Shown here: positions 1 to 64,000 of the stretch, piece by piece
Layout: each line of letters begins with the position of its first letter
Position numbering within the stretch: the stretch's first letter is position 1
Assembly: GCF_009834915.1 (NCBI RefSeq)
Contig: NZ_WVHS01000004.1
Location: forward strand, 496,001 to 560,000
Source of the DNA: Hufsiella ginkgonis
Lineage (GTDB): Bacteria; Bacteroidota; Bacteroidia; Sphingobacteriales; Sphingobacteriaceae
Direction: 5' to 3'
DNA length: 64,000 nt
Translations under genes and position numbers: made by a program
The notes under the pieces: model-generated
The model's input: the letters and a program-made list of their open reading frames with translations, nothing else
What the model was told of the DNA's origin: nothing
Databases searched by the model: none

Positions 1-1169
1 TTCTTAGTGGCGAAAATCACTTTACGACCGTCGCGTGTTTCGCCGGCACGGTCGAATCCCGGACCATAATTGGCAGCTACCTCAGCGCTTGCCCCGTTAT
101 CCGAAAGAAAAAGAACAAGGGTATTATCCAGTTTCCCCGTCTTGCGCAAGGCCTCTATAATGCGCCCTATTCCCTGGTCCATCCGGTCGATCATAGCGGC
201 GTGTACCGCCATGGCCCGCGCATCCCACTCTTTATCGGGATTATTCTCCCAGGTTACATCACGTTTAACCGGTGCGGAAAACCTGGTTTTAACCGGATCG
301 ATCAGCCCGAGGCTCACCATTTTTTTGTACCGCGCTTCGCGGATGGCATCCCAGCCTGCTTTATACGTGTCCTTATACTTCTCTATATCTTCCGGCTTCG
401 CCTGCAAAGGCCAATGCGGCGCGTTTTCGGCCACGTACAGGAAGAACGGCCTGCCGGAGTCGCGGTACGAATTAATGTAGGCCACGGCCGTATCGTTAAT
501 TGCGTCGGTATGGTAATAATCCTTCGGTACTGATTTGATGGGTGTAGTGCCGCTTACCAGGCTAAATGGGTCGAAAAAATCGATCACTCCCCATATCGTA
601 CCAAAAAACCGCTCAAACCCGCGGCTGGTTGGGTATTGCTCCAACGGAGAAAAGTTCCCGAAATCTTTTTTATGACTCAGCCAGTCAAGCTGGTCCCTGG
701 GATCTTTCTGCCCGAGGGTATTGGATACATGCCACTTCCCGGTCATCGCCGTGTGGTAACCTGCGGCCTTTAATACCTCCGCCAGCGTAACCGTGTTGTC
801 TCCCAGGCGGCCGAGGTAGCCAGGCGTATCTTCCGGATCGCTCATTTTCCCGATCCCGGCCTGGTGATTATACAAGCCCGTTAGCAAGGATGCACGCGTG
901 GGGCAGCACCGCGAAGTATTGTAAAAATTGGTGAACCGGATGCCGTTCTTCGCCAGGTAATCGAGGTTTGGCGTCCGGATCTCTCCACCGTAACAACCGG
1001 CATCAGAAAAACCCATATCGTCGGCCATAATGACCACGATGTTCGGACGGGAACCCGGTGCCGGCACATTTGCGCCCACAGGAATATGCTTAAAAGCGGT
1101 GAATACCACCACACCGGTGAATAACGATACCCCGGTGACCAAAAGCCGGGAGCTGCGTGTGTTCTTCAT
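1..1169 (-). CDS. Sulfatase (arylsulfatase family, S1), C-terminus cut by window edge
   Basis: Predicted secreted or periplasmic sulfatase that hydrolyses sulfate esters, probably on a glycan. The visible 389 residues start with a hydrophobic N-terminal segment. The metal-binding motif MADDMGFSD follows at about residues 48-56. The formylglycine signature CCPTRASLLTG has its modifiable Cys at residue 88. TGKWH is at about 144 and a downstream SDNGA metal ligand is present. The C-terminal part lies outside the window. The frame is open throughout. It lies 97 bp downstream of a secreted glycosidase on the same strand, so both may act on the same sulfated glycan (inference). The family is secure; the substrate cannot be read from the sequence. 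Confidence 0.93.
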   Translation of the reverse strand, partial: MKNTRSSRLLVTGVSLFTGVVVFTAFKHIPVGANVPAPGSRPNIVVIMADDMGFSDAGCYGGEIRTPNLDYLAKNGIRFTNFYNTSRCCPTRASLLTGLYNHQAGIGKMSDPEDTPGYLGRLGDNTVTLAEVLKAAGYHTAMTGKWHVSNTLGQKDPRDQLDWLSHKKDFGNFSPLEQYPTSRGFERFFGTIWGVIDFFDPFSLVSGTTPIKSVPKDYYHTDAINDTAVAYINSYRDSGRPFFLYVAENAPHWPLQAKPEDIEKYKDTYKAGWDAIREARYKKMVSLGLIDPVKTRFSAPVKRDVTWENNPDKEWDARAMAVHAAMIDRMDQGIGRIIEALRKTGKLDNTLVLFLSDNGASAEVAANYGPGFDRAGETRDGRKVIFATK

Positions 1170-1266
1170 AATTTGCCAGTTTCTGTGCGGGTTGAACAGT
1201 GCATAAAGCTAAAATGATTTAGCTTTATGCACAACGGATCACGCAAAAAACATGATTGTTAACCGG

Positions 1267-2325
1267 TTATTTCTTCCCGGTAAGTGATTTAATCGCCTTA
1301 ATCTCGTTCCCGCTAAAAACCGAACCGTCTTTCCTGAAGATGTCATGGAACCACAATTCCGGCTCTTTGCCATCAGGCCGCGGGGTATCCCATGCATAGA
1401 TCGTGTTGGTTTTGCCGGATACGAAACCCCAGTTTATGGCGCCAACGTTTTCCTGTTTCAGCATCGGCATCACCGTCTGGAAAAGGCTGCCGTTCCTGCG
1501 TGCCATGTATTCGGTACAAACGATCGGGCGGTTATATTTACGAAGCTCACGGATCTTTTCCTGGTGGAAATCTACATACCCGTAATGGTGATAAGTGATG
1601 ATATCCGAGTTTTCCAACTGGTATTTGTTCAGGTTATCAAACGCGGGACTATAATTCCATACGCCTGAGGTAAGCGGCTGCGAAGGGTTCACCTCGCGTG
1701 CCCAACTGAAAATGGATTTTAGCAAGGCGAGGCTCTTATCTACGTACTGGCTGTTACCGGGCTCGTTGTACAAGTCCCACATTACAATACGTTTGTCGTT
1801 TTTAAAGGTAGTGAGAATGTCTTTTACATAGCTTTCCAGCATTTTCAGGCTATCGGCATTGTTGCGGATAACCGTTCCCGGGTCGCGCACCCAGCCGCTG
1901 TTATGCACCCCTGTTTTTGGAGCGGGTTGTTTCCCGGCGTGGTACTCGTCGTTCCAGCAATCGTCGAAAAACACGAACATGGTTTTAATTCCATGCCGGG
2001 TAGAAATCGCCAGGTAGTCGTTTAACCGTTTTTTAAAACCCGTCTTGTCCGACGTCCAGGCCACGTGGTGAAGAAACACACGCATGGTATTCAGCCCAAG
2101 GCCTTCCGCCCATCCGAGTTCCTTGTCGATAGTTTGCCTGTCGAAAGTATCTCCCTGGAACATCTCCAGCTGGTTGATGGCCGACGAAGGCTGAAAATTA
2201 CAGCCCCGCATCCAGGGCTCTGTTTTATACCAGGCTGTAGCTTTTTGAGCGGTCCACATGCCCTGTCGGGCGAAAGCTCCCACGCCCATGAATAGCAAAG
2301 AGAGAAGAAATAGCGTACGTTTCAT
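1267..2325 (-). CDS. Secreted clan GH-A glycoside hydrolase (cellulase/GH5-like TIM barrel)
   Basis: A 352-residue protein with a signal peptide (about residues 1-19) followed by a single TIM-barrel domain. WDLYNEPGN carries the likely acid/base Glu188 and CTEYMARR the likely nucleophile Glu272, the normal clan GH-A pair. Conserved aromatic and His residues around YHHYGY (about 245-250) fit the active site. Similar Bacteroidota proteins are often labelled 1,4-beta-xylanase or cellulase, but a GH5 or GH2-like specificity cannot be settled here. It has no carbohydrate-binding module. It is followed on the same strand by the sulfatase, which suggests joint breakdown of a substituted polysaccharide (inference). 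Confidence 0.85.
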   Translation of the reverse strand: MKRTLFLLSLLFMGVGAFARQGMWTAQKATAWYKTEPWMRGCNFQPSSAINQLEMFQGDTFDRQTIDKELGWAEGLGLNTMRVFLHHVAWTSDKTGFKKRLNDYLAISTRHGIKTMFVFFDDCWNDEYHAGKQPAPKTGVHNSGWVRDPGTVIRNNADSLKMLESYVKDILTTFKNDKRIVMWDLYNEPGNSQYVDKSLALLKSIFSWAREVNPSQPLTSGVWNYSPAFDNLNKYQLENSDIITYHHYGYVDFHQEKIRELRKYNRPIVCTEYMARRNGSLFQTVMPMLKQENVGAINWGFVSGKTNTIYAWDTPRPDGKEPELWFHDIFRKDGSVFSGNEIKAIKSLTGKK

Positions 2326-2509
2326 TTTTTTAGTGGTTAGTTAGCAGTACACTACAAATTAAGAAAAGAATTTCCGCAAAGGAAACAATGTTTGAACGAA
2401 TTAATGTCCTGCTTCTGAACGCCCGATTAGTTCGCATGGATTCCGCCTGCTAATCTCTTCTTCCACCGTCCTTTAAGCTTTGCCTTCACCGATGCCGCGG
2501 GATATATCG

Positions 2510-3289
2510 CTAGTTACCAAGCGGTTTAAACGTATAGATTACCCGCAGCGCGTCATCGTGAGCATGCAATATTTCTCCGTCAAAATCATACCAGCCATCC
2601 TGTGGTCCGCCCTGGCCCTGGTTAAGGTGCACCATCAGCTTGCCATGTTCCCGGTAACAGCCGTCGATCACCACAGAATGGCCGAAGTTCTTAAGGTCAG
2701 CGAAGTGCAGGAATACCGGCCGCTGTGCTGCGATTTCTTTTGCGATCACTTTTTTAAGCTTGCCGGTGGCGTACGGGAACAGGCCTTTCCATGAAATATA
2801 CCGGTTCACTTTTACGTCGTAATGCCGCTCAAGCAAATTTGCAGGAGCGAGCTTATACATGTAATTATCGCGTCCGAAGTTCTTTTGCACAGCCAGTGCG
2901 GCATAATAGTTATACCTGGCGGTTTGCTCCCGATACTGCTTACCAGTGGCACTGTCCAACTGGTTGACTACCAGGTTAAGGTCGACGGAGGCGCTGTCGA
3001 TGGTTTCATCAACCTGGTAACCGTTGGTGGAAAGGTATTTAACGTGTCCGAACGGTTTCAGCCGGTGGTAATACATTACCTGTGCCAGCGCCGTGCTCCA
3101 GCAGCCCAGCCGCAGGTGGTCGGGCGTATATTGTTCAAAACCGCCCATCTGCTTCCATTTTGTTTTCAGGAGGGTACTGTCCGGGGGGGTACTGTCTTTA
3201 TCCCATGACGGGAACGAGGTGGCTGCAAAAACATACGTGGTACCGGTTAACAGTATGCCGCCCAAAAAGATCCTGATACTTGTTCTCAT
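2510..3289 (-). CDS. C10 (streptopain-like) family cysteine peptidase, short form
   Basis: A 259-residue exported protein with a signal peptide (about 1-23). GCWSTALAQVMYYH matches the C10 active-site block with Cys63, and FGHSVVIDG supplies His204. The third block reads HLNQGQGGPQDGWYDF: the Asn (223) is kept, but the two Trp found in streptopain (NWGWGG) are Gln. The protein lacks the roughly 120-residue propeptide of SpeB-type enzymes, so it may be made active, act on a special substrate, or have lost peptidase activity. It lies 104 bp downstream of an AraC regulator on the same strand, with repeated TCTCAAAA elements between them. Family membership is secure; activity is uncertain. Confidence 0.82.
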   Translation of the reverse strand: MRTSIRIFLGGILLTGTTYVFAATSFPSWDKDSTPPDSTLLKTKWKQMGGFEQYTPDHLRLGCWSTALAQVMYYHRLKPFGHVKYLSTNGYQVDETIDSASVDLNLVVNQLDSATGKQYREQTARYNYYAALAVQKNFGRDNYMYKLAPANLLERHYDVKVNRYISWKGLFPYATGKLKKVIAKEIAAQRPVFLHFADLKNFGHSVVIDGCYREHGKLMVHLNQGQGGPQDGWYDFDGEILHAHDDALRVIYTFKPLGN

Positions 3290-3298
3290 TGCTTTTTA

Positions 3299-3356
3299 TT
3301 TTGAGACAAAGCAATGGATCCGGGGAGCGGCAAACTTCTCAAAAAAGGTTTTGAGA
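3299..3356. promoter_or_regulatory. TCTCAAAA repeats and perfect hairpin upstream of the C10 peptidase
   Basis: Between the AraC gene and the C10 peptidase, positions 3337-3356 form a perfect inverted repeat: TCTCAAAA, a 4-base loop, then TTTTGAGA. A third copy of the octamer sits at 3299-3306, ten bases from the peptidase start codon and 50 bases from its twin in the same orientation. No T-run follows, so a simple terminator is less likely. An operator for the neighbouring AraC regulator is possible, but this is inference. Confidence 0.4.
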
Positions 3357-3393
3357 GTAATTTGCGGGAGGCATCCCGGGGGATACGCGGTGT

Positions 3394-4542
3394 TTAGCCG
3401 TGAAGTTTCGCCTGTTCGGCATATTCCTTCGGCGATAAGCCTGTCGCCGATTTAAAGATCCGGTAAAAGCTCGCTTCCGAGTTGAACCCGCATTCGAGGG
3501 CTACACCGAATATGGAAAGATGCGCATACCTGCTGTCGGTAAGTTTGCGTTTCACTTCCTCGGCGCGGTAATCGTTTACCAGCATCCGGAATGTTTTGCC
3601 CAGCTCGCGGTTAATGGTTACCGAAACCAATACGGGGCTGAGCCCCACATCCGCCGCCAGTTTGCCCAGCGTAAGCTCGCTGTCGAGAAACACTTTCCTG
3701 GTAATAAGCGCATGCAGGATGGCGGATTTAGCGTTTTCGAGCTCTTCGCCGCTATACTTGAGCGGGACGTCGGCCGCAGCCTCTTCGTCAAACGATTTAT
3801 CCTGCCCGTGCTTAATTACGTGGCGGCTGGCCAGGTAACCCCGCAGCCCGATATAGTAGATCACTACTGCGAGGTAGATATAAAAGAGTTTCCAGTGTAA
3901 AAACTGGTCCGAGAAATCGAGCGTATTGTCGAGAATGATATTCACACAAAGCGCGATGCCCAGGATCCCGGTTACGATCAGCAGGTTTTTTATCCAGGTG
4001 AACGTGAGGTAGTTGGTATCGGAAATATTTTGCTGCATCCAGCGGCGGTAATAGAGGATGCTTTTGAGGCCGAGAAAACCGTAGCCGATGGTGCTGAGAA
4101 TGGATAAAAAGTCCTCGGTCACTTTTACGCGGTTAAAACGCCATTGCTCCGCTACCACATCCTTTTCCAGGAGGCTCTGCTGCTGCATTACCGCCACATA
4201 CACCACTACCGCATGCACCATAAACAGCAGGGGCGGAAGGAAATGCAGCCAGGTTTTTCGGGTCATCTTAAATCCCGGCTGCGTAAGCGAAGCCACATAC
4301 AGGTACAAAAGTGGTTGGATCAGCAGGTCGACGGCCAGGGGAAAATACCGCAGGGCCGTAGTGTTCCACAGGCCCGTTGTGTGCAGCAGGATCTTAAAAC
4401 TGAGCACACTAAAAACCAGCAGCACGGCTACCAGCAGCTTGCGGCCGGCCAGTACAGGCCGCCGGCCCAGCAGCAGCACCGCACAAATCACTCCCTGCAG
4501 GATGCCAAATAATACAACCAGGTCGAACCAGTTAAAAGACAT
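3394..4542 (-). CDS. AraC-family regulator with multi-TM membrane sensor domain
   Basis: A 382-residue protein. The first half has about seven hydrophobic helices (residues 8-235) and the C-terminal 100 residues form an AraC-type double HTH with the typical ending FGVALECGFNSEASFYRIFK...TGLSPKEY. The architecture is common in Bacteroidota, where the membrane part is presumed to sense a signal and the HTH domain binds DNA while attached to the inner membrane. The neighbour downstream is the C10 peptidase, a likely target. The ligand is unknown. Confidence 0.9.
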   Translation of the reverse strand: MSFNWFDLVVLFGILQGVICAVLLLGRRPVLAGRKLLVAVLLVFSVLSFKILLHTTGLWNTTALRYFPLAVDLLIQPLLYLYVASLTQPGFKMTRKTWLHFLPPLLFMVHAVVVYVAVMQQQSLLEKDVVAEQWRFNRVKVTEDFLSILSTIGYGFLGLKSILYYRRWMQQNISDTNYLTFTWIKNLLIVTGILGIALCVNIILDNTLDFSDQFLHWKLFYIYLAVVIYYIGLRGYLASRHVIKHGQDKSFDEEAAADVPLKYSGEELENAKSAILHALITRKVFLDSELTLGKLAADVGLSPVLVSVTINRELGKTFRMLVNDYRAEEVKRKLTDSRYAHLSIFGVALECGFNSEASFYRIFKSATGLSPKEYAEQAKLHG

Positions 4543-4674
4543 AAGCGAAAGCTAAGAAAATATTCACGCTGCACAATGGGTATTTTTCGCACGGCGGAAT
4601 TTAACAACGGTTAAAATCAGCGACAAACACCTTATTAACTAGTAGATCAACCACCCGAATAATAGACGTAAGTA

Positions 4675-4706
4675 TTTGCGTTCACCTGCCGGCATGCCTA
4701 CTTTAG
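4675..4706 (+). promoter_or_regulatory. Candidate Bacteroidota promoter for the LytTR regulator unit
   Basis: TTTG at 4675-4678, a 20-base spacer, then TACTTTAG at 4699-4706. This is close to the TTTG-N19-TAnnTTTG consensus, with one base extra in the spacer and a mismatch in the -7 box. It lies just upstream of the kinase relic and the intact response regulator, so it may still drive the regulator. Confidence 0.4.
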
Positions 4707-4709
4707 TAC

Positions 4710-5114
4710 ATGCTTAAAGCGCAGGCGCTGCTTTCCCGCAAAACGATGCTCCACCCCGCCTACCGGATCGTGGTAACGCCGGTATTCCTGTTCGAATGGT
4801 CGTACCTTGTAAAAAAGGCGGGGCCGCCGCATTTTATCGGGTGCCCGGTGTTGCCCGCCATGCTGCCGGTCTCGGCATCGTACCTGGACATCCATTGGCT
4901 GATGCCGGGGTACCTGCTAACGAAAAAGTGCGTTGCCGTTTTGTTTTTCGTGGTGGCGCGGATCATTCCCCGGATGATGAGCGATGTTTACCCGCATGTT
5001 TCCATCGATATTCGCGCAGCGGCGCTGACCTCCCGGATCGAAAATAACCGCCTGGACTTCAGGGATGGGAACGAAAAGGGCGGCATCGGGCTAACCGGTT
5101 TTCCTTCACCTTAA
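4710..5114 (+). pseudogene. Remnant of a LytS/YehU-type sensor histidine kinase
   Basis: The frame is open for 134 codons but holds only scattered parts of a roughly 350-residue kinase. The N-terminal HPAYRIVVTPVFLFEW and SYLDIHWLMPGYLLTKK resemble the first membrane helices of His_kinase (PF06580) proteins, where YLNIYxLIPRFLL is typical. Near the end, NEKGGIGL resembles the G2 ATP-binding box (KGGIGLxNVRRRL). The H-box and N-box regions are missing, as expected after large internal deletions. It ends 10 bases before a LytTR response regulator, its natural partner. I infer a decayed kinase that cannot phosphorylate; the weak point is that only short motifs match. Confidence 0.6.
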
Positions 5115-5124
5115 CGACCGACCA

Positions 5125-5823
5125 TTGATGATCAGGTGTGTAATTATCGACGACGAACCACTGGCGCAGGACGTGCTGGAAGCCCATGTTTCCGGCATGC
5201 CGGATGTTACCCTGCTGGGAAAGTTCAACAACGCGCCCGAAGCACTCGCTTTCCTGGCGGGACAAGAGGCCGACCTGGTATTGCTCGACATCGAGATGCC
5301 CGAGATGACCGGCATCCAGTTCTTAAAAAGCCTGGCCGTACCGCCGCTTACCATCTTTACCACCGCTTACCGGGATTATGCCTTCGAGGGGTTCGAGCTC
5401 GGGGTGATCGACTTCCTGCTAAAGCCCATCGCTTTTGCGCGATTCTCGCTCGCGATAGACAAGGTCCGTGATTTTATCCGCCTCCGCGCTCAAAACACGC
5501 AGCTGGAACCGGGCGACCCTGCCCCGGAATACATTTTCGTAAAAAGCGGCGTAAAACGACTGAAGCTTTACTTTGGAGAGATCACGCACATCCAGGGGCT
5601 GAAAGACTACGCGATCATTTATACACCCGCAGAAAAAGTAGTGATTAAAGGTTCACTGAAGCAGGTGCTGGAGCGCCTCCCCCCGAATTTGTTCGTCAGG
5701 GTGCATAAATCCTTTATCGTGTCGAAGCAAAAGATCGCACGTATCGAGCGGAACCGTATCCTCGTCGGGCCGCACCAGGTGCCTGTGGGGCGGAATTACC
5801 GCGAAGTGATCGATCTGCTGTAG
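5125..5823 (+). CDS. LytTR-family response regulator
   Basis: A 232-residue two-component regulator. The receiver domain (about residues 3-120) has the acidic pair IIDDE, phospho-acceptor Asp55 in LLDIEMPEMTG, the Thr80 region (FTTAY) and Lys100 (LLKPI). The LytTR DNA-binding domain follows at about 135-230, with the motif LFVRVHKSFIV. All key residues are present, so the protein should be functional. The start may be either of two adjacent ATG codons (5125 or 5128). Its partner kinase immediately upstream is decayed, so it is probably driven by another kinase, by small phosphodonors, or is constitutive (inference). Confidence 0.92.
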   Translation: MMIRCVIIDDEPLAQDVLEAHVSGMPDVTLLGKFNNAPEALAFLAGQEADLVLLDIEMPEMTGIQFLKSLAVPPLTIFTTAYRDYAFEGFELGVIDFLLKPIAFARFSLAIDKVRDFIRLRAQNTQLEPGDPAPEYIFVKSGVKRLKLYFGEITHIQGLKDYAIIYTPAEKVVIKGSLKQVLERLPPNLFVRVHKSFIVSKQKIARIERNRILVGPHQVPVGRNYREVIDLL

Positions 5824-5844
5824 GAAATGTATCTTTAACCTGCC

Positions 5845-6108
5845 ATGATCTTGTAAACGCACCTTCCTGCTCCGCCGTTAGGCGATCACCTTACCGGCAT
5901 CGTTTTTTATGAAGATTACTGCCCGGCACATCCCATCGAAAAAATGCTGCCGGATGGCACGGTGAATATCCTGCTCGATATGCAGGACCGGCCAAAGAAG
6001 CCAGGTACGCAGGGAGGTGATCGCCGCAGGCAGCATAGCCGAAAAGTTCAGGCTCGTAGAAGATTTCCTGGTAAATAAGCTTCAAAGAGAAGCGGTGGAG
6101 CCGCCAGC
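5845..6108 (+). pseudogene. Degenerate AraC-family regulator, N-terminal remnant
   Basis: Reading from ATG 5845, codon 4 is a TAA stop. The frame then gives THLPAPPLGDHLTGIVFYED and HPIEKMLPDGTVNILLDM, which resemble the N-terminal ligand-binding region of DUF6597-type AraC regulators. After about 5999 the match moves to another frame at 6017-6108 (AEKFRLVEDFLVNKL), typical of the middle of such regulators. The HTH domain is absent. A nonsense change, a frameshift and a terminal deletion are all visible. Confidence 0.6.
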
Positions 6109-6429
6109 GATACACATATTATCGAAGCCACCGGGGAAAACTGGGAGCAAAAGCTACAGGCAAAAACGGTCCGCACTTTTTTCCGGGCCGATGGTACCTA
6201 CAACTCCGAACACCGCAACCTGAAAGACAGCATCGTATTCAACCCTTCGGACAGGTGGACCATCACCGGCGACAGCCTGATCATGACCGACACTTTTCCC
6301 AAACAGGGCGTAACTTATAAATACAAGCTCTCCATCAACGGGAATATCGCCCGGTTTAACGGCATCATCGATTTCGATGGGGACGGTAAAACCGACGACG
6401 AATACATCGGGAAACAGCGAAAACAATAA
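6109..6429 (+). pseudogene. 5'-truncated lipocalin-like protein gene
   Basis: The frame reads EATGENWEQKLQ, then FRADGTYNSEHR, and ends DFDGDGKTDDEYIGKQRKQ before the stop at 6427-6429. This looks like the body of a small lipocalin-like secreted protein of the kind Bacteroidota have, but it has no start codon or signal peptide; the frame upstream closes at a TAA (6076-6078). It directly abuts the AraC relic, so a deletion probably fused two decaying genes. The family assignment rests on pattern only. Confidence 0.5.
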
Positions 6430-6465
6430 ACTTGCTTTACTAATCATTTCCCGGGACCAGGAGAT

Positions 6466-7182
6466 TTATTTCCCCGACCTGAACGTTACCGCAGACCGCT
6501 TAATATAATCGATCATCTCATACTCATTAAGCTTGCGCACCATCTCTGAGGTTGGCCGGTACCGGTTCATAAACAGGGTCAGCGAGTCGCCGCTGAGGGC
6601 GGTAACCTGCTCCACCTTGCCGGTTGTAAACCAGTGATCGATAAAGCGATTGGCCTCGTCATCCAGCAGGCGCCGTTTCAGCCGGGCATCGCGGGCGCTT
6701 TTGCGGGTAAGGTAACTGTATAGGGCTACCGGGTTGATGGTGATCAGCGAGGCGCCACGACCGCCGGAGCGGGCCGGCCCTACCGCATCGGTAAGCTTTG
6801 GCGGCTGGTAGCTAAATTCCTTCTTAAACTGGGTACGGTAGCTGAGCGAGTCCTTCCGGTAATTGCGGGTACCGGCAACAAAGATCTCATCCAGCGTAAT
6901 GGTGCCCCTGGTGATCCTGATCCGGAGCTCCGTCCCGGGATCGGACGCCAGCGGCATCACCATCTTTTTATAACCGATGTACGAGATCCTGAGCGTATCA
7001 GGGAACCTTGCCCTGGCTGTAAACCGGCCGGCCGCATCGGTAATTGTAGTGCCGGAAGCAGAAACGATATTTGCTCCCTGTACAGGCAGGTGCGATTCCT
7101 GGTCGGTTACCGTACCTCTTATTAACTGCGCGGCTGCGTAAAACGGCAGTATCATACACATGAACAGGAAAAGATGCCTCAT
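6466..7182 (-). CDS. Carboxypeptidase-like regulatory domain protein
   Basis: A 238-residue exported protein with a signal peptide (1-18, ending AAAQ) followed by a CarboxypepD_reg-like beta-sandwich at about 20-100: LIRGTVTDQESHLPVQGANI and YIGYKKM are typical of the repeat found at the N-terminus of SusC-type receptors. The rest (100-238) is a charged helical domain ending near YEMIDYIKRSAVTF. The architecture is common in Bacteroidota outer-envelope proteins of unknown function. It has no TonB-dependent receptor barrel. Confidence 0.75.
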   Translation of the reverse strand: MRHLFLFMCMILPFYAAAQLIRGTVTDQESHLPVQGANIVSASGTTITDAAGRFTARARFPDTLRISYIGYKKMVMPLASDPGTELRIRITRGTITLDEIFVAGTRNYRKDSLSYRTQFKKEFSYQPPKLTDAVGPARSGGRGASLITINPVALYSYLTRKSARDARLKRRLLDDEANRFIDHWFTTGKVEQVTALSGDSLTLFMNRYRPTSEMVRKLNEYEMIDYIKRSAVTFRSGK

Positions 7183-7287
7183 ACTTCGCTTATTTTACCG
7201 CGAAAGTATGGAGGAACCCGCGGGCCGGCGAGCGTTTAACTTTCTTTAACAGGCAGTTTAACGGTTTTTAACACTTGAAACTGGCGT

Positions 7288-10032
7288 TTACTTTATCTCA
7301 AACCCGTAATTCCCCGCTTCTACCTGGTAGCTGCGCGTGTTACCGTTACCGGCCAATTGCTTAATACCTTTTGTATTGCTTGTTACCAGCTTGCCGCCTT
7401 CATATAGCGCTGCGCCGCTGCCCACCGCCAGTTTGAGCGTAGCCGATGAGTTAGCGGGGATAGTGACTCCATAATAGATCTTGTCGCCGTTCCGCTTCCA
7501 GGCAGATATGATGGATCCGTAAGGGCCGTCGTGTTTAGCTTCAAACCGGTCGAGCCCGGCCACAAAATGCGGTTCCAGCAACACATTTTTAAAGCCGGGG
7601 CTGGCGGGATCCGGCCTGATGCCACCCGGCGCTTTATATAACCAGGCGCCTATTTCGCCAAACATGATGTGGTTCATAGAAATATCCTGTTTCGCGTTAA
7701 TGTCCCAGTTTTCGTAGAGGGTGGTGGCGCCGTTCACGATCCACCATCCCCAGGAGGGATATGTTTCCTGTGCGGCTACGCGGTAGGCCACATCGGCATA
7801 ACCATTTTCGCTCAGCGCATTTAACAGCGCCTTGGCTCCGAGGATGCCGGTATCGAAATGGTAGTTATCGGCAGCAACGCGTTTCGCCAGTTGGGCGGCC
7901 ACTTTGCTCTTCATCGCCTCTGGTACTACGCCCCAGCAAAGCGGCGCCGCGAGCTCGGTTTGAATGCCGCTGCCGTAAATGCCGGTAGCTGTGTCGAGGT
8001 ACCTGGCGTTAATGGCGTTCCTGATCTTTGCGGCCAGTGCGGCGTACTTTTCGGCATCGGCCGCGTGGCCCAGCAGTTTTGCGGCCTTCGCCAGGATGCT
8101 GGCATCGGTGAAGTAGTAAATGGAGGAGGTAAGCTCTACCGGCGATTTCGACTTTACGGGCACCCAGTCTCCCAGTCCCCATGAGGTAAGACCCGACGGG
8201 CTTTCCTGGTCGATATGGTCCACGTAGCGCCGGATGTTAGGGTAACAGTCGCGCAGCGCTTTAATGTCGCCGTAAAACAGGTAAAGGTTCCAGGGCACCA
8301 GGGCGATGGTGCTCGTCCAGTCGGGCCCGTTGCCCCACGAATAGCCCCATCCGCCCGTAGGGATAATGGAAGGCAGCACCCCGTTCGGCTGTTGTTCATC
8401 GCGGTGATCGGCCATCCATTTTTCGTAAACGGTAATGGCATCAAAACTGTACAGGCCGGTTTCTATGGCAATGTGGGCATCGCCTGTCCAGCCGTTTTTT
8501 TCGCGCTGCGGACAATCCGTAGGATAGCCGAACAGGTTGGACAAGTAAGAATTATTCGTGGCGCTCCAGATCTTATCAATGGTCGCATTGGCAGAGCTCA
8601 CCACGCCCGCCGGCGGCACATCGCTATGCATAAAGTAGCCGGTAACGTCGCTTTGCGATAAAGTAATTGGTCTATCGCTCGTTATCTCTACGTATTGAAA
8701 GCCTTTGTAGTTAAACTTAGGCTTGAACGTTTCCGTGCCCGTGCCGCCAAGGATGAAAATATCTACCTGGAAGGGGTCCAGCTTATCTGTGGGGCGGTAA
8801 TGGTAATCGATGTTGGAAAGGTCAGCGCGGCCGTTCGGGTACAGCCGCTCGCTGTGTTTAAGGCGGAGGGTAGTGCCGGCCTCGCCCTTTACGGTGAACT
8901 GGCTTACCCCTGCAATATTCCTCCCGAGATCGAACACATAAGTGGTGTCGTTAAATTTCCGCATACTCCGTGCGGGAATGATTTCGACGTCGCGGATGGG
9001 GTGCATTGCCTGCGCCACAACATTCCGCGAAGGCGCGCTGCGGATGCCGGGGGCTTTCCATTTCGAATCGTCGAACGATACCGTATTCCAGCCCGGCTGC
9101 TCCAGGCGGCCGTCGTAGTGCTCGGCCGTATAAATGCTGTTAAAGGTGATGGGGCCGAGGGAGGTTTTCCAGTCGTTGCCTGATTTTATTACTTCCGTAG
9201 TGCCGTCTTCGTACGTAATGCGCAGATCGAGGCAAAACGCGGGCCGGTTGCGCCATGGCGCACGATCGAAGAACCATACGGCGGTAGACTGGTGGTTGTA
9301 CCATCCATTGCCCAGCAGCACGCCGATCACGTTATCGCCCTGCCGCAGCATCGGCGTCACGTCATAAGTAACGTACAGGTTGCGGCGGTCGAACCGCGTA
9401 TACATGGGGTCGAGGCGATGGTTGCCGCTTTTTGCGCCGTTCAGGTAGAGCTCGTACAAGCCGGCAGCGGCGATGTAGGCCCGCGCGCTCCGTATTCTTT
9501 TACCGGCGGTGAATTTCTTGCGGAAATAAGGCGCCCGTTTGGTATCGAGGTCCGTCGATGCGCGCCTCGAATCGAGGGGAAGAATGTCGCTGATCCAGGT
9601 ACCCTGCCAGTTCTCGCTGCCAAGCATACCGGTTTCGAAGCTGGCGATTTTCGCTTTCGCGGAGGGTTTGCGGTCCCGGTCCCAGGCCACTACGGTCCAG
9701 TAATATCTGGTAAAAGGCCGTAAAGGGCCGGCTTTATAAGTAACCAGTTGCGAAGCGGAGGGCACCATGCCGGCGCCGCCGGCTTTAGCGTCCAGCAGTT
9801 TAGCGGAATCCGTCCCGAAAAATACCTGGTAAGCCGTTTGCCTGGCGCCCCGCCGGGGATCTGCTATGCGCCAGGTAAACCTGGGGTTGAGCGCATCGAT
9901 ACCAAGCGGGTTTTCGAGGTACTCGGTCCTTAAGCTGGTAACCCTGGCTGGCGATTGAGCAAATAACAGGCCGCCAGGCAATAAAAGCATGGCAGGCAAC
10001 AACATTAAACGGGAGCATGAAGATTTCATCAT
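7288..10032 (-). CDS. Alpha-L-rhamnosidase (GH78)
   Basis: A 914-residue exported enzyme that removes terminal alpha-L-rhamnose from glycans or glycosides. The start is one of two adjacent ATG codons at 10032/10029, followed by a signal peptide ending GGLLFAQ. The N-terminal beta-sandwich domains (about 25-450) start with the GH78 phrase LRTEYLENPLGID. The (alpha/alpha)6 barrel follows, with the hallmark DCPQREKNGWTGDAH carrying the catalytic acid region. A C-terminal beta domain ends near YGFEIK. Full length for the family. It is isolated from any SusC/SusD pair in this window. Confidence 0.95.
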   Translation of the reverse strand: MMKSSCSRLMLLPAMLLLPGGLLFAQSPARVTSLRTEYLENPLGIDALNPRFTWRIADPRRGARQTAYQVFFGTDSAKLLDAKAGGAGMVPSASQLVTYKAGPLRPFTRYYWTVVAWDRDRKPSAKAKIASFETGMLGSENWQGTWISDILPLDSRRASTDLDTKRAPYFRKKFTAGKRIRSARAYIAAAGLYELYLNGAKSGNHRLDPMYTRFDRRNLYVTYDVTPMLRQGDNVIGVLLGNGWYNHQSTAVWFFDRAPWRNRPAFCLDLRITYEDGTTEVIKSGNDWKTSLGPITFNSIYTAEHYDGRLEQPGWNTVSFDDSKWKAPGIRSAPSRNVVAQAMHPIRDVEIIPARSMRKFNDTTYVFDLGRNIAGVSQFTVKGEAGTTLRLKHSERLYPNGRADLSNIDYHYRPTDKLDPFQVDIFILGGTGTETFKPKFNYKGFQYVEITSDRPITLSQSDVTGYFMHSDVPPAGVVSSANATIDKIWSATNNSYLSNLFGYPTDCPQREKNGWTGDAHIAIETGLYSFDAITVYEKWMADHRDEQQPNGVLPSIIPTGGWGYSWGNGPDWTSTIALVPWNLYLFYGDIKALRDCYPNIRRYVDHIDQESPSGLTSWGLGDWVPVKSKSPVELTSSIYYFTDASILAKAAKLLGHAADAEKYAALAAKIRNAINARYLDTATGIYGSGIQTELAAPLCWGVVPEAMKSKVAAQLAKRVAADNYHFDTGILGAKALLNALSENGYADVAYRVAAQETYPSWGWWIVNGATTLYENWDINAKQDISMNHIMFGEIGAWLYKAPGGIRPDPASPGFKNVLLEPHFVAGLDRFEAKHDGPYGSIISAWKRNGDKIYYGVTIPANSSATLKLAVGSGAALYEGGKLVTSNTKGIKQLAGNGNTRSYQVEAGNYGFEIK

Positions 10033-10107
10033 TGCAGGTCGGAACTGGTTGCTAAACCGTTGCAATCTAACAATAATTTCGACGGGTAAAATCCTGCCCC
10101 GGCCGCG

Positions 10108-10261
10108 TTAAAACCACTTATGCTTCGCCGCCGGGTTATCGCCGGTGCGTTGGAGGTGATATGCAGCTTTCCATAAATGCGCGCGACGTGATTCCGAACC
10201 GTAACGGGACGATAAACAGCCTGATCCCGATCTGGTTATGGCCTAAGCCGTTATGTAAGAA
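10108..10261 (-). pseudogene. LuxR-type HTH remnant
   Basis: On the minus strand, starting at 10261, the frame gives HNGLGHNQIGIRLFIVP. One base is missing, and the next frame gives TVRNHVARIYGKLHITS. A further shift gives AAKHKWF and a stop at 10108. Together this is the canonical recognition-helix and end region of a LuxR/NarL response regulator. Two frameshifts are visible and the receiver domain is missing. The stretch 10066-10447 between the rhamnosidase and ileS holds this relic and the ileS promoter; I see no other gene in it. Confidence 0.7.
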
Positions 10262-10386
10262 ATTGTACGCAATTACTGGTTTTTACGTATATCAGTTTCT
10301 GTTTGCTTCCCTTCGGCGCCCGAAACCGCTCCGGCGGCACGAACCTGATAATTTAACCGCGCAATGACTCATACCGGGCTTTGCGC

Positions 10387-10417
10387 TTTCAGCTTTAAGC
10401 TTATTTCCTTATCTTCG
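10387..10417 (+). promoter_or_regulatory. Candidate promoter for ileS-dksA-lspA
   Basis: TTTC at 10387-10390, a 19-base spacer, then TATCTTCG at 10410-10417. Each box has one mismatch to TTTG-N19-TAnnTTTG, and the spacing is exact. Transcription from here would begin after an earlier in-frame ATG (10364), which supports 10448 as the ileS start. Confidence 0.55.
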
Positions 10418-10447
10418 CATCCTCAAAAATGGGGAGATAACGCGCTG

Positions 10448-13400
10448 ATGTACAAAGAGTATAAATACCTTGACCTACCGCTTACCGGCAAAGAGATACT
10501 GCATTACTGGAAGCAGCATAACATCTTCGAGAAGAGCGTGTCTAACAGGCCTGTTTCGAAGCCGTATACTTTTTATGAAGGTCCGCCTTCGGCTAACGGG
10601 ATGCCCGGCATCCACCATGCCATGGCACGCTCTATCAAAGATATTTTCTGCCGCTTTAAAACGCTGAAAGGCTATCGCGTAGAGCGCAAAGGCGGATGGG
10701 ATACCCATGGCCTGCCGATCGAACTGGCCGTGGAAAAAACCCTGGGCATTACCAAGGACGATATCGGGAAGAAAATTTCCGTGGAAGAATACAATGCCGC
10801 CTGCCGCAAGGAGGTAATGAAATATACCGACGTATGGAACGACCTCACCGAAAAAATGGGGTACTGGGTAGACCTTGAAAACCCTTACGTAACCTACGAG
10901 AACGAGTACATCGAATCGCTCTGGTGGATCCTGCAGGAGTTTTATAATAAAGGACTGCTGTACAAAGGATATACCGTACAGCCATTTTCGCCGGCTGCGG
11001 GAACAGGCCTCAGCTCGCATGAGCTAAACCAGCCGGGCACATACCGCATGGTGAAAGACACGTCGGTGGTTGCCCAGTTTCACGTAAAACGCGACCAGGT
11101 ACACCCCATCATCCCGGTGCTGTTCGAAGAGGAGTTTGAGGATACTGCGATCCTGGCATGGACCACCACGCCGTGGACACTGCCATCTAACTGCGCCCTG
11201 GCCGTTGGCGCCAACGTGGTGTACGTAAAGATCAAAACCTTTAACCCGTACACCTATGCGCCGGTGAGCGTGGTGCTGGCAAAAGACCTGGTTGGCAAAT
11301 ACTTCAAAGCCGAAGGGCAGAACGCCTCTTTCCAGGATTATAAAAACGGCGATAAGGTGATCCCCTGGCAGCCGGCGGCAGAATTTACGGGCAGCGAATT
11401 GCTGGAGCTCCGGTATCACCAACTGATGCCTTATGTAATGAACGATGACCTGGAAGCAAACGCATTCCGCGTGATCGCCGGGGATTTCGTGACCACCGAA
11501 GACGGTACGGGGATCGTACATACCGCCTCTATATTCGGCGCAGACGACTTTAGGGTGGCCCGTGCAAATGGCGTTCCTTCCGTATTGGTGAAAGACGAAA
11601 ACGGCGTTGAAGTTCCTTTGGTCGACCGGCACGGGCAATTTGTTGCCGAGGTAACCGATTTCGCGGGCCGTTATGTAAAAGAAGAATATTACAGCGATGC
11701 CGAACGGGCCGATCCGGACTTTAAACCAACGGACGTACTGATCGCCATCAAGCTGAAAGAAGATAACAAAGCGTTCGACGTTAAGAAATACGAACACAGT
11801 TACCCGCATTGCTGGCGCACAGATAAGCCGGTACTATATTACCCGCTCGACAGCTGGTTTATCCGTACCACCGCCGTGAAGGATAAGCTTGTTGCGCTGA
11901 ACAAAACCATCAACTGGAAACCGGAATCCACCGGTACCGGCCGTTTTGGCAACTGGCTGGAGAACCTGGTAGACTGGAACTTGTCGCGCTCCCGCTTTTG
12001 GGGCACACCGCTCCCGATCTGGCGCACGGCCGACAATGCTGAGGAAATCTGTATCGGTTCCGTGGAGCAGCTGAAAACAAAACTCAGGGAAAGCCTCGAT
12101 ACGAAGGGTGTACATACCGATGCCCAGCTTGAAAAGATCAGATCGTACCTGCAAAAACTGGATGCCGGCGAAGGCGACCTTCATCGTCCGTTTGTAGACG
12201 ATGTGGTCCTGGTATCGAAAGCCGGTAAACAGATGTTCCGCGAGCCCGACCTGATCGACGTATGGTTCGACTCGGGCGCCATGCCTTATGCGCAATGGCA
12301 CTTCCCGTTTGAGAACAGGGAAAAATTCAAAAACGCCTACCCGGCTGATTTCATTGCGGAAGGCGTGGATCAAACCCGTGGGTGGTTCTTCACGCTTCAC
12401 GCGATAGCGGTAATGCTGAGCGAAAGCAGCGAGGAGATCAAAAAGATCAACGCGGAGATCGGCAATGAAGGGATCTCGTTTAAGAACGTGGTTTCTAACG
12501 GCCTGGTGCTCGATAAGAACGGCAACAAGATGTCGAAACGGCTCGGCAATGCCATCGATCCGTTCGAAACCATCAATCAATATAGCGCTGATGTGGCCCG
12601 CTGGTATATGATCAGCAACGCATCTCCCTGGGATAACCTGAAGTTTAACGAGGACGGGCTGGATGAGGTGCGCCGCAAATTTTTCGGCACACTGTACAAT
12701 ACCTATGCATTTTTCGCCTTGTATGCCAATATCGATGGTTTCAGCTACCGCGAAGCCGATCTTCCGCTGGCGCAGCGGCCGGAAATAGACCAGTGGATAC
12801 TTTCGCGCCTCAATACCTTAACAAGCGAAGTGGACGGGTTCTACACCGACTTTGAACCTACCCGCGCCACCCGCGCCATCCAGGAGTTCGTAGACGAGCA
12901 CCTGAGCAACTGGTATGTCCGGCTATGCCGCCGGCGTTTCTGGAAGGGCGATTATACCGACGACAAGGTCTCGGCCTACCAGACGCTGTACACCTGCCTG
13001 AACACGGTGTCGAAACTGATGTCGCCCGTGGCTCCGTTCTTTAGCGACAGGCTGTTCCTCGACCTGAATGCCGCCACCGGCAGGGAAAGCCAGGAATCCG
13101 TACACCTTACCGATTTCCCCGGATACCACGCCGCCCTGGTGAACGAAGCACTGGAAGAACGGATGTCTATCGCACAGGATATTTCTTCGCTGGTACTTTC
13201 GCTTCGCAAAAAGGTAGGGATCAATGTACGGCAGCCGCTGAATAAGATACTGCTGCCCGTGCTCGATAACAAGTTCCAGGAGAAAGTAGAAAAAGTGAAA
13301 GATCTTATTCTCTCAGAAACCAACATCAAGAATATTGAGTATATTAATGATACTTCCGGCGTTATCCGCAAGAAGATCAAGCCGAACTTTAAAGCGCTTG

Positions 13401-13882
13401 GCCCGAAGGCGGGTAAAGACATGAAGGCCGTAAGCGAAGCATTAACCGCTTTGGGGCAGTCGGAGATCGGGAAACTGGAATCCAGTGGTGAGATCGCCAT
13501 ACTGGACGGTAAATATACGGTCCTCGACAGCGAAGTAGAGATCATTGCGGAAGACGTTCCGGGATGGCAGGTGGCAAACCTCGGCAAACTAACCGTTGCT
13601 TTAGATGTTACGCTTACGACCGAATTGAAACAGGAAGGCATTTCGCGCGAATTGGTAAACCGGGTACAAAATCTCCGTAAGGACCTGGAGTTTGACGTAA
13701 CCGATAAGATCCATGTGCGCGTAACGGACCACCCGCTGATTTCGGAAGCGGTAAAAAATAATTTCTCCTATATTTGCGCCGAAATTCTGGCCGACACCCT
13801 CGAGCTTGTGAACAGCCTGGATGGCGGAGAAAGCGTCGCAATAGAGAGCACTGAATTAACGATTTTAATAACGAGAGCTTAA
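10448..13882 (+). CDS. ileS: Isoleucyl-tRNA synthetase
   Basis: Charges tRNA-Ile with isoleucine in the cytoplasm. 1144 residues from ATG 10448. The class I HIGH element is GIHHA (about 54-58) and the KMSKS loop reads KMSKRLGNA (near residue 693). The editing (CP1) domain lies between them, and the anticodon-binding domain follows (about 790-950). The length and the KMSKR variant fit the eukaryote-like type 2 enzymes, a group known for low mupirocin sensitivity (family knowledge, not tested here). It heads an operon with the DksA-like gene (1-base gap) and lspA. Confidence 0.97.
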   Translation: MYKEYKYLDLPLTGKEILHYWKQHNIFEKSVSNRPVSKPYTFYEGPPSANGMPGIHHAMARSIKDIFCRFKTLKGYRVERKGGWDTHGLPIELAVEKTLGITKDDIGKKISVEEYNAACRKEVMKYTDVWNDLTEKMGYWVDLENPYVTYENEYIESLWWILQEFYNKGLLYKGYTVQPFSPAAGTGLSSHELNQPGTYRMVKDTSVVAQFHVKRDQVHPIIPVLFEEEFEDTAILAWTTTPWTLPSNCALAVGANVVYVKIKTFNPYTYAPVSVVLAKDLVGKYFKAEGQNASFQDYKNGDKVIPWQPAAEFTGSELLELRYHQLMPYVMNDDLEANAFRVIAGDFVTTEDGTGIVHTASIFGADDFRVARANGVPSVLVKDENGVEVPLVDRHGQFVAEVTDFAGRYVKEEYYSDAERADPDFKPTDVLIAIKLKEDNKAFDVKKYEHSYPHCWRTDKPVLYYPLDSWFIRTTAVKDKLVALNKTINWKPESTGTGRFGNWLENLVDWNLSRSRFWGTPLPIWRTADNAEEICIGSVEQLKTKLRESLDTKGVHTDAQLEKIRSYLQKLDAGEGDLHRPFVDDVVLVSKAGKQMFREPDLIDVWFDSGAMPYAQWHFPFENREKFKNAYPADFIAEGVDQTRGWFFTLHAIAVMLSESSEEIKKINAEIGNEGISFKNVVSNGLVLDKNGNKMSKRLGNAIDPFETINQYSADVARWYMISNASPWDNLKFNEDGLDEVRRKFFGTLYNTYAFFALYANIDGFSYREADLPLAQRPEIDQWILSRLNTLTSEVDGFYTDFEPTRATRAIQEFVDEHLSNWYVRLCRRRFWKGDYTDDKVSAYQTLYTCLNTVSKLMSPVAPFFSDRLFLDLNAATGRESQESVHLTDFPGYHAALVNEALEERMSIAQDISSLVLSLRKKVGINVRQPLNKILLPVLDNKFQEKVEKVKDLILSETNIKNIEYINDTSGVIRKKIKPNFKALGPKAGKDMKAVSEALTALGQSEIGKLESSGEIAILDGKYTVLDSEVEIIAEDVPGWQVANLGKLTVALDVTLTTELKQEGISRELVNRVQNLRKDLEFDVTDKIHVRVTDHPLISEAVKNNFSYICAEILADTLELVNSLDGGESVAIESTELTILITRA

Positions 13883-13883
13883 A

Positions 13884-14270
13884 ATGGACAACAAAAACGA
13901 AAAGACGAGGTATTCCGACGCCGAACTACAGGAGTTTAAAGAGATCATTCTCGAAAAAATGAGAATGGCACGTGAGGAGCTTACTGCATTGACCCAATCG
14001 CTGAGCAGTCCGAATTCGAATGGGACAGACGATACCGCAGGTACTTACAAAACGCTGGAGGATGGCTCGGCCACCCTGGAGAAAGAGCAGATCAACCAGC
14101 TGGCCGCCCGGCAGAAGAAATTCATCGAGAACCTGGAAAGCGCCTTAGGACGTATCCAGAATAAAACCTACGGAATTTGCCGCGAAACAGGTAAACTGAT
14201 CCAGAAAGAACGCCTGAGAGCGGTACCGCATACCACCCTCAGCATGGAAGCAAAACTGAAGCAGTCTTAA
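13884..14270 (+). CDS. TraR/DksA-family protein without a complete zinc finger
   Basis: 128 residues: an N-terminal helical region followed by a coiled coil (about 15-105) and a C-terminal globule reading GICRETGKLIQKERLRAVPH. In DksA four Cys bind zinc; here only the single Cys of GIC is seen, and the later pair is absent. This is common in Bacteroidota relatives. The coiled coil could still enter the RNA polymerase secondary channel, but no function is proven. It starts 1 base after ileS and overlaps the lspA start as TAATG, so the three genes are probably translated from one message. Confidence 0.88.
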   Translation: MDNKNEKTRYSDAELQEFKEIILEKMRMAREELTALTQSLSSPNSNGTDDTAGTYKTLEDGSATLEKEQINQLAARQKKFIENLESALGRIQNKTYGICRETGKLIQKERLRAVPHTTLSMEAKLKQS

Positions 14271-14920
14271 TGAAAGGATATACCAGGCCGGTACTACTTG
14301 TCACCCTGATCCTTCTTGCAGATCAGTTGCTTAAATTTTGGGTAAAACTTCACATGAATATGGGACAGGAGTTCCATATTGCCGGGAACTGGTTCCTTAT
14401 CCATTTCACCGAAAATAACGGGATGGCGTTCGGCATGGAGCTGGGCGGTACCTCGGGAAAATTGTTTCTTACCCTGTTCCGGATCGTGGCGGTGTGCGGC
14501 ATCGGGTACGGGGTGGTTCACCTGGTAAAGAAAAAGTATCACCGCAGCTTAACGCTCAACGTATCGATGATCTTCGCGGGTGCGCTGGGCAACATTATCG
14601 ATTCCACGTTTTACGGGCTCTTATTCAGCGAAAGCAGTTATTTCGAGCCCGCCAAGTTACTGCCGCAAGGCGGGGGATATGCCGGGATCTTTCATGGCAA
14701 GGTGGTAGATATGTTTTACTTCCCGCTGCTGCAGGGCACTTTCCCTTCGTGGGTACCGGTTTGGGGGGGCGAGGAATTTATCTTCTTCCGCCCGGTATTC
14801 AACGTGGCGGATGCCGCGATCTCGATAGGTGTTATCCTGATCCTCATTTTCCAGAAACGTTACTTTAAGGAGGAGAGGAAAGAAGAGCCGAGCTATCACA
14901 GCGAGGTGGTGGAAGAGTAA
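14270..14920 (+). CDS. lspA: Lipoprotein signal peptidase (signal peptidase II)
   Basis: Cleaves signal peptides of lipoproteins at the lipid-modified Cys in the inner membrane. 216 residues with four hydrophobic segments. FTENNGMAFG (46-55) is conserved block III. The catalytic aspartates are Asp147 (KVVDMFYFP) and Asp181 (FNVADAAIS). At 216 residues it is about 50 longer than the E. coli enzyme: a periplasmic stretch at about 112-175 separates the catalytic blocks and a charged tail follows residue 200. The ATG overlaps the stop of the DksA-like gene. Several predicted lipoproteins in this window are likely substrates. Confidence 0.96.
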   Translation: MKGYTRPVLLVTLILLADQLLKFWVKLHMNMGQEFHIAGNWFLIHFTENNGMAFGMELGGTSGKLFLTLFRIVAVCGIGYGVVHLVKKKYHRSLTLNVSMIFAGALGNIIDSTFYGLLFSESSYFEPAKLLPQGGGYAGIFHGKVVDMFYFPLLQGTFPSWVPVWGGEEFIFFRPVFNVADAAISIGVILILIFQKRYFKEERKEEPSYHSEVVEE

Positions 14921-14942
14921 AACAGGGAATATCAGTTATTTC

Positions 14943-15671
14943 CTATTCTTTCCCCATCCCCTCGAACTTATCCCAAAAACCATCTGCCGGCAACTTGGCA
15001 AAAATATCTACCGGCTCCTTTTTCACCGGATGGATAAACCGCAATCTCCTGGCATGAAGGCAAATACTTCCTTTCAGGCTTCCCCTTGGATAACCGTATT
15101 TATTATCGCCAACGATCGGGCATCCCATAGCCGATAGCTGTACGCGGATCTGGTGCGGGCGGCCGGTTAACGGGTCGACCTCCAGCAGGTAATAGCCGTT
15201 TAACTCACCGATCAGGCGGTAACTTAATTCCGCGCGCTGGCTGCCGGGAACTTCGTTATCGTAAGGTTTGGTAACATTTTTCTGGGGATTCTTGATCAGC
15301 CAGTGGATCAGCGTGCCTTCCTCTTGGGGGGGCCGCTGACGCACCACCGCCCAGTAAGTCTTCTTCATCTCCCGGTTCTTGAACATCAGGTTGACGCGCT
15401 CGAGCGCCTTACTTGTTTTGGCGAAGAGGATCACGCCACTCACCGGCCTGTCCAGCCGATGCACTACGCCAAGAAAAGCACCATTGGGCTTATCGTACTT
15501 TTTGGCAATGTATTTCTTTACTTTTTCGTCAAGCGATTCATCCCCGGTTTCGTCTACCTGTACAATCTGCCCGGATTTCTTATAAATGGCAATCAGGTGA
15601 TTGTCCTCGTAAAGCACATCCCGATCGGTGATATCGGAGACAGAGTTAAAGTGTGACTGGTTGGGCTTCAT
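14943..15671 (-). CDS. RluA-family pseudouridine synthase
   Basis: A 242-residue enzyme that converts uridine to pseudouridine in structured RNA. The catalytic motif HRLDRPVSGVILFAKT carries the essential Asp (about residue 92), and LTGRPHQIRVQLS and CLHARRL are the other family blocks. There is no N-terminal S4 domain. The start is 9 bp after the panB stop, so the two genes are probably co-transcribed. The exact RNA target cannot be told from sequence. Confidence 0.93.
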   Translation of the reverse strand: MKPNQSHFNSVSDITDRDVLYEDNHLIAIYKKSGQIVQVDETGDESLDEKVKKYIAKKYDKPNGAFLGVVHRLDRPVSGVILFAKTSKALERVNLMFKNREMKKTYWAVVRQRPPQEEGTLIHWLIKNPQKNVTKPYDNEVPGSQRAELSYRLIGELNGYYLLEVDPLTGRPHQIRVQLSAMGCPIVGDNKYGYPRGSLKGSICLHARRLRFIHPVKKEPVDIFAKLPADGFWDKFEGMGKE

Positions 15672-15680
15672 TCCTGGGGC

Positions 15681-16496
15681 TCAGTACTGCTCCTTCCCGT
15701 TCGGGAAATCGTTCCCTTTCACATCGCTCACATAGGTGCTTACCGCGCCTTTGATCTCTTCGTACAAATCGAGGTATTGGCGAAGAAAACGAGGTTTAAA
15801 GCCTTTCGTGAGGCCGATCATGTCGTTTACCACGAGTACCTGCCCGTCGCAACCGCCGCCTGCGCCGATGCCGATGGTAGGGATCTTCACACTAGCTGTT
15901 ACAGCCGCCGCCAATTGCGCGGGTATCTTCTCGAGGACTACCCCGAAACAGCCCGCTTCTTCCAGTTGCAGGATATCGGCCTGGAGCTTATCGGCTTCTG
16001 CCTTTTCCTTTGCACGAACCGTATACGTACCGAATTTATAGATCGATTGCGGCGTTAAGCCAAGATGCCCCATTACCGGGATGCCGGCGGCGATGATGCG
16101 GTTCACCGACTCTATGATCTCGGAACCGCCTTCGAGCTTTACGCCGTGTGCGCCCGACTCCTTCATCATGCGGATGGCGGAGCTCAGCGCCTCCTTGGAA
16201 TTTCCCTGGTAAGAACCGAAGGGCAGGTCGACGATCACCAGCGCGCGCCTGGCGCCCCGTACTACCGACGAGGCATGATAGATCATCTGGTCGAGCGTAA
16301 TGGGCAGCGTGGTTTCGTGGCCGGCCATTACGTTGGAAGCCGAATCGCCTACCAGGATCACGTCGATCCCGGCATCATCCACGATGGTGGCCATCGAGAA
16401 ATCGTAGGAGGTAAGCATCGCGATCTTCTCGCCTCCCTGCTTCATTTCCTGAAGCGTTTTAGTGGTCACCCGTTTGATTTCCCTGGTTACAGACAT
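15681..16496 (-). CDS. panB: 3-methyl-2-oxobutanoate hydroxymethyltransferase
   Basis: First committed step of pantothenate and coenzyme A synthesis: transfers a hydroxymethyl group from 5,10-methylene-THF to 2-oxoisovalerate. 271 residues, normal length. The metal and substrate motif [15 protein letters not shown] (about 46-60), [22 protein letters not shown] and [16 protein letters not shown] are all present. It is followed by the RluA-type synthase in a likely two-gene operon. Confidence 0.97.
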
Positions 16497-16581
16497 GGTA
16501 TGTTTTTTGTCTTCAAAGGTATAAAGTAAATTGTAAAAATATATCCCGCCCGGTACCGGTGCCGGATATACCAGGCTCCTG

Positions 16582-16689
16582 TTACCCGGCTCTTATGCTG
16601 GCGCGAAGCTTTAGCAGTTCCACCCCGGCGGTAAGCTGCGTTATCTGCGCCTACCGTTCTTTTATGGCGCCAATGAGCAAAGGAATAGC
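16582..16689 (-). pseudogene. Possible relic of a tail-fibre/adhesin C-terminal coiled coil
   Basis: On the minus strand from 16689 the frame reads AIPLLIGAIKER, a TAG stop, then AQITQLTAGVELLKLR and a stop at 16582. The phrase resembles the last helix of peptidase S74-type (intramolecular chaperone) surface or fibre proteins, usually PLLIxAIKEQQAQIxxL. Restoring the TAG to CAG would complete the motif. It is short, so this stays tentative. Confidence 0.45.
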
Positions 16690-16956
16690 TTAAGTAAAAC
16701 GCCTTAATTAGGATTGAAATACCCGGGGGCATGAAAAGTGGTCAGGGGCGGTCTCCGTCGGGCATTTTATGTTTTTAAACAATAGCATGACATCATTTCT
16801 TTAAAAAATCCCGGGATATTCTGTTAAAAAAGCTACCTTTGTCCCCTGTGAAAATTGATCCATCTGCTTCACAAGTCTCATTAAAAATATTGGTCTCCGT
16901 CCCGGAAATCACACGCCAGTTTTTCTTTTTTATCCCTGATCTTAATTTTAAGTGTA
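16690..16956. other. Intergenic region upstream of carA
   Basis: About 270 bases with no supported gene. It becomes AT-rich from about 16780. The only sign I can name is TACCTTTG at 16834-16841, a perfect -7 box that would give carA an approximately 110-base leader. No matching TTTG lies 19 bases upstream of it. I see no recognisable riboswitch or uracil-type attenuator. Confidence 0.4.
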
Positions 16957-18063
16957 ATGACTAATTATATTAAGTTGCCCGCCATATTGCTTCTCGAAGA
17001 CGGCACCGTTTACCATGGAAAAGCGGCAGGCAAGATTGGAACTACCACCGGCGAGATTTGCTTTAACACCGGCATGACCGGCTACCAGGAGATCTTTACA
17101 GATCCCTCCTACTTTGGCCAGATCATGGTAACCACCAATGCGCACATCGGCAATTATGGCATTCATGAAGATGAGATCGAATCGGGCGACATCAAGATCG
17201 CCGGGCTGGTTTGCAAGAACTTCAACATCATGTACAGCCGTAAGCAAGCGGCGAAATCGATCCAGGACTATTTCCAGGAAGAAAATATCGTAGGCATCTC
17301 TGATGTAGATACCCGTTCACTGGTTCGCCACATCCGCGATAAAGGGGCCATGAACGCGATCATTTCTTCGGAAATATTAGATATCGACACCTTGAAAGAA
17401 AAGCTGGCCGGGGTGCCATCCATGGATGGCCTGGAGCTTTCTTCAAAAGTATCTACCACAGAACCCTACTTTTATGGTACCGAATCGGCAAAAAACCGGG
17501 TAGCGGTGCTTGATCTCGGCGTTAAAAAGAACATTCTCCGCAATTTCGATCACCGCGATGTATACGCGAAGGTATTCCCGGCGAAGACCACGTTTAAAGA
17601 AATGGAAGAATGGGCGCCTAACGGGTATTTCATCTCCAACGGCCCCGGCGACCCCGCTGCCATGCCTTATGCAATAGATACCGTAAAAGAGATCCTGGAG
17701 GCCGACAAGCCATTGTTCGGCATCTGCCTTGGTCACCAGTTACTGGCGCTTGCCAATGACATCCGCACCAAAAAGATGTTCAACGGGCACCGCGGCCTTA
17801 ATCACCCGGTGAAGAACATTATTATCGACCATTGCGAAGTTACCTCGCAGAACCATGGTTTTGGGGTGGTGGCAGATGATATCCTGAAGTCGGACAAGGT
17901 AGAGGTTACGCATGTAAACCTTAACGACCAATCCATCGAAGGCATCAGGGTAAAAGGCAAGAACGCGTTTTCTGTACAATATCATCCTGAATCTTCGCCC
18001 GGGCCGCATGATTCGAGGTATTTGTTCGATCAGTTTGTGGACGCGATGGAAAAGGGGGAATAG
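16957..18063 (+). CDS. carA: Carbamoyl phosphate synthase, small (glutaminase) subunit
   Basis: Releases ammonia from glutamine for carbamoyl phosphate synthesis (pyrimidine and arginine pathways). 368 residues. The N-terminal CPSase_sm domain (about 8-135) holds FNTGMTGYQEIFTDPSYFGQ. The class I glutamine amidotransferase domain has the nucleophile in FGICLGHQ (Cys about 257) and the His/Glu pair in YHPESSPGP (about 342/344). The large subunit carB is not adjacent in this window. Confidence 0.97.
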   Translation: MTNYIKLPAILLLEDGTVYHGKAAGKIGTTTGEICFNTGMTGYQEIFTDPSYFGQIMVTTNAHIGNYGIHEDEIESGDIKIAGLVCKNFNIMYSRKQAAKSIQDYFQEENIVGISDVDTRSLVRHIRDKGAMNAIISSEILDIDTLKEKLAGVPSMDGLELSSKVSTTEPYFYGTESAKNRVAVLDLGVKKNILRNFDHRDVYAKVFPAKTTFKEMEEWAPNGYFISNGPGDPAAMPYAIDTVKEILEADKPLFGICLGHQLLALANDIRTKKMFNGHRGLNHPVKNIIIDHCEVTSQNHGFGVVADDILKSDKVEVTHVNLNDQSIEGIRVKGKNAFSVQYHPESSPGPHDSRYLFDQFVDAMEKGE

Positions 18064-18168
18064 GATTTTCTGTTCTCTCATCATCCTCTTTTGCCCGTTC
18101 ATCACCCTTTTTAGGCATCCCGCCCGAAAAAGCATTGTTCTTTCGATCAATTGTTCCATTTTTACCGC

Positions 18169-18930
18169 ATGACAGCACCAATCATCACTGTAAAAGGACT
18201 GGTAAAAAAATATGACGATTTCACGGCGGTGGACAACATCAGCTTTGAAGTGCTCAACGGCGAGATCTTTGGCCTCCTTGGTCCGAACGGTGCCGGGAAA
18301 ACCACGACGCTGGAGATCATGGAAACGCTTCGCGATAAAACTTCGGGCAGCGTAACCATCCACGGGCTCGACCTGGACAAAGACCCGGGAGCCATTAAAC
18401 ACATCATCGGGGTGCAGCTTCAGGCGGCAGGATATTACCCGAACCTGAACCTGTCTGAACTGATCGAGTTGTTTTCAGGCCTGTACGGGGTCGATATTAA
18501 ACCCCTTGATCTCCTCGAAAAAGTGGCGTTAACCGACAAGGCGAAAGCTAAATACAAGGACCTTTCCGGCGGACAGAAACAGCGCTTCTCCATCGCCACG
18601 ACGCTGATCAACCAGCCCAGGATCATCTTCCTCGACGAACCTACCACCGGCCTCGACCCGCAGGCCCGGCGCAACCTCTGGGACCTGATACTCGGGATCC
18701 GCGCCGCCGGCACCACCATCGTGCTTACTACGCATTATATGGATGAGGCGGAAGTCCTTTGTGATCGCGTGGCTTTTATAGACGCCGGCCGGGTGATTGG
18801 GATCGATACGCCGGACCAGTTTATCGATAACCTCGTGGCTTCCGGCTTTGAGCGAAAAAAACAAGTGAAGCAAGCCAACCTCGAAGATGTGTTTATTAAC
18901 CTCACCGGGAAAGAATGGCGCGAAAGCTAA
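18169..18930 (+). CDS. ABC transporter ATP-binding protein (ABC-2 type, drug/export class)
   Basis: 253 residues from ATG 18169. Walker A GPNGAGKTT, signature LSGGQKQRFSIA, Walker [14 protein letters not shown] and the H-loop (TTHYMDEAE) are all present, with the EPTTGLDP form typical of exporters of the CcmA/DrrA type. The C-terminal tail is short. The permease gene follows after a 92-base gap that contains a hairpin. The exported substrate is unknown. Confidence 0.94.
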   Translation: MTAPIITVKGLVKKYDDFTAVDNISFEVLNGEIFGLLGPNGAGKTTTLEIMETLRDKTSGSVTIHGLDLDKDPGAIKHIIGVQLQAAGYYPNLNLSELIELFSGLYGVDIKPLDLLEKVALTDKAKAKYKDLSGGQKQRFSIATTLINQPRIIFLDEPTTGLDPQARRNLWDLILGIRAAGTTIVLTTHYMDEAEVLCDRVAFIDAGRVIGIDTPDQFIDNLVASGFERKKQVKQANLEDVFINLTGKEWRES

Positions 18931-18933
18931 CTT

Positions 18934-18981
18934 ATCAGCTGTAAGCTCCGTTATGGCGCTATAAAAAAGCTGGCAGCTGAT
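18934..18981 (+). repeat. Intercistronic hairpin between ABC ATPase and permease
   Basis: ATCAGCTG at 18934-18941 pairs perfectly with CAGCTGAT at 18974-18981, and an inner AGCT pair extends the stem after two mismatches. The loop is about 20 bases. No T-run follows. It could set the ratio of ATPase to permease by stabilising or partly ending the message (inference). Confidence 0.5.
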
Positions 18982-19022
18982 CGCCCTGTGAATTTACTAA
19001 CAGCCCTTATTCAATTAACACC

Positions 19023-20120
19023 ATGACCCCAACCCAATCATACAGCAACACCAAAGCCACCCTGGCGATGGCCAAAGCCAGTTTCCGCTCTATTATCCGG
19101 AGCCCGTCGGCTGTGGTATTCAGCCTGGCGTTCCCGCTGATATTTATCCTCGTTTTTGGGTTTATCGGCGGCGGGGGCATTAAGGTGGACGTAGGCTTAG
19201 CCGCCGGATCTGATACCATCAACCCGGTTTACCAGGGATTGAAAAAAAGCGGGGTAGTGAATTTCGTTACGGAGCAGTCTGCCCGTGAAATGGAGGCCGA
19301 CCTCACCAAGGGACGGATGGATGCCATTTTGGATATCCGGAAAAATGCGGGTGTTCCTCCTTACACGGTGAACATCAAATACACGAAAGCTTCCATTAAG
19401 AACGGGATGTTCCTCAAATCAACCCTCGATAACATGATGGTGGCATTAAACGCAGTGCCCAATCAAACGCCCCGCATGGCCAGGCTCAGGGAAACCACCG
19501 TAGAAGGCAGGATTTACCGCACCATCGATTTTATATTGCCCGGGCAATTGGGATTCTCCCTGCTCAGCAGCGGCGTATTCGGTACCGCGTTTGTGTTCCT
19601 GGGTCTGCGTGTTACCCTGGTGATCAAGCGGTTCTTCGCCACACCCGTTAAGCGTTTCAGTATTGTGCTGGGTGAGGCCATCGCAAGAATCGTTTTCGGG
19701 CTCATCGGGTCGCTGTTTATTATCCTGATCGGCCATTTCCTGTTCAACTTCACACTGGTGCATGGGTTCATCACGGTATTGAACATGCTCGTGTTGTCTA
19801 CGCTTGGGCTCATCGTGTTCATGGGCTTTGGATTCGTAGTATCCGGCATCGCTAAAAATGAGAGCTCGGTGCCACCTATCGCGAACATAATCACTATGCC
19901 GCAGTTCCTGCTTTCCGGCACATTCTTCTCCATCAGCGCATTTCCCGCCTGGCTACAGCCCATCAGCAGGGCGCTTCCGCTCACTTATTTAAATGATGCG
20001 ATGCGCAAAGTTGCTTTTGAAGGTGCGGGACTGGGAGACGTGGGTCACCAGCTGCTTATCCTCCTTGCCTGGGGCATAGGCGTTTATGCTATAGCGGTAA
20101 AAGTATTTAAGTGGGAATAA
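19023..20120 (+). CDS. ABC-2 type transporter permease
   Basis: A 365-residue membrane protein. One hydrophobic helix near residues 35-55 is followed by an extracytoplasmic domain (about 55-175) and five or more helices (about 180-360), the usual ABC-2 layout. The region FLLSGTFFSISAFPAWLQPI is the conserved ABC-2 signature near the end. It partners the ATPase immediately upstream. Substrate unknown. Confidence 0.92.
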   Translation: MTPTQSYSNTKATLAMAKASFRSIIRSPSAVVFSLAFPLIFILVFGFIGGGGIKVDVGLAAGSDTINPVYQGLKKSGVVNFVTEQSAREMEADLTKGRMDAILDIRKNAGVPPYTVNIKYTKASIKNGMFLKSTLDNMMVALNAVPNQTPRMARLRETTVEGRIYRTIDFILPGQLGFSLLSSGVFGTAFVFLGLRVTLVIKRFFATPVKRFSIVLGEAIARIVFGLIGSLFIILIGHFLFNFTLVHGFITVLNMLVLSTLGLIVFMGFGFVVSGIAKNESSVPPIANIITMPQFLLSGTFFSISAFPAWLQPISRALPLTYLNDAMRKVAFEGAGLGDVGHQLLILLAWGIGVYAIAVKVFKWE

Positions 20121-20181
20121 CGGACCATAAAAAGCGCTTTCCGTTTCGTGCATTCATTTCAAAATGTTAATTTTGGATCAT

Positions 20182-20196
20182 AAACACTTAGTGTTT
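20182..20196. promoter_or_regulatory. 15-base palindrome upstream of eno
   Basis: AAACACT-T-AGTGTTT is a perfect palindrome with 7-base arms, 54 bases before the eno start codon. A TATCTTTT box follows at 20206. It has the form of an operator site, but no binder can be named from the sequence. Confidence 0.35.
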
Positions 20197-20243
20197 TGTT
20201 TACACTATCTTTTGAAAAGCCAACGCACATAACCATAAATTAA

Positions 20244-21545
<1,302 letters not shown>

Positions 21546-21559
21546 ATAACAGGAATACC

Positions 21560-21601
21560 GGAATAGCCATTAGCTGACGGTAATCGGCTAATAGCTATTC
21601 C
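21560..21601 (+). terminator. Hairpin after eno
   Basis: A 16-base stem (GGAATAGCCATTAGCT with GGCTAATAGCTATTCC) has one mismatch, one G-T pair and a 10-base loop, 14 bases after the eno stop. The downstream sequence ATTTTCC is only weakly T-rich, so it may be an imperfect terminator or a dispersed intergenic repeat. Confidence 0.6.
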
Positions 21602-21633
21602 ATTTTCCAAAACTTTTTCCCTACCTTCACATT

Positions 21634-21948
21634 ATGAAGCGGTTGATCAGCTTGTTACGTAATAAATATTTCCTGGCAACAGTGGCATTTCTTACCTGGA
21701 TGCTCTTTTTCGACAGGAACGACTTTATGACGCAGTATGACTACCATACGCAATTAAACACGCTGAAGGCGGAAAAGCAATTCTACATAGACCAAACAAA
21801 CCAGGCACGTAAAGAACTGGACGAGCTTACCACCAATCGCGCCAGCCTCGAGCGATTTGCCCGCGAACGCTATCACATGAAGAAAGACAATGAAGATGTG
21901 TATGTGATCGTTTCAGAAAAACCTAAAGAAGAGAAATCGTTGTTTTAA
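21634..21948 (+). CDS. Septum formation initiator family protein (FtsB/DivIC-like)
   Basis: 104 residues with a short cytoplasmic N-terminus, one membrane helix (about 10-27) and a coiled coil (about 38-75), ending in LERFARERYHMKKDNEDVYVI, which matches the DivIC/FtsB family end. Such proteins join the divisome with FtsL and FtsQ. The position after eno is the usual one for this family in many bacteria. Family call is firm; the exact division role is inferred. Confidence 0.88.
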   Translation: MKRLISLLRNKYFLATVAFLTWMLFFDRNDFMTQYDYHTQLNTLKAEKQFYIDQTNQARKELDELTTNRASLERFARERYHMKKDNEDVYVIVSEKPKEEKSLF

Positions 21949-21965
21949 CCTTTTAACGGTTCTTT

Positions 21966-24035
21966 TTAAACTTCCCCGCTCCGTTTTCTTGCAAACCACT
22001 CGATCGTTAACAGTCCGGCGATCAGGAAGAATAATACTTTCAGGTCGATCAGGTCCTCGTACCGCTTGTTTTCGTAAGAGATCGTTTTCACCTGCTCATT
22101 GGCGCGGATCATCGCCGGCAATTGATCGAGCTGGTTAGGGTATACCATCTTACCGGTACTCTGCGCCGCCATTTCGTACAGCAGCTGGTGATTCGCAGTG
22201 GTACGCTGGAATTCGGCCTGCTGCTGGGTGATAATAAACTGCCCGGTAGCTGCATGGTTCACTTTACCCAGCTTGGTACTGGCCGAGAAATCATATTCCC
22301 CGGCAGGCAGTACGCCAGCGTCCAGTTCATACGCATTGGATGTTTTCGAGAAAACGTAGTTATAGCTGTTTCCCTCCCCGTTCTTCAGCACGATATTTAC
22401 GTCGGGTGTATTTACCAGCTCGTAGCTGTCGTTGTATAATTCACCGTTCAATATTACCCGTTCATTTTCGTCAAACGACCTGCGGGCAGGATAAACACGG
22501 AATTTGCGTTTATCTTCCTTGGTAGAAAGGTACTGTACGGTTTTGTTAATCAGCTCGTCAACCGCTTCATGGTTCTCATTTTCTTCAAAATCCTCGAGCC
22601 GCCATCTCCAGAGACCTTCCCCGGCCAGGATCCCGATCTTGCGCTGCGGCTCATCAGCAAATAGGAGCAGCGGGTTGTCGGTTACCACTTTTCCGATCTG
22701 TTGAGTGAGCAGCACCGATGCCGGGCCTTTAAGACCATAATTCCCGAACGGGGCGAGCAGCGGCGCGAAATTCTGCAAGCGGTTCTTAGTGCTTTCGGTC
22801 AGGGTAAACGAATAAAAATCCGTCTTTACCCGTGCCGTAACTTCCTGGACCGACCCGGAGGAAGCGATTCCTAACGCATTCTGGAGCCCGTTCAACGCCG
22901 GAACATTTGTTTGTGCCCCAATGATGTACCAGGCAGGTTTGGATGCGGCAGCCCTAAGGATCTCAGGCGAGCCGGAGACCGATGGTAGCTGGTGGAGGAT
23001 CAACAATCCGGCTTCGGCCACGTCTTCTGCCTTAAGGTCGTTAACCAATACCGTTTTTACCTCGTAATTTTTATTTATTTCGACAGATTGCCTGATGGCG
23101 GCAATATCCGGATGCGGCGCATTGGCAACCAGCAGCACTTTCTCCTTACCATCGAGCACCTCCATAAAAATAGTCTGGACGTTATTCTGGGCCGAAAGCT
23201 CCTTTGCTACCGGCGTTACCCTTACGTTAAACCGTTGGATACCTTTCTTTTTTGCGAGCAGCGTAACCGGCACCGTTATCCTGAACTCATCGCTGTTGAT
23301 GGTTATCGGTTTTGAAAAAAGCGTACCCGTTTGGTCGGAGACGGTTAGCGTAGAGCTAACTCCCTTACATTGATAGGCCTCTACGCTCACCTCCACCTGG
23401 AACTGGTTATCCAGGTATACAATGTTATTGTAGTTCACGTTGGCCACCAGGATATCGCGCCGTGGAATGGTATCGCCTAAGGCAACCGTGTACACCGGCG
23501 ATTTAACATTTACAGACTCGTACTGCGGGTTACCGCCCTTATTGTAGATCCCATCGGTAGCCAGCACGACGGCGCCGATATTACGGTTAGAGAACTGGTC
23601 GGAAATGTTTTTAAAAACCGCCGAGATGTTCGTGAGCTTAGCCCCGTATTGGAAGGCCAGGCCAGGCTGCATGTCGCCGCCAAAGTTGAAAGTGCGAACC
23701 TCGTAATTCGACTCCAACTCCTTCACGAGCTTTTTAAAATCTGCCTCGTAAGCGGCCTTATTAAAACCCGCCGGCCTGGTGATCCCGATCGATGCGGAAT
23801 TGTCCTGGGCGACGATGATCAGCGGTTTCTCCACCATCTTATTGGTGATCCTGATCAGCGGTGCAAACAGCAGGAATGCCAGCACAGCAACCGCCAGGCT
23901 CCTTAGCGCAAACAATACATTCCTATAGGATTTCTGCAGGTACGATGACGATTGGTACAGCAAAAAAGCATATCCCGCGCCAATGGCCAGGCAAGCCAGT
24001 AACCAAAGGAAAGAGTTCGTCGTAAATTGGAGCAT
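21966..24035 (-). CDS. VWA-domain membrane protein
   Basis: 689 residues. Two N-terminal helices (about 8-26 and 38-60) precede a von Willebrand factor A-like domain with the MIDAS motif DNSAS (Asp78) and ATDG (about 160). A long extracytoplasmic beta-rich part follows, and a final helix at about 664-682 ends in the basic tail ARKRSGEV. Comparable proteins are widespread in Bacteroidota, but no function is established. Convergent with the FtsB-like gene, with only an 18-base gap. Confidence 0.85.
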   Translation of the reverse strand: MLQFTTNSFLWLLACLAIGAGYAFLLYQSSSYLQKSYRNVLFALRSLAVAVLAFLLFAPLIRITNKMVEKPLIIVAQDNSASIGITRPAGFNKAAYEADFKKLVKELESNYEVRTFNFGGDMQPGLAFQYGAKLTNISAVFKNISDQFSNRNIGAVVLATDGIYNKGGNPQYESVNVKSPVYTVALGDTIPRRDILVANVNYNNIVYLDNQFQVEVSVEAYQCKGVSSTLTVSDQTGTLFSKPITINSDEFRITVPVTLLAKKKGIQRFNVRVTPVAKELSAQNNVQTIFMEVLDGKEKVLLVANAPHPDIAAIRQSVEINKNYEVKTVLVNDLKAEDVAEAGLLILHQLPSVSGSPEILRAAASKPAWYIIGAQTNVPALNGLQNALGIASSGSVQEVTARVKTDFYSFTLTESTKNRLQNFAPLLAPFGNYGLKGPASVLLTQQIGKVVTDNPLLLFADEPQRKIGILAGEGLWRWRLEDFEENENHEAVDELINKTVQYLSTKEDKRKFRVYPARRSFDENERVILNGELYNDSYELVNTPDVNIVLKNGEGNSYNYVFSKTSNAYELDAGVLPAGEYDFSASTKLGKVNHAATGQFIITQQQAEFQRTTANHQLLYEMAAQSTGKMVYPNQLDQLPAMIRANEQVKTISYENKRYEDLIDLKVLFFLIAGLLTIEWFARKRSGEV

Positions 24036-24074
24036 TAGCGGTTCGTAGTGATCACTGTATAAATTATGCGTAAA

Positions 24075-24818
24075 CTAGAGCATCCCGCCGTCCACTGCGA
24101 TCACTTGCCCGGTTACGTAGGCACTCATGTCTGAAGCCAGGAATACGCACATGTTGGCAACGTCCTCAGGTTCGCCGGCACGTTTCAGCGGGATGCCCGC
24201 CGCCCAGCCTTCCACCACTTTAGGATCGAGCACATCCGTCATTTCCGTGCGGATAAAGCCCGGGGCCACTACGTTGGTGCGGATATTCCGGGAACCCAGC
24301 TCCCTGGCGATAGACTTCGAAAAACCGATGATGCCGGCTTTTGAGGCGGCATAATTTGCCTGGCCGGCGTTTCCCTGTACGCCTACTACCGAGCTCATAT
24401 TAATAAATACCCCTTTGCGGTTCTTCATCATGATCCTGGAAGCGGCTTTGGTAAGATTAAAGATGGATTTCAGGTTGGCGGCCAGTACGTCGTCCCAATT
24501 CTGTTCGGTCATCCGCATCAGCAACCCGTCTTTGGTAATACCCGCATTGTTTACCACGATATCGAGCGTGCCGAAGTCGGCCACTACGTCGTTTACCAGT
24601 TTCTCGGCTTCCTCGAATTTCGACGCATCTGAACGGTATCCCTTCACGATCGTTCCGCCGGCCAGCAGTTCCTGCTCCAGCGCCTGTCCCTTTTCTATCG
24701 ACGACAGGTAAGTAAAGGCTACTTTGGCACCGTGCTCAACAAATTTCTCGGCGATCTTGCGCCCTATTCCCTTTGAAGCTCCGGTGATCAAGGCGGTTTT
24801 TCCTTCTAATAATTTCAT
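24075..24818 (-). CDS. fabG: 3-oxoacyl-[acyl-carrier-protein] reductase
   Basis: NADPH-dependent reduction of 3-oxoacyl-ACP in fatty acid elongation; cytoplasmic. 247 residues, a short-chain dehydrogenase. TGASKGIGR (12-20) binds the nucleotide, NNAG is at 90-93, and the catalytic set is Ser143, Tyr156 and Lys160 (YAASK). The end YVTGQVIAVDGGML is typical of FabG. It stands alone rather than in a fab cluster, so a different SDR substrate is not excluded. Confidence 0.93.
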   Translation of the reverse strand: MKLLEGKTALITGASKGIGRKIAEKFVEHGAKVAFTYLSSIEKGQALEQELLAGGTIVKGYRSDASKFEEAEKLVNDVVADFGTLDIVVNNAGITKDGLLMRMTEQNWDDVLAANLKSIFNLTKAASRIMMKNRKGVFINMSSVVGVQGNAGQANYAASKAGIIGFSKSIARELGSRNIRTNVVAPGFIRTEMTDVLDPKVVEGWAAGIPLKRAGEPEDVANMCVFLASDMSAYVTGQVIAVDGGML

Positions 24819-24925
24819 TCTTCTAATTGTTTTTTAAAGCAACGGGCTGTATCATGCCCCGCCATAACGTTAACCCGTAAGGAGGTGAAGTTAAAGCTTT
24901 TTGTTTAAATGTAATCGTGCGGCGT

Positions 24926-25378
24926 TCACACACCGATATCTTCATTCCATAACTGCGGCTTGTCGCCGATAAACGACTGCATCATTTCGTAACATTCGGG
25001 GCTATCGAGCAGCTCGACATGCACTCCGCGCGAACGAAGCAGCTCCTCCTCTCCCATGAACGTGCGATTTTCGCCGACGACCACGATTGGGATGCCGTAA
25101 AGCAGGATCGCGCCCGAGCACATAGCACAGGGCGACAAGGTAGTATAGATCGTACATTCACGATAAACCGCAGCGGTTTGCCGGCCTGCATTTTCCAATG
25201 CATCCATCTCTCCATGGAGGACGGGGCTCCCGTTTTGCACCCTTTTATTATGTCCGCTACCGATAATTTTGCCCTGGTGTACCAGCACCGAACCGATGGG
25301 GATCCCACCCTCGCCCAGTCCTTTTTTCGCTTCCGCGATAGCTGCATTCAAAAACTGCTGGTGATCAATCGGCTCCAT
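24926..25378 (-). CDS. Nucleoside/cytosine deaminase, yeast Fcy1-like
   Basis: 150 residues from ATG 25378; an earlier in-frame start at 25393 is less likely. It is a CMP/dCMP-type zinc deaminase: HGEMDAL (His55, Glu57) and LSPCAMCSGAI (Cys84, Cys87). Beyond the motif it follows yeast cytosine deaminase closely, in YGIPIVVVGENRTFMG and in the C-terminal WNEDIG. This points to cytosine to uracil conversion rather than tRNA adenosine deamination (TadA) or guanine deamination. Specificity is inferred by resemblance. It is divergent from the gene at 25451. Confidence 0.85.
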   Translation of the reverse strand: MEPIDHQQFLNAAIAEAKKGLGEGGIPIGSVLVHQGKIIGSGHNKRVQNGSPVLHGEMDALENAGRQTAAVYRECTIYTTLSPCAMCSGAILLYGIPIVVVGENRTFMGEEELLRSRGVHVELLDSPECYEMMQSFIGDKPQLWNEDIGV

Positions 25379-25450
25379 AAATCGAAAAAGCAATAGTTTT
25401 TTGCTAAAATTGCTCTCTTTACGAATTTAGTGTTCTAATTATAAACTGCC

Positions 25451-26104
25451 ATGAAAAATCCCATCTATCTTGTCCTGATAACATTCTTATTACTTACGGC
25501 AGGCTACGCCTATGCGCAGGCCCCTTCCCAAACGAAACCCGTTACACCTGCGCCGAAGGCAAATACCTACCAGCAGCCGCCCGTTGATTCTACCACCCTC
25601 GACGGGCGGTATCAATTAATGCTCCGCCGGTCAAAAACGCAACTTGGCTTTAAGCTGGTTAATCCGTCCCGGCTATCTACTTTGTGGAAAAACGCCTCAG
25701 ACACCATAAACTACGGAAAAAGGAAGATCAGGGAGTTGCAGCAGACCGTTACGCAACAAGCCGCCACCATAAACCAGCAAAAGGAAAGTTTAACCAACAG
25801 TGAACAAACCCTTGCGGAATCGAAGACGGAGGTTGAACAGGTAAGCCTTTTGGGCATAATGGTGAGCAAGAGCACCTACAACCTCGTGATGTGGGGATTG
25901 GTCTTCCTACTAGCCGCCTCGCTGGCGATTGTAATATTCAGTTCCGGCCGCAACAGCCGGGAAGCGAAATACCGCATAAAGCTTTACGAGGAACTGGCGG
26001 CCGAATACCAGGCTCACAAGATAAAGGCCAATGATAAGGAGAAGAAACTGGCCAGGGAGCTACAGGATGAAAGGAATAAGCTGGATGACCTGTTGAAGAG
26101 ATAA
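25451..26104 (+). CDS. Hypothetical exported membrane-anchored coiled-coil protein
   Basis: 217 residues: a signal peptide (1-22), a Pro-rich linker (23-45), a segment with RYQLMLRRSKTQLGFKLVN, a coiled coil rich in Gln and Glu (about 90-130), a membrane helix (about 143-162) and a charged C-terminal coiled coil in the cytoplasm. I do not recognise a named family. The layout suggests a structural or signalling link across the inner membrane, but this is speculation. Confidence 0.7.
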   Translation: MKNPIYLVLITFLLLTAGYAYAQAPSQTKPVTPAPKANTYQQPPVDSTTLDGRYQLMLRRSKTQLGFKLVNPSRLSTLWKNASDTINYGKRKIRELQQTVTQQAATINQQKESLTNSEQTLAESKTEVEQVSLLGIMVSKSTYNLVMWGLVFLLAASLAIVIFSSGRNSREAKYRIKLYEELAAEYQAHKIKANDKEKKLARELQDERNKLDDLLKR

Positions 26105-26160
26105 ATTACAGGAGTTCGATCATTGCGGGCGTTATATCGGCCCGAAATCCACCTACTAAA

Positions 26161-26190
26161 AAATCCCCGCCATTTTACCGGCAGGGATTT
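26161..26190. terminator. Hairpin terminator between rpsJ and the convergent gene
   Basis: AAATCCCCGCC and GGCAGGGATTT form an 11-base stem with one mismatch and an 8-base loop. On the minus strand it is followed by a run of six T, so it ends the ribosomal protein transcript after rpsJ. On the plus strand AT-rich sequence follows, so it may also serve the gene ending at 26104. Confidence 0.8.
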
Positions 26191-26215
26191 GTATTTAAAT
26201 TTTGACAAGCTTCAG

Positions 26216-26521
26216 TTAAACCTTGATTTCAACTTCAACCCCGCTTGGCAATTCAAGTTTCATCAGGGCATCTACAGTTTTCGAGTTCGAGCTGTAAATA
26301 TCCAACAGGCGCTTGTAAGCACATAACTGGAACTGCTCACGCGCTTTCTTGTTCACGTGCGGTGAACGCAATACGGTGAAAATTTTCTTCTCAGTTGGCA
26401 ACGGAATTGGTCCGCTTACCACCGCGCCCGTAGGCTTAACGGTTTTTACGATCTTTTCGGCAGATTTGTCTACCAGGTTATAATCGTAAGACTTTAACTT
26501 GATCCTGATTCTTTGGCTCAT
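26216..26521 (-). CDS. rpsJ: Ribosomal protein S10
   Basis: 101-residue component of the 30S subunit head and NusA/NusE antitermination partner. The sequence from [18 protein letters not shown] to [11 protein letters not shown] is full length and conserved, including [11 protein letters not shown]. It is the last gene of rpsL-rpsG-fusA-rpsJ; the rest of the S10 operon (rplC onward) does not follow, and a terminator lies directly downstream. Confidence 0.98.
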
Positions 26522-26535
26522 TTTGTTTGATTTGT

Positions 26536-26565
26536 GCTGGCATAAGAGCTATTAATTATGCCAGC
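26536..26565 (-). repeat. Hairpin in the fusA-rpsJ gap
   Basis: GCTGGCATA at 26536-26544 and TATGCCAGC at 26557-26565 form a perfect 9-base stem with a 12-base loop in the 134-base gap between fusA and rpsJ, 15 bases upstream of rpsJ. It could partly end transcription, be a processing site, or affect rpsJ translation; no T-run follows on the minus strand. Confidence 0.5.
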
Positions 26566-26655
26566 GGGTTTATCTTTTATGCTGGATGCCTGACCGTTTG
26601 ACGTTATACGCTCCTGAATGGCGCTTAGCCGGACCGTATACCGTTAAACCATTCA

Positions 26656-28758
26656 TTATCCGTTCTTCTTACCTTTAACCTTGGCGATTACTTCATCCTG
26701 TACGTTACGCGGCGCTTCAGCGTAGTGATCGAACTCCATGGTTGAAGTGGCACGGCCCGAAGTGATGGTACGTAACTGGGTCACATAACCGAACATTTCA
26801 GACAGCGGCACCGTTGCTTTGATTACCTGTGATCCGGCACGTGAATCCATACCTAACAGCTGGCCGCGACGACGGTTCATATCACCGATCACGTCACCCA
26901 TATTTTCTTCCGGGGTGAGGATCTCTACCTTCATGATAGGCTCCATCAGCACCGGTTTACATTTCGGTAACGCTTCGCGGAAAGCAGAACGTGCGCAGAT
27001 CTCGAACGACAGCGCGTCCGAATCGACTGCGTGGAACGAACCGTCGATCAAGCGAACCTTCATATCCTGCAAAGGATATCCGGCCAGTACACCGTTCACC
27101 ATGGCTGCTTCGAAACCTTTCTGCACAGACGGGATAAACTCGCGCGGGATAGAACCACCGGAGATCTCGTTTACGAACTGCAGGCCGGCTTTACCTTCAT
27201 CATTTGGTGAAATGATCACCTGGATATCGGCAAATTTACCACGACCACCTGTTTGTTTCTTGTATGTTTCGCGGTGCTGGGTAGAACCGGTAATTGCTTC
27301 TTTGTATGCCACCTGCGGAGCACCCTGGTTTACTTCTACTTTAAACTCACGTTTCAGGCGATCCATCAGGATGTCGAGGTGAAGCTCGCCCATTCCGGAA
27401 ATTACGGTCTGGCCGGTTTCTTCGTCAGTTTTTACGTGGAAGGTAGGATCCTCTTCGGCAAGTTTACCAAGCGCCATACCCAACTTATCAACGTCGGCCT
27501 GTGTTTTAGGCTCGATCGCCAAACCGATAACCGGGTCAGGGAAGTTCATCGATTCGAGGATGATCGGGTTCTTTTCTTCGCAAAGGGTATCACCTGTTTT
27601 GATGTCCTTGAAACCTACCACCGCAGCGATATCACCCGCCCCTACGTTCGGGATCGGGTTTTGTTTGTTGGCATGCATCTGGAAGATACGCGAGATACGC
27701 TCCTTGCTATCAGACCTCATGTTATACACATAAGAACCGGCTTCCAGGTTACCCGAATATACGCGGATAAAGCACAAACGGCCTACGAAAGGATCGGTTG
27801 CGATCTTAAACGCCAATGCGGCGAAAGGCTCGTTCACATCCGGTTTACGCAATACTTCTGCACCTGTGTCGGGGTTGGTACCTACGATACCTTCCACGTC
27901 CATCGGCGAAGGAAGCAATTCCATCACGTAATCGAGCATGGTTTGTACACCTTTGTTTTTGAAAGATGAGCCACATACCATCGGAACGATCTTGGCATCA
28001 AGTACCGCTTTACGCAGGGCGTCGAGCACTTCGCGTTCTGTGATCGTTTCAGGAGCATCGAAGAATTTCTCCATCAGCGACTCATCATACTCAGCAACTG
28101 ATTCAAGCAATTTTTCTCTCCATTCGGTCGCTTCTTCCATCATATCCTCCGGGATCGGCACTTCGGTAAAGGTCATTCCTTTATCATGCTCGTTCCAAAC
28201 GATACCCCGGAAGTTGATCAGGTCAATCACGCCTTTGAAGCTTTCTTCGGCGCCGATCGGCAACTGCAGGGGAACCGCGTTGCTGCCCAGCATATCTTTA
28301 ACCTGCTTAACGACTTTTAAGAAATCAGCACCGGAGCGGTCCATTTTATTCACGAAACCGATACGGGCTACGTTATAGTTATTAGCAAGGCGCCAGTTGG
28401 TTTCAGACTGGGGCTCTACGCCGTCGACGGCCGAAAACAGGAACACCAGGCCATCAAGTACGCGCAGGGAACGGTTCACTTCTACGGTGAAATCCACGTG
28501 TCCCGGGGTATCGATAATGTTGATGTGGTAGTTCTGGTTGCGGTATTTCCAGTTTACTGTAGTAGCAGCCGAAGTGATGGTAATACCCCGCTCCTGCTCT
28601 TGTGCCATCCAGTCCATGGTTGCCGCACCTTCGTGTACCTCACCGATCTTGTGGTTGATACCTGCATAATAAAGGATACGCTCAGTGGTGGTGGTTTTAC
28701 CCGCATCAATGTGAGCGGCGATACCGATGTTTCTTGTAAATCTTAAATCTCTTGCCAT
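26656..28758 (-). CDS. fusA: Elongation factor G
   Basis: GTPase that drives ribosome translocation. 700 residues, normal length. G1 [15 protein letters not shown], switch [10 protein letters not shown] and G4 NKMDR are intact, and the domain IV-V blocks ([16 protein letters not shown] and [20 protein letters not shown]) are conserved. It lies between rpsG and rpsJ on the same strand; tuf, which often follows in other bacteria, is absent here. Confidence 0.98.
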
Positions 28759-28844
28759 TATTGTTTGATTTCGCTGATCTTTAATGAATTACACCGATTA
28801 TTGTGGATAACCGGCGTAATTTTAAATCTGTGCAATCTTTTTGT

Positions 28845-29312
28845 TTAGAACCTGAAATGTGAGAACGCTTTGTTCGCTTCGGCCATCTTATGCGTATCTT
28901 CTTTCTTCTTCACCGCGGCACCTTCGCCTTTGGCTGCAGAAAGAATTTCGCCTGCCAGTTTCTCTTTCATGGTTTTTTCGCCACGACGACGTGCATAGCT
29001 AATGAGCCATTTCATGCCTAAAGCGATTTTACGCTCCGGGCGTACTTCGGTAGGGACCTGGAAATTAGCTCCGCCTACACGGCGTGATTTAACTTCTACG
29101 GCAGGCATTACGTTGTTCAACGCTTTTTTCCATGCATCCAGTCCGCTTTCGTTCAGCTTCTTTTCCACCAGCTCAACCGCATCATAAAAGATGGTGTAAG
29201 CGGTGGACTTTTTGCCATCATACATCATATTGTTTACGAACCTGGTCACCATAATGTCGTTGAACTTTGGATCAGGAAGTAAAATTCTCTTTTTTGGTTT
29301 CGACTTTCTCAT
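28845..29312 (-). CDS. rpsG: Ribosomal protein S7
   Basis: 155-residue primary assembly protein of the 30S head. It begins with [17 protein letters not shown] and keeps [16 protein letters not shown] and the C-terminal [14 protein letters not shown]. It follows rpsL by 19 bases in the str-type operon. Confidence 0.98.
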
Positions 29313-29331
29313 TGTGTTTTCCTCCGTTCAA

Positions 29332-29757
29332 TTATTTCTTTTTCTTAGCTGGTGCGCCTTTTCCTGCCGGGGCTGCTGCCTGACCTGGTTTAGGGCGTTT
29401 GGTTCCATATTTTGAGCGGCGCTGGTTACGACCAGCAACACCTGAAGTATCCAGTGCTCCACGAATAATGTGGTAACGTACCCCTGGTAAATCCTTCACA
29501 CGACCACCACGGATCAACACGATCGAGTGCTCCTGTAAGTTGTGACCTTCACCTGGGATGTATGCGTTCACCTCTTTGCCGTTGGTTAAACGAACGCGGG
29601 CAACTTTACGCATGGCTGAGTTTGGTTTCTTAGGGGTAGTGGTGTACACACGGGTGCACACGCCTCTTCGCTGTGGACAGCTGTCCAACGCTGGCGACTT
29701 ACTCTTGTCAACCAGAGCTACTCTACCTTTCCTAACTAATTGCTGAATAGTAGGCAT
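29332..29757 (-). CDS. rpsL: Ribosomal protein S12
   Basis: 141-residue protein of the decoding centre. The core from [11 protein letters not shown] to [15 protein letters not shown] is highly conserved, with the Lys residues linked to streptomycin response intact (TPKKPNSA and [11 protein letters not shown]). A low-complexity Ala/Pro/Lys tail of about 17 residues follows the usual end. First gene of the operon; the consensus promoter is at 29802-29832. Confidence 0.98.
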
Positions 29758-29801
29758 TTAAGTTTTCTGTTTTTAAAATTTGTTTACTATAAATTGAGGC
29801 G

Positions 29802-29832
29802 CAAAGGTAGGAAGAAGATTTGGGATTACAAA
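29802..29832 (-). promoter_or_regulatory. Consensus Bacteroidota promoter of rpsL-rpsG-fusA-rpsJ
   Basis: On the minus strand TTTG (29829-29832), a 19-base spacer and TACCTTTG (29802-29809) match the primary sigma factor consensus TTTG-N19-TAnnTTTG at every fixed position. The -33 box overlaps the end of the upstream MFS gene on the same strand. Predicted leader of about 40 bases before rpsL. Confidence 0.85.
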
Positions 29833-30989
29833 GCTCCGGTCGCTTTTTTACCGGTAACGCGAACCAGCATCCATGAAAATACCGCTCCTCCCAATGCCAT
29901 CATGATCCCTATTACCTCCGGCGACGTATACCCGTAACCCGCGGCTATTGGCAGGCCTCCTAAAAACGCGCCCAACGCGTTCCCTATATTAAACGCCGCC
30001 TGTGTAAGCGAGGCGCCCAGCATTTCGGCTCCCCGCGTGGATTGTATCATTAACAATTGGACGGGGGACGCGATCGCGAGCGCACAGCTTCCGGCGATAA
30101 AAGTTAAGATCAGGGAAGCAACCGGCTGCCAGGAAAGGAAATAGATAGCTGCCAGCGTACCCGCCATAGCAAATAAGAGTACCATACAGGCCGTTAGCGG
30201 CTTCAGCTTATCTGCCAGCCTGCCGCCTATAAAATTTCCGACCACCATCCCCAGACCTGCAATTATCAATACATACGGCACGGCAGATGGTGAAAAATGT
30301 GACACTTCGGTCATCAATGGGGCGATATAGCTGATCCAGCAAAACAGGCCACCCGTCCCGACGGCCGTAATAAGCACGATAAGCCATGGCTCCGCGCGAC
30401 GAAACACCCGCAGTTCGGAACGAAAATCACCGCTCCGCGAAGCAGGCAGGTTAGGGAGCATCCAATACACGGACGCGAGCGTAACCAACCCGATCAGCCC
30501 CACCGTCGCAAACGCATACCGCCAGGAATAGTGATGGCCGATATAGGTCTCGAGCGGAACCGTCATTAAATTTGCAACCGTTAACCCGGCGAACATGGTA
30601 GAAATAGCCTGCGCTTGTTTACCGTCATCCGCCAGACGGCTGGCAACCACTGCGCCGACGCCAAAAAACGCACCATGCGGCAGGCCGGAAAGAAACCGCG
30701 CAAAGAACAACACCGTATTATCCGGCGCCAACGCGGAGAGCGTATTAAATACGGTGAACACGCACATCAACAGGAACAGGATCTTTTTCGGCGCCATCCG
30801 GCTTGTGGCTACCACCAGCACCGGCGCCCCGATCACCACACCCAACGCATACGCGGAAATGGTATGGCCGGCTTGCGGGATAGTTACATTAAAATCGGCA
30901 GCTATATCGGGCAGGAGGCCCATCATCATAAATTCGGTAGTCCCGATGCCAAGCCCGCCGAGAGCGAGGGGAAGAAGTGATTTTTTCAA
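29826..30989 (-). CDS. MFS transporter (DHA1 / AraJ-like efflux)
   Basis: A 387-residue inner-membrane carrier with about 12 helices. It starts LALGGLGIGTTEFMMMGLLP, typical of the AraJ/YdhP-type arabinose or drug efflux group; the motif A region between helices 2 and 3 reads SRMAPKK. Family knowledge suggests proton-driven export of small compounds; the substrate is unknown. Its end overlaps the rpsL promoter. Confidence 0.9.
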   Translation of the reverse strand: MKKSLLPLALGGLGIGTTEFMMMGLLPDIAADFNVTIPQAGHTISAYALGVVIGAPVLVVATSRMAPKKILFLLMCVFTVFNTLSALAPDNTVLFFARFLSGLPHGAFFGVGAVVASRLADDGKQAQAISTMFAGLTVANLMTVPLETYIGHHYSWRYAFATVGLIGLVTLASVYWMLPNLPASRSGDFRSELRVFRRAEPWLIVLITAVGTGGLFCWISYIAPLMTEVSHFSPSAVPYVLIIAGLGMVVGNFIGGRLADKLKPLTACMVLLFAMAGTLAAIYFLSWQPVASLILTFIAGSCALAIASPVQLLMIQSTRGAEMLGASLTQAAFNIGNALGAFLGGLPIAAGYGYTSPEVIGIMMALGGAVFSWMLVRVTGKKATGAL

Positions 30990-31059
30990 TACAGTACGTT
31001 AACGTCAGATCCGTGAGGACGCGAAGTTACCCTTTTTTGGTTCTCCCTGGTATTCGTAG

Positions 31060-33105
31060 CTAGAGTGTTTCTTTCAGCCATCCAAAAAATTCCTTTTGCC
31101 AAACCAGTGCATTCTGCGGCGACAATACCCAGTGATTTTCGTCAGACAGGTACAGCAGCCTGCTTTTAATGCCTTTCAGCTGCGCGAGCTGAAAAGCTTC
31201 CAGCCCCTGTTCAACGGGCACCCGGTAATCGATACCGCCCTGTACGATCATGATCGGGGTGTTCCACTTATCACCAAAGGTGATGGGATTGAATTTCTCG
31301 AAACTTGGCGGGATCTTACTTCCCCAATACGATCCGCCCATATCTTTATTAGCGAACCAGAGCTCTTCCGTGGTGCCGTACCAACTCCTGAGGTCAAACA
31401 GGCCATCGTGTGCGATAAAGGTTTTAAACCGTTTTTCGTGAACGCCGGCAAGCATGAAGACTGAATAACCGCCATAACTGGCTCCTACTGCGCCTAACCG
31501 CGTTTTATCTACGTAAGGCTCCTTCGCGAGGTCGTCTATGGCCGACAAATAGTCCCGGATCGGCTGACCGCCCCAATCGCCGCTGATGTCTGCATTCCAT
31601 TTCACGCCATGCCCGGGCATTCCCCGCCGGTTTGGCGCGATCACGATATAACCCTGCGCCGCGATCAGCTGCATGTTCCAGCGATAAGAATAAAACTGGG
31701 TGAGCGCTGATTGCGGCCCGCCCTGGCAATACAGCAGTGTGGGGTATTTCTTTGCAGGATCGAAATCGGGCGGGTAGATCACCCACGAAAGCAGGTCTTT
31801 ATTATCGGTGGTTTGCGTATGCCGTTCGTCGATCCTGCTCAGCTGCAGGTTATCGTAAATAGGTTTATTGGTGAACGTAAGCTGCGCGAATGTTCCGGAG
31901 GTAAGGTCCAGGAGGTACAGTTCGGCGGCATGGTTCATGTCGGCCCTGCTTACCACCAGCGAATTTCCCGACTGCCCTACGATCCCGTTCACGTCATACT
32001 GGCCTTTAGTCACCTGGCGGATACTCCGGGCGGCCGACAGGGACGGATCGGTAACCGGGTCAAGCTCAAACAGTTGTTCGGCACCACCTGTGGCTGCGAG
32101 AAAAAACAGCTTACTACCCTGGTTTGCCCAGGTGAAAGAAGACACCGTCTCGTCCCAGTCTTTAGTGAGGTTATACCGTTTTCCCGATTTAAAATCGTAC
32201 AGCATCAGCTCATTTTTTGCCGCTTCGTTGCCGTCTTCGGCCATGCTGAGCCAGGCTATTTTAGATCCGTCGGCGCTAAATGCCGGGTTGGTGTCGTAAC
32301 CCTGCAGCCCTTCGGTAAAGTTGCCGGTGCGACCGGTTTCGATGTTGTAAAAATAGATATCGGTATTGGTGCTTACGGCGTACGCTTTACCGAACTTTTT
32401 CTTGGTTACGTACACAATACTTTTGCTATCAGGGTTCCAGGTAGCGTCTTCGCTTCCCCCGAAAGGCATCTGCGGGCAGTCGTAGGGCTCGTTGGGCATA
32501 ATGTCGACAGCCTTTCCGAGCACCCCGGCTTTATACGGTGCATAAAAAATATGCTGGAACTTGCCATCCTCCCAGGTATCCCAATGCCGGTAGTTGAGGT
32601 CGTCGTATACTTTCGCGTTCGATTTTGCGAGCCCGGGGTAACGCGTGATGCCGCTTAGCTTCAGCAACGACACCTCTTTCGAGAAAAGAATAAACTTCCC
32701 ATCGGGTGAGAACCTCACGTTCGACAGCCCTTCCGCGTCATGCGTGAGCTGTTTAGGTAATGAGCCGTCGGCATTGCATTCCCAAACCTGCGATTTATAA
32801 AGGTACGTGATCCTTTTTGTAACCGGATCTATGCGCAGCACGCTTTCACCGCCGGGAGACCGGGTGAGCTGCCGTGGCGCACCGCCCGTAAGGGGCACCG
32901 AATACAGGTTTCTTTCGCCCTTGTTGGCAGAAATATCGTAATTGGTAACGCCGTAAACCAATGATTTCCCGTCGGGGGTGATCGTCTCGCCTGTTACCCG
33001 GCCTAGTTTCCATAGCAGCTCCGGCGTTAATTTCTGTTGTGCAAAAACCGGGTTAATACAAACTGCCAGTAATAAACCGGCAGCGGCTCGCGATAGGTTG
33101 TTCAT
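31060..33105 (-). CDS. S9 family peptidase, dipeptidyl-peptidase 5-like
   Basis: 681 residues from ATG 33105 with a signal peptide ending PVFAQ. The N-terminal seven-bladed WD40-like propeller (about 25-410) is followed by an alpha/beta-hydrolase domain with Ser543 (GASYGGYSVF), Asp626 (GGIDYRVP) and His658 (SDENHW). The segment HDGLFDLRSWYGTTEELWF matches the DPP5 group known from Porphyromonas gingivalis, which removes dipeptides in the periplasm. The upstream start at 33234 would lie before the promoter box at 33199-33206 and adds a non-signal sequence, so it is rejected. Confidence 0.92.
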   Translation of the reverse strand: MNNLSRAAAGLLLAVCINPVFAQQKLTPELLWKLGRVTGETITPDGKSLVYGVTNYDISANKGERNLYSVPLTGGAPRQLTRSPGGESVLRIDPVTKRITYLYKSQVWECNADGSLPKQLTHDAEGLSNVRFSPDGKFILFSKEVSLLKLSGITRYPGLAKSNAKVYDDLNYRHWDTWEDGKFQHIFYAPYKAGVLGKAVDIMPNEPYDCPQMPFGGSEDATWNPDSKSIVYVTKKKFGKAYAVSTNTDIYFYNIETGRTGNFTEGLQGYDTNPAFSADGSKIAWLSMAEDGNEAAKNELMLYDFKSGKRYNLTKDWDETVSSFTWANQGSKLFFLAATGGAEQLFELDPVTDPSLSAARSIRQVTKGQYDVNGIVGQSGNSLVVSRADMNHAAELYLLDLTSGTFAQLTFTNKPIYDNLQLSRIDERHTQTTDNKDLLSWVIYPPDFDPAKKYPTLLYCQGGPQSALTQFYSYRWNMQLIAAQGYIVIAPNRRGMPGHGVKWNADISGDWGGQPIRDYLSAIDDLAKEPYVDKTRLGAVGASYGGYSVFMLAGVHEKRFKTFIAHDGLFDLRSWYGTTEELWFANKDMGGSYWGSKIPPSFEKFNPITFGDKWNTPIMIVQGGIDYRVPVEQGLEAFQLAQLKGIKSRLLYLSDENHWVLSPQNALVWQKEFFGWLKETL

Positions 33106-33198
33106 GAAAGATAATTTGTCGATAAAACTACGCTTTAATTTCCTTGTAGCCCGGCTTGAAGCTCCACCGGAAATGTATACAGGTCTTGCGCTTTTCCT

Positions 33199-33206
33199 CA
33201 AATATA
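33199..33206 (-). promoter_or_regulatory. -7 box upstream of the DPP5-like gene
   Basis: TATATTTG on the minus strand matches TAnnTTTG fully. The position 19 bases upstream reads GTTT rather than TTTG, so the -33 element is weak. The predicted leader is about 85 bases. Confidence 0.45.
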
Positions 33207-33285
33207 GCTGGGTAAAGGTAAATAAAAACCGCAAGGTGTAACGCCGCCGCGCAAGCAGGCGTCTTGGGTGTAAAAAAATGACAAC

Positions 33286-33900
33286 ATGAAAACATATTCT
33301 TATCTTATACTCATCAGTTCTTTCGTTTTACTTCAATCCTGCGGCAAGGACCCTAAACCGACGCCAAAACCTGTGGAAGGCACGGTAACCATCGCCGGGA
33401 AAAATTATAAGACGATTAAACTTGGTAGCCTGACGTGGACCGTCGAGAATCACAGCGGGAACGGCGGCGTCGGTTATACCGGATCTGTAAACAAACAAGA
33501 ATATGGTAAATATTTCACTTTCGCAGAAGCGACTTCCGTAACCCTGCCACAGGGCTGGCGGATCCCTACAAAAGAAGATTATGTGGCCATGGCCGAATCG
33601 CAGGGGGTGGTGGTGACCAATTACCAGGCGGTTAACCAGGAAGCGATCAGGAAGATTACCTCCATCAATAATTGGCTCAATGTTCCCGGCAACAACGCTT
33701 CAGGCTTTAACGCATACCCGGCGGGTTACATTTTTATGAATTCGGCGCCTGCCGACGGCGACATCAGCGAGTTCTGGACTTCTGACGGCACCACGTTCAG
33801 CATCCAGGAAACGGCGAATAAATCGTTAAGGATTATTTTCTACGGCGACAGCAATAAACCTGAGTACCGCTTTAACGTGCGTTTTGTAAAGAATAACTAG
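33286..33900 (+). CDS. FISUMP-domain lipoprotein
   Basis: 204 residues with a lipoprotein signal peptide (lipobox LLQSC, Cys about 19). The rest is a Fibrobacter succinogenes major paralogous (FISUMP) domain: WTVENHSGNGG, GKYFTFAEA, LPQGWRIPTKEDY and the ending FNVRFVKN are its usual features. Such proteins are attached to the cell surface or outer membrane; function unknown. Divergent from the DPP5-like gene and convergent with the START-like gene (2-base gap). Confidence 0.87.
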   Translation: MKTYSYLILISSFVLLQSCGKDPKPTPKPVEGTVTIAGKNYKTIKLGSLTWTVENHSGNGGVGYTGSVNKQEYGKYFTFAEATSVTLPQGWRIPTKEDYVAMAESQGVVVTNYQAVNQEAIRKITSINNWLNVPGNNASGFNAYPAGYIFMNSAPADGDISEFWTSDGTTFSIQETANKSLRIIFYGDSNKPEYRFNVRFVKNN

Positions 33901-33902
33901 AA

Positions 33903-34358
33903 TTATTCCTCCAACAGGGCCTTAATCTGCACCAGGACGGGGTTCCATCCTTCGCCGCCGTTATAGCCGTCCTCGTAACGTTTTTCACCATCGGCCACTT
34001 TTGAGTAGTCGCCCTGGGTAACGGTCAGGCTGGTTACGCCATTTTCTTCCGACAAGGTGTAGGTTACCGTCAGGTAATTTTCCGGGATATCCGGCACGTT
34101 CGGGTTATTGGGGTCGATGGTGGTATAAGCCAGGAACTTCCCCGGTTCGATACTTACAATGTGGCCTTTAACGGCAGTGAACGGCTTCCCCTCCCATTCC
34201 ATCTCCCAGGTGAGGGGGCTGCCAGGCTGCCAGGCTGAAACCGTTTCGCAGCCAAACATGTACTTCCTGGTCTGCTCCGGGTTAACGAGGGCGTCCCAGA
34301 CATTGGCGGCCGGCGCGTGGATGGTAATGGTGCTGGTAACTATCAACGGGGTGCTCAT
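33903..34358 (-). CDS. SRPBCC (AHSA1/START-like) protein
   Basis: 151 residues from ATG 34358; an upstream in-frame start at 34409 adds an unrelated sequence. The fold begins ITIHAPAANVWDALVNPEQT and contains YMFGCETVSAWQPGSPLTW and NYLTVTYTLSEENG, all standard for AHSA1-type small-ligand binding domains. The C-terminal EGWNPVLVQIKALLE helix closes the cavity. Ligand unknown. Confidence 0.88.
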   Translation of the reverse strand: MSTPLIVTSTITIHAPAANVWDALVNPEQTRKYMFGCETVSAWQPGSPLTWEMEWEGKPFTAVKGHIVSIEPGKFLAYTTIDPNNPNVPDIPENYLTVTYTLSEENGVTSLTVTQGDYSKVADGEKRYEDGYNGGEGWNPVLVQIKALLEE

Positions 34359-34434
34359 GATGATATTTTTAGACTGCAATAGTAAGGCTTTCGCGGAAGA
34401 ATGCATCAATATAATACGATTTCTGACCGGCTGA

Positions 34435-35547
34435 TCAAACCCCTTCCAAAGAAATAGTCAATACCTGGTAGCCATCGCCCATGCGTACAAAAAGTACGGA
34501 TTCCTGCCGCATCTTGTCATTTCGGTCTGCGGAGCTGATCGTTACCTCGTATAACGGGTGCTCCATGGATTTATAACTCCCGCAGGCGTCTAAAAACCGC
34601 CGGTATGCTTTCCGGTCGTATAAGCGTGTCTGCATATACGGCTCTATAGTACGCTGTTCCTTCTTTGCCTGCCTGAAACGCTTTGCAAACAAAGACGATA
34701 ATTTGTTAAGGATCGGGCTTCCCTGCTTTGCTCGTTTGGAACCGGTTTCATCTACCAGGTAATCTACTTCTTCAAACATCGTTCCTGCCGCTTTGCCGGC
34801 ATCGGATAACGAAAGCCAGGTAGTGTAAAACCACCGGGTAAATTCCTTGTCGTAATTTACAAAGCTGTAGATCTTATTTCCGGCGCCCCGGTAATTGTTG
34901 TAAAGAGCGGTGTCGGCCGGGCGGTCGCTTACCTTCATCGAGTAGAAGTTAAGACGTTCCCATCCTCTTCCCATGTGACTGATGAGCACTTTGTTCTTAT
35001 CGTCGATCAATATCGTGTCGCCGCCAACCCAGTTCCAGTGTTCGCAATTCTCGTCTTCGCCGGCCCAGCATTTTTTCCTCGCGTTGCGAAGCGCTACCGA
35101 TACACCGTTATAAAACCGGGTAGCCACATTATACACGGGCGGCACGGCAACACGGCCATCCTGGTCGAAGAAACCTATCTTCGCGGTGGCCGGATCAACA
35201 AAAATGATTTTCCCTTCGCTTTCGCAATCAAATGAGGCAGCTTTAGATTGGTATACGCTGTCGCGACCGATGATCCGCCCGCTTTTCAGCAGGTAAAAAG
35301 CTTCATATCCGGCACGGGTGGGCCGGTGCACCGCCATGATGTACCTGAAAGTGTCCGCGTTGGTTAGGCCGGTAAACTGCGGGTTGAGCGTAATCTCTCC
35401 CGAAAGGTCCTTATAGCCATACAGGCCGGAATGCTTATCCTCGTACTTTACCCACGGTTCTCCCTGGTGCTTACCGGCGCCGCACCCGATGCAAAAAAGC
35501 GCGGCAATACCCAGGAACAGCCCGGGTAAGCGAAACCTGTTTTTCAT
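34435..35547 (-). CDS. Putative lipoprotein with WG-type beta repeats
   Basis: 370 residues from ATG 35547 with a probable lipoprotein signal (hydrophobic stretch, then CIGCGAG). YGYKDLSGEITLNPQFTGL and IGFFDQDGRVAVPPVYNVA are two WG-repeat-like units, each about 25 residues. The C-terminal half (about 200-370) is charged and has no family I recognise. It is likely exposed in the periplasm or at the surface; no function known. Confidence 0.7.
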   Translation of the reverse strand: MKNRFRLPGLFLGIAALFCIGCGAGKHQGEPWVKYEDKHSGLYGYKDLSGEITLNPQFTGLTNADTFRYIMAVHRPTRAGYEAFYLLKSGRIIGRDSVYQSKAASFDCESEGKIIFVDPATAKIGFFDQDGRVAVPPVYNVATRFYNGVSVALRNARKKCWAGEDENCEHWNWVGGDTILIDDKNKVLISHMGRGWERLNFYSMKVSDRPADTALYNNYRGAGNKIYSFVNYDKEFTRWFYTTWLSLSDAGKAAGTMFEEVDYLVDETGSKRAKQGSPILNKLSSLFAKRFRQAKKEQRTIEPYMQTRLYDRKAYRRFLDACGSYKSMEHPLYEVTISSADRNDKMRQESVLFVRMGDGYQVLTISLEGV

Positions 35548-35562
35548 ATGAATTATCAACCG

Positions 35563-36459
35563 TCAGTATCTATGCTTCAGCGCAGGATTTTCCGGCGGCA
35601 GCGGTACCAGGTCGGTTTCCCCGGGTATTTCCGGGAACTCACCGTTCTCCCATTTTTTTTTGGCCCCGTCGATCAGCGTTGCGTCTGAAGCGACAAAATT
35701 CCAATAAATAAATCTCTCCTCGGGGAAGGGAACTCCGCCGAAAATATAAATCGTAGTATGTGCTTCCATTACAAAACCGCAGAGCTTGCTGTCCTTGGCC
35801 ACCAGGATGCGGCGGGGCTCATGGGCAACGCCTTCGGTTTCTACGCTTCCTTCCAGGATATACATTCCCGCTTCGCCGAAAAGGTCGTCCCCGAGTTCGA
35901 TGGCGACCCGGCTGCCGCTTTTAATCTCCAGCAGGAAGAGCTCGCTGAAAACCGGCACCGGTGATGTGCGGCCAAAGGCGGATCCCGCGATCAGCTTATA
36001 GGCCACGCCGTCCTTCTCCCAGGCGGGAAGATCTGGCTCGTCGGCATGATAAAAAGCCGGCTCCATTCCCTCCAGGTGTCTGGGGAGCGCCACCCAGATC
36101 TGCAGCCCGTGCAGCTGTTTATCTGTGTGGCGCAGATGTACGGGGGTACGTTCAGAATGCACGATACCTTTCCCGGCCGTCATCCAGTTCACCTGCCCGG
36201 GTTTGATCTCTACTTCCATGCCGAGGGTATCCTTGTGCAGGATATTTCCCTCGAAAAGGTATGTAAGCGTAGAAAGCCCGATGTGCGGATGCGGGCCGAT
36301 GTCGATATTCTGGTGGTCTTTCAGCGCGGCAGGCCCCATATGATCGATAAAAATGAAAGGACCTACCATCCGCTTTCCGCGAAACGGCAGCAGACGGCCC
36401 ACCAGGAAGTTCCCGATATCGGCGGGACGTTCTTCGATGACGATACTGATATTCGACAT
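35563..36459 (-). CDS. Pirin family protein
   Basis: 298 residues, bicupin. PFRGKRMVGPFIFIDHMGPA, then the metal-ligand block PHPHIGLSTLTYLFEG (about 57-72) and the HSE motif (GIVHSERTP) are typical of pirin. The C-terminal pirin_C domain has FGGVPFPEERFIYWNFVAS. Proposed roles in the family include quercetin dioxygenase activity and redox sensing, neither provable here. Stands 103 bases upstream of nothing obviously linked by function. Confidence 0.9.
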   Translation of the reverse strand: MSNISIVIEERPADIGNFLVGRLLPFRGKRMVGPFIFIDHMGPAALKDHQNIDIGPHPHIGLSTLTYLFEGNILHKDTLGMEVEIKPGQVNWMTAGKGIVHSERTPVHLRHTDKQLHGLQIWVALPRHLEGMEPAFYHADEPDLPAWEKDGVAYKLIAGSAFGRTSPVPVFSELFLLEIKSGSRVAIELGDDLFGEAGMYILEGSVETEGVAHEPRRILVAKDSKLCGFVMEAHTTIYIFGGVPFPEERFIYWNFVASDATLIDGAKKKWENGEFPEIPGETDLVPLPPENPALKHRY

Positions 36460-36506
36460 TGGATTGTTACTTGTGCAGCTGTTTACTCCTCATCCGGAGA
36501 TGGCCG

Positions 36507-37481
36507 CTATTTTTTTATAGGCTCCAGCACACCGTTTTTCCCTTCGGTATATCCTTTGGCAGGATCCAGGCCATCCAGTACGATTACGCCCTGTAAGGAG
36601 GAAAATTTAGCGGCATCCTGTTTCCACGACCAAACGAGCTTTCCATCGGGCGAATACTCGATCACCTGGTTACCGCTTGCCCCGAAATTCGGCCCGTGTC
36701 CCTGCCAGTTGGCCACTACGTAATTCCCGTTGGGAAGCACCTGGAACCCGGCGAAAAAGTTAGGGTGTATATCGGCCGGACCAGTGATCACGCTAAGCTG
36801 CCTGCCATCTTTGCCGAAAACCTGGAAACTGGCAGCATACCCGCCGCTCACTACCGTCCGGCCGTTGGTCATGCGCAAAGCCTGCCATGCATTGGTGTGC
36901 TCCGGTCCGCCGGTGATGTCGGCTTTCCAGGTGATCTTTCCGGATGCATCTGATTCAAACACCACCTTGTTGGCAGTGACCAGGTAAGTGCCTGCCGGCG
37001 TTTCGCGCACCAGGCGCACGTAATCGTAGTCCGGGAAGTTCAGCAGTTTTTTTGTCGCCCCGGCATCATCTACTTCCGCCAGCACGATCCCCTTTTTCTC
37101 CATGGCATTTAAACCGACGATCAGGATGTTGCCATTGCGAAGCTTGCGTGCCATTACGCTGTTGGGGAAAGAGGTTACTTCCTTAACCTTTTTGCCGGTT
37201 TTAATCTCGTATTGTTCGTAACCATTGGCGGTTCCGATCATAAAAAGACCGTTGCCGATCAGCTGCAGGTCGCGCCCCGCCGGAACTTTCACAAACCAAC
37301 TGGCAGCCGGGTCGGCAAAATCTACGTAGCTCAATTGCGAGAGGCCTTCGTCGCGCAGCAATAGTTTTCGCCCGGCGGCGTACCCGGTTGCCTGGCCGAA
37401 CGAGTGCAGTGAAGTTAACAGGATAGCAACCAGCGAGACGGCCGCAGCTTTCCGTATAAAATTGCAAAGTGTATGTTTCAT
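36507..37481 (-). CDS. Secreted beta-propeller protein
   Basis: 324 residues with an N-terminal signal peptide (about 1-30, ending HSFGQA). Repeats about 45 residues apart with the pattern R-x-x-NGNIL/TYL...G-K (for example KLRNGNILIVG, TPAGTYLVTANK, VLPNGNYVVANWQGHG) suggest a six- or seven-bladed propeller of the PQQ-like or arylsulfotransferase-like type. The C-terminal EYSPDGKLVWSW is one more blade. No catalytic residues recognised. Confidence 0.75.
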   Translation of the reverse strand: MKHTLCNFIRKAAAVSLVAILLTSLHSFGQATGYAAGRKLLLRDEGLSQLSYVDFADPAASWFVKVPAGRDLQLIGNGLFMIGTANGYEQYEIKTGKKVKEVTSFPNSVMARKLRNGNILIVGLNAMEKKGIVLAEVDDAGATKKLLNFPDYDYVRLVRETPAGTYLVTANKVVFESDASGKITWKADITGGPEHTNAWQALRMTNGRTVVSGGYAASFQVFGKDGRQLSVITGPADIHPNFFAGFQVLPNGNYVVANWQGHGPNFGASGNQVIEYSPDGKLVWSWKQDAAKFSSLQGVIVLDGLDPAKGYTEGKNGVLEPIKK

Positions 37482-37545
37482 TAACGATCAGTTTATATAA
37501 GTTAATCCGCTGCAAGTTAACGTCTTTTGCCGGACCGGCGAAAGG

Positions 37546-38091
37546 TTACCTCTTCTCCAGTAAAACTTTCAGGTTATCGAGCCCTAGCCGGAGGTCTTTA
37601 CCCAATAGCCTGTCCATATTCATAAACAACAACATGATGTTCATCGGGTACTTCATATGGCTATCGAGCCTCCAGGTAACTTTCGTAATACCTGGCACAG
37701 TTTCGGTTAAAGACAGGCTCGCACCGGCTTTACCTTCCCAGGGTTCGATAAAGTGGAGCTGGTAGTTTACACGTTCGTTTTCCACCAGGCTAATGATCGT
37801 TTGCTCGCCTTTGCCCACCTTTTTGTTATCGCTTGCCCATGCCGACACAAACCCCGGAGTTCCATCCGTGCCGGTATATGTTTTGCGCATGGCCGGGTCC
37901 ATCGTCGCCCAAACGCTGAAGTTATCCTGGTTCTTTAAAAACTTAATGTAATCGTAGACCTCCGGTTTCGGTCGCACTATCTCGATTTCGCGATACACGG
38001 CATAATCTTTTTTTACGAATGCGGCAATGATCAGTACCAGCGCCGCCAGGCCGGCAATTACGCTCAATACAATAATAGCGATGTCCATCAT
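37546..38091 (-). CDS. SRPBCC (polyketide cyclase-like) membrane-anchored protein
   Basis: 181 residues. An N-terminal membrane helix (about 4-25) leads into a START-like domain: EIVRPKPEVYDYIKFLKNQD, the DGTPGFVSAWASDN turn, and the C-terminal MNMDRLLGKDLRLGLDNLK helix. Similar proteins occur widely in Bacteroidota as transcription-associated or lipid-handling proteins without known function. Two adjacent ATG codons could start it (38091 or 38088). Confidence 0.82.
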   Translation of the reverse strand: MMDIAIIVLSVIAGLAALVLIIAAFVKKDYAVYREIEIVRPKPEVYDYIKFLKNQDNFSVWATMDPAMRKTYTGTDGTPGFVSAWASDNKKVGKGEQTIISLVENERVNYQLHFIEPWEGKAGASLSLTETVPGITKVTWRLDSHMKYPMNIMLLFMNMDRLLGKDLRLGLDNLKVLLEKR

Positions 38092-38163
38092 ATGGTTAAT
38101 TGGTTATTTGGCTGTTGATTCATCGTGACTGACTGTCTAAAGTTAAGGTCAAAACATAACTTC

Positions 38164-39345
38164 TCATAACTTGCTGTCATGTGCGGGTCTCGTTACCGTT
38201 AACAAAGCCACCAATCCCGCCGCGGGGCCGGGCGACAGCACCAGGTAAAGATATTCATTATCCAGGTTTCTTACCAGGATATTGAGGAGCTGGATACTTA
38301 CAATGGTGATGGCGAAGCCGATACAATTCACGATGGTGAGTGAAGTACCGCGAGCGTCCGGGGGAGCAGATTGCGCTACCAACGTGGAGAACAACGGCGA
38401 ATCGGCGGTAACCATCATGCCCCAAAAAACCAGGAAAACGACGAGCGCCACTGGCATACCTGATGTGAACAACCAGGGCGATACCAGGCAGCACATTCCC
38501 GACAAGGATAACGCGGTTGCTGCCAGCCATTTAGCACCCAGCCTGAGCGATAGTACGCCGCTGATCATGCAGCTTAATCCGCCGGAGGCGATGATGACGA
38601 AAGACCATAGCGGCACGCTGAAGCCTGCCAGGCGATAGTTGTCCCTGAACGCCGCAAGCATCACCGGCAGGAATGCCCAAAACGCATACAACTCCCACAT
38701 ATGACCAAAATAGCCTAAGGCAGCCGACCGGAAACCTGCATCGCGGAAGCCGTAAAGGAACGCACCCAGCTTGATTTTTTGCGCAGGTTTGCGGTAGGGG
38801 CCGTCCGGAACGAGGAACAAGATGATGAGGCCGCCTGTTACGGCCAGCGCCGAGGTGGCATAAATGATCGATTTCCAGGGCAGGCCGGCGGCGATGGTTT
38901 TCAGTAAATGCGGAAACGCAGTGCCCAACACCAGCGCTCCCACCAGGAATCCCAGCGACCTGCCTAACCCCCGCTGTTCGTGGTCTGAGGCGATCTTCAT
39001 CCCCACCGGGTAAATTCCAGCCAGGAAGAACCCGGTAAGAAAGCGGGAACACAAGAGCGCTGCAGGCCCGGAACCATTAACCAGGATACCCAGGTTTGCG
39101 ACGGCTGCCAGTATCGAACATACGAAGAAAACTTTGGAAGGCGAGAACCTGTCGGAAATGGTGAATACCGCAAACAGGAAAGTTCCCGCGATAAAGCCAA
39201 ACTGCACAGCGCTGGTTAAATGCGCAAGGAAACCGGGATCGAGATTAAACTCCCGGATAATATCCAGCACGATAGAGTTCCCGGCAAACCAGAGCGAAGT
39301 ACAAAAAAACTGCGAGAGAATGATGGCGGGAAGAATGCGTTTCAT
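38164..39345 (-). CDS. MFS transporter, last gene of the pxp cluster
   Basis: 393 residues with 12 predicted helices; typical MFS elements such as SDRFSPSK between helices 2 and 3 and a conserved Arg in helix 4 (CSRFLTGFFLAGIYP). It starts 22 bases after the NRAMP-like gene and on the same strand as pxpB-pxpC-pxpA, so it may import or export a related metabolite (inference). Substrate not readable. Confidence 0.87.
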   Translation of the reverse strand: MKRILPAIILSQFFCTSLWFAGNSIVLDIIREFNLDPGFLAHLTSAVQFGFIAGTFLFAVFTISDRFSPSKVFFVCSILAAVANLGILVNGSGPAALLCSRFLTGFFLAGIYPVGMKIASDHEQRGLGRSLGFLVGALVLGTAFPHLLKTIAAGLPWKSIIYATSALAVTGGLIILFLVPDGPYRKPAQKIKLGAFLYGFRDAGFRSAALGYFGHMWELYAFWAFLPVMLAAFRDNYRLAGFSVPLWSFVIIASGGLSCMISGVLSLRLGAKWLAATALSLSGMCCLVSPWLFTSGMPVALVVFLVFWGMMVTADSPLFSTLVAQSAPPDARGTSLTIVNCIGFAITIVSIQLLNILVRNLDNEYLYLVLSPGPAAGLVALLTVTRPAHDSKL

Positions 39346-39367
39346 ATTGCTGATGAATGCCTGTTAG

Positions 39368-40546
39368 CTATTTACCTGCCAGTTGTATAAGCACCCCGTA
39401 ACTCATCCACGCCATAATCGCCACCACCAGCACGCCGGCAATACTCAACCACAGCGGCTGTTTGTAATTTCCCACCAGACGTGACCTGTATGCGGCCAGC
39501 AGCATCGTAGCCAACGCCACCGGCAGGATCAGCCCGTTTAAGGCGCCCACCACCAGCAGCGTTTTTACGGGCTGGCCGATGGAGAGGAACAGCAGGCAGG
39601 AAACGGTGATAAAACCGATGATGATCGAACGGCTGTTCTTGCCGATAGCCTGGTGAAAGCTTTTTACGAAGGAAACTGATGTGTACGCGGCGCCCACCAC
39701 CGACGTGATGGCCGCCGACCACATCACCAGCCCGAAAAACTTGTAGCCGAGCTCCCCGCTCGCGAGCCTGAAAACGGAAGCGGGCGGATTTGCCGGATCG
39801 AGGACCTTGCCGCTGCTGATGACCCCGAGCGCTGCCAGGAACAGCAGGATGCGCATCAGCGACGCCAGCCCGATGGCGCTTACGGCACCCCGGTTTACAT
39901 CCCTGAGACTCTGCCGCCCGCCCATACCCGCATCTAATAAACGGTGCGCTCCCGCGAAAGTGATGTACCCCCCAACCGTTCCGCCAACAATTGTGAGCAG
40001 CGCGGTGAAGCTGAATGTTGACGGCGCCACGGACCGGGCAAGCGTTTCGGCGACCGGCGGATGACTTATCCATGCTATATAGAGGGTGAGTAAGATCATA
40101 AGTATCCCCAGGACCCTGGCGAAGTGATCCATCATTTTACCGGCTTCTTTGATAAGAAAAATGCCGATGGCGATAGCGGCGCTGATGGCGGCGCCCCGTT
40201 CAATACTACAGCCTGCGAGCACGTTAAGGCCCAGGCCCGCTCCTGCCAGGTTACCGATGTTAAATGCCATTCCGCCCACAAATACCAGCGCCGAGAGGAC
40301 ATACCCAAGTCCGGGTAACAACTGGTTGGCGATTTCCTGTGCCGGCTTGCCCGATATGACAACGATGCGCCATACATTTAACTGGGCGATGGCGTCAAGC
40401 AGCACTGAAACCAGGATAACAAACCCGAAACTGGCGCCCAATTGGGAGGTGAACACGGCAGTTTGAGTTAAAAAGCCTGGCCCTATGGCCGAAGTCGCCA
40501 TCAGGAAAGCTGCCCCTGTAATAATGCTCCAGTTACTCTTTTTCAT
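39368..40546 (-). CDS. NRAMP-fold transporter lacking the metal motif (YcsG-like)
   Basis: 392 residues, about 11 helices. The start IGPGFLTQTAVFTSQLG aligns with helix 1 of NRAMP metal carriers, but the DPGN metal-binding motif is replaced by TSQL, and the helix 6 MPH motif is not present (the region reads FAGAHRLLDAG). It overlaps the pxpA stop by 4 bases. In Bacillus subtilis the related ycsG gene sits beside ycsF-kipI-kipA. I infer transport of an organic substrate such as 5-oxoproline rather than a metal. Confidence 0.85.
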   Translation of the reverse strand: MKKSNWSIITGAAFLMATSAIGPGFLTQTAVFTSQLGASFGFVILVSVLLDAIAQLNVWRIVVISGKPAQEIANQLLPGLGYVLSALVFVGGMAFNIGNLAGAGLGLNVLAGCSIERGAAISAAIAIGIFLIKEAGKMMDHFARVLGILMILLTLYIAWISHPPVAETLARSVAPSTFSFTALLTIVGGTVGGYITFAGAHRLLDAGMGGRQSLRDVNRGAVSAIGLASLMRILLFLAALGVISSGKVLDPANPPASVFRLASGELGYKFFGLVMWSAAITSVVGAAYTSVSFVKSFHQAIGKNSRSIIIGFITVSCLLFLSIGQPVKTLLVVGALNGLILPVALATMLLAAYRSRLVGNYKQPLWLSIAGVLVVAIMAWMSYGVLIQLAGK

Positions 40547-41313
40547 CTTGATAGCGGCGCCTGAACGGTTATTCCTTCACTTTTCAGCCTGGCGCGGATG
40601 GTTTTTGCAAAGTCTACGGCATGTTCGCCATCGCCATGCAGGCAGAGCGTTTCGGCTTTCAAACTGATCACTCTATTATTTACTGAGACCACTTCGTGCT
40701 GCGTGGCCATGCGTAACGCGTGGCTAATGGCTTGCTCCTCATTGCCGATCATGGCGTTAGGCTGCGTGCGGGGAGTGAGTGCGCCATCGTCCTGGTAAGT
40801 GCGGTCGGCGAATACCTCGGAGACGCTTTGCATGCCGGCCTGCGCCGCAGCGTCCACCATCTTGCTGCCCGCCAGCACATAAACCAACAGGCCGGGGTCA
40901 AAATCGCGAACGGCTTCAACGATTGCTTTCGCCAATTCGATATCCCTGGCAGCCATGTTATACAGCGCGCCATGAGCTTTTACATGAGCCAGCCTTCCGC
41001 CGGCGGCGCGAACAAAACCGTACAATGCTCCCAACTGGTAAAGTGTAACCTGGTAGGCTTCGCGCATAGAGATCTGCATTTCGCGGCGACCAAAACCCTG
41101 GAGATCGGGCAGCCCGGGATGTGCCCCGATGGCCACGCCCCGCTCCAAAGCGGCCCTTACGGTAGCTTGCATCACTCCGGGATCTCCGGCATGAAAGCCG
41201 CAGGCGATATTCACAGAAGTGACATGTTCCAGGAGCACCAGGTCGTTTGGCATCGGGTAATTCCCGAATGCTTCACCCATATCGCAATTCAGGTCGATCG
41301 GCGGCATGTTCAA
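40543..41313 (-). CDS. pxpA: 5-oxoprolinase subunit A (LamB/YcsF family)
   Basis: 256 residues; with PxpB and PxpC forms the ATP-dependent prokaryotic 5-oxoprolinase that opens 5-oxoproline to glutamate. DLNCDMGEAFGNYPM at the start, NIACGFHAGDP (about 35), GAHPGLPD and HVKAHGALYN are the family signatures. Third gene of pxpB-pxpC-pxpA, with the NRAMP-like gene overlapping its end. Confidence 0.95.
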   Translation of the reverse strand: MNMPPIDLNCDMGEAFGNYPMPNDLVLLEHVTSVNIACGFHAGDPGVMQATVRAALERGVAIGAHPGLPDLQGFGRREMQISMREAYQVTLYQLGALYGFVRAAGGRLAHVKAHGALYNMAARDIELAKAIVEAVRDFDPGLLVYVLAGSKMVDAAAQAGMQSVSEVFADRTYQDDGALTPRTQPNAMIGNEEQAISHALRMATQHEVVSVNNRVISLKAETLCLHGDGEHAVDFAKTIRARLKSEGITVQAPLSR

Positions 41314-41323
41314 AAACAGTTAA

Positions 41324-42316
41324 CTATGAGAATTTATATTCGACAGAAGCCCTTAATTGATCAAGGCTTTTTTGACGTTCAAGATACAGGATTTCGGCTT
41401 CCCTGCGAGAGATCAGGGTAAAATAAATCGTATCGCCGGGGTAAAGTTGTCCGCAAAACGACAGATCAATGGATGCCACCGCCGCAATGCGCGGATAGCC
41501 GCCCGTAGTCTGGCAGTCGGCCATTAACAACACCGGCGTACCATCGTTGCTTACCTGGATCGTTCCCGGGGTTACCGCGGTAGACAGTAACTCTCCCGGC
41601 TGTAATTTTTCTAACACAGGCCCGTCAAGAAAATATCCCATCCGGTTGCTGCGCAACCCGATCACATAAGGTTTCGAAAGAAAAGTCCTTAATGAACTTT
41701 CTTTAAACCAATCATATTCCCGGGAGGCGATCACCCGGATCCTGTTCGCCCTTCCGTTAACGAATTGCTGCCGGGCGATATGCCAGCCGGGATAGTTAAG
41801 CCGCGTTCCGGAAAATCTTCTCAGGATCTTCCGGGATATTTCGGTGCATTCACCTTCGCTTTCGAGTATATCACCGGCTTTTAGCCTGCGGCCCTGGTAG
41901 CCTCCCAATGCGGCCGGCAGATAAGTGCTCCTGCTTCCCAATACCGGGGGAACTTTCCATCCGCCGGTAATGGCGAGGAAAATACGCCTGCACGACGGAT
42001 CGTTCATCAATTGCACGCTTCGTCCGGCGGGGATAAATACGGGTCGGCCGGCCGGTACCAGCCGGTTGTTGCAAATGAACGTGCCGCCGGATCCGGAATA
42101 GGCGATCAATACATCCGTTTCTGCCGTAAATGAAGCGCCGGCATACGTGAACTCGATAACGGCGTCGCCCGCGTTGTTGCCCACGGCCGCGTTTGCCACC
42201 TGGGCAGCCAGTTTATCCATTGCTCCCGAAACAGGAACTGCCTGCGAAAGGTACCCGAACCTTCCCTGGTCCTGTATGGTGCTGAGAATGCCGGGGTTAA
42301 TGATCTTTATCCGCAT
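41324..42316 (-). CDS. pxpC: 5-oxoprolinase subunit C (KipA / biotin-dependent carboxyltransferase-like)
   Basis: 330 residues from ATG 42316; a start at 42328 is also in frame. It opens with IKIINPGILSTIQDQGRFGY, typical of the AHS2/KipA domain, with YAGASFTAETDVLIAYSGSG and the later LLMADCQTTGGYPRIA conserved. The start overlaps the end of pxpB by about 20 bases, suggesting translational coupling. Works with PxpB and PxpA in 5-oxoproline cleavage. Confidence 0.94.
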   Translation of the reverse strand: MRIKIINPGILSTIQDQGRFGYLSQAVPVSGAMDKLAAQVANAAVGNNAGDAVIEFTYAGASFTAETDVLIAYSGSGGTFICNNRLVPAGRPVFIPAGRSVQLMNDPSCRRIFLAITGGWKVPPVLGSRSTYLPAALGGYQGRRLKAGDILESEGECTEISRKILRRFSGTRLNYPGWHIARQQFVNGRANRIRVIASREYDWFKESSLRTFLSKPYVIGLRSNRMGYFLDGPVLEKLQPGELLSTAVTPGTIQVSNDGTPVLLMADCQTTGGYPRIAAVASIDLSFCGQLYPGDTIYFTLISRREAEILYLERQKSLDQLRASVEYKFS

Positions 42317-43040
42317 AGATCTTTTCAAATTCCAGGGATGAGATGGGTTGAAACCGAATGGTATCGCCCATTTTTAATAACGAAGGCTGGGGTTTTGCTG
42401 CGTTAAACATACCCAGCGGCGTCCGCCCGACCAGCTGCCAGCCCCCGGGTGTTTCCAGCGGGTAGATCCCCGTTTGCCTGCCCGCGATACCCACGGAGCC
42501 GGCCGGTACAACTTGCCTGGGTACCTGTTTCCTGGGCGTCTCCAATGCCACGTCCATCCCCGCAAGGTAGGCGAAACCCGGCACAAAGCCGATCATGGCA
42601 ACCCGGTAAGTGGCGTTGCAATGCAAGCGGACCAGTTCGTCAGGGCTCAACTGGTGCAATTGAGCCAGTTCCTCCAGGTCGGGCCCGTACTTACCGCCGT
42701 AACATATGGGCATGTTTACCACCGTTGTTTCCGCTGTTGCAGGTTGTTGACCGGAGCTGTGCAGTTTTCGCACAAACGACGCCACGCGTTCAAATGAGTT
42801 ATTTCCTTTTAACTCGCCTGAAGCGATCACAGCGGCCGGGTCAAAGAAAACACTTAGTGTCGCGTAAGCGGGAACGGTATCCAGGAAGCCGGGAAAAGGC
42901 GTTTGGTGCAGCAACCGGTGCAGCCTGCCTACCTCCTGCATACAGGAATCGCTGATCGCATTCCCAAACTCGACGGTAACAACCTGTTCATTGAGTGAAA
43001 AAATGGCCAGGTGAGGGAAATGGGCGACCTCTTGTTGCAT
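42297..43040 (-). CDS. pxpB: 5-oxoprolinase subunit B (KipI / AHS1 family)
   Basis: 247 residues. The AHS1 domain shows the cyclophilin-like pattern: YATLSVFFDP, NMPICYGGKYGPDLEELA, MIGFVPGFAYLAGMD and TPGGWQLVGRTPL near the end. Fusion with PxpC is common in other bacteria; here they are separate, overlapping genes. It heads the cluster; no consensus promoter is seen upstream apart from an AACTTTTG at 43058-43065. Confidence 0.94.
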   Translation of the reverse strand: MQQEVAHFPHLAIFSLNEQVVTVEFGNAISDSCMQEVGRLHRLLHQTPFPGFLDTVPAYATLSVFFDPAAVIASGELKGNNSFERVASFVRKLHSSGQQPATAETTVVNMPICYGGKYGPDLEELAQLHQLSPDELVRLHCNATYRVAMIGFVPGFAYLAGMDVALETPRKQVPRQVVPAGSVGIAGRQTGIYPLETPGGWQLVGRTPLGMFNAAKPQPSLLKMGDTIRFQPISSLEFEKIYADKDH

Positions 43041-43187
43041 AGGCCCTCAATTTAAATCAAAAGTTCAATATACCGCTCAATCACTTTCTTTTCTTTTGCA
43101 ATCTGGCGGGTTCTTCGCTTTAGCCACCAACAGCCCCTTAATTTCAATAAAAAGCCACCCCTCCTGGCCGGAATACCGGATAACCGG

Positions 43188-44138
43188 TTAATTTTTTGCG
43201 GAAATAAATTTCCCGACCTCTGCTTGCCATTCTGTCTTATGCTTTATCCAATAATTGTCGTGCCCGGCAAGCGGGAATACCCTCAGCTCCTTAGGCCCGT
43301 CCAGGTTCGCAAATATTTCGTCTGTCTCGCCCCTGCTTACCCGGTCGTCTTTTGCGCCATAGATCAGCATCGTGGGGCAACGGATCTTCCCGGCATATGC
43401 TGCCGGTACATGGTTAAACGCCCAGAAGCCGTTTTCCACGCCACCCCAAAAAACAAGGAAGCCCGCTAACGGGAAAGCCGGCACATGCATATTTTTAAAT
43501 CTTGCGCAGGTCGTTTGATAAAGCGACCCGAACGGGCATTCGATAATGATCCGTTCAGGGGCCAGTGCGTAGTCATTAATGGCTTTCATGATCGCCACCG
43601 CTCCCATCGACGTACCGAATAAGATCACCCGTTTTTCACCGTGCTCAACTACATAACTGAATGCCGAACGCACCTCTTCGGATTCTTTGTAGCCGATGGT
43701 AGTTTGGTTACCCTCCGATCCGCCGCTGCCCATAAAATCCACCAGCAACACGTTGAAGCCCTGTTTCAGGAACCAACCTGACTTTGCGAGCATCCCGGAT
43801 TTGGCGCCTGAATACCCGTGAAAAATAATAACGGTCCCTTTAGACGCCGCAGTTTTTATACTCCAGCATTCTATCTCTTTATTACTTCGAAGACGTACCA
43901 CCTCATATTTTTGCGATGGGTGCTGCCTGTTAGCCGGTCGCGGGTTGTTGATCCCAAACAGCAGTGTTTTGATCCTTGCCAAGGCCGGCAGCTTTTTAGG
44001 CGGCCCCGTCTTAACTCCCTTGCCATCTTCAAAATGCGTGAACTTATAAGCATGAAATGCAGCAACTACATTCATGATCGTGAACAGGAGCACCAAGATC
44101 CAAAGGACCTTTTTTATGTTCCTATACAATGGTTTCAT
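43188..44138 (-). CDS. Alpha/beta hydrolase (membrane-anchored)
   Basis: 316 residues. One N-terminal membrane helix (about 10-30) is followed by an alpha/beta-hydrolase core: VIIFHGYSGAKSGM (oxyanion region), the nucleophile elbow LFGTSMGAVA, an Asp in YGAKDDRV and a His in LAGHDNYW. It resembles the BEM46/YqkD group of serine hydrolases; substrate unknown. Its start overlaps the mini DUF4287 gene by 17 bases. Confidence 0.88.
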   Translation of the reverse strand: MKPLYRNIKKVLWILVLLFTIMNVVAAFHAYKFTHFEDGKGVKTGPPKKLPALARIKTLLFGINNPRPANRQHPSQKYEVVRLRSNKEIECWSIKTAASKGTVIIFHGYSGAKSGMLAKSGWFLKQGFNVLLVDFMGSGGSEGNQTTIGYKESEEVRSAFSYVVEHGEKRVILFGTSMGAVAIMKAINDYALAPERIIIECPFGSLYQTTCARFKNMHVPAFPLAGFLVFWGGVENGFWAFNHVPAAYAGKIRCPTMLIYGAKDDRVSRGETDEIFANLDGPKELRVFPLAGHDNYWIKHKTEWQAEVGKFISAKN

Positions 44139-44256
44139 CCTTTATCCCTTTCAGCAAGGCAAAGATGGCCATTGCATGCCCGTGTCCGAGACCAAAATCG
44201 TCCTTGAGCCATTTTGTGACGGCTTTGATGGCATTTAGGTATCCCTGGAATGACAT
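44122..44256 (-). CDS. Miniature DUF4287-like protein (44 residues)
   Basis: A 44-codon frame from ATG 44256 to the stop at 44122. It begins MSFQGYLNAIKA, exactly like the N-terminus of DUF4287 proteins, and then goes straight to WLKDDFGLGHGHAMAIFALL, which is the conserved C-terminal block. The roughly 20-25 residues normally between them (KTGKTPxDF...) are absent, so an in-frame deletion is likely. It overlaps the hydrolase start and follows DUF6157 by 19 bases. It may be a working mini form or a decaying gene. Confidence 0.65.
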   Translation of the reverse strand: MSFQGYLNAIKAVTKWLKDDFGLGHGHAMAIFALLKGIKDETIV

Positions 44257-44275
44257 AATGCTATTTGTAAATGAT

Positions 44276-44686
44276 TTATTTCCTTTTTGACCGCATCGCT
44301 TTTACATGCGCGAGCGTTTGATCGTTCTTCCGGGTTTCATACCCTGCAGAACCTGCCGAATAGATCGCAACCTTCCCGTTTTCGTCGTTATGTACGCCCC
44401 AGCCGTACCGTTTTCCAAGCGGAGAGGAGCGTAAACAGGGTTGACCTTTCAAGAAGAATTTTGTACGCTCATTTTCGAGCTCCTCTTTTGGTACCTGATT
44501 TTTTATGGCATGAACTGTAAAGATCACATCGTCTGACGTGTATTGATACGGATGGTTCCATATCATATCGAACTGCATCCTGGCAATCGTGGGAGCGCCC
44601 GATTTTAACGGAGGGACGATCCCTGCATCGACCGGGCAATCGCCGGCGATACCGATAAAGGTGTTGACGTAGTTGGTGGTTTTCAT
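44276..44686 (-). CDS. DUF6157 family protein
   Basis: 136 residues of a conserved family of unknown function: TTNYVNTFIGIAGDCPVDAG near the start, FDMIWNHPYQYTSDDVIF, KGQPCLRSSPLGKRYGWG and the ending VKAMRSKRK are its typical blocks. No signal peptide. First gene of a likely three-gene unit with mini DUF4287 and the hydrolase, driven from the -7 box at 44708-44715. Role unknown. Confidence 0.85.
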   Translation of the reverse strand: MKTTNYVNTFIGIAGDCPVDAGIVPPLKSGAPTIARMQFDMIWNHPYQYTSDDVIFTVHAIKNQVPKEELENERTKFFLKGQPCLRSSPLGKRYGWGVHNDENGKVAIYSAGSAGYETRKNDQTLAHVKAMRSKRK

Positions 44687-44707
44687 GACACACTATTCTC
44701 CTGAAAA

Positions 44708-44715
44708 CAAATTTA
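44708..44715 (-). promoter_or_regulatory. -7 box upstream of DUF6157
   Basis: TAAATTTG on the minus strand matches TAnnTTTG exactly and would give a short leader of about 15 bases. No TTTG lies 19 bases upstream. It sits in the divergent gap with the helicase. Confidence 0.45.
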
Positions 44716-44846
44716 GCAGTTTTCCACTTTGGTGCCGGTCTTTAGTTCCGCGGATTTGTGATAACTTACCATCGCCTTAAACCTTCTACAAATATATACT
44801 TTTTACGTATTTCTATTTAGTTAAATTAATTTCTTTAAATTGCATT

Positions 44847-47324
44847 ATGCAATCCAATCCGCAGCTTGAGCTCGCAGACAATTTTGTCCGTTATACCGAC
44901 CGCAATATATTCCTTACCGGGAAAGCAGGAACCGGGAAAACCACGTTCCTGCATAATCTTAAAACCCGTTCGGTTAAGCGGATGGCGATTATTGCCCCAA
45001 CAGGCGTAGCCGCGATCAATGCAGGAGGAGTTACGATCCACTCTTTTTTTCAACTCCCTTTCGGGCCCTATATTTCCCGGCAACTGGGTGGCGCATCCGG
45101 CCAGGACCCGCAGCAGCGTTACCAGAAGTTTAACCGCGAAAAGGTCAACCTGATACGCAGTCTCGACCTCCTGGTGATCGACGAAATCAGCATGGTGCGC
45201 GCAGATACGCTGGACGGGATCGACGATGTACTGCGCCGCTATAAAGACCGCGACAAACCGTTCGGGGGTGTGCAGCTCTTAATGATCGGCGATCTGCACC
45301 AGCTGGCGCCGGTGGTAAAGGAAGAGGACTGGAAGATCCTTCGCGATTTTTACCCGAACCTCTACTTTTTCAGCAGCCTCGCGCTTGGTAAAACGCCTGT
45401 GATCAATATCGAGCTCAAACATATTTACCGGCAATCGGATACCGCATTTATCGACCTGCTGAATACCATCCGCGAAAACCGGATCACCCCGCAAGTGCTT
45501 GAAATGCTGAACGGGCGCTACGTTCCCGGGTTTAAACCTGCCGATGATGACGGCTACATTACCCTGACGACCCACAACCACACAGCCCATGAGATTAACC
45601 ATACCCGCCTGGAAGAGCTGCCGGCGGAACCGCTCCTATTTACCGCCTCGCTGAAAGGCGATTTTCCTGAATACGCATATCCTACCATAGAAAAGCTTGT
45701 TCTTAAAAAAGGCGCGCAGGTAATGTTCGTTAAAAATGATCCGTCGCGCGAAAAACTGTTTTACAATGGAAAGATCGGACAGGTCATTGATTTCGAAGGA
45801 GATACCATCTTCGTAAAATGTCCCGGCGATCCCGGCCATCTCGCCGTGACGCCGGCGGAATGGAAAAACATCACCTACAAGCTGAATGAGGCGAAGGAAG
45901 TGGAAGAATCTGTGGCGGGTACCTTCACCCAATACCCCTTGAAGCTCGCATGGGCGATAACGATTCATAAAAGCCAGGGACTCACGTTTGAAAAGGCGAT
46001 CATCGACGCAGGCGCCTCGTTCGCTCACGGCCAGGTGTACGTGGCGCTGAGCAGGTGTAAAAGCTTTGAAGGCCTCGTGCTCCGCTCCCCCATATCCCTC
46101 AACAGTGTGAAAACGGACGGCACCATCGCTACCTACACAAGATACACGGAAGAGAATGCACCGGGAGAAAGCGAGCTCCAGGCATCGAGGATAAAATTCC
46201 AGCAAAATTTACTGTACGAAATATTTGATTTCACGGCGGTCAGGACGCGTTTTTTTCACCTGCAGAAAGTAGCGCAGGATCATGATCATTCTATCGCGGG
46301 CCCGTTCATCGATGTACTAAACCAGGTAAAAATTTTCGCAGAAAAGGACATTTATACAGTCGCCGACAATTTTCAGAAACAACTCGCCCAATTGCTGAAC
46401 ACTAACACGCTTCCCGAAGAAAATGACCAGGCACAGGAAAGAATTAAGAAGGCAGCATCCTGGTTCGCCCAAAAGATCGCGCAGGAGATGCTGGCCCCTG
46501 CCGAAAACCTCTCCGTCGAGTCTGACAACAAAGACGTAAAGAAAACAGTGGGAGATGCGCTGGAAAACTTCCGCATGGAAGTGTTTGTGAAACTTGCCGC
46601 TGTAAAAGAATGCATCAACGGCTTTAACACGATCGCCTGTCTTAAAATTAAAGCGAATGCAGCCATCGATTTCCAGCAGCAGAAAACTGCGGCGCCTAAG
46701 AAGAAGCTTGTCTTAGCCGCCAACATCCCGCACCCGGCCCTCTACCAGTCCCTCAAAGAATGGCGGGACCGGGTAGCAGGCGGAACCAATGTGCCGGTAT
46801 ATATTGTGCTTCCCCAAAAATCGATCATGGAACTGGTGCAATTGCTGCCGTCAAGCCTGCCGCAGCTGGAAACCGTAAAAGGTATCGGCAAAAAGAAACT
46901 AGAGCAATACGGGGAAGAGCTGCTGACCATCATCATCTCCTATTGCATTGAGAACAGGATCGAACAGGCGCCTTCGCAGGCCGTGATCACCCCCGTAAAA
47001 GAGCCAAAAGTGAAGCCAGATACCAGGAAAGCTTCTTTCGATCTTTTTAACGCCGGGAAAGGGATCACGGAGATCGCGGCGGCGCGGAACCTGGCACCGG
47101 GCACCATTGAGCGCCACCTGTCATACTACGTAAGAACGGGCGAACTGGACATTTTTAAGCTCGTACCTCGCGAAAAAGTAGAGCAGGTAAAGATCCGGTT
47201 AAAAAATGAGCTTTCTCCGGTTTCGTTATCCGGGCTAAAAAACGCCATGGGTGACGACTACTCGTTTGGCGAACTGAGAATGATCCTGGAATTCCTGGAA
47301 CCGGCGATCCCGGAAAGCGGTTAG
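44847..47324 (+). CDS. Pif1-type helicase with HRDC and HTH tail domains
   Basis: 825 residues. The N-terminal superfamily 1 helicase has Walker A GKAGTGKT (25-32), Walker B VIDEISMV (Asp111, Glu112), LMIGDLHQLAPV and, at the end of the motor, AITIHKSQGLTF and VYVALSRCKSFEGL, as in Pif1/RecD2-like enzymes. A long helical linker (about 455-620) is followed by an HRDC-like domain (about 630-710) ending VKGIGKKKLEQYGEEL, and an HTH_40-like tail with GITEIAAARNLAPGTIERHL. DNA repair or G-quadruplex processing is plausible from Pif1 knowledge; the tail domains should bind nucleic acid. Confidence 0.9.
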   Translation: MQSNPQLELADNFVRYTDRNIFLTGKAGTGKTTFLHNLKTRSVKRMAIIAPTGVAAINAGGVTIHSFFQLPFGPYISRQLGGASGQDPQQRYQKFNREKVNLIRSLDLLVIDEISMVRADTLDGIDDVLRRYKDRDKPFGGVQLLMIGDLHQLAPVVKEEDWKILRDFYPNLYFFSSLALGKTPVINIELKHIYRQSDTAFIDLLNTIRENRITPQVLEMLNGRYVPGFKPADDDGYITLTTHNHTAHEINHTRLEELPAEPLLFTASLKGDFPEYAYPTIEKLVLKKGAQVMFVKNDPSREKLFYNGKIGQVIDFEGDTIFVKCPGDPGHLAVTPAEWKNITYKLNEAKEVEESVAGTFTQYPLKLAWAITIHKSQGLTFEKAIIDAGASFAHGQVYVALSRCKSFEGLVLRSPISLNSVKTDGTIATYTRYTEENAPGESELQASRIKFQQNLLYEIFDFTAVRTRFFHLQKVAQDHDHSIAGPFIDVLNQVKIFAEKDIYTVADNFQKQLAQLLNTNTLPEENDQAQERIKKAASWFAQKIAQEMLAPAENLSVESDNKDVKKTVGDALENFRMEVFVKLAAVKECINGFNTIACLKIKANAAIDFQQQKTAAPKKKLVLAANIPHPALYQSLKEWRDRVAGGTNVPVYIVLPQKSIMELVQLLPSSLPQLETVKGIGKKKLEQYGEELLTIIISYCIENRIEQAPSQAVITPVKEPKVKPDTRKASFDLFNAGKGITEIAAARNLAPGTIERHLSYYVRTGELDIFKLVPREKVEQVKIRLKNELSPVSLSGLKNAMGDDYSFGELRMILEFLEPAIPESG

Positions 47325-47421
47325 CCTTACTTTCGTTGCACACAAGCTGCATCTGCTGTAGGTTTAATATCGTTTTGAATTCCTACTTTAGGCGATGCTA
47401 AATCATGTTAAGCAAATCCAC

Positions 47422-49572
47422 ATGAAAAAGACCCTTTTACCAGTCTTCCTGCTACTTATTATGTCATCCTGTAAACAATCAGCACCCGACAGAAAACCTT
47501 ACCAGTGGCCGAATGCCACGCCACCCGTTGCTGCGATCAAGCCCGTTGTGCGCGACCTGCACGGCGATAAAGTGACCGATAATTATTACTGGATGATCGA
47601 TTACTTTAAAAAGGGCGCCGACAGCACGCAGGTAGTTAATTACCTGAAGGCCGAAAATTCGTACCTGGAAACCATGATGGCGGGAACGAAATCGATGCAA
47701 ACCGAACTTTTCAAAGAAATGAAGGGCCGGATCAAGGAAAAAGACGAATCGGTACCAGTTCTTAAAAACGGCTACTACTATTATACACGCACAGAGGATG
47801 GGAAAGAATATTTCAAATATTGCCGCAAAAAGGGAAGCCTCGATGCTAAAGAAGAGGTATTGCTCGATGTTGACGACATGGCAAAAGGACATGCTTACTA
47901 CTCAGCTGCCGGGTTTACCGTAAGTCCCGATAACAAGCTGCTGGCGTACGGCGTCGATAATGTATCGAGAAGACAGTACACCCTCCACATCAAAAACCTG
48001 GAAACCGGCGAAATATATGCCGACGAGATTAAGGGAACAAGCGGCAATTGTGTGTGGGCAAATGATAACGCGACCCTTTTTTACACCCTGAATAACCCTT
48101 CGACCCTGCTTACGGAAAAGATCAAACGGCATAAACTGAAAACCGCGGCGGCAAAAGACCAGGTTGTGTACGAAGAAAAAGATCATTCAAACTATATAGG
48201 GTTAGAAAAATCTAAATCCGGCCGGTTCATCTTTATTTATTCGAGCGCAACCTTATCGACGGAAGTTAGGATGCTTGATGCCGGCACCCCCGACGGCACA
48301 TTTACGGTATTTCAACCCAGGATGAAAGAGGTTTTATACTACCTCATCCCGCTGGAAGACAAATTCCTGGTGCTTACCAACTGGAATGCGAAGAATTTCA
48401 GGTTAATGAAATGCCCCCTGAACGCCACCGGCAGCGAAAACTGGACAGAGGTGATCGAACACCGCAAAGACGTACTGCTGGAAGGAGTGGAAGAGTTCAG
48501 GGACTTCCTGGTGGTAACGGAACGCACCAAGGGATTGGTACAACTTCGCATCCACAACAACAAAACGGGGGAAGAGCATTACCTCAATTTCGGTGAGCCG
48601 ACTTATACCGCTTATGTGGGGTCAAACCCGGAGTACAATAGCAAAACGTTACGATATAACTATACGTCGCTTACTACCCCTTCGTCGATCTATGACTACG
48701 ACATGTCTGCCCGTTCCAAAAAGCTGATTAAGCAACAGGAAGTGGTGGGCGGCTACGATGCCAAGAATTACGAAACCGAGCGGCTATACGCCAAAGCAGC
48801 CGACGGAACCCTGGTCCCGATCTCACTGGTGTACAAAAAAGGGTTCGGGAAGAACGGGCAAGCGCCCTTGCTGCTCTATGCGTACGGTTCGTACGGCAGC
48901 AGCACAGATGCATCCTTCAATAGCAGCCGCCTCAGTTTGCTCGACCGCGGGTTCGTATATGCCATCGCCCATATCCGGGGCGGACAGGAAATGGGCCGCG
49001 AATGGTACGATAACGGAAAGATGATGCATAAAAAGAACACCTTCACCGATTTTATCGACTGCGCCAACTACCTGGTTTCCGAAGAATATACCAGCAAGGA
49101 ACATCTATACGCACAGGGCGGAAGCGCTGGCGGCTTATTGATGGGAGCCATCGCCAACATGGCGCCAGACCTATGGCATGGCGTGATTGCACAGGTGCCG
49201 TTTGTAGACGTGGTAAATACCATGCTCGACGAAAGTATCCCGCTTACTACCAACGAGTTCGACGAATGGGGAAATCCCACGGACAAGGACGCCTATTTCT
49301 ACATGAAGAGCTATTCTCCTTACGAAAATGTGGAGAAAAAGGCCTACCCGAATATGCTCGTTACCACGGGATTACATGACAGCCAGGTACAATACTTCGA
49401 ACCTGCCAAGTGGGTAGCCAAGCTTCGCGCAAATAAAACCGACAAAAATGTGCTCCTCCTGCACACCAATATGGAATTCGGGCACGGTGGTGCTTCCGGT
49501 CGTTTCGATTACCTGAAAGACATCGCCCTGAACTATGCGTTCCTCTTTGCCTTGGAGGGAATTGAAAAATAA
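47422..49572 (+). CDS. Oligopeptidase B-like S9 peptidase, lipoprotein
   Basis: 716 residues from ATG 47422. The signal peptide ends in a lipobox (IMSSC), so the enzyme is probably a periplasmic lipoprotein. The N-terminal propeller (about 75-440) covers a hydrolase domain with Ser568 (GGSAGGLLMG), Asp653 (GLHDSQVQYFEP) and His688 (NMEFGHGGASGR), the layout of oligopeptidase B (cuts after Arg/Lys). The glutamates that set basic specificity cannot be checked by eye. An upstream start (47395) is less likely. Confidence 0.92.
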   Translation: MKKTLLPVFLLLIMSSCKQSAPDRKPYQWPNATPPVAAIKPVVRDLHGDKVTDNYYWMIDYFKKGADSTQVVNYLKAENSYLETMMAGTKSMQTELFKEMKGRIKEKDESVPVLKNGYYYYTRTEDGKEYFKYCRKKGSLDAKEEVLLDVDDMAKGHAYYSAAGFTVSPDNKLLAYGVDNVSRRQYTLHIKNLETGEIYADEIKGTSGNCVWANDNATLFYTLNNPSTLLTEKIKRHKLKTAAAKDQVVYEEKDHSNYIGLEKSKSGRFIFIYSSATLSTEVRMLDAGTPDGTFTVFQPRMKEVLYYLIPLEDKFLVLTNWNAKNFRLMKCPLNATGSENWTEVIEHRKDVLLEGVEEFRDFLVVTERTKGLVQLRIHNNKTGEEHYLNFGEPTYTAYVGSNPEYNSKTLRYNYTSLTTPSSIYDYDMSARSKKLIKQQEVVGGYDAKNYETERLYAKAADGTLVPISLVYKKGFGKNGQAPLLLYAYGSYGSSTDASFNSSRLSLLDRGFVYAIAHIRGGQEMGREWYDNGKMMHKKNTFTDFIDCANYLVSEEYTSKEHLYAQGGSAGGLLMGAIANMAPDLWHGVIAQVPFVDVVNTMLDESIPLTTNEFDEWGNPTDKDAYFYMKSYSPYENVEKKAYPNMLVTTGLHDSQVQYFEPAKWVAKLRANKTDKNVLLLHTNMEFGHGGASGRFDYLKDIALNYAFLFALEGIEK

Positions 49573-49616
49573 ATCACGCTTACGGGTTTGATAACTAACC
49601 ATAAAAACCACCTTTT

Positions 49617-51941
49617 ATGAACAAACTTCTCTTTATCCTGGCTTTGATGTGTTTCAAGCCGGCCTATTCGCAAATCGTTAACAAAGTAACCGACCCGGTT
49701 GAATGGGTCAATCCCCTGATGGGCACCGCTTCTAAACCAAGCCTCTCCAACGGGAATACTTACCCGGCAATCGCCGTTCCCTGGGGTATGAACTTCTGGA
49801 GTGCGCAAACAGGGACCATGGGAAATGGCTGGGCATACACTTATGATGCCGACAAGATCCGCGGTTTCAAACAAACACACCAGCCTTCTCCCTGGATGAA
49901 TGACTACGGCCAGTTCGCCATCATGCCGGTTACCGGCAAACTGCGTTATACCCAGGATGACCGCGCAAGCTGGTTCTCGCATAAAGCGGAGATCTCCAAA
50001 CCACATTACTACAGCGTATATCTCGCGGATGCCGACGTAACCACCGAGATCACACCGACCGAGCGCGCGGCGCAATTTCGGTTAACTTATCCCAGGTCCG
50101 ATAGTTCCTGGGTAGTAGTGGATGCGCTCGACCGCGGGTCATGGATCAAGGTACTTCCGGCGGAACAAAAGATCATCGGGTATTCCAGCAAATATGCGCG
50201 CGGGCCGTTAAAGAACTTTAAAAACTACTTCGTCATCTATTTCAGCAAACCCTTTACCATCGCCAAAACCTGGAAAGGCGGAACCCAGGACCGCCAGGGA
50301 AACTGGACCACCCCGAACAAGCTTGAAAAAGATTCGCTCGAGATCAATGCCAACCACTCCGGGGCCATCGTAGGTTTCAAAACCGTGAAAGGCGAAAAAA
50401 TAACCCTGCGCGTAGCGTCGTCCTTTATCAGCGTTGAGCAAGCGGAGCTCAGCCTGCGTAAAGAGCTTGCCGGCGACACATTCGACGAAACCCGTGCGAA
50501 AGCGAAAACAGCATGGAACAACGCACTGAACAGGATCAAAGCAGAAGGCGGAACCTCCGAACAAACGGCTACTTTTTACTCATGTATGTACCGGGCGCTC
50601 ATGTTTCCGCATAAGATGTACGAGATCGATGCAGCAGGTAAACCCATCCACTGGAGCCCTTATACCGGCGACGTAAAACCGGGTTATATGTTCGCCGGAA
50701 CCGGTTTCTGGGATACTTTCAGGGCTTTATACCCCTTCCTTAACCTCGTATATCCCTCCATTGCCAAAGAAATGCAGGAAGGATTGTTAAATGACTACAA
50801 AGAAGGAGGCTGGCTGCCGGAATGGTCGAGCCCGGGCTACGCAAATATCATGATCGGCAACAACTCCGCATCCGTGGTTTCCGAAGCCTACCTGAAAGGA
50901 TTGAGGGGATATGACATTAACACCTTATACGAAGCACTCACGCACGGCGCCAATAATGAAGGCCCCATGGAAGCCGTGGGCCGATTTGGCGTGAAATACT
51001 ACAACGAACTGGGTTATGTGCCCTATGATGTCAAGATCAACGAAAACGCTGCCAGGACACTTGAATATGCGTACGATGATTTTGCCATCTACAAACTTGG
51101 GCAGGCGCTCAATAAGCCTGCGGCTGAAGTGGAGGTGTACCGCAAAAGAAGCCTCAACTACCGCAACCTGTTCGATCCGTCGAGCGGCCTGATGCGCGGA
51201 AAAAATCTCGACGGGAAATTCCAGTCGCCTTTTAATCCTTATAAATGGGGCGACGCTTTCACAGAAGGAAATAGCTGGCATTATTCCTGGTCGGTGTTCC
51301 ACGATATCAAGGGACTGATCGGGCTGATGGGCGGCCGTGCGAAGTTTGTATCGAAACTCGATTCGCTGTTCTCGCTGCCGCCGATTTACGACGAAAGCTA
51401 TTACCGCAGCGTGATCCACGAGATCCGTGAAATGCAGATCGCCGATATGGGTCAATATGCGCACGGGAACCAACCTGCTCAACACATCATCTACCTGTAT
51501 AACTATGGCGGAGAGCCGTGGAAAACACAATACTGGGTGCGCGAGGCGATGAACAAGCTTTACAAAGCTACACCCGACGGCTATTGCGGAGATGAAGACA
51601 ACGGACAGACTTCGGCCTGGTACGTATTCTCTGCGATGGGCTTCTACCCGGTGTGCCCCGCTTCCGATCAATACGTACTCGGTGCGCCCTTATTTAAAAA
51701 GATCACCATGACACTCGAAAACGGTAAACAGGTGGTTATTAACGCGGCAGCCAACAGCCCCGCAAACAAGTATGTAAGCACGCTCACGTATAACGGAAAG
51801 CCTTACGGCATGAACTGGCTTAGCCACAAAGAGCTCTTTAAAGGCGCCGTCCTGAACTTTAACATGGTACCTGTTCCTAATAAAGTACGGGGAACCAAAG
51901 AAAGTGCGTTCCCTTATTCCTTATCCGACGAAAAAAACTAA
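49617..51941 (+). CDS. GH92 alpha-mannosidase (1)
   Basis: 774 residues, signal peptide ending PAYSQ. Bacteroidota GH92 enzymes are calcium-dependent exo-alpha-mannosidases acting on mannans and N-glycans. The two-domain layout is visible: a beta-sandwich (about 25-290) and an (alpha/alpha)6 domain. VNPLMGT and GTGFWDTFRALYPFLN are family blocks, and the catalytic region reads GDEDNGQTSAWYVFSAMGF (about 659-677). It ends one base before the next GH92 gene. Confidence 0.95.
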   Translation: MNKLLFILALMCFKPAYSQIVNKVTDPVEWVNPLMGTASKPSLSNGNTYPAIAVPWGMNFWSAQTGTMGNGWAYTYDADKIRGFKQTHQPSPWMNDYGQFAIMPVTGKLRYTQDDRASWFSHKAEISKPHYYSVYLADADVTTEITPTERAAQFRLTYPRSDSSWVVVDALDRGSWIKVLPAEQKIIGYSSKYARGPLKNFKNYFVIYFSKPFTIAKTWKGGTQDRQGNWTTPNKLEKDSLEINANHSGAIVGFKTVKGEKITLRVASSFISVEQAELSLRKELAGDTFDETRAKAKTAWNNALNRIKAEGGTSEQTATFYSCMYRALMFPHKMYEIDAAGKPIHWSPYTGDVKPGYMFAGTGFWDTFRALYPFLNLVYPSIAKEMQEGLLNDYKEGGWLPEWSSPGYANIMIGNNSASVVSEAYLKGLRGYDINTLYEALTHGANNEGPMEAVGRFGVKYYNELGYVPYDVKINENAARTLEYAYDDFAIYKLGQALNKPAAEVEVYRKRSLNYRNLFDPSSGLMRGKNLDGKFQSPFNPYKWGDAFTEGNSWHYSWSVFHDIKGLIGLMGGRAKFVSKLDSLFSLPPIYDESYYRSVIHEIREMQIADMGQYAHGNQPAQHIIYLYNYGGEPWKTQYWVREAMNKLYKATPDGYCGDEDNGQTSAWYVFSAMGFYPVCPASDQYVLGAPLFKKITMTLENGKQVVINAAANSPANKYVSTLTYNGKPYGMNWLSHKELFKGAVLNFNMVPVPNKVRGTKESAFPYSLSDEKN

Positions 51942-51942
51942 C

Positions 51943-54237
51943 ATGAAACTTTACCACTGCTTACTGGTCGCCTTTCTCCTGCCGGCATCTGCCGCCAGGC
52001 CGCAAAACGTTCAAAACCTGGTACCATATGTAAAACCTATTATCGGCACCGCCAAAATGGGGCACACTTACCCGGGAGCGACCGTTCCGTTCGGGGCGGT
52101 ACAGCTAAGCCCGGATACCGATACCATTCCTTACGAAATGAACGGAAAATATAACCCGGATGTGTACAAGTATTGCGCGGGCTACCAGTACGGCGACAAA
52201 ACGATCGTAGGCTTTAGTCATACCCATTTCAGCGGCACCGGGCATTCCGACCTCGGCGATTTCCTGGTAATGCCAACCACCGGGAAACTCCAGCTAAATC
52301 CCGGTACCGCCAGCGCACCGCAAACAGGTTACCGCTCCGTGTTTTCGCATAGCACGGAAGTGGCTGAAGCCAATTATTATAAGGTGAGGCTGGAAGACCA
52401 CAATATCACGGCAGAAATGACCACCACGGCACGGGTAGGATATCACCAGTACACCTTCCCTAAATCGGATGAGTCGCATATCATCCTTGACATGATGTCG
52501 GGTATCTATAATTACGACGATAAAAATGTGTATACCTATGTACGCGTGGTGAACGATTCGCTCATTACCGGGTACCGCCAGACTAATGGCTGGGCCCGCA
52601 ACCGTACCGTGTATTTCGCCATGGCCTTTTCAAAACGGTTTAATTCCTACGGGCAGCGCACTTACGACAAACAGCAGGTTTACCGCGGATTCTGGCGCAA
52701 ATGGAACCAAACGGAGAATTTCCCCGAAATGGCCGGAAAGCAACTTCGCTTATATTTTAACTTCAAAACGAATGAAGGCGAGAAATTAGGTGTCAAGGTA
52801 GCGCTTTCACCGGTAAGCCAGGAAAACGCCGTTGCCAATATGCGGGCGGAAACCCAGGGATGGAATTTCGAAAAGGTAAAATCAGACGGTCAGCAGCTTT
52901 GGAATAAAGAACTGAACAAGATCGTTGTAAAAGCTTCTCCCGGTGACCTGGTGAATTTCTATACCGCGATGTACCACGCCTTTATTACCCCCACTATCTA
53001 TATGGACACTGACGGGTCTTACAAAGGATTGGACCAGGGTGCGCATAAGGCGGAAGGCTTTACAAACTATACTGTATTTTCTTTATGGGACACATTCCGG
53101 GCCCTTCACCCCTTGTTTAACGTGATCCAACCCTCACGAAATTCGGACATGATCCAGTCGATGCTCGCACATTACGAACAGAACTCCATGAAAATGCTCC
53201 CAATCTGGTCGCATTATGGCAATGAAAATTGGTGTATGAGCGGTTATCATAGCGTATCTGTCATCGCAGACGCGATTATGAAAGGCACCTACAAAGGCGA
53301 TGCAGCCAAAGCCCTCGAAGCCTGTGTGACCACTGCCAGAAAAAGAGATTTCGAAGGACTTGGCTATTATATCGACAAAGGTTACATCCCGATCGATAAG
53401 AACAGCAACGCCGTTTCTACCACCCTCGAATATGCATACGACGATTGGTGCATCGCCCGGTTGGCAAAGAAGCTTGGCGCCGATGCGATCTGCGAGGAAT
53501 TTAGCAAACGTGCACAGAACTGGAAGAACGTTTACGACCCCGCTTCTAACTTTATGCGGCCGCGTCTCAGCGATGGCAGTTTCCGGAAAGAATTCGACGT
53601 ACTGACCACTAACGGCCAGGGGTTTATTGAAGGCAACGCCTGGAATTTTAGCCTGTATGTACCACAAGATCCTGCGGCGCTGGTTGCGACAAGGGGAGGA
53701 AAAAAGAAATTCTCCACGCACCTCGACTCGCTGTTCACGATGCACCTGCCCGATGAGTTCTTTGCCGAAACTGAAGACATTACCCGCGACGGCATCATCG
53801 GTAACTATGTTCACGGCAATGAACCTGCACACCACGCCGCCTACCTCTATAACTGGACAGACGAACCCTGGAAAACACAATCGCGCGTACGCATGATCCT
53901 GAAAAAAATGTATGCTCCCAAAGAGGACGGCCTGGGTGGTAACGACGATTGCGGGCAAATGAGCGCCTGGTACATCTTCAGCTCGCTCGGGTTCTATCCC
54001 GTAGCGCCTGGATCTGCCGAATACTCCCTGGGCAGTCCCGCAGTAACCAGCGCTACCCTGAACCTTGAAAACGGTAAACAATTTACGGTTGAGGCGAAAG
54101 ACCAGGGCGAAGCCAACGTATATGTTAAAAAGATCCTGTTAAATGGTCAGCCTTTTAACAAACGCTCGATCTCCCACGAGGATATCACCAGGGGAGGCAC
54201 GCTCACTTTTTTCATGACGAACAAACCGGTTAAGTAG
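51943..54237 (+). CDS. GH92 alpha-mannosidase (2)
   Basis: 764 residues from ATG 51943, directly after the first GH92 gene, with a signal peptide (about 1-19). The family blocks VKPIIGTAKMGHTYPGATVP, FSHTHFSGTGHSD and WDTFRALHPLFN are present, and the catalytic region reads GNDDCGQMSAWYIFSSLGF, the more usual form. The two enzymes are clearly paralogous but not a recent duplicate, since most residues differ. Different linkage preferences are likely (inference). Confidence 0.95.
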   Translation: MKLYHCLLVAFLLPASAARPQNVQNLVPYVKPIIGTAKMGHTYPGATVPFGAVQLSPDTDTIPYEMNGKYNPDVYKYCAGYQYGDKTIVGFSHTHFSGTGHSDLGDFLVMPTTGKLQLNPGTASAPQTGYRSVFSHSTEVAEANYYKVRLEDHNITAEMTTTARVGYHQYTFPKSDESHIILDMMSGIYNYDDKNVYTYVRVVNDSLITGYRQTNGWARNRTVYFAMAFSKRFNSYGQRTYDKQQVYRGFWRKWNQTENFPEMAGKQLRLYFNFKTNEGEKLGVKVALSPVSQENAVANMRAETQGWNFEKVKSDGQQLWNKELNKIVVKASPGDLVNFYTAMYHAFITPTIYMDTDGSYKGLDQGAHKAEGFTNYTVFSLWDTFRALHPLFNVIQPSRNSDMIQSMLAHYEQNSMKMLPIWSHYGNENWCMSGYHSVSVIADAIMKGTYKGDAAKALEACVTTARKRDFEGLGYYIDKGYIPIDKNSNAVSTTLEYAYDDWCIARLAKKLGADAICEEFSKRAQNWKNVYDPASNFMRPRLSDGSFRKEFDVLTTNGQGFIEGNAWNFSLYVPQDPAALVATRGGKKKFSTHLDSLFTMHLPDEFFAETEDITRDGIIGNYVHGNEPAHHAAYLYNWTDEPWKTQSRVRMILKKMYAPKEDGLGGNDDCGQMSAWYIFSSLGFYPVAPGSAEYSLGSPAVTSATLNLENGKQFTVEAKDQGEANVYVKKILLNGQPFNKRSISHEDITRGGTLTFFMTNKPVK

Positions 54238-54281
54238 CGGTCTGTTTCGCGTAACTTGTTTTCCATTTAGTAACTGTATAG

Positions 54282-54926
54282 ATGAGTATCAAGGCGATTC
54301 TTTTCGATTTCGATGGCACCCTTGCCAATACGCTTCCGCTTTGTATAGACGCTTTCCGGCTTTCGATCGAACCCCTGGCAGGCAGGGCCATCAGCAACCG
54401 GGAGATCATTGCTACCTTCGGCCCTTCAGAAGAGGGTACCATCCGGGCGCTGGTTCCCGACCATTACGACGAAGGTGTTAACAGCTACCTGCATCATTAT
54501 GAACGGCTCCACGCCCAATGCACCGATATTTTCCCGGGAATGCGGGATATTCTCCAGGACCTGCGGAACAAGGGCATCCGGGTAGGAATGGTTACCGGGA
54601 AAGGGGCGCGAAGCTTACGTATCACCTTCGGAAAGATGGACCTCGAAAAGCACTTTGATGTAGTTGAAACCGGCTCGCCCGAAGGCGTAGTAAAAGGAAA
54701 AGCCATCACTTCTATCCTGGAAAGATGGGGCGATATCGCCAAAGACGAGGTGATCTACGTAGGCGATGCACCGAGCGATATTATCGCATGCCGGGAGGCG
54801 GGTATCCCGATCATTGCTGCAGCCTGGGCTGAAACATCTGAGCCCGGTGCGTTGTTAAAATTATCTCCGGATAAAATATTTTATTCGATACCGGAGTTTA
54901 AGCAATGGATCGATACCGCCACCTGA
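54282..54926 (+). CDS. HAD-superfamily phosphatase (phosphoglycolate phosphatase-like)
   Basis: 214 residues. LFDFDGTLANT (about 7-17) provides the two catalytic Asp residues, VTGKGA (motif II Thr), a conserved Lys in VVKGK and VGDAPSDIIACREAG (motif IV). The cap domain (about 20-85) is the helical C1 type of Gph/PGMB enzymes. Substrate unknown; phosphoglycolate is only a family guess. The stop codon overlaps the next start (TGATG). Confidence 0.87.
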   Translation: MSIKAILFDFDGTLANTLPLCIDAFRLSIEPLAGRAISNREIIATFGPSEEGTIRALVPDHYDEGVNSYLHHYERLHAQCTDIFPGMRDILQDLRNKGIRVGMVTGKGARSLRITFGKMDLEKHFDVVETGSPEGVVKGKAITSILERWGDIAKDEVIYVGDAPSDIIACREAGIPIIAAAWAETSEPGALLKLSPDKIFYSIPEFKQWIDTAT

Positions 54927-56020
54927 TGAAGAAAACGTTTCTGCTTGTCGTTACCTGTTTCCTGCTGCTGCACACAGGGGCTGCCCGTGAAATTAAAGAT
55001 GAAGACCTGAAAAAAGCCCTGGAAGCACTGCAAAACCAGGTCCCGCTTACCTACAACGGCGATGTTCGCAAATTCGTCGACGTTTACACGACGGCACAAA
55101 AGAAACGTTTTGCACAAATGGTGGGGCTTTCCAAGTACTATTTCCCGATCTACGAGAAGGTTTTCAAAGAACGGGGGGTGCCCGACGAGCTGAAATACCT
55201 TTCGGTGATCGAGTCGTCGCTCGATCCCAATGCGGTTTCGAAGGCGGAAGCGACCGGCCCCTGGCAATTCCTCAACGAGGTGGGTAAAAAGTACGGACTT
55301 GCCGTGAACGATACCATCGATGAGCGGCGCGATCCTTCAATGGCCTGCAACGCAGCTGCCAGCTACCTGCTCGATTCTTACGCTTATTACGGTAACGATT
55401 GGCTCCTGGCCATCGCCTCGTATAATTGCGGACGGAACAGCATAAAATGGGCGATGGAAGATTCCGGAAAAAAAGACTACTGGTCTATCCGCAAGTACCT
55501 GCCTGCAGAAACACGTAACTACGTGCCGGCGTATATTGCTACTGTTTATATGATGAACCATTACCGCAAATATGGCATCGTACCCGTGGAGCCGGATTTT
55601 ATCACGGAAACGGAACATGCCATGGCGACCAAAAAAGTAAGCATCGACGAAATAGCCAAACTCGGCGGGCTCAACCCGTACATTTTATATACCCTCAACC
55701 CCTCTTATAAAAAGCAAATGATCAATGGCAGCGGATCTTCCCCCAAGAAGCTGGTAGTACCTGTGTTGCCAACATATACTTATAATGCCATTTGCCGTTT
55801 GGTCGGCGCCCCGGAACGCATCGTGGCGCCCACCGTTATCGCCTCTGCGGTACCCGCGAAACCTTTCTATACCGTTATGTACACGGTGCAGGCAGGTGAT
55901 TCCCTGCAATCCATCGCAGCAAAGTTCAATGGCGCTACCATAGAGAGCCTTAAATCGGTAAACAACTTAAAAGATGATGCGCCGCCTCCCGGAACCATGA
56001 TAAAGGTGCGAATGCAATAA
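54926..56020 (+). CDS. Lytic murein transglycosylase with LysM domain
   Basis: 364 residues from ATG 54926, which overlaps the HAD stop by one base. After a signal peptide (about 1-20), the SLT domain (about 90-225) has the catalytic Glu in SVIESSLDPNAVSKA, GPWQFL and IASYNCG. A C-terminal LysM peptidoglycan-binding domain (about 318-362) reads YTVQAGDSLQSIAAKF. The layout is that of MltD, cutting glycan strands of the cell wall. A start at 54905 lacks a proper signal sequence. Confidence 0.93.
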   Translation: MKKTFLLVVTCFLLLHTGAAREIKDEDLKKALEALQNQVPLTYNGDVRKFVDVYTTAQKKRFAQMVGLSKYYFPIYEKVFKERGVPDELKYLSVIESSLDPNAVSKAEATGPWQFLNEVGKKYGLAVNDTIDERRDPSMACNAAASYLLDSYAYYGNDWLLAIASYNCGRNSIKWAMEDSGKKDYWSIRKYLPAETRNYVPAYIATVYMMNHYRKYGIVPVEPDFITETEHAMATKKVSIDEIAKLGGLNPYILYTLNPSYKKQMINGSGSSPKKLVVPVLPTYTYNAICRLVGAPERIVAPTVIASAVPAKPFYTVMYTVQAGDSLQSIAAKFNGATIESLKSVNNLKDDAPPPGTMIKVRMQ

Positions 56021-56089
56021 TGGTTCTGAACTGTTTGTATTCACACAATAATGTAAACTATTTAGCATAATCCCCGTTTAACCAGCAAA

Positions 56090-56097
56090 TAACTTTG
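56090..56097 (+). promoter_or_regulatory. -7 box upstream of the mla operon
   Basis: TAACTTTG matches TAnnTTTG and would start the message about 32 bases before mlaE. A second match, TATTTTTG at 56115-56122, is too close to the gene start to be useful. No clear TTTG lies 19 bases upstream. Confidence 0.4.
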
Positions 56098-56135
56098 CAG
56101 AATGGATTATTTTATATTTTTGAGGCAAATTACTC

Positions 56136-56942
56136 ATGGCTCAAAAAAGTGACACTCCTGCCGATAGCTCGCGGAAATATGTGGTCGGCAGAAAGCTCGA
56201 CGCGCTGTTTCTCGACCTGTATAAGATCAACAGGTTCCTGGGGCGATTCTTTAAGGAGCTGGTGCTCCCGCCTTACGAATTTAAGGAAATTGTAAAACAA
56301 TGTTACGAGGTAGGTTACAAATCCCTGCCGCTGATCTCGATGACCGGTTTTATTACCGGGCTGGTTTTCACCAAACAATCACGTCCTTCACTGGCCGAAT
56401 TCGGAGCTACCTCGTGGCTGCCAAACCTGATCGCCATCGCTATTATCCGCGCATTGGCGCCACTGGTGACCGCATTGATCGCCGCCGGGAAAGTCGGTTC
56501 AAATATTGGCGCCGAGCTCGGCTCCATGAATGTAACCGAACAGATCGACGCGATGGAGGTGTCTGCTACGAACCCGTTTAAGTTCCTGGTGGTTACCCGC
56601 GTCCTGGCAACTACGATCATGATCCCTGTGCTCGCTATGTATACGGGCTTCGTGGGGATGCTTGGCTCCTTCATCAATATTAACCAGATGGAGCAGACAA
56701 GTCTGCCGACATTTTTTGTGGGTGCATTCTCCAGTATTACCTTTCTCGACATCTTTTCATCCGTATTTAAGGCTACGGTTTTTGGTTTCACTATCGGTGC
56801 GGTAAGCTGTTATAAAGGGTATTACTCTTCCAAAGGTACCGAAGGAGTTGGCAAGGCAGCCAATGCTGCGGTAGTAACCTCAATGTTCCTCATTTTTATT
56901 GAAGAGATCCTGGTTGTACAGGTTGTCGCCGCGCTACGCTAA
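56136..56942 (+). CDS. mlaE: Mla-type ABC transporter permease
   Basis: 268-residue inner-membrane permease of the lipid transport system that keeps the outer membrane asymmetric. Hallmarks: a hydrophobic N-half, LAPLVTALIAAGKVGSNIGAE (about 107-127), LGSMNVTEQIDAMEVS and VVTRVLATTIMIPVL. Its stop overlaps the mlaF start (TAATG). Gene symbols follow family; the direction of lipid flow is debated for the group. Confidence 0.93.
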   Translation: MAQKSDTPADSSRKYVVGRKLDALFLDLYKINRFLGRFFKELVLPPYEFKEIVKQCYEVGYKSLPLISMTGFITGLVFTKQSRPSLAEFGATSWLPNLIAIAIIRALAPLVTALIAAGKVGSNIGAELGSMNVTEQIDAMEVSATNPFKFLVVTRVLATTIMIPVLAMYTGFVGMLGSFININQMEQTSLPTFFVGAFSSITFLDIFSSVFKATVFGFTIGAVSCYKGYYSSKGTEGVGKAANAAVVTSMFLIFIEEILVVQVVAALR

Positions 56943-57715
56943 TGGAAAAAAAAGCATCACCGATCAACAGAGAAAACGCAGTGATCTCCATCCGGGACCT
57001 GAAAAAATCTTTTGGCAGCCTTCATGTGTTACGCGGAGTGGACCTTAATCTTTACCAGGGTGAAAATCTCGTGGTACTTGGAAGGTCTGGCACGGGAAAG
57101 TCTGTTTTGATAAAGATCATTTCAGGACTGTTACATCCCGATTCCGGGGAAGTGAACGTATTGGGGCTGAGCGTCGGCTCATTATCAGACAGGGAATTGC
57201 TCCAGCTTCGGCTGAAGGTCGGTTTCTCCTTTCAAAACAGCGCCTTGTATGACAGTATGACCGTACGCGAGAACCTGGAATTCCCGCTCGTGCGCAACTA
57301 CCGCAATCTTACCCGCAAAGAGATCGACCTGGCGGTGGAAGATGTGCTCGATGGCGTTGGGTTATCTCAGGCGATCAACCAGATGCCATCGGAACTCTCC
57401 GGCGGGCAGCGTAAACGCATCGGGATCGCCAGGACATTGATCCTTCGTCCCGAGATAATGCTATACGACGAGCCGACTGCCGGTCTCGATCCTATTACTT
57501 GTATCGACATCAACAACCTCATTAACGAGGTACAGGAAAAATATAACACATCGGCCATTATAATTACGCATGATCTTACCTGCGCGAAAATGACCGGCGA
57601 CCGCATCATGATGCTGCTCGACGGCCGGTTTGAGCGGCAGGGAACTTTCGAACAGGTGTTCGATACGGATGACGAGCGTGTTAAGACATTTTATAATTAT
57701 AACTTTACAGACTAA
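56942..57715 (+). CDS. mlaF: Mla-type ABC transporter ATP-binding protein
   Basis: 257 residues. Walker A GRSGTGKS, signature LSGGQRKRIGIARTL, Walker B IMLYDEPTAGLDPI and the H-loop ITHD. It powers lipid transport together with MlaE. Its stop is directly followed by mlaD. Confidence 0.93.
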   Translation: MEKKASPINRENAVISIRDLKKSFGSLHVLRGVDLNLYQGENLVVLGRSGTGKSVLIKIISGLLHPDSGEVNVLGLSVGSLSDRELLQLRLKVGFSFQNSALYDSMTVRENLEFPLVRNYRNLTRKEIDLAVEDVLDGVGLSQAINQMPSELSGGQRKRIGIARTLILRPEIMLYDEPTAGLDPITCIDINNLINEVQEKYNTSAIIITHDLTCAKMTGDRIMMLLDGRFERQGTFEQVFDTDDERVKTFYNYNFTD

Positions 57716-58684
57716 ATGGACAAGTCAGAAAATAAACGCGCAGTTATTGTCGGCATTTTCCTTTTATTGGGCTTGCTGATCCTTGTTGCCGGTGTATTTA
57801 CGCTCGGCGGACAGCAAAAGCGCTTTGTTAAAAGCGTAAAAGTGGAAGCCATTTTCGATGACGTACAAGGATTAAAAGTAGGCAACAATGTGTGGTTTTC
57901 CGGGGTAAAGATCGGCACGGTAAAATCCATCGAATTCTTTGGCGGTTCGGAAGTCAGGGTATTGCTTAATATCGAAGAGGCGGCCCACCCGTATATCCGC
58001 AAGGATGCAAAGGCGAAAATCAGTTCCGAGGGATTGATCGGAAACCGTATTATCGTGATCTACGACGGAACACCTTCGGCCCCGCAAATAGCTGAAGGCG
58101 GACGTCTCGGCGTGGACCATGCCCTCACCACCGACGAAATGATGGCCACCCTGCAGGAAAACAACAAGAACCTGCTGGATATCACCAACGACTTTAAGCT
58201 GCTAAGTCTTAAAATAGTTAAAGGGAAAGGTACTGCCGGGGCCTTTTTAACCGATTCGCTCATGGGTGAGCAGTTTAAATCGATCGTAGCCAACATGCAG
58301 CTGGCATCCGCAAATACCAACAAAGTTTCGGCGGCGGTCGTTCAGCTCACTTCCAAGATCAACTCCAAAGGCGCATTGGCCAACGAATTGTTAACCGATA
58401 CTACGATCTTCCGCGACTTAAAGATCGCCGCCGCACAGCTCAAAGAAGCTACATCTTCGGCGACCGGAATCACAGAGAACCTTCGCAAAACCAGCGAGCG
58501 GTTAAATGCAAACGACAATGCGCTGGGCGTATTGCTCAATGATCCGGTTTCGGCGACGACCATTAAAACAACGCTGACAAACCTGGAGTCAAGCAGTAAA
58601 AAGCTCGATGAAAGCATGGAGGCACTACAACATAATTTCTTGTTGCGCGGCTTCTTTAAAAAGAAGGAAAAGGACGGCAACTAA
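57716..58684 (+). CDS. mlaD: MlaD family (MCE domain) protein
   Basis: 322 residues. One N-terminal anchor helix (about 10-30), then the MCE domain (about 40-120) with VEAIFDDVQGLKVGNNVWFS and ISSEGLIGNRIIVIYDG, and a long helical tail (about 130-310) with SS/NN-rich repeats such as GAFLTDSLMGEQFKS and LGVLLNDPVSATTIKTTL. The tail is much longer than in E. coli MlaD (183 residues), as in other Bacteroidota. It starts 1 base after mlaF. Confidence 0.93.
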   Translation: MDKSENKRAVIVGIFLLLGLLILVAGVFTLGGQQKRFVKSVKVEAIFDDVQGLKVGNNVWFSGVKIGTVKSIEFFGGSEVRVLLNIEEAAHPYIRKDAKAKISSEGLIGNRIIVIYDGTPSAPQIAEGGRLGVDHALTTDEMMATLQENNKNLLDITNDFKLLSLKIVKGKGTAGAFLTDSLMGEQFKSIVANMQLASANTNKVSAAVVQLTSKINSKGALANELLTDTTIFRDLKIAAAQLKEATSSATGITENLRKTSERLNANDNALGVLLNDPVSATTIKTTLTNLESSSKKLDESMEALQHNFLLRGFFKKKEKDGN

Positions 58685-58686
58685 GT

Positions 58687-58717
58687 AAAAAGGACAACCC
58701 GGCGGGTTGTCCTTTTT
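58687..58717. terminator. Strong bidirectional terminator between mlaD and uvrA
   Basis: AAAAAGGACAACCC, a 3-base loop and GGGTTGTCCTTTTT form a perfect 14-base stem. The T-run at 58713-58717 suits the mla message and the A-run at its start suits the converging uvrA message. Confidence 0.95.
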
Positions 58718-58743
58718 ACTTTATGCGCTTTGCCTGCCGGGCG

Positions 58744-61587
58744 TTACCTTTTCATCTCGATGGCCAGGAATTTCCCGGTATGGCTTCTCTTCACTTTCAC
58801 GAGATCTTCGGGTGTTCCTTCAAACAAGATCTCACCTCCGCCTGCTCCGCCTTCTATGCCCAGATCGATCACCCAATCGGCCGTTTTTACGACATCAAGG
58901 TTATGTTCAATCACCAGGATGGTATTACCATGGTCCACTAAACGGGTAAGCACGCCAAGCAACACATTAATGTCTTCGAAATGGAGCCCCGTGGTGGGCT
59001 CATCCAAAATATAAAAGGTTTTCCCTGTATCCTTTTTCGAAAGTTCCGTAGCAAGCTTTACACGCTGGGCTTCACCGCCCGAAAGCGTGGTAGACGACTG
59101 CCCCAACTTAATATACCCCAATCCCACATCATGTAAAGTCTTGATCTTACGATAGATAGAAGGAATCGGCTCAAAAAAAGCCACCGCATCTTCAATACTC
59201 ATATCGAGTACATCGCTGATGGATTTGCCGTGATAACGGACCTCCAGCGTTTCCCGGTTATATCGTCTGCCATTACATTCCTCGCAGGGAACCTGTACAT
59301 CGGGAAGAAAATTCATCTCGATCACCTTCATACCTGCTCCCTGGCAAGTTTCGCAACGGCCGCCTTTTACGTTAAAAGAGAACCTCCCGGGTTTATATCC
59401 CCTGATCTTGGCTTCCGGCAATTGCACGTAGAGGTTACGAATGTCAGAGAACACCCCGGTATAAGTGGAAGGATTGGAACGTGGTGTACGCCCGATCGGC
59501 GTCTGGTCGATCTCGATCACTTTATCGATATGCTCCAGGCCTTCGATCTTTTTATAGGCGAGCGGCTTCTTTTTGGCGCGGAAAAAATGGTGATTCAGGA
59601 TCGGGTACAGCGTTTCGGTGATAAGGCTCGATTTCCCGCTCCCCGAAACACCCGTGACGCAGATAAAAGTTCCGAGCGGGAATTGTGCCGTCACATTTTT
59701 GAGATTATTCCCCGTAGCATTTTTTAGCACGAGCGATTTCCCGTTGCCTTTCCGGCGGGAGCCCGGCGTTTCAATCTGCCGCGACCCGTTCAGGTACGCC
59801 GTAGTGAGCGTATTGGCTTTCATGATCTGCTCAGGCGTACCCTGTGCAACCACTTGTCCGCCATGTACACCGGCAGCCGGCCCCATATCGATCACATGGT
59901 CGGCTTCCAGGATCATGTCCTTATCGTGTTCTACCACCAGCACGGAGTTCCCGATGTCGCGGAGATTTTTCAATGCCGAGATCAACCGCGCATTATCGCG
60001 CTGGTGCAACCCGATACTGGGCTCATCTAATATATAAAGTACGTTTACCAGTTGCGACCCGATCTGCGTTGCCAGCCTGATACGTTGTGCCTCGCCGCCG
60101 GAAAGCGTCCTCGAAGTGCGGTCGAGCGTCAGGTAATTTAACCCCACATCCAGCAAAAAACCGATACGGGCGCGAATTTCCTTCAGGATCTCGCGTGCAA
60201 TGGTGTTCTGCCGCTCGTTCAACTGGTCCTCGATGTTGGTAAACCATGCCGATAATGAAGAAATATCCATCACCGAGAGCTCCGAGATGTTCTTCTGCCC
60301 CACCTTAAAATGCAGCGACTCCTTTTTGAGCCTGGCTCCTTCGCATTGCGGACAGGTTTTTAGGGTACGATAAGTTTCCATGTCGGCCACCGCCTCGTCT
60401 CCCCGCCGCTCGGTCTGCTCTTCCAGGATCTTAATCACGCCGTCGAAATTAATCTGGTAATTCTGAACATTCCACTTGTTGTATTCCACGGGTACCGTAA
60501 GGATCTCCTGGCTGCCGTTCAGGATCAGTTCCACGATCTCCTTCGGTAGTTTCTCGATAGGAGCGGAAAGCGAAAAGCCATATTTCTTAGACAATGCTTT
60601 TAGCACCTGGAAGATCCACGTTTCGCGGTATTCGCCCAGGGGTGCAAGCCCTCCCTGGATAATGCTCAGTTTCGGGTTTGGGATCACAGAGGCTTCGTCA
60701 ACCTCGAATATATAACCCAATCCATCGCAGCGCTCACAAGCTCCATACGGTGAATTGAAGGAGAACGTGTTAGGCTGCGGTTCATCATAAGAGATGCCCG
60801 AAACCGGGTCCATCAGGTATTTACTAAAAAAGAACTCGTTATTTTCCTGGTCGGAGATCTTAATGATGCCCTTGGCCGTCTTTAAAGCCGATTGGATAGA
60901 GGAATACAGGCGCTTCTTATCCTTCCCGGTAACGATCAGCCGATCGATCACCATCTCGATATCATGGATCTTATAGCGATCAAGCTGCATCTTAGGCTTT
61001 AGGTCTTCGATCTGTCCGTCGATACGAACTTTCACGTAGCCTTGCTTACTGATCTGTTCGAACAACTCGCGATAGTGCCCTTTCCTGCCCTTTACGATCG
61101 GCGCCAGGATATTCACCGGCTTCCCCTCGAATTGGTCAAGGACCGTCTTAAGGATCTGGTCCTCAGACATACGCTCCATCTTTGCGCCGGTAGCGTACGA
61201 ATACGCTTCGCCGATGCGGGCAAACAAGAGCCGCATAAAATCGTAGATCTCGGTAATGGTACCAACGGTAGACCGCGGGTTTTTAGAGGTCGTTTTCTGC
61301 TCGATGGCGATCACGGGACTTAACCCGGAGATCTTATCGACATCCGGGCGTTCCATGCCACCTAAAAATTGCCTCGAGTAGGCGCTGAAGGTTTCCATAT
61401 ACCGCCGCTGCCCTTCGGCATAGATGGTATCAAATGCCAGCGACGATTTCCCGCTGCCGCTTAAACCGGTTATAACCACCAGTTTATTGCGGGGAAAAGA
61501 AATATCGATGTTTTTGAGGTTGTGTACCCTCGCTCCGAAAACTTCAACTGCACTTTGTTCGCCAAGATCGGTAACGGCTGTATCCAT
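58744..61587 (-). CDS. uvrA: Excinuclease ABC subunit A
   Basis: Damage-recognition ATPase of nucleotide excision repair. 947 residues. Two ABC units: [14 protein letters not shown] near the start and [15 protein letters not shown] in the second half; signatures [10 protein letters not shown] and [10 protein letters not shown]. Zinc-binding Cys sets [18 protein letters not shown] and [17 protein letters not shown] are present. The protein ends after a short tail. A likely promoter, CATCTTTG, is near 61610. Confidence 0.98.
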
Positions 61588-61662
61588 ATTTGAAAAATGC
61601 CTTTGGAAAGCAAATGCAAAGATGCGAAATTAATTAGCAAAGATCAACGGATCCTGAGAATG

Positions 61663-61696
61663 AAAAAGGAGCAGCGAAATACTTCTTGCCGCTCCT
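61663..61696 (-). terminator. Terminator after the second transglycosylase gene
   Basis: On the minus strand AGGAGCGGC and GCTGCTCCT form a 9-base stem (one G-T pair) with a 12-base loop, then TTTTT. It lies 24 bases after the stop of the upstream gene. Confidence 0.8.
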
Positions 61697-61719
61697 CATC
61701 CTTTTTTGCCGATGTCGGG

Positions 61720-62553
61720 TTAATTCCTGCCGAGCTGCAGCACCTGGGCGGTGTTGCGATCTGCCAGGGAATAATAAAACGGGCGCCTGGACTTCTCTTC
61801 CGCTAACAGCGCAACGTTGGAAGTATAGCCGTAACGTGCCGGATTTTCGATAATTTCTTTCATCGAAATGATCTTATACACGTAGCCGGCCGTTTCGCGG
61901 TTCAGTTTCATCTTAAAATAATTGTTCTGGTTTTGCCGGCTGATCTGGACCTTCAGCTTACTGTCTCCGAGGTTATAGGCGGCAGCCGTTAAGGTCCACG
62001 ACCTCAACTCGCCATAGAGCTCGCGAATATACTTACAAGCCGCCACGGTAGATTTCTCCATATCCTGCCGTTCATCCATGCTGCGGTTCACCTTAAGCCC
62101 ATAGCTCCTGGCGGTACCAGGCATAAACTGCCAGTAACCGGATGCGCCCCGGTGAGAAGTTCCCTCACGTAATCCGCTCTCTACCAGTGCAATGTACTTA
62201 AAGTCCTGGGGAATTCCGTATCGTTCCAGGATAGGCTCGATCACCGGGAACCATTTTGCCGCTTTATAGTGCAGTATTCTCGTTTGCAGTTTCCCGTAAG
62301 CATGCGCATTTAACGCCTTTTGCATCCGGTATACCACTTTTGCATCGCCTTGCGGGATGTTTTCGTCGGCAAAACTAAAAGTTCCCGCTGGTTTTACCGG
62401 GTCTGCATTCTTCCCCGGCGTAAAGATCGGTCCATATACTACAGACCCTGATTGCATTAAAGGAACAGAAGTAACGTCCCTGATTAAAACCGTGCTTGCC
62501 GCTGTAATTAATAACAATACAGAACAAGCGATCAAGTGCTTTTTAACCATCAT
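61720..62553 (-). CDS. Lytic transglycosylase (SLT domain)
   Basis: 277 residues from ATG 62553 (or 62550). A signal peptide or membrane anchor (about 1-25) precedes an SLT domain: ALVESGLREGTSHRGASGYW with the catalytic Glu (about residue 128), then FMPGTARSYG and AAYNLGDSK. No LysM domain. It is the second such enzyme in the window and the shorter one. The promoter at 62585-62615 matches the consensus fully. Confidence 0.9.
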   Translation of the reverse strand: MMVKKHLIACSVLLLITAASTVLIRDVTSVPLMQSGSVVYGPIFTPGKNADPVKPAGTFSFADENIPQGDAKVVYRMQKALNAHAYGKLQTRILHYKAAKWFPVIEPILERYGIPQDFKYIALVESGLREGTSHRGASGYWQFMPGTARSYGLKVNRSMDERQDMEKSTVAACKYIRELYGELRSWTLTAAAYNLGDSKLKVQISRQNQNNYFKMKLNRETAGYVYKIISMKEIIENPARYGYTSNVALLAEEKSRRPFYYSLADRNTAQVLQLGRN

Positions 62554-62584
62554 CACCCTTTCTTTTAAATTAATAAAAAGCGTG

Positions 62585-62615
62585 CAAATATACACCTTTT
62601 TTCTTAATGTGCAAA
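62585..62615 (-). promoter_or_regulatory. Consensus Bacteroidota promoter of the second transglycosylase
   Basis: TTTG (62612-62615 on the minus strand), exactly 19 bases of spacer and TATATTTG (62585-62592). All fixed positions match. The predicted start of transcription is about 25 bases before the gene. Confidence 0.85.
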
Positions 62616-62673
62616 TTAAAAATTAAACGTGGCGTGGCGGACAAACATTCCCCCTTAAATCCCGTTATTTTTA

Positions 62674-62681
62674 TATCTTTG
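62674..62681 (+). promoter_or_regulatory. -7 box for the pseudouridine synthase
   Basis: TATCTTTG matches TAnnTTTG, 30 bases before the ATG at 62711. The -33 position has no TTTG. Divergent from the promoter at 62585-62615. Confidence 0.5.
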
Positions 62682-62710
62682 CACCCCTTTTACAAGCATC
62701 AAAACAGCCC

Positions 62711-64000
62711 ATGCCAAATAATAGCAGGAACAGTCGCGACGACAAATCCAGTGAAACCAGGCGGACAACCAAACGTCCAGCCGGCGGATCACCTAAAACC
62801 AGCCGCCCCAAAACAGTGCGGCCTGAAGGTTCGAACATCGAACCAAAAAAAATGTTTGGAAACGGCGCAAAAAAACCGTTCGGAAAGACCGGGGAATCAA
62901 GCTTTAAGCCAGGTGACGACCGCAAACCGTTCGGAAAAAGAGAGGACGGCCGCAAGCCTTTTACCAAGCGCGACGATGGCTCCTCGCCGTTCGCAAAGCG
63001 TGATGGCGAGCGTAAACCCTTCGCACAACGCGACGATTTTAAGAAATCCGGCAAACCCGCCGGCGCTTTCGAAAAAAGAACTGATACAAGACCCGACAAA
63101 TCAAAATCCGCCCCATACGGAACCCGCCCGACAGAGAAACGTGAAAAAGCTGACCAGCCTTTCAGAAAACGCGAGCCCGAAGCCGGTGACTCAAAATATA
63201 GCGACCGGAAACGCAGACCGGCCGGCGACCCGGAGAGAAAACCAACGTTAAGACCGAAGAAATCCGTTTCCTCGCCCTCCTCCAGCTCCGGCGAAGACGG
63301 CCTGATCCGGCTTAATCGTTATATTTCAAATGCCGGTATCTGTTCGCGCCGGAAAGCCGATGAACTGATCGAAGCAGGCGTGATCTCCGTAAATGGCGAA
63401 GCTGTTTCGGAACTTGGCACCAAGATCAATCCGCGTAAAGACATTATCAGGTATAACGGCGAAGTACTGAAACGCGAAAAACTGGTTTACGTGCTGCTTA
63501 ATAAGCCAAAAGATTACATCACCACCACCGACGATCCGCAGGAACGCCGCACCGTGATGCACCTTGTAGACAAAGCATCTGATGAGCGCATCTACCCCGT
63601 CGGCAGGCTCGACCGCAACACAACCGGCCTGCTGCTCATGACCAATGATGGCGAGCTAACCGACAAGCTTTCGCACCCTAAAAACAATGTTACCAAGATC
63701 TATCATGCAGAGCTGAATAAGGCCCTCACGCAAGGCGACCTGAATAAGATCATGTTCGGCCTCGAGCTGGAAGATGGCCCTATTAAGCCCGATACGGTAA
63801 CCTACGTGCAAGGCGCCACCAAACGCGAAGTCGGCATCCAGATCCACAGCGGGAAGAACCGCATCGTACGCCGTATTTTCGAGCATCTTGGCTATGAAGT
63901 AGTTAAACTTGATCGCGTGGTGTACGCTAACCTTACCAAAAAAGACCTCCCGAGAGGAAGATGGCGCTTCCTGGAAGAAAAAGAAGTGATCCAGCTGAAG
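62711..64000 (+). CDS. RsuA/RluB-family pseudouridine synthase with long basic N-terminal extension (3' end cut)
   Basis: At least 430 residues; no stop before the window edge. The first approximately 195 residues are disordered, rich in Lys, Arg, Pro and Gly, with repeats of the form KPFGKRED / KPFTKRDD / SPFAKRDG / KPFAQRDD. Then comes an S4 RNA-binding domain (about 197-255: LNRYISNAGICSRRKADELI). The RsuA-type catalytic block follows: VGRLDRNTTGLLLMTNDG, with Asp the catalytic residue (near 302), and the NRIVRRIFEHLGYEV ending. It modifies rRNA; which site is not clear. The extension probably binds RNA. Confidence 0.92.
   Translation, partial: MPNNSRNSRDDKSSETRRTTKRPAGGSPKTSRPKTVRPEGSNIEPKKMFGNGAKKPFGKTGESSFKPGDDRKPFGKREDGRKPFTKRDDGSSPFAKRDGERKPFAQRDDFKKSGKPAGAFEKRTDTRPDKSKSAPYGTRPTEKREKADQPFRKREPEAGDSKYSDRKRRPAGDPERKPTLRPKKSVSSPSSSSGEDGLIRLNRYISNAGICSRRKADELIEAGVISVNGEAVSELGTKINPRKDIIRYNGEVLKREKLVYVLLNKPKDYITTTDDPQERRTVMHLVDKASDERIYPVGRLDRNTTGLLLMTNDGELTDKLSHPKNNVTKIYHAELNKALTQGDLNKIMFGLELEDGPIKPDTVTYVQGATKREVGIQIHSGKNRIVRRIFEHLGYEVVKLDRVVYANLTKKDLPRGRWRFLEEKEVIQLK

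Follow-up and report, generated by a model that had tools for sequence, protein, structure and literature searches.

A YcsG/PxpT-type Nramp-fold carrier without the metal site in a 5-oxoprolinase operon of Hufsiella ginkgonis, probably an importer of 5-oxoproline

What does a carrier of the Nramp fold transport when its gene sits in an operon for 5-oxoproline breakdown? The question is raised by a locus of Hufsiella ginkgonis within a stretch of 64,000 nucleotides, which was analysed at its full length and is referred to as the window. Published lines on related carriers conflict, pointing to 5-oxoproline in Bacillus and Corynebacterium and to Mn2+ in Bacillus and Acinetobacter. Since YcsG and PxpT are reported to be required for growth on 5-oxoproline, yet YcsG (as MntG) and MumT are reported Mn importers, the substrate is disputed, and it is this dispute, together with a second clade of carriers, that makes the locus of interest. 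With a probability of roughly four in five, we regard the window carrier as the counterpart of YcsG and PxpT, importing 5-oxoproline or a close relative for PxpABC. The 5-oxoproline role of the clade is a prior idea, PxpT having been named a 5-oxoproline carrier in 2026.

The carrier gene and its operon

The following features were located around the carrier gene:

39368..40546, minus strand: YcsG/PxpT-type Nramp-fold carrier, 392 aa, ATG start (ORF call; PF01566; 62% identity to the YcsG model 9a52)
40543..40546, minus strand: ATGA overlap of 4 nt between the pxpA stop and the carrier start (sequence)
40543..41313, minus strand: pxpA, 5-oxoprolinase subunit A (LamB_YcsF), ORF called from TTG, passing its NCBIfam cut-off
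41324..42328, minus strand: pxpC, carboxyltransferase-type subunit (CT_A_B), ORF called from TTG, overlapping pxpB
42297..43040, minus strand: pxpB (CT_C_D), above the TIGR00370 cut-off
38164..39345, minus strand: MFS transporter, 393 aa, 22 nt downstream of the carrier (Pfam search)

The operon runs pxpB-pxpC-pxpA-carrier on one strand. Against the Pfam model PF01566 (Nramp) the carrier scores 67.7 bits over residues 35-362 (cut-off 29.8), while it stays below the cut-offs of both NCBIfam metal-Nramp models (28.7 of 50; 27 of 430). A first-pass annotation had read the gene as an NRAMP-fold carrier inside a 5-oxoprolinase operon that overlaps pxpA, and both statements hold, given the Pfam score, the PxpA, PxpC and PxpB neighbours and the 4-nt ATGA at 40543-40546. 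PxpC passes the TIGR00724 cut-off and fails the stricter NF045499 (229 of 500 bits). No MFS-like gene was found in 80 other carrier loci, so that the MFS gene probably lies outside the conserved unit, and a functional role for it was set aside. The Rfam search gave no match at gathering score in the 64-kb window and hence no known Mn riboswitch, and a metal riboswitch was rejected on this ground. PF01566 matches one further protein of the Hufsiella genome, which is a canonical Nramp with DPGN and MPHN motifs and a Usp domain at its C-terminus; D-Glu cyclase has no match in this genome, and no biotin carboxylase gene is found among the neighbours of the window operon.

A lost metal site in the clade of YcsG, MumT and PxpT

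Three stretches of the carrier gene correspond to the substrate site and proton path of metal Nramps:

40472..40483, minus strand: TM1 break, codons 22-25, GPGF replacing DPGN (alignment; helix break of the model at residues 20-22)
40250..40264, minus strand: TM3, codons 95-99, FNIGN, with N at the positions of both D131 and E134 (alignment)
39962..39985, minus strand: TM6 break, codons 188-195, GGTVGGYI replacing GATVMPHN (alignment; break of the model at residue 192)

The carrier reads SAIGPGFLTQT in TM1, where metal Nramps have DPGN, and GGTVGGYITFAGAHR in TM6, where they have MPHN, in agreement with the earlier statement that DPGN and MPH are both replaced. Aligned to the canonical Nramp of the same genome, D56, N59, M230, H232, E134 and Q378 of metal Nramps become G, F, G, Y, N and G. 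The canonical metal site (TM1 DPGN, TM6 MPH, TM10 Gln) is absent from the window carrier, as is the proton-path acid E134 on TM3, which is Asn here; the exchanges of E134 and D131 to N in TM3 and of Q378 to G in TM10 go beyond those noted in the first-pass annotation. The second TM3 exchange concerns a residue of the Nramp proton path which we take to be numbered D131 and which likewise corresponds to Asn. Roles of D56, N59, M230, Q378, H232 and E134 in DraNramp are those given in PMC10185341.

These exchanges are a property of the clade. GPGF, the TM3 Asn, GGY in TM6 and an Asn in TM10 are invariant in 16 members from five phyla that were found without a motif in the search, and the six replaced positions are invariant in 114 aligned GPGF rows, about 14 of them repeats of a gene already entered; the E134 position is accordingly Asn in 114/114 of these rows. 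To judge by the aligned sequences, such invariance across the 16 members and 114 rows excludes a chance origin of the replacements. The comparison of helix 1 and 6 residues with pxp-linked homologues, proposed earlier as a check, finds GPGF and GGY shared and invariant, whereby the TM1 and TM3 invariance within the 80-locus scan described below arises partly by selection, since patterns from TM1 and TM3 were used in it.

The 197 Nramp-like proteins compared, together with the window carrier, fall into five classes: GPGF (114 rows, with 13 genes entered twice and B. badius twice), GPGT (34, likewise holding repeats), canonical DPGN (35), NRMT-like (5) and other (10). NRMT-like is our own label for rows that keep the TM1 Asp and follows the TM1 exchange reported in PMC10606218. 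At a threshold of at least 85% of the GPGF rows, TM1, TM3, TM8 and TM10 are free of conserved acids, and TM6 has a single one, residue 205 at its distal end. Among canonical rows, D56 and E134 are present in 35/35 and D131 in 30/35. The NRMT-like rows retain the TM1 Asp, where the window has Gly, in 5/5 cases and a TM3 Glu or Asp in 5/5.

An AlphaFold2 model of the window carrier, computed from a 67-sequence alignment, reached a pLDDT of 88.8, with TM1 and TM6 broken where expected. The top Foldseek match was the B. subtilis YcsG model 9a52 (62% identity, TM 0.95, VIA Z 64.2), an integrative model and not a solved structure, through which alone B. subtilis YcsG was compared. DraNramp (8e60; VIA Z 44.0) and the Mg2+ carrier EleNRMT (PDB 7qia; VIA Z 43.8) have the same fold, but only 16% and 17% identity to the window carrier, which moreover lacks the metal ligands of DraNramp. 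The APC amino-acid carriers BasC, ApcT and LAT2 share the wider fold (VIA Z 32-33) but belong to a different family at 10-13% identity, and AdiC (APC), of the same wider fold, appears at Foldseek rank 27. Among solved proteins, EleNRMT comes closest in the sequence-profile search (E 1.5e-11), and a PDB search with the single window sequence gave one weak match (E 0.00098). By its Pfam score and predicted Nramp fold (Z 44 to DraNramp), the window carrier is a member of the Nramp superfamily.

This evidence bears in two directions on the reading as an importer of divalent metal (Mn2+) whose place in the operon would reflect the metal requirement of a pathway enzyme. The fold is that of Nramp and, the YcsG model aside, the best profile and fold matches are metal carriers (EleNRMT and DraNramp). 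However, the side chains that bind the metal have been lost, the surroundings of the TM1 and TM6 breaks hold no conserved acid, and even the acids that NRMT-like rows keep in TM1 and TM3 are missing from the window clade. We consider a metal importer unlikely on these and the further grounds given below.

In a tree of 76 rows, the window carrier falls into a 24-row clade (SH-aLRT 100) on a very long branch (4.05), together with carriers from B. tequilensis (L065) and A. baumannii (L040), both of which lack the metal site in the alignment. The B. tequilensis carrier is 61% identical to that of the window and is encoded in the order pxpA-carrier-D-Glu cyclase-pxpB-pxpC, which presumably matches ycsFGI-kipIA of B. 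subtilis. The B. subtilis order is taken in part from PMC10448178. YcsG/MntG thus shares fold and operon partners with the window carrier, whereas the window operon differs from the YcsG system in its order pxpB-pxpC-pxpA-carrier, in having no D-Glu cyclase match in the genome and in the MFS gene that follows. MumT of A. baumannii (mumTLUHC) presumably belongs to the same clade via the L040 carrier, at 46% identity. PxpT of C. glutamicum is reported to be 50% identical to YcsG, and PxpG of C. difficile 46% identical to PxpT (PMC13274462); by the published identity to YcsG, PxpT belongs to the window clade. The window carrier is therefore a member of the known clade of YcsG, a MumT-type protein and PxpT, and represents no new family. 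In a published classification, MntG lies in an Nramp-related group called 'G-motif 3', for which MumT was a search seed, and the only function given in the part of that paper accessible to us is hypothesised Mn import (PMC12873925). The same source describes Nramp-related proteins without DPGN and MPH as paraphyletic to metal Nramps and calls the groups other than 'G-motif 3' and NRMT-like entirely uncharacterised.

Linkage to pxp genes and the disputed substrate

Window-type carriers (>400 bits) occur in 6/148 Bacteroidota genomes, and pxpA adjoins in 6/6. For a broader sample, two search patterns from TM1 and TM3 yielded at least 585 carrier loci, of which the best 80 were taken with 6-kb flanks; ranked by likeness to a Bacillus protein, this sample is rich in Bacillota. 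Among these best 80 loci, pxpB and pxpC were each found in 77, pxpA in 70 and D-Glu cyclase in 44, and any pxp gene was missing in three (L055, L117 on a 4.2-kb contig, and L122). The first-pass annotation had named a lack of co-occurrence with pxp genes in other genomes as grounds for giving up its reading; with pxpB and pxpC in 77 of the best 80 of at least 585 loci, the opposite is found.

A count based on whole-genome searches, with five repeated places dropped and with frames below 330 aa (L028, L196) and the window's locus excluded, placed pxp or Hyu genes at a distance of up to 1.4 kb from 21/22 GPGF and 18/21 GPGT carriers, compared to 0/35 canonical, 0/5 NRMT-like and 0/10 other rows. 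As 14 of the 22 GPGF carriers came from genomes chosen through such carriers, the linkage was recalculated after their removal and amounts to 7/8 versus 0/35 canonical (Fisher p 2.5e-7). The contrast between 21/22 in the window clade and 0/40 in canonical or NRMT-like rows speaks against a metal importer.

Exceptions mostly retain the enzymes elsewhere. The genomes of the unlinked clade loci L192, L055 and L122 hold PxpA, PxpA and HyuB, respectively. Unlinked carriers in five genomes (G111, G064, G049, G249, G207) are accompanied by PxpA elsewhere in the genome, in G249 about 4.7 kb from the carrier and in G207 beside a second carrier copy; a further genome with an unlinked carrier (G208) has HyuB and no PxpA match. 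The converse is weaker: six of 41 relatives bear pxpA, and a window-type carrier is present in two of them (G000 and G160, in the latter beside PxpB/C, L214), while G049 has a GPGT carrier and neither carrier type was found in G153, G163 and G171, with one unclassified 22.8-bit match in G163. Among the Pfam matches around the exceptional loci, no substitute transporter for pxp operons without Nramp was identified.

Some variation of the loci was observed in passing. Seven loci from Fictibacillus and Rossellomorea (L067, L071, L072, L079, L085, L086, L090) have pxpB, pxpC and the carrier, with pxpA missing from the 6-kb flanks. Klebsiella accounts for 93 of the 168 PLSDB records with a match to the carrier; in one of its plasmids (L044) the carrier is accompanied by pxpA, by genes for a putative hydro-lyase, a urea-amidolyase-type protein and a biotin carboxylase, and by a GntR regulator.

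With the metal-binding residues lost and genes for 5-oxoproline breakdown adjoining, the most likely role of the window carrier is import of 5-oxoproline. A growth requirement on this compound has been demonstrated by others in its relatives: PxpT of C. glutamicum is needed for growth on 5-oxoproline, the deletion being complemented, and the GntR repressor PxpR binds 5-oxoproline (PMC13274462), while B. subtilis without ycsG is reported to be unable to use 5-oxoproline (Niehaus 2017, as cited in PMC13274462). The organic-substrate branch devoted to 5-oxoproline or a related lactam, as suggested in the first-pass annotation, is thus favoured by linkage, by kinship to YcsG, by the published YcsG and PxpT mutants and by the fact that the metal site and the conserved acids surrounding it are lost. 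The authors of the PxpT study state for their part that metal transport by PxpT cannot be excluded (PMC13274462).

We propose a mechanism in which a secondary carrier of the Nramp fold (LeuT/APC superfamily) would bring in 5-oxoproline (pyroglutamate) or a relative such as the D-isomer, the ring of which PxpABC would then open with ATP to yield glutamate. The anionic substrate may be placed between the broken helices TM1 (GPGF) and TM6 (GGTVGGY), where backbone amides of the two glycine-rich breaks and the invariant neutral polar residues Q28, N99, Y194 and N337 would hold it. APC amino-acid carriers hold the carboxylate at a GxG break, and it is by analogy to these that we infer the binding mode, with import as the presumed direction.

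Divalent metal transport, which the first-pass annotation had regarded as incompatible with its reading, has indeed been claimed for YcsG/MntG (PMC10448178) and MumT (PMC5050338); the claims stand on cellular Mn, growth and promoter data, and the parts of both papers at hand contain no work on purified protein. Overexpression of ycsG raises cell Mn, and the protein was renamed MntG; no mntH mntA ycsG triple mutant could be obtained, the ycsG promoter is bound by MntR, and the earlier 5-oxoproline phenotype of ycsG is suggested to be possibly polar (PMC10448178). Deletion of mumT lowers cell Mn and causes a growth lag that is relieved by Mn (PMC5050338). An Nramp-model match above 300 bits is found beside the window-type carrier in 13/30 genomes, and none of this canonical strength was seen in 17/30, which counts against the 5-oxoproline reading. 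The Hufsiella genome has its own canonical Nramp and the window no known Mn riboswitch, both of which speak against a metal importer.

The MumT case can be compared with the A. baumannii locus L040, where positions 5956-12160 encode the carrier, LamB_YcsF (PxpA), D-Glu_cyclase, a protein joining CT_C_D and CT_A_B (PxpBC), in which no further Pfam family was found, and a biotin carboxylase that carries a biotinyl domain; the biotin carboxylase gene sets this locus apart from the window operon. L040 stems from another strain than the published MumT, its identity as the mum locus being derived from gene order. Should this identity hold, mum would represent a pxp operon that includes D-glutamate cyclase. 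MumT has been published as a Mn importer in a urea operon, affecting Mn content and growth on urea (PMC5050338), and the urea phenotype is something that the reading as a pxp operon cannot explain away. The Mn effects of YcsG/MntG and MumT are probably indirect. Public records from Deinococcota, Bacillota and Pseudomonadota label the clade as divalent metal transporter, a label that by comparative evidence is probably wrong. If so, a supposed Mn importer drops out of models of metal homeostasis.

Two further readings keep 5-oxoproline or a similar compound as the substrate. In the first, modelled on metal-citrate carriers, 5-oxoproline would travel along with a divalent metal or as a complex with it, which would account for both the 5-oxoproline and the Mn phenotype of YcsG; with no acidic ligand conserved near the site, though the carboxylate of the substrate could itself serve as one, we rate it as the least probable of the readings weighed here. 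Slightly more credit, though still less than a metal importer, is due to export of 5-oxoproline or transport of a different lactam or glutamate derivative (5-oxo-D-proline, hydantoins), the transported compound also serving as the substrate of Pxp. This reading draws on the D-glutamate cyclase genes present at 44 loci in the sample formed by the best 80 of at least 585, and on the HyuA/HyuB-type enzymes that adjoin the second clade, enzymes whose relatives are reported to include hydantoinases and a caprolactamase (PMC8453981). On the other hand, YcsG and PxpT are reported to be needed on external L-5-oxoproline (PMC13274462), and the genome of the window has no D-Glu cyclase match.

A second clade beside lactam-opening enzymes

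The GPGT carriers (TM1 GPGT, TM6 TVVPYN or alike), with 21-22% identity to the window carrier in the three rows compared, lie within 1.4 kb of PxpAB(C) or HyuA/HyuB in 18/21 loci, and this parallel in a distant clade also speaks for the 5-oxoproline reading of the window carrier. The gene combinations are:

GPGT carrier with PxpA and PxpB: Bacteroidota genomes
GPGT carrier with PxpA, PxpB and D-glutamate cyclase: Bacillota (L185, L186, L188, L190)
GPGT carrier with HyuA/HyuB: three haloarchaeal plasmids (L039, L046, L047)
GPGT carrier with HyuA/HyuB: two Bacteroidota (L128, L131)

Further pxp- or Hyu-linked GPGT loci are L009-L019 and L025. PxpABC and HyuAB belong to separate Pfam families, so that a single type of carrier accompanies two types of enzyme, and the common theme of the PxpAB and HyuAB enzymes is ring opening of 5-oxoproline-like lactams. 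In the CC0, CC BY and CC BY-SA literature, we found no paper linking Nramp to both hydantoinase and oxoprolinase. The residues of the clade agree with those of a published 'orphan' outgroup, for which substitutions to Y/N in TM3, V/Y in TM6 and T in TM6a are described (PMC10606218), the identification of the two being our own and made from the sequences.

Both lactamase-linked clades have Gly at the D56 position, Asn at E134 (147/148 rows) and Tyr at H232. Numbered as in the window carrier, G22, G91, N99 and Y194 occur in 148, 148, 147 and 148 of the 148 GPGF and GPGT rows (repeats included), and in 0, 0, 0 and 1 of 40 canonical and NRMT-like rows. G22 is also found in 10/10 and N99 in 6/10 of the 'other' rows, which have no pxp or Hyu linkage, so that only G91 and Y194 look specific. 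Among Nramp-related proteins with Gly for the TM1 Asp (e.g. GPSK), those of L152, L153 and L208-L210 show no pxp or Hyu neighbour at up to 1.4 kb. The GPGF and GPGT clades stand apart in a quick tree, yet a single clade is not rejected (AU p 0.76, the constrained tree scoring higher), and one or two origins are accordingly both possible. The two clades were not merged, as the quick tree kept them apart, in spite of the AU value.

That both clades are lactam and not metal carriers, each tied to ATP-dependent lactam-opening enzymes, is a proposal to which we give about even odds. If true, the family would have acquired metal transport from ancestors carrying organic solutes, or the two functions would be sister to each other; MntG and MumT would affect Mn only indirectly, and the mum operon described for urea would instead serve D-glutamate/5-oxoproline. 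A common ancestry of metal Nramps and carriers of amino-acid derivatives would further be suggested. Simple residues and a little-studied second clade are now available for testing the substrate question.

Two arrangements of GPGT carriers differ from those listed. At L128 (8179-10644, minus strand) the carrier is part of an 822-aa frame, of which residues 417-758 form the Nramp part and the portion before residue 417 has no Pfam match. In Savagea serpentis (L063, 1004-7218), a GPGT and a GPGF carrier flank one and the same pxp cluster.
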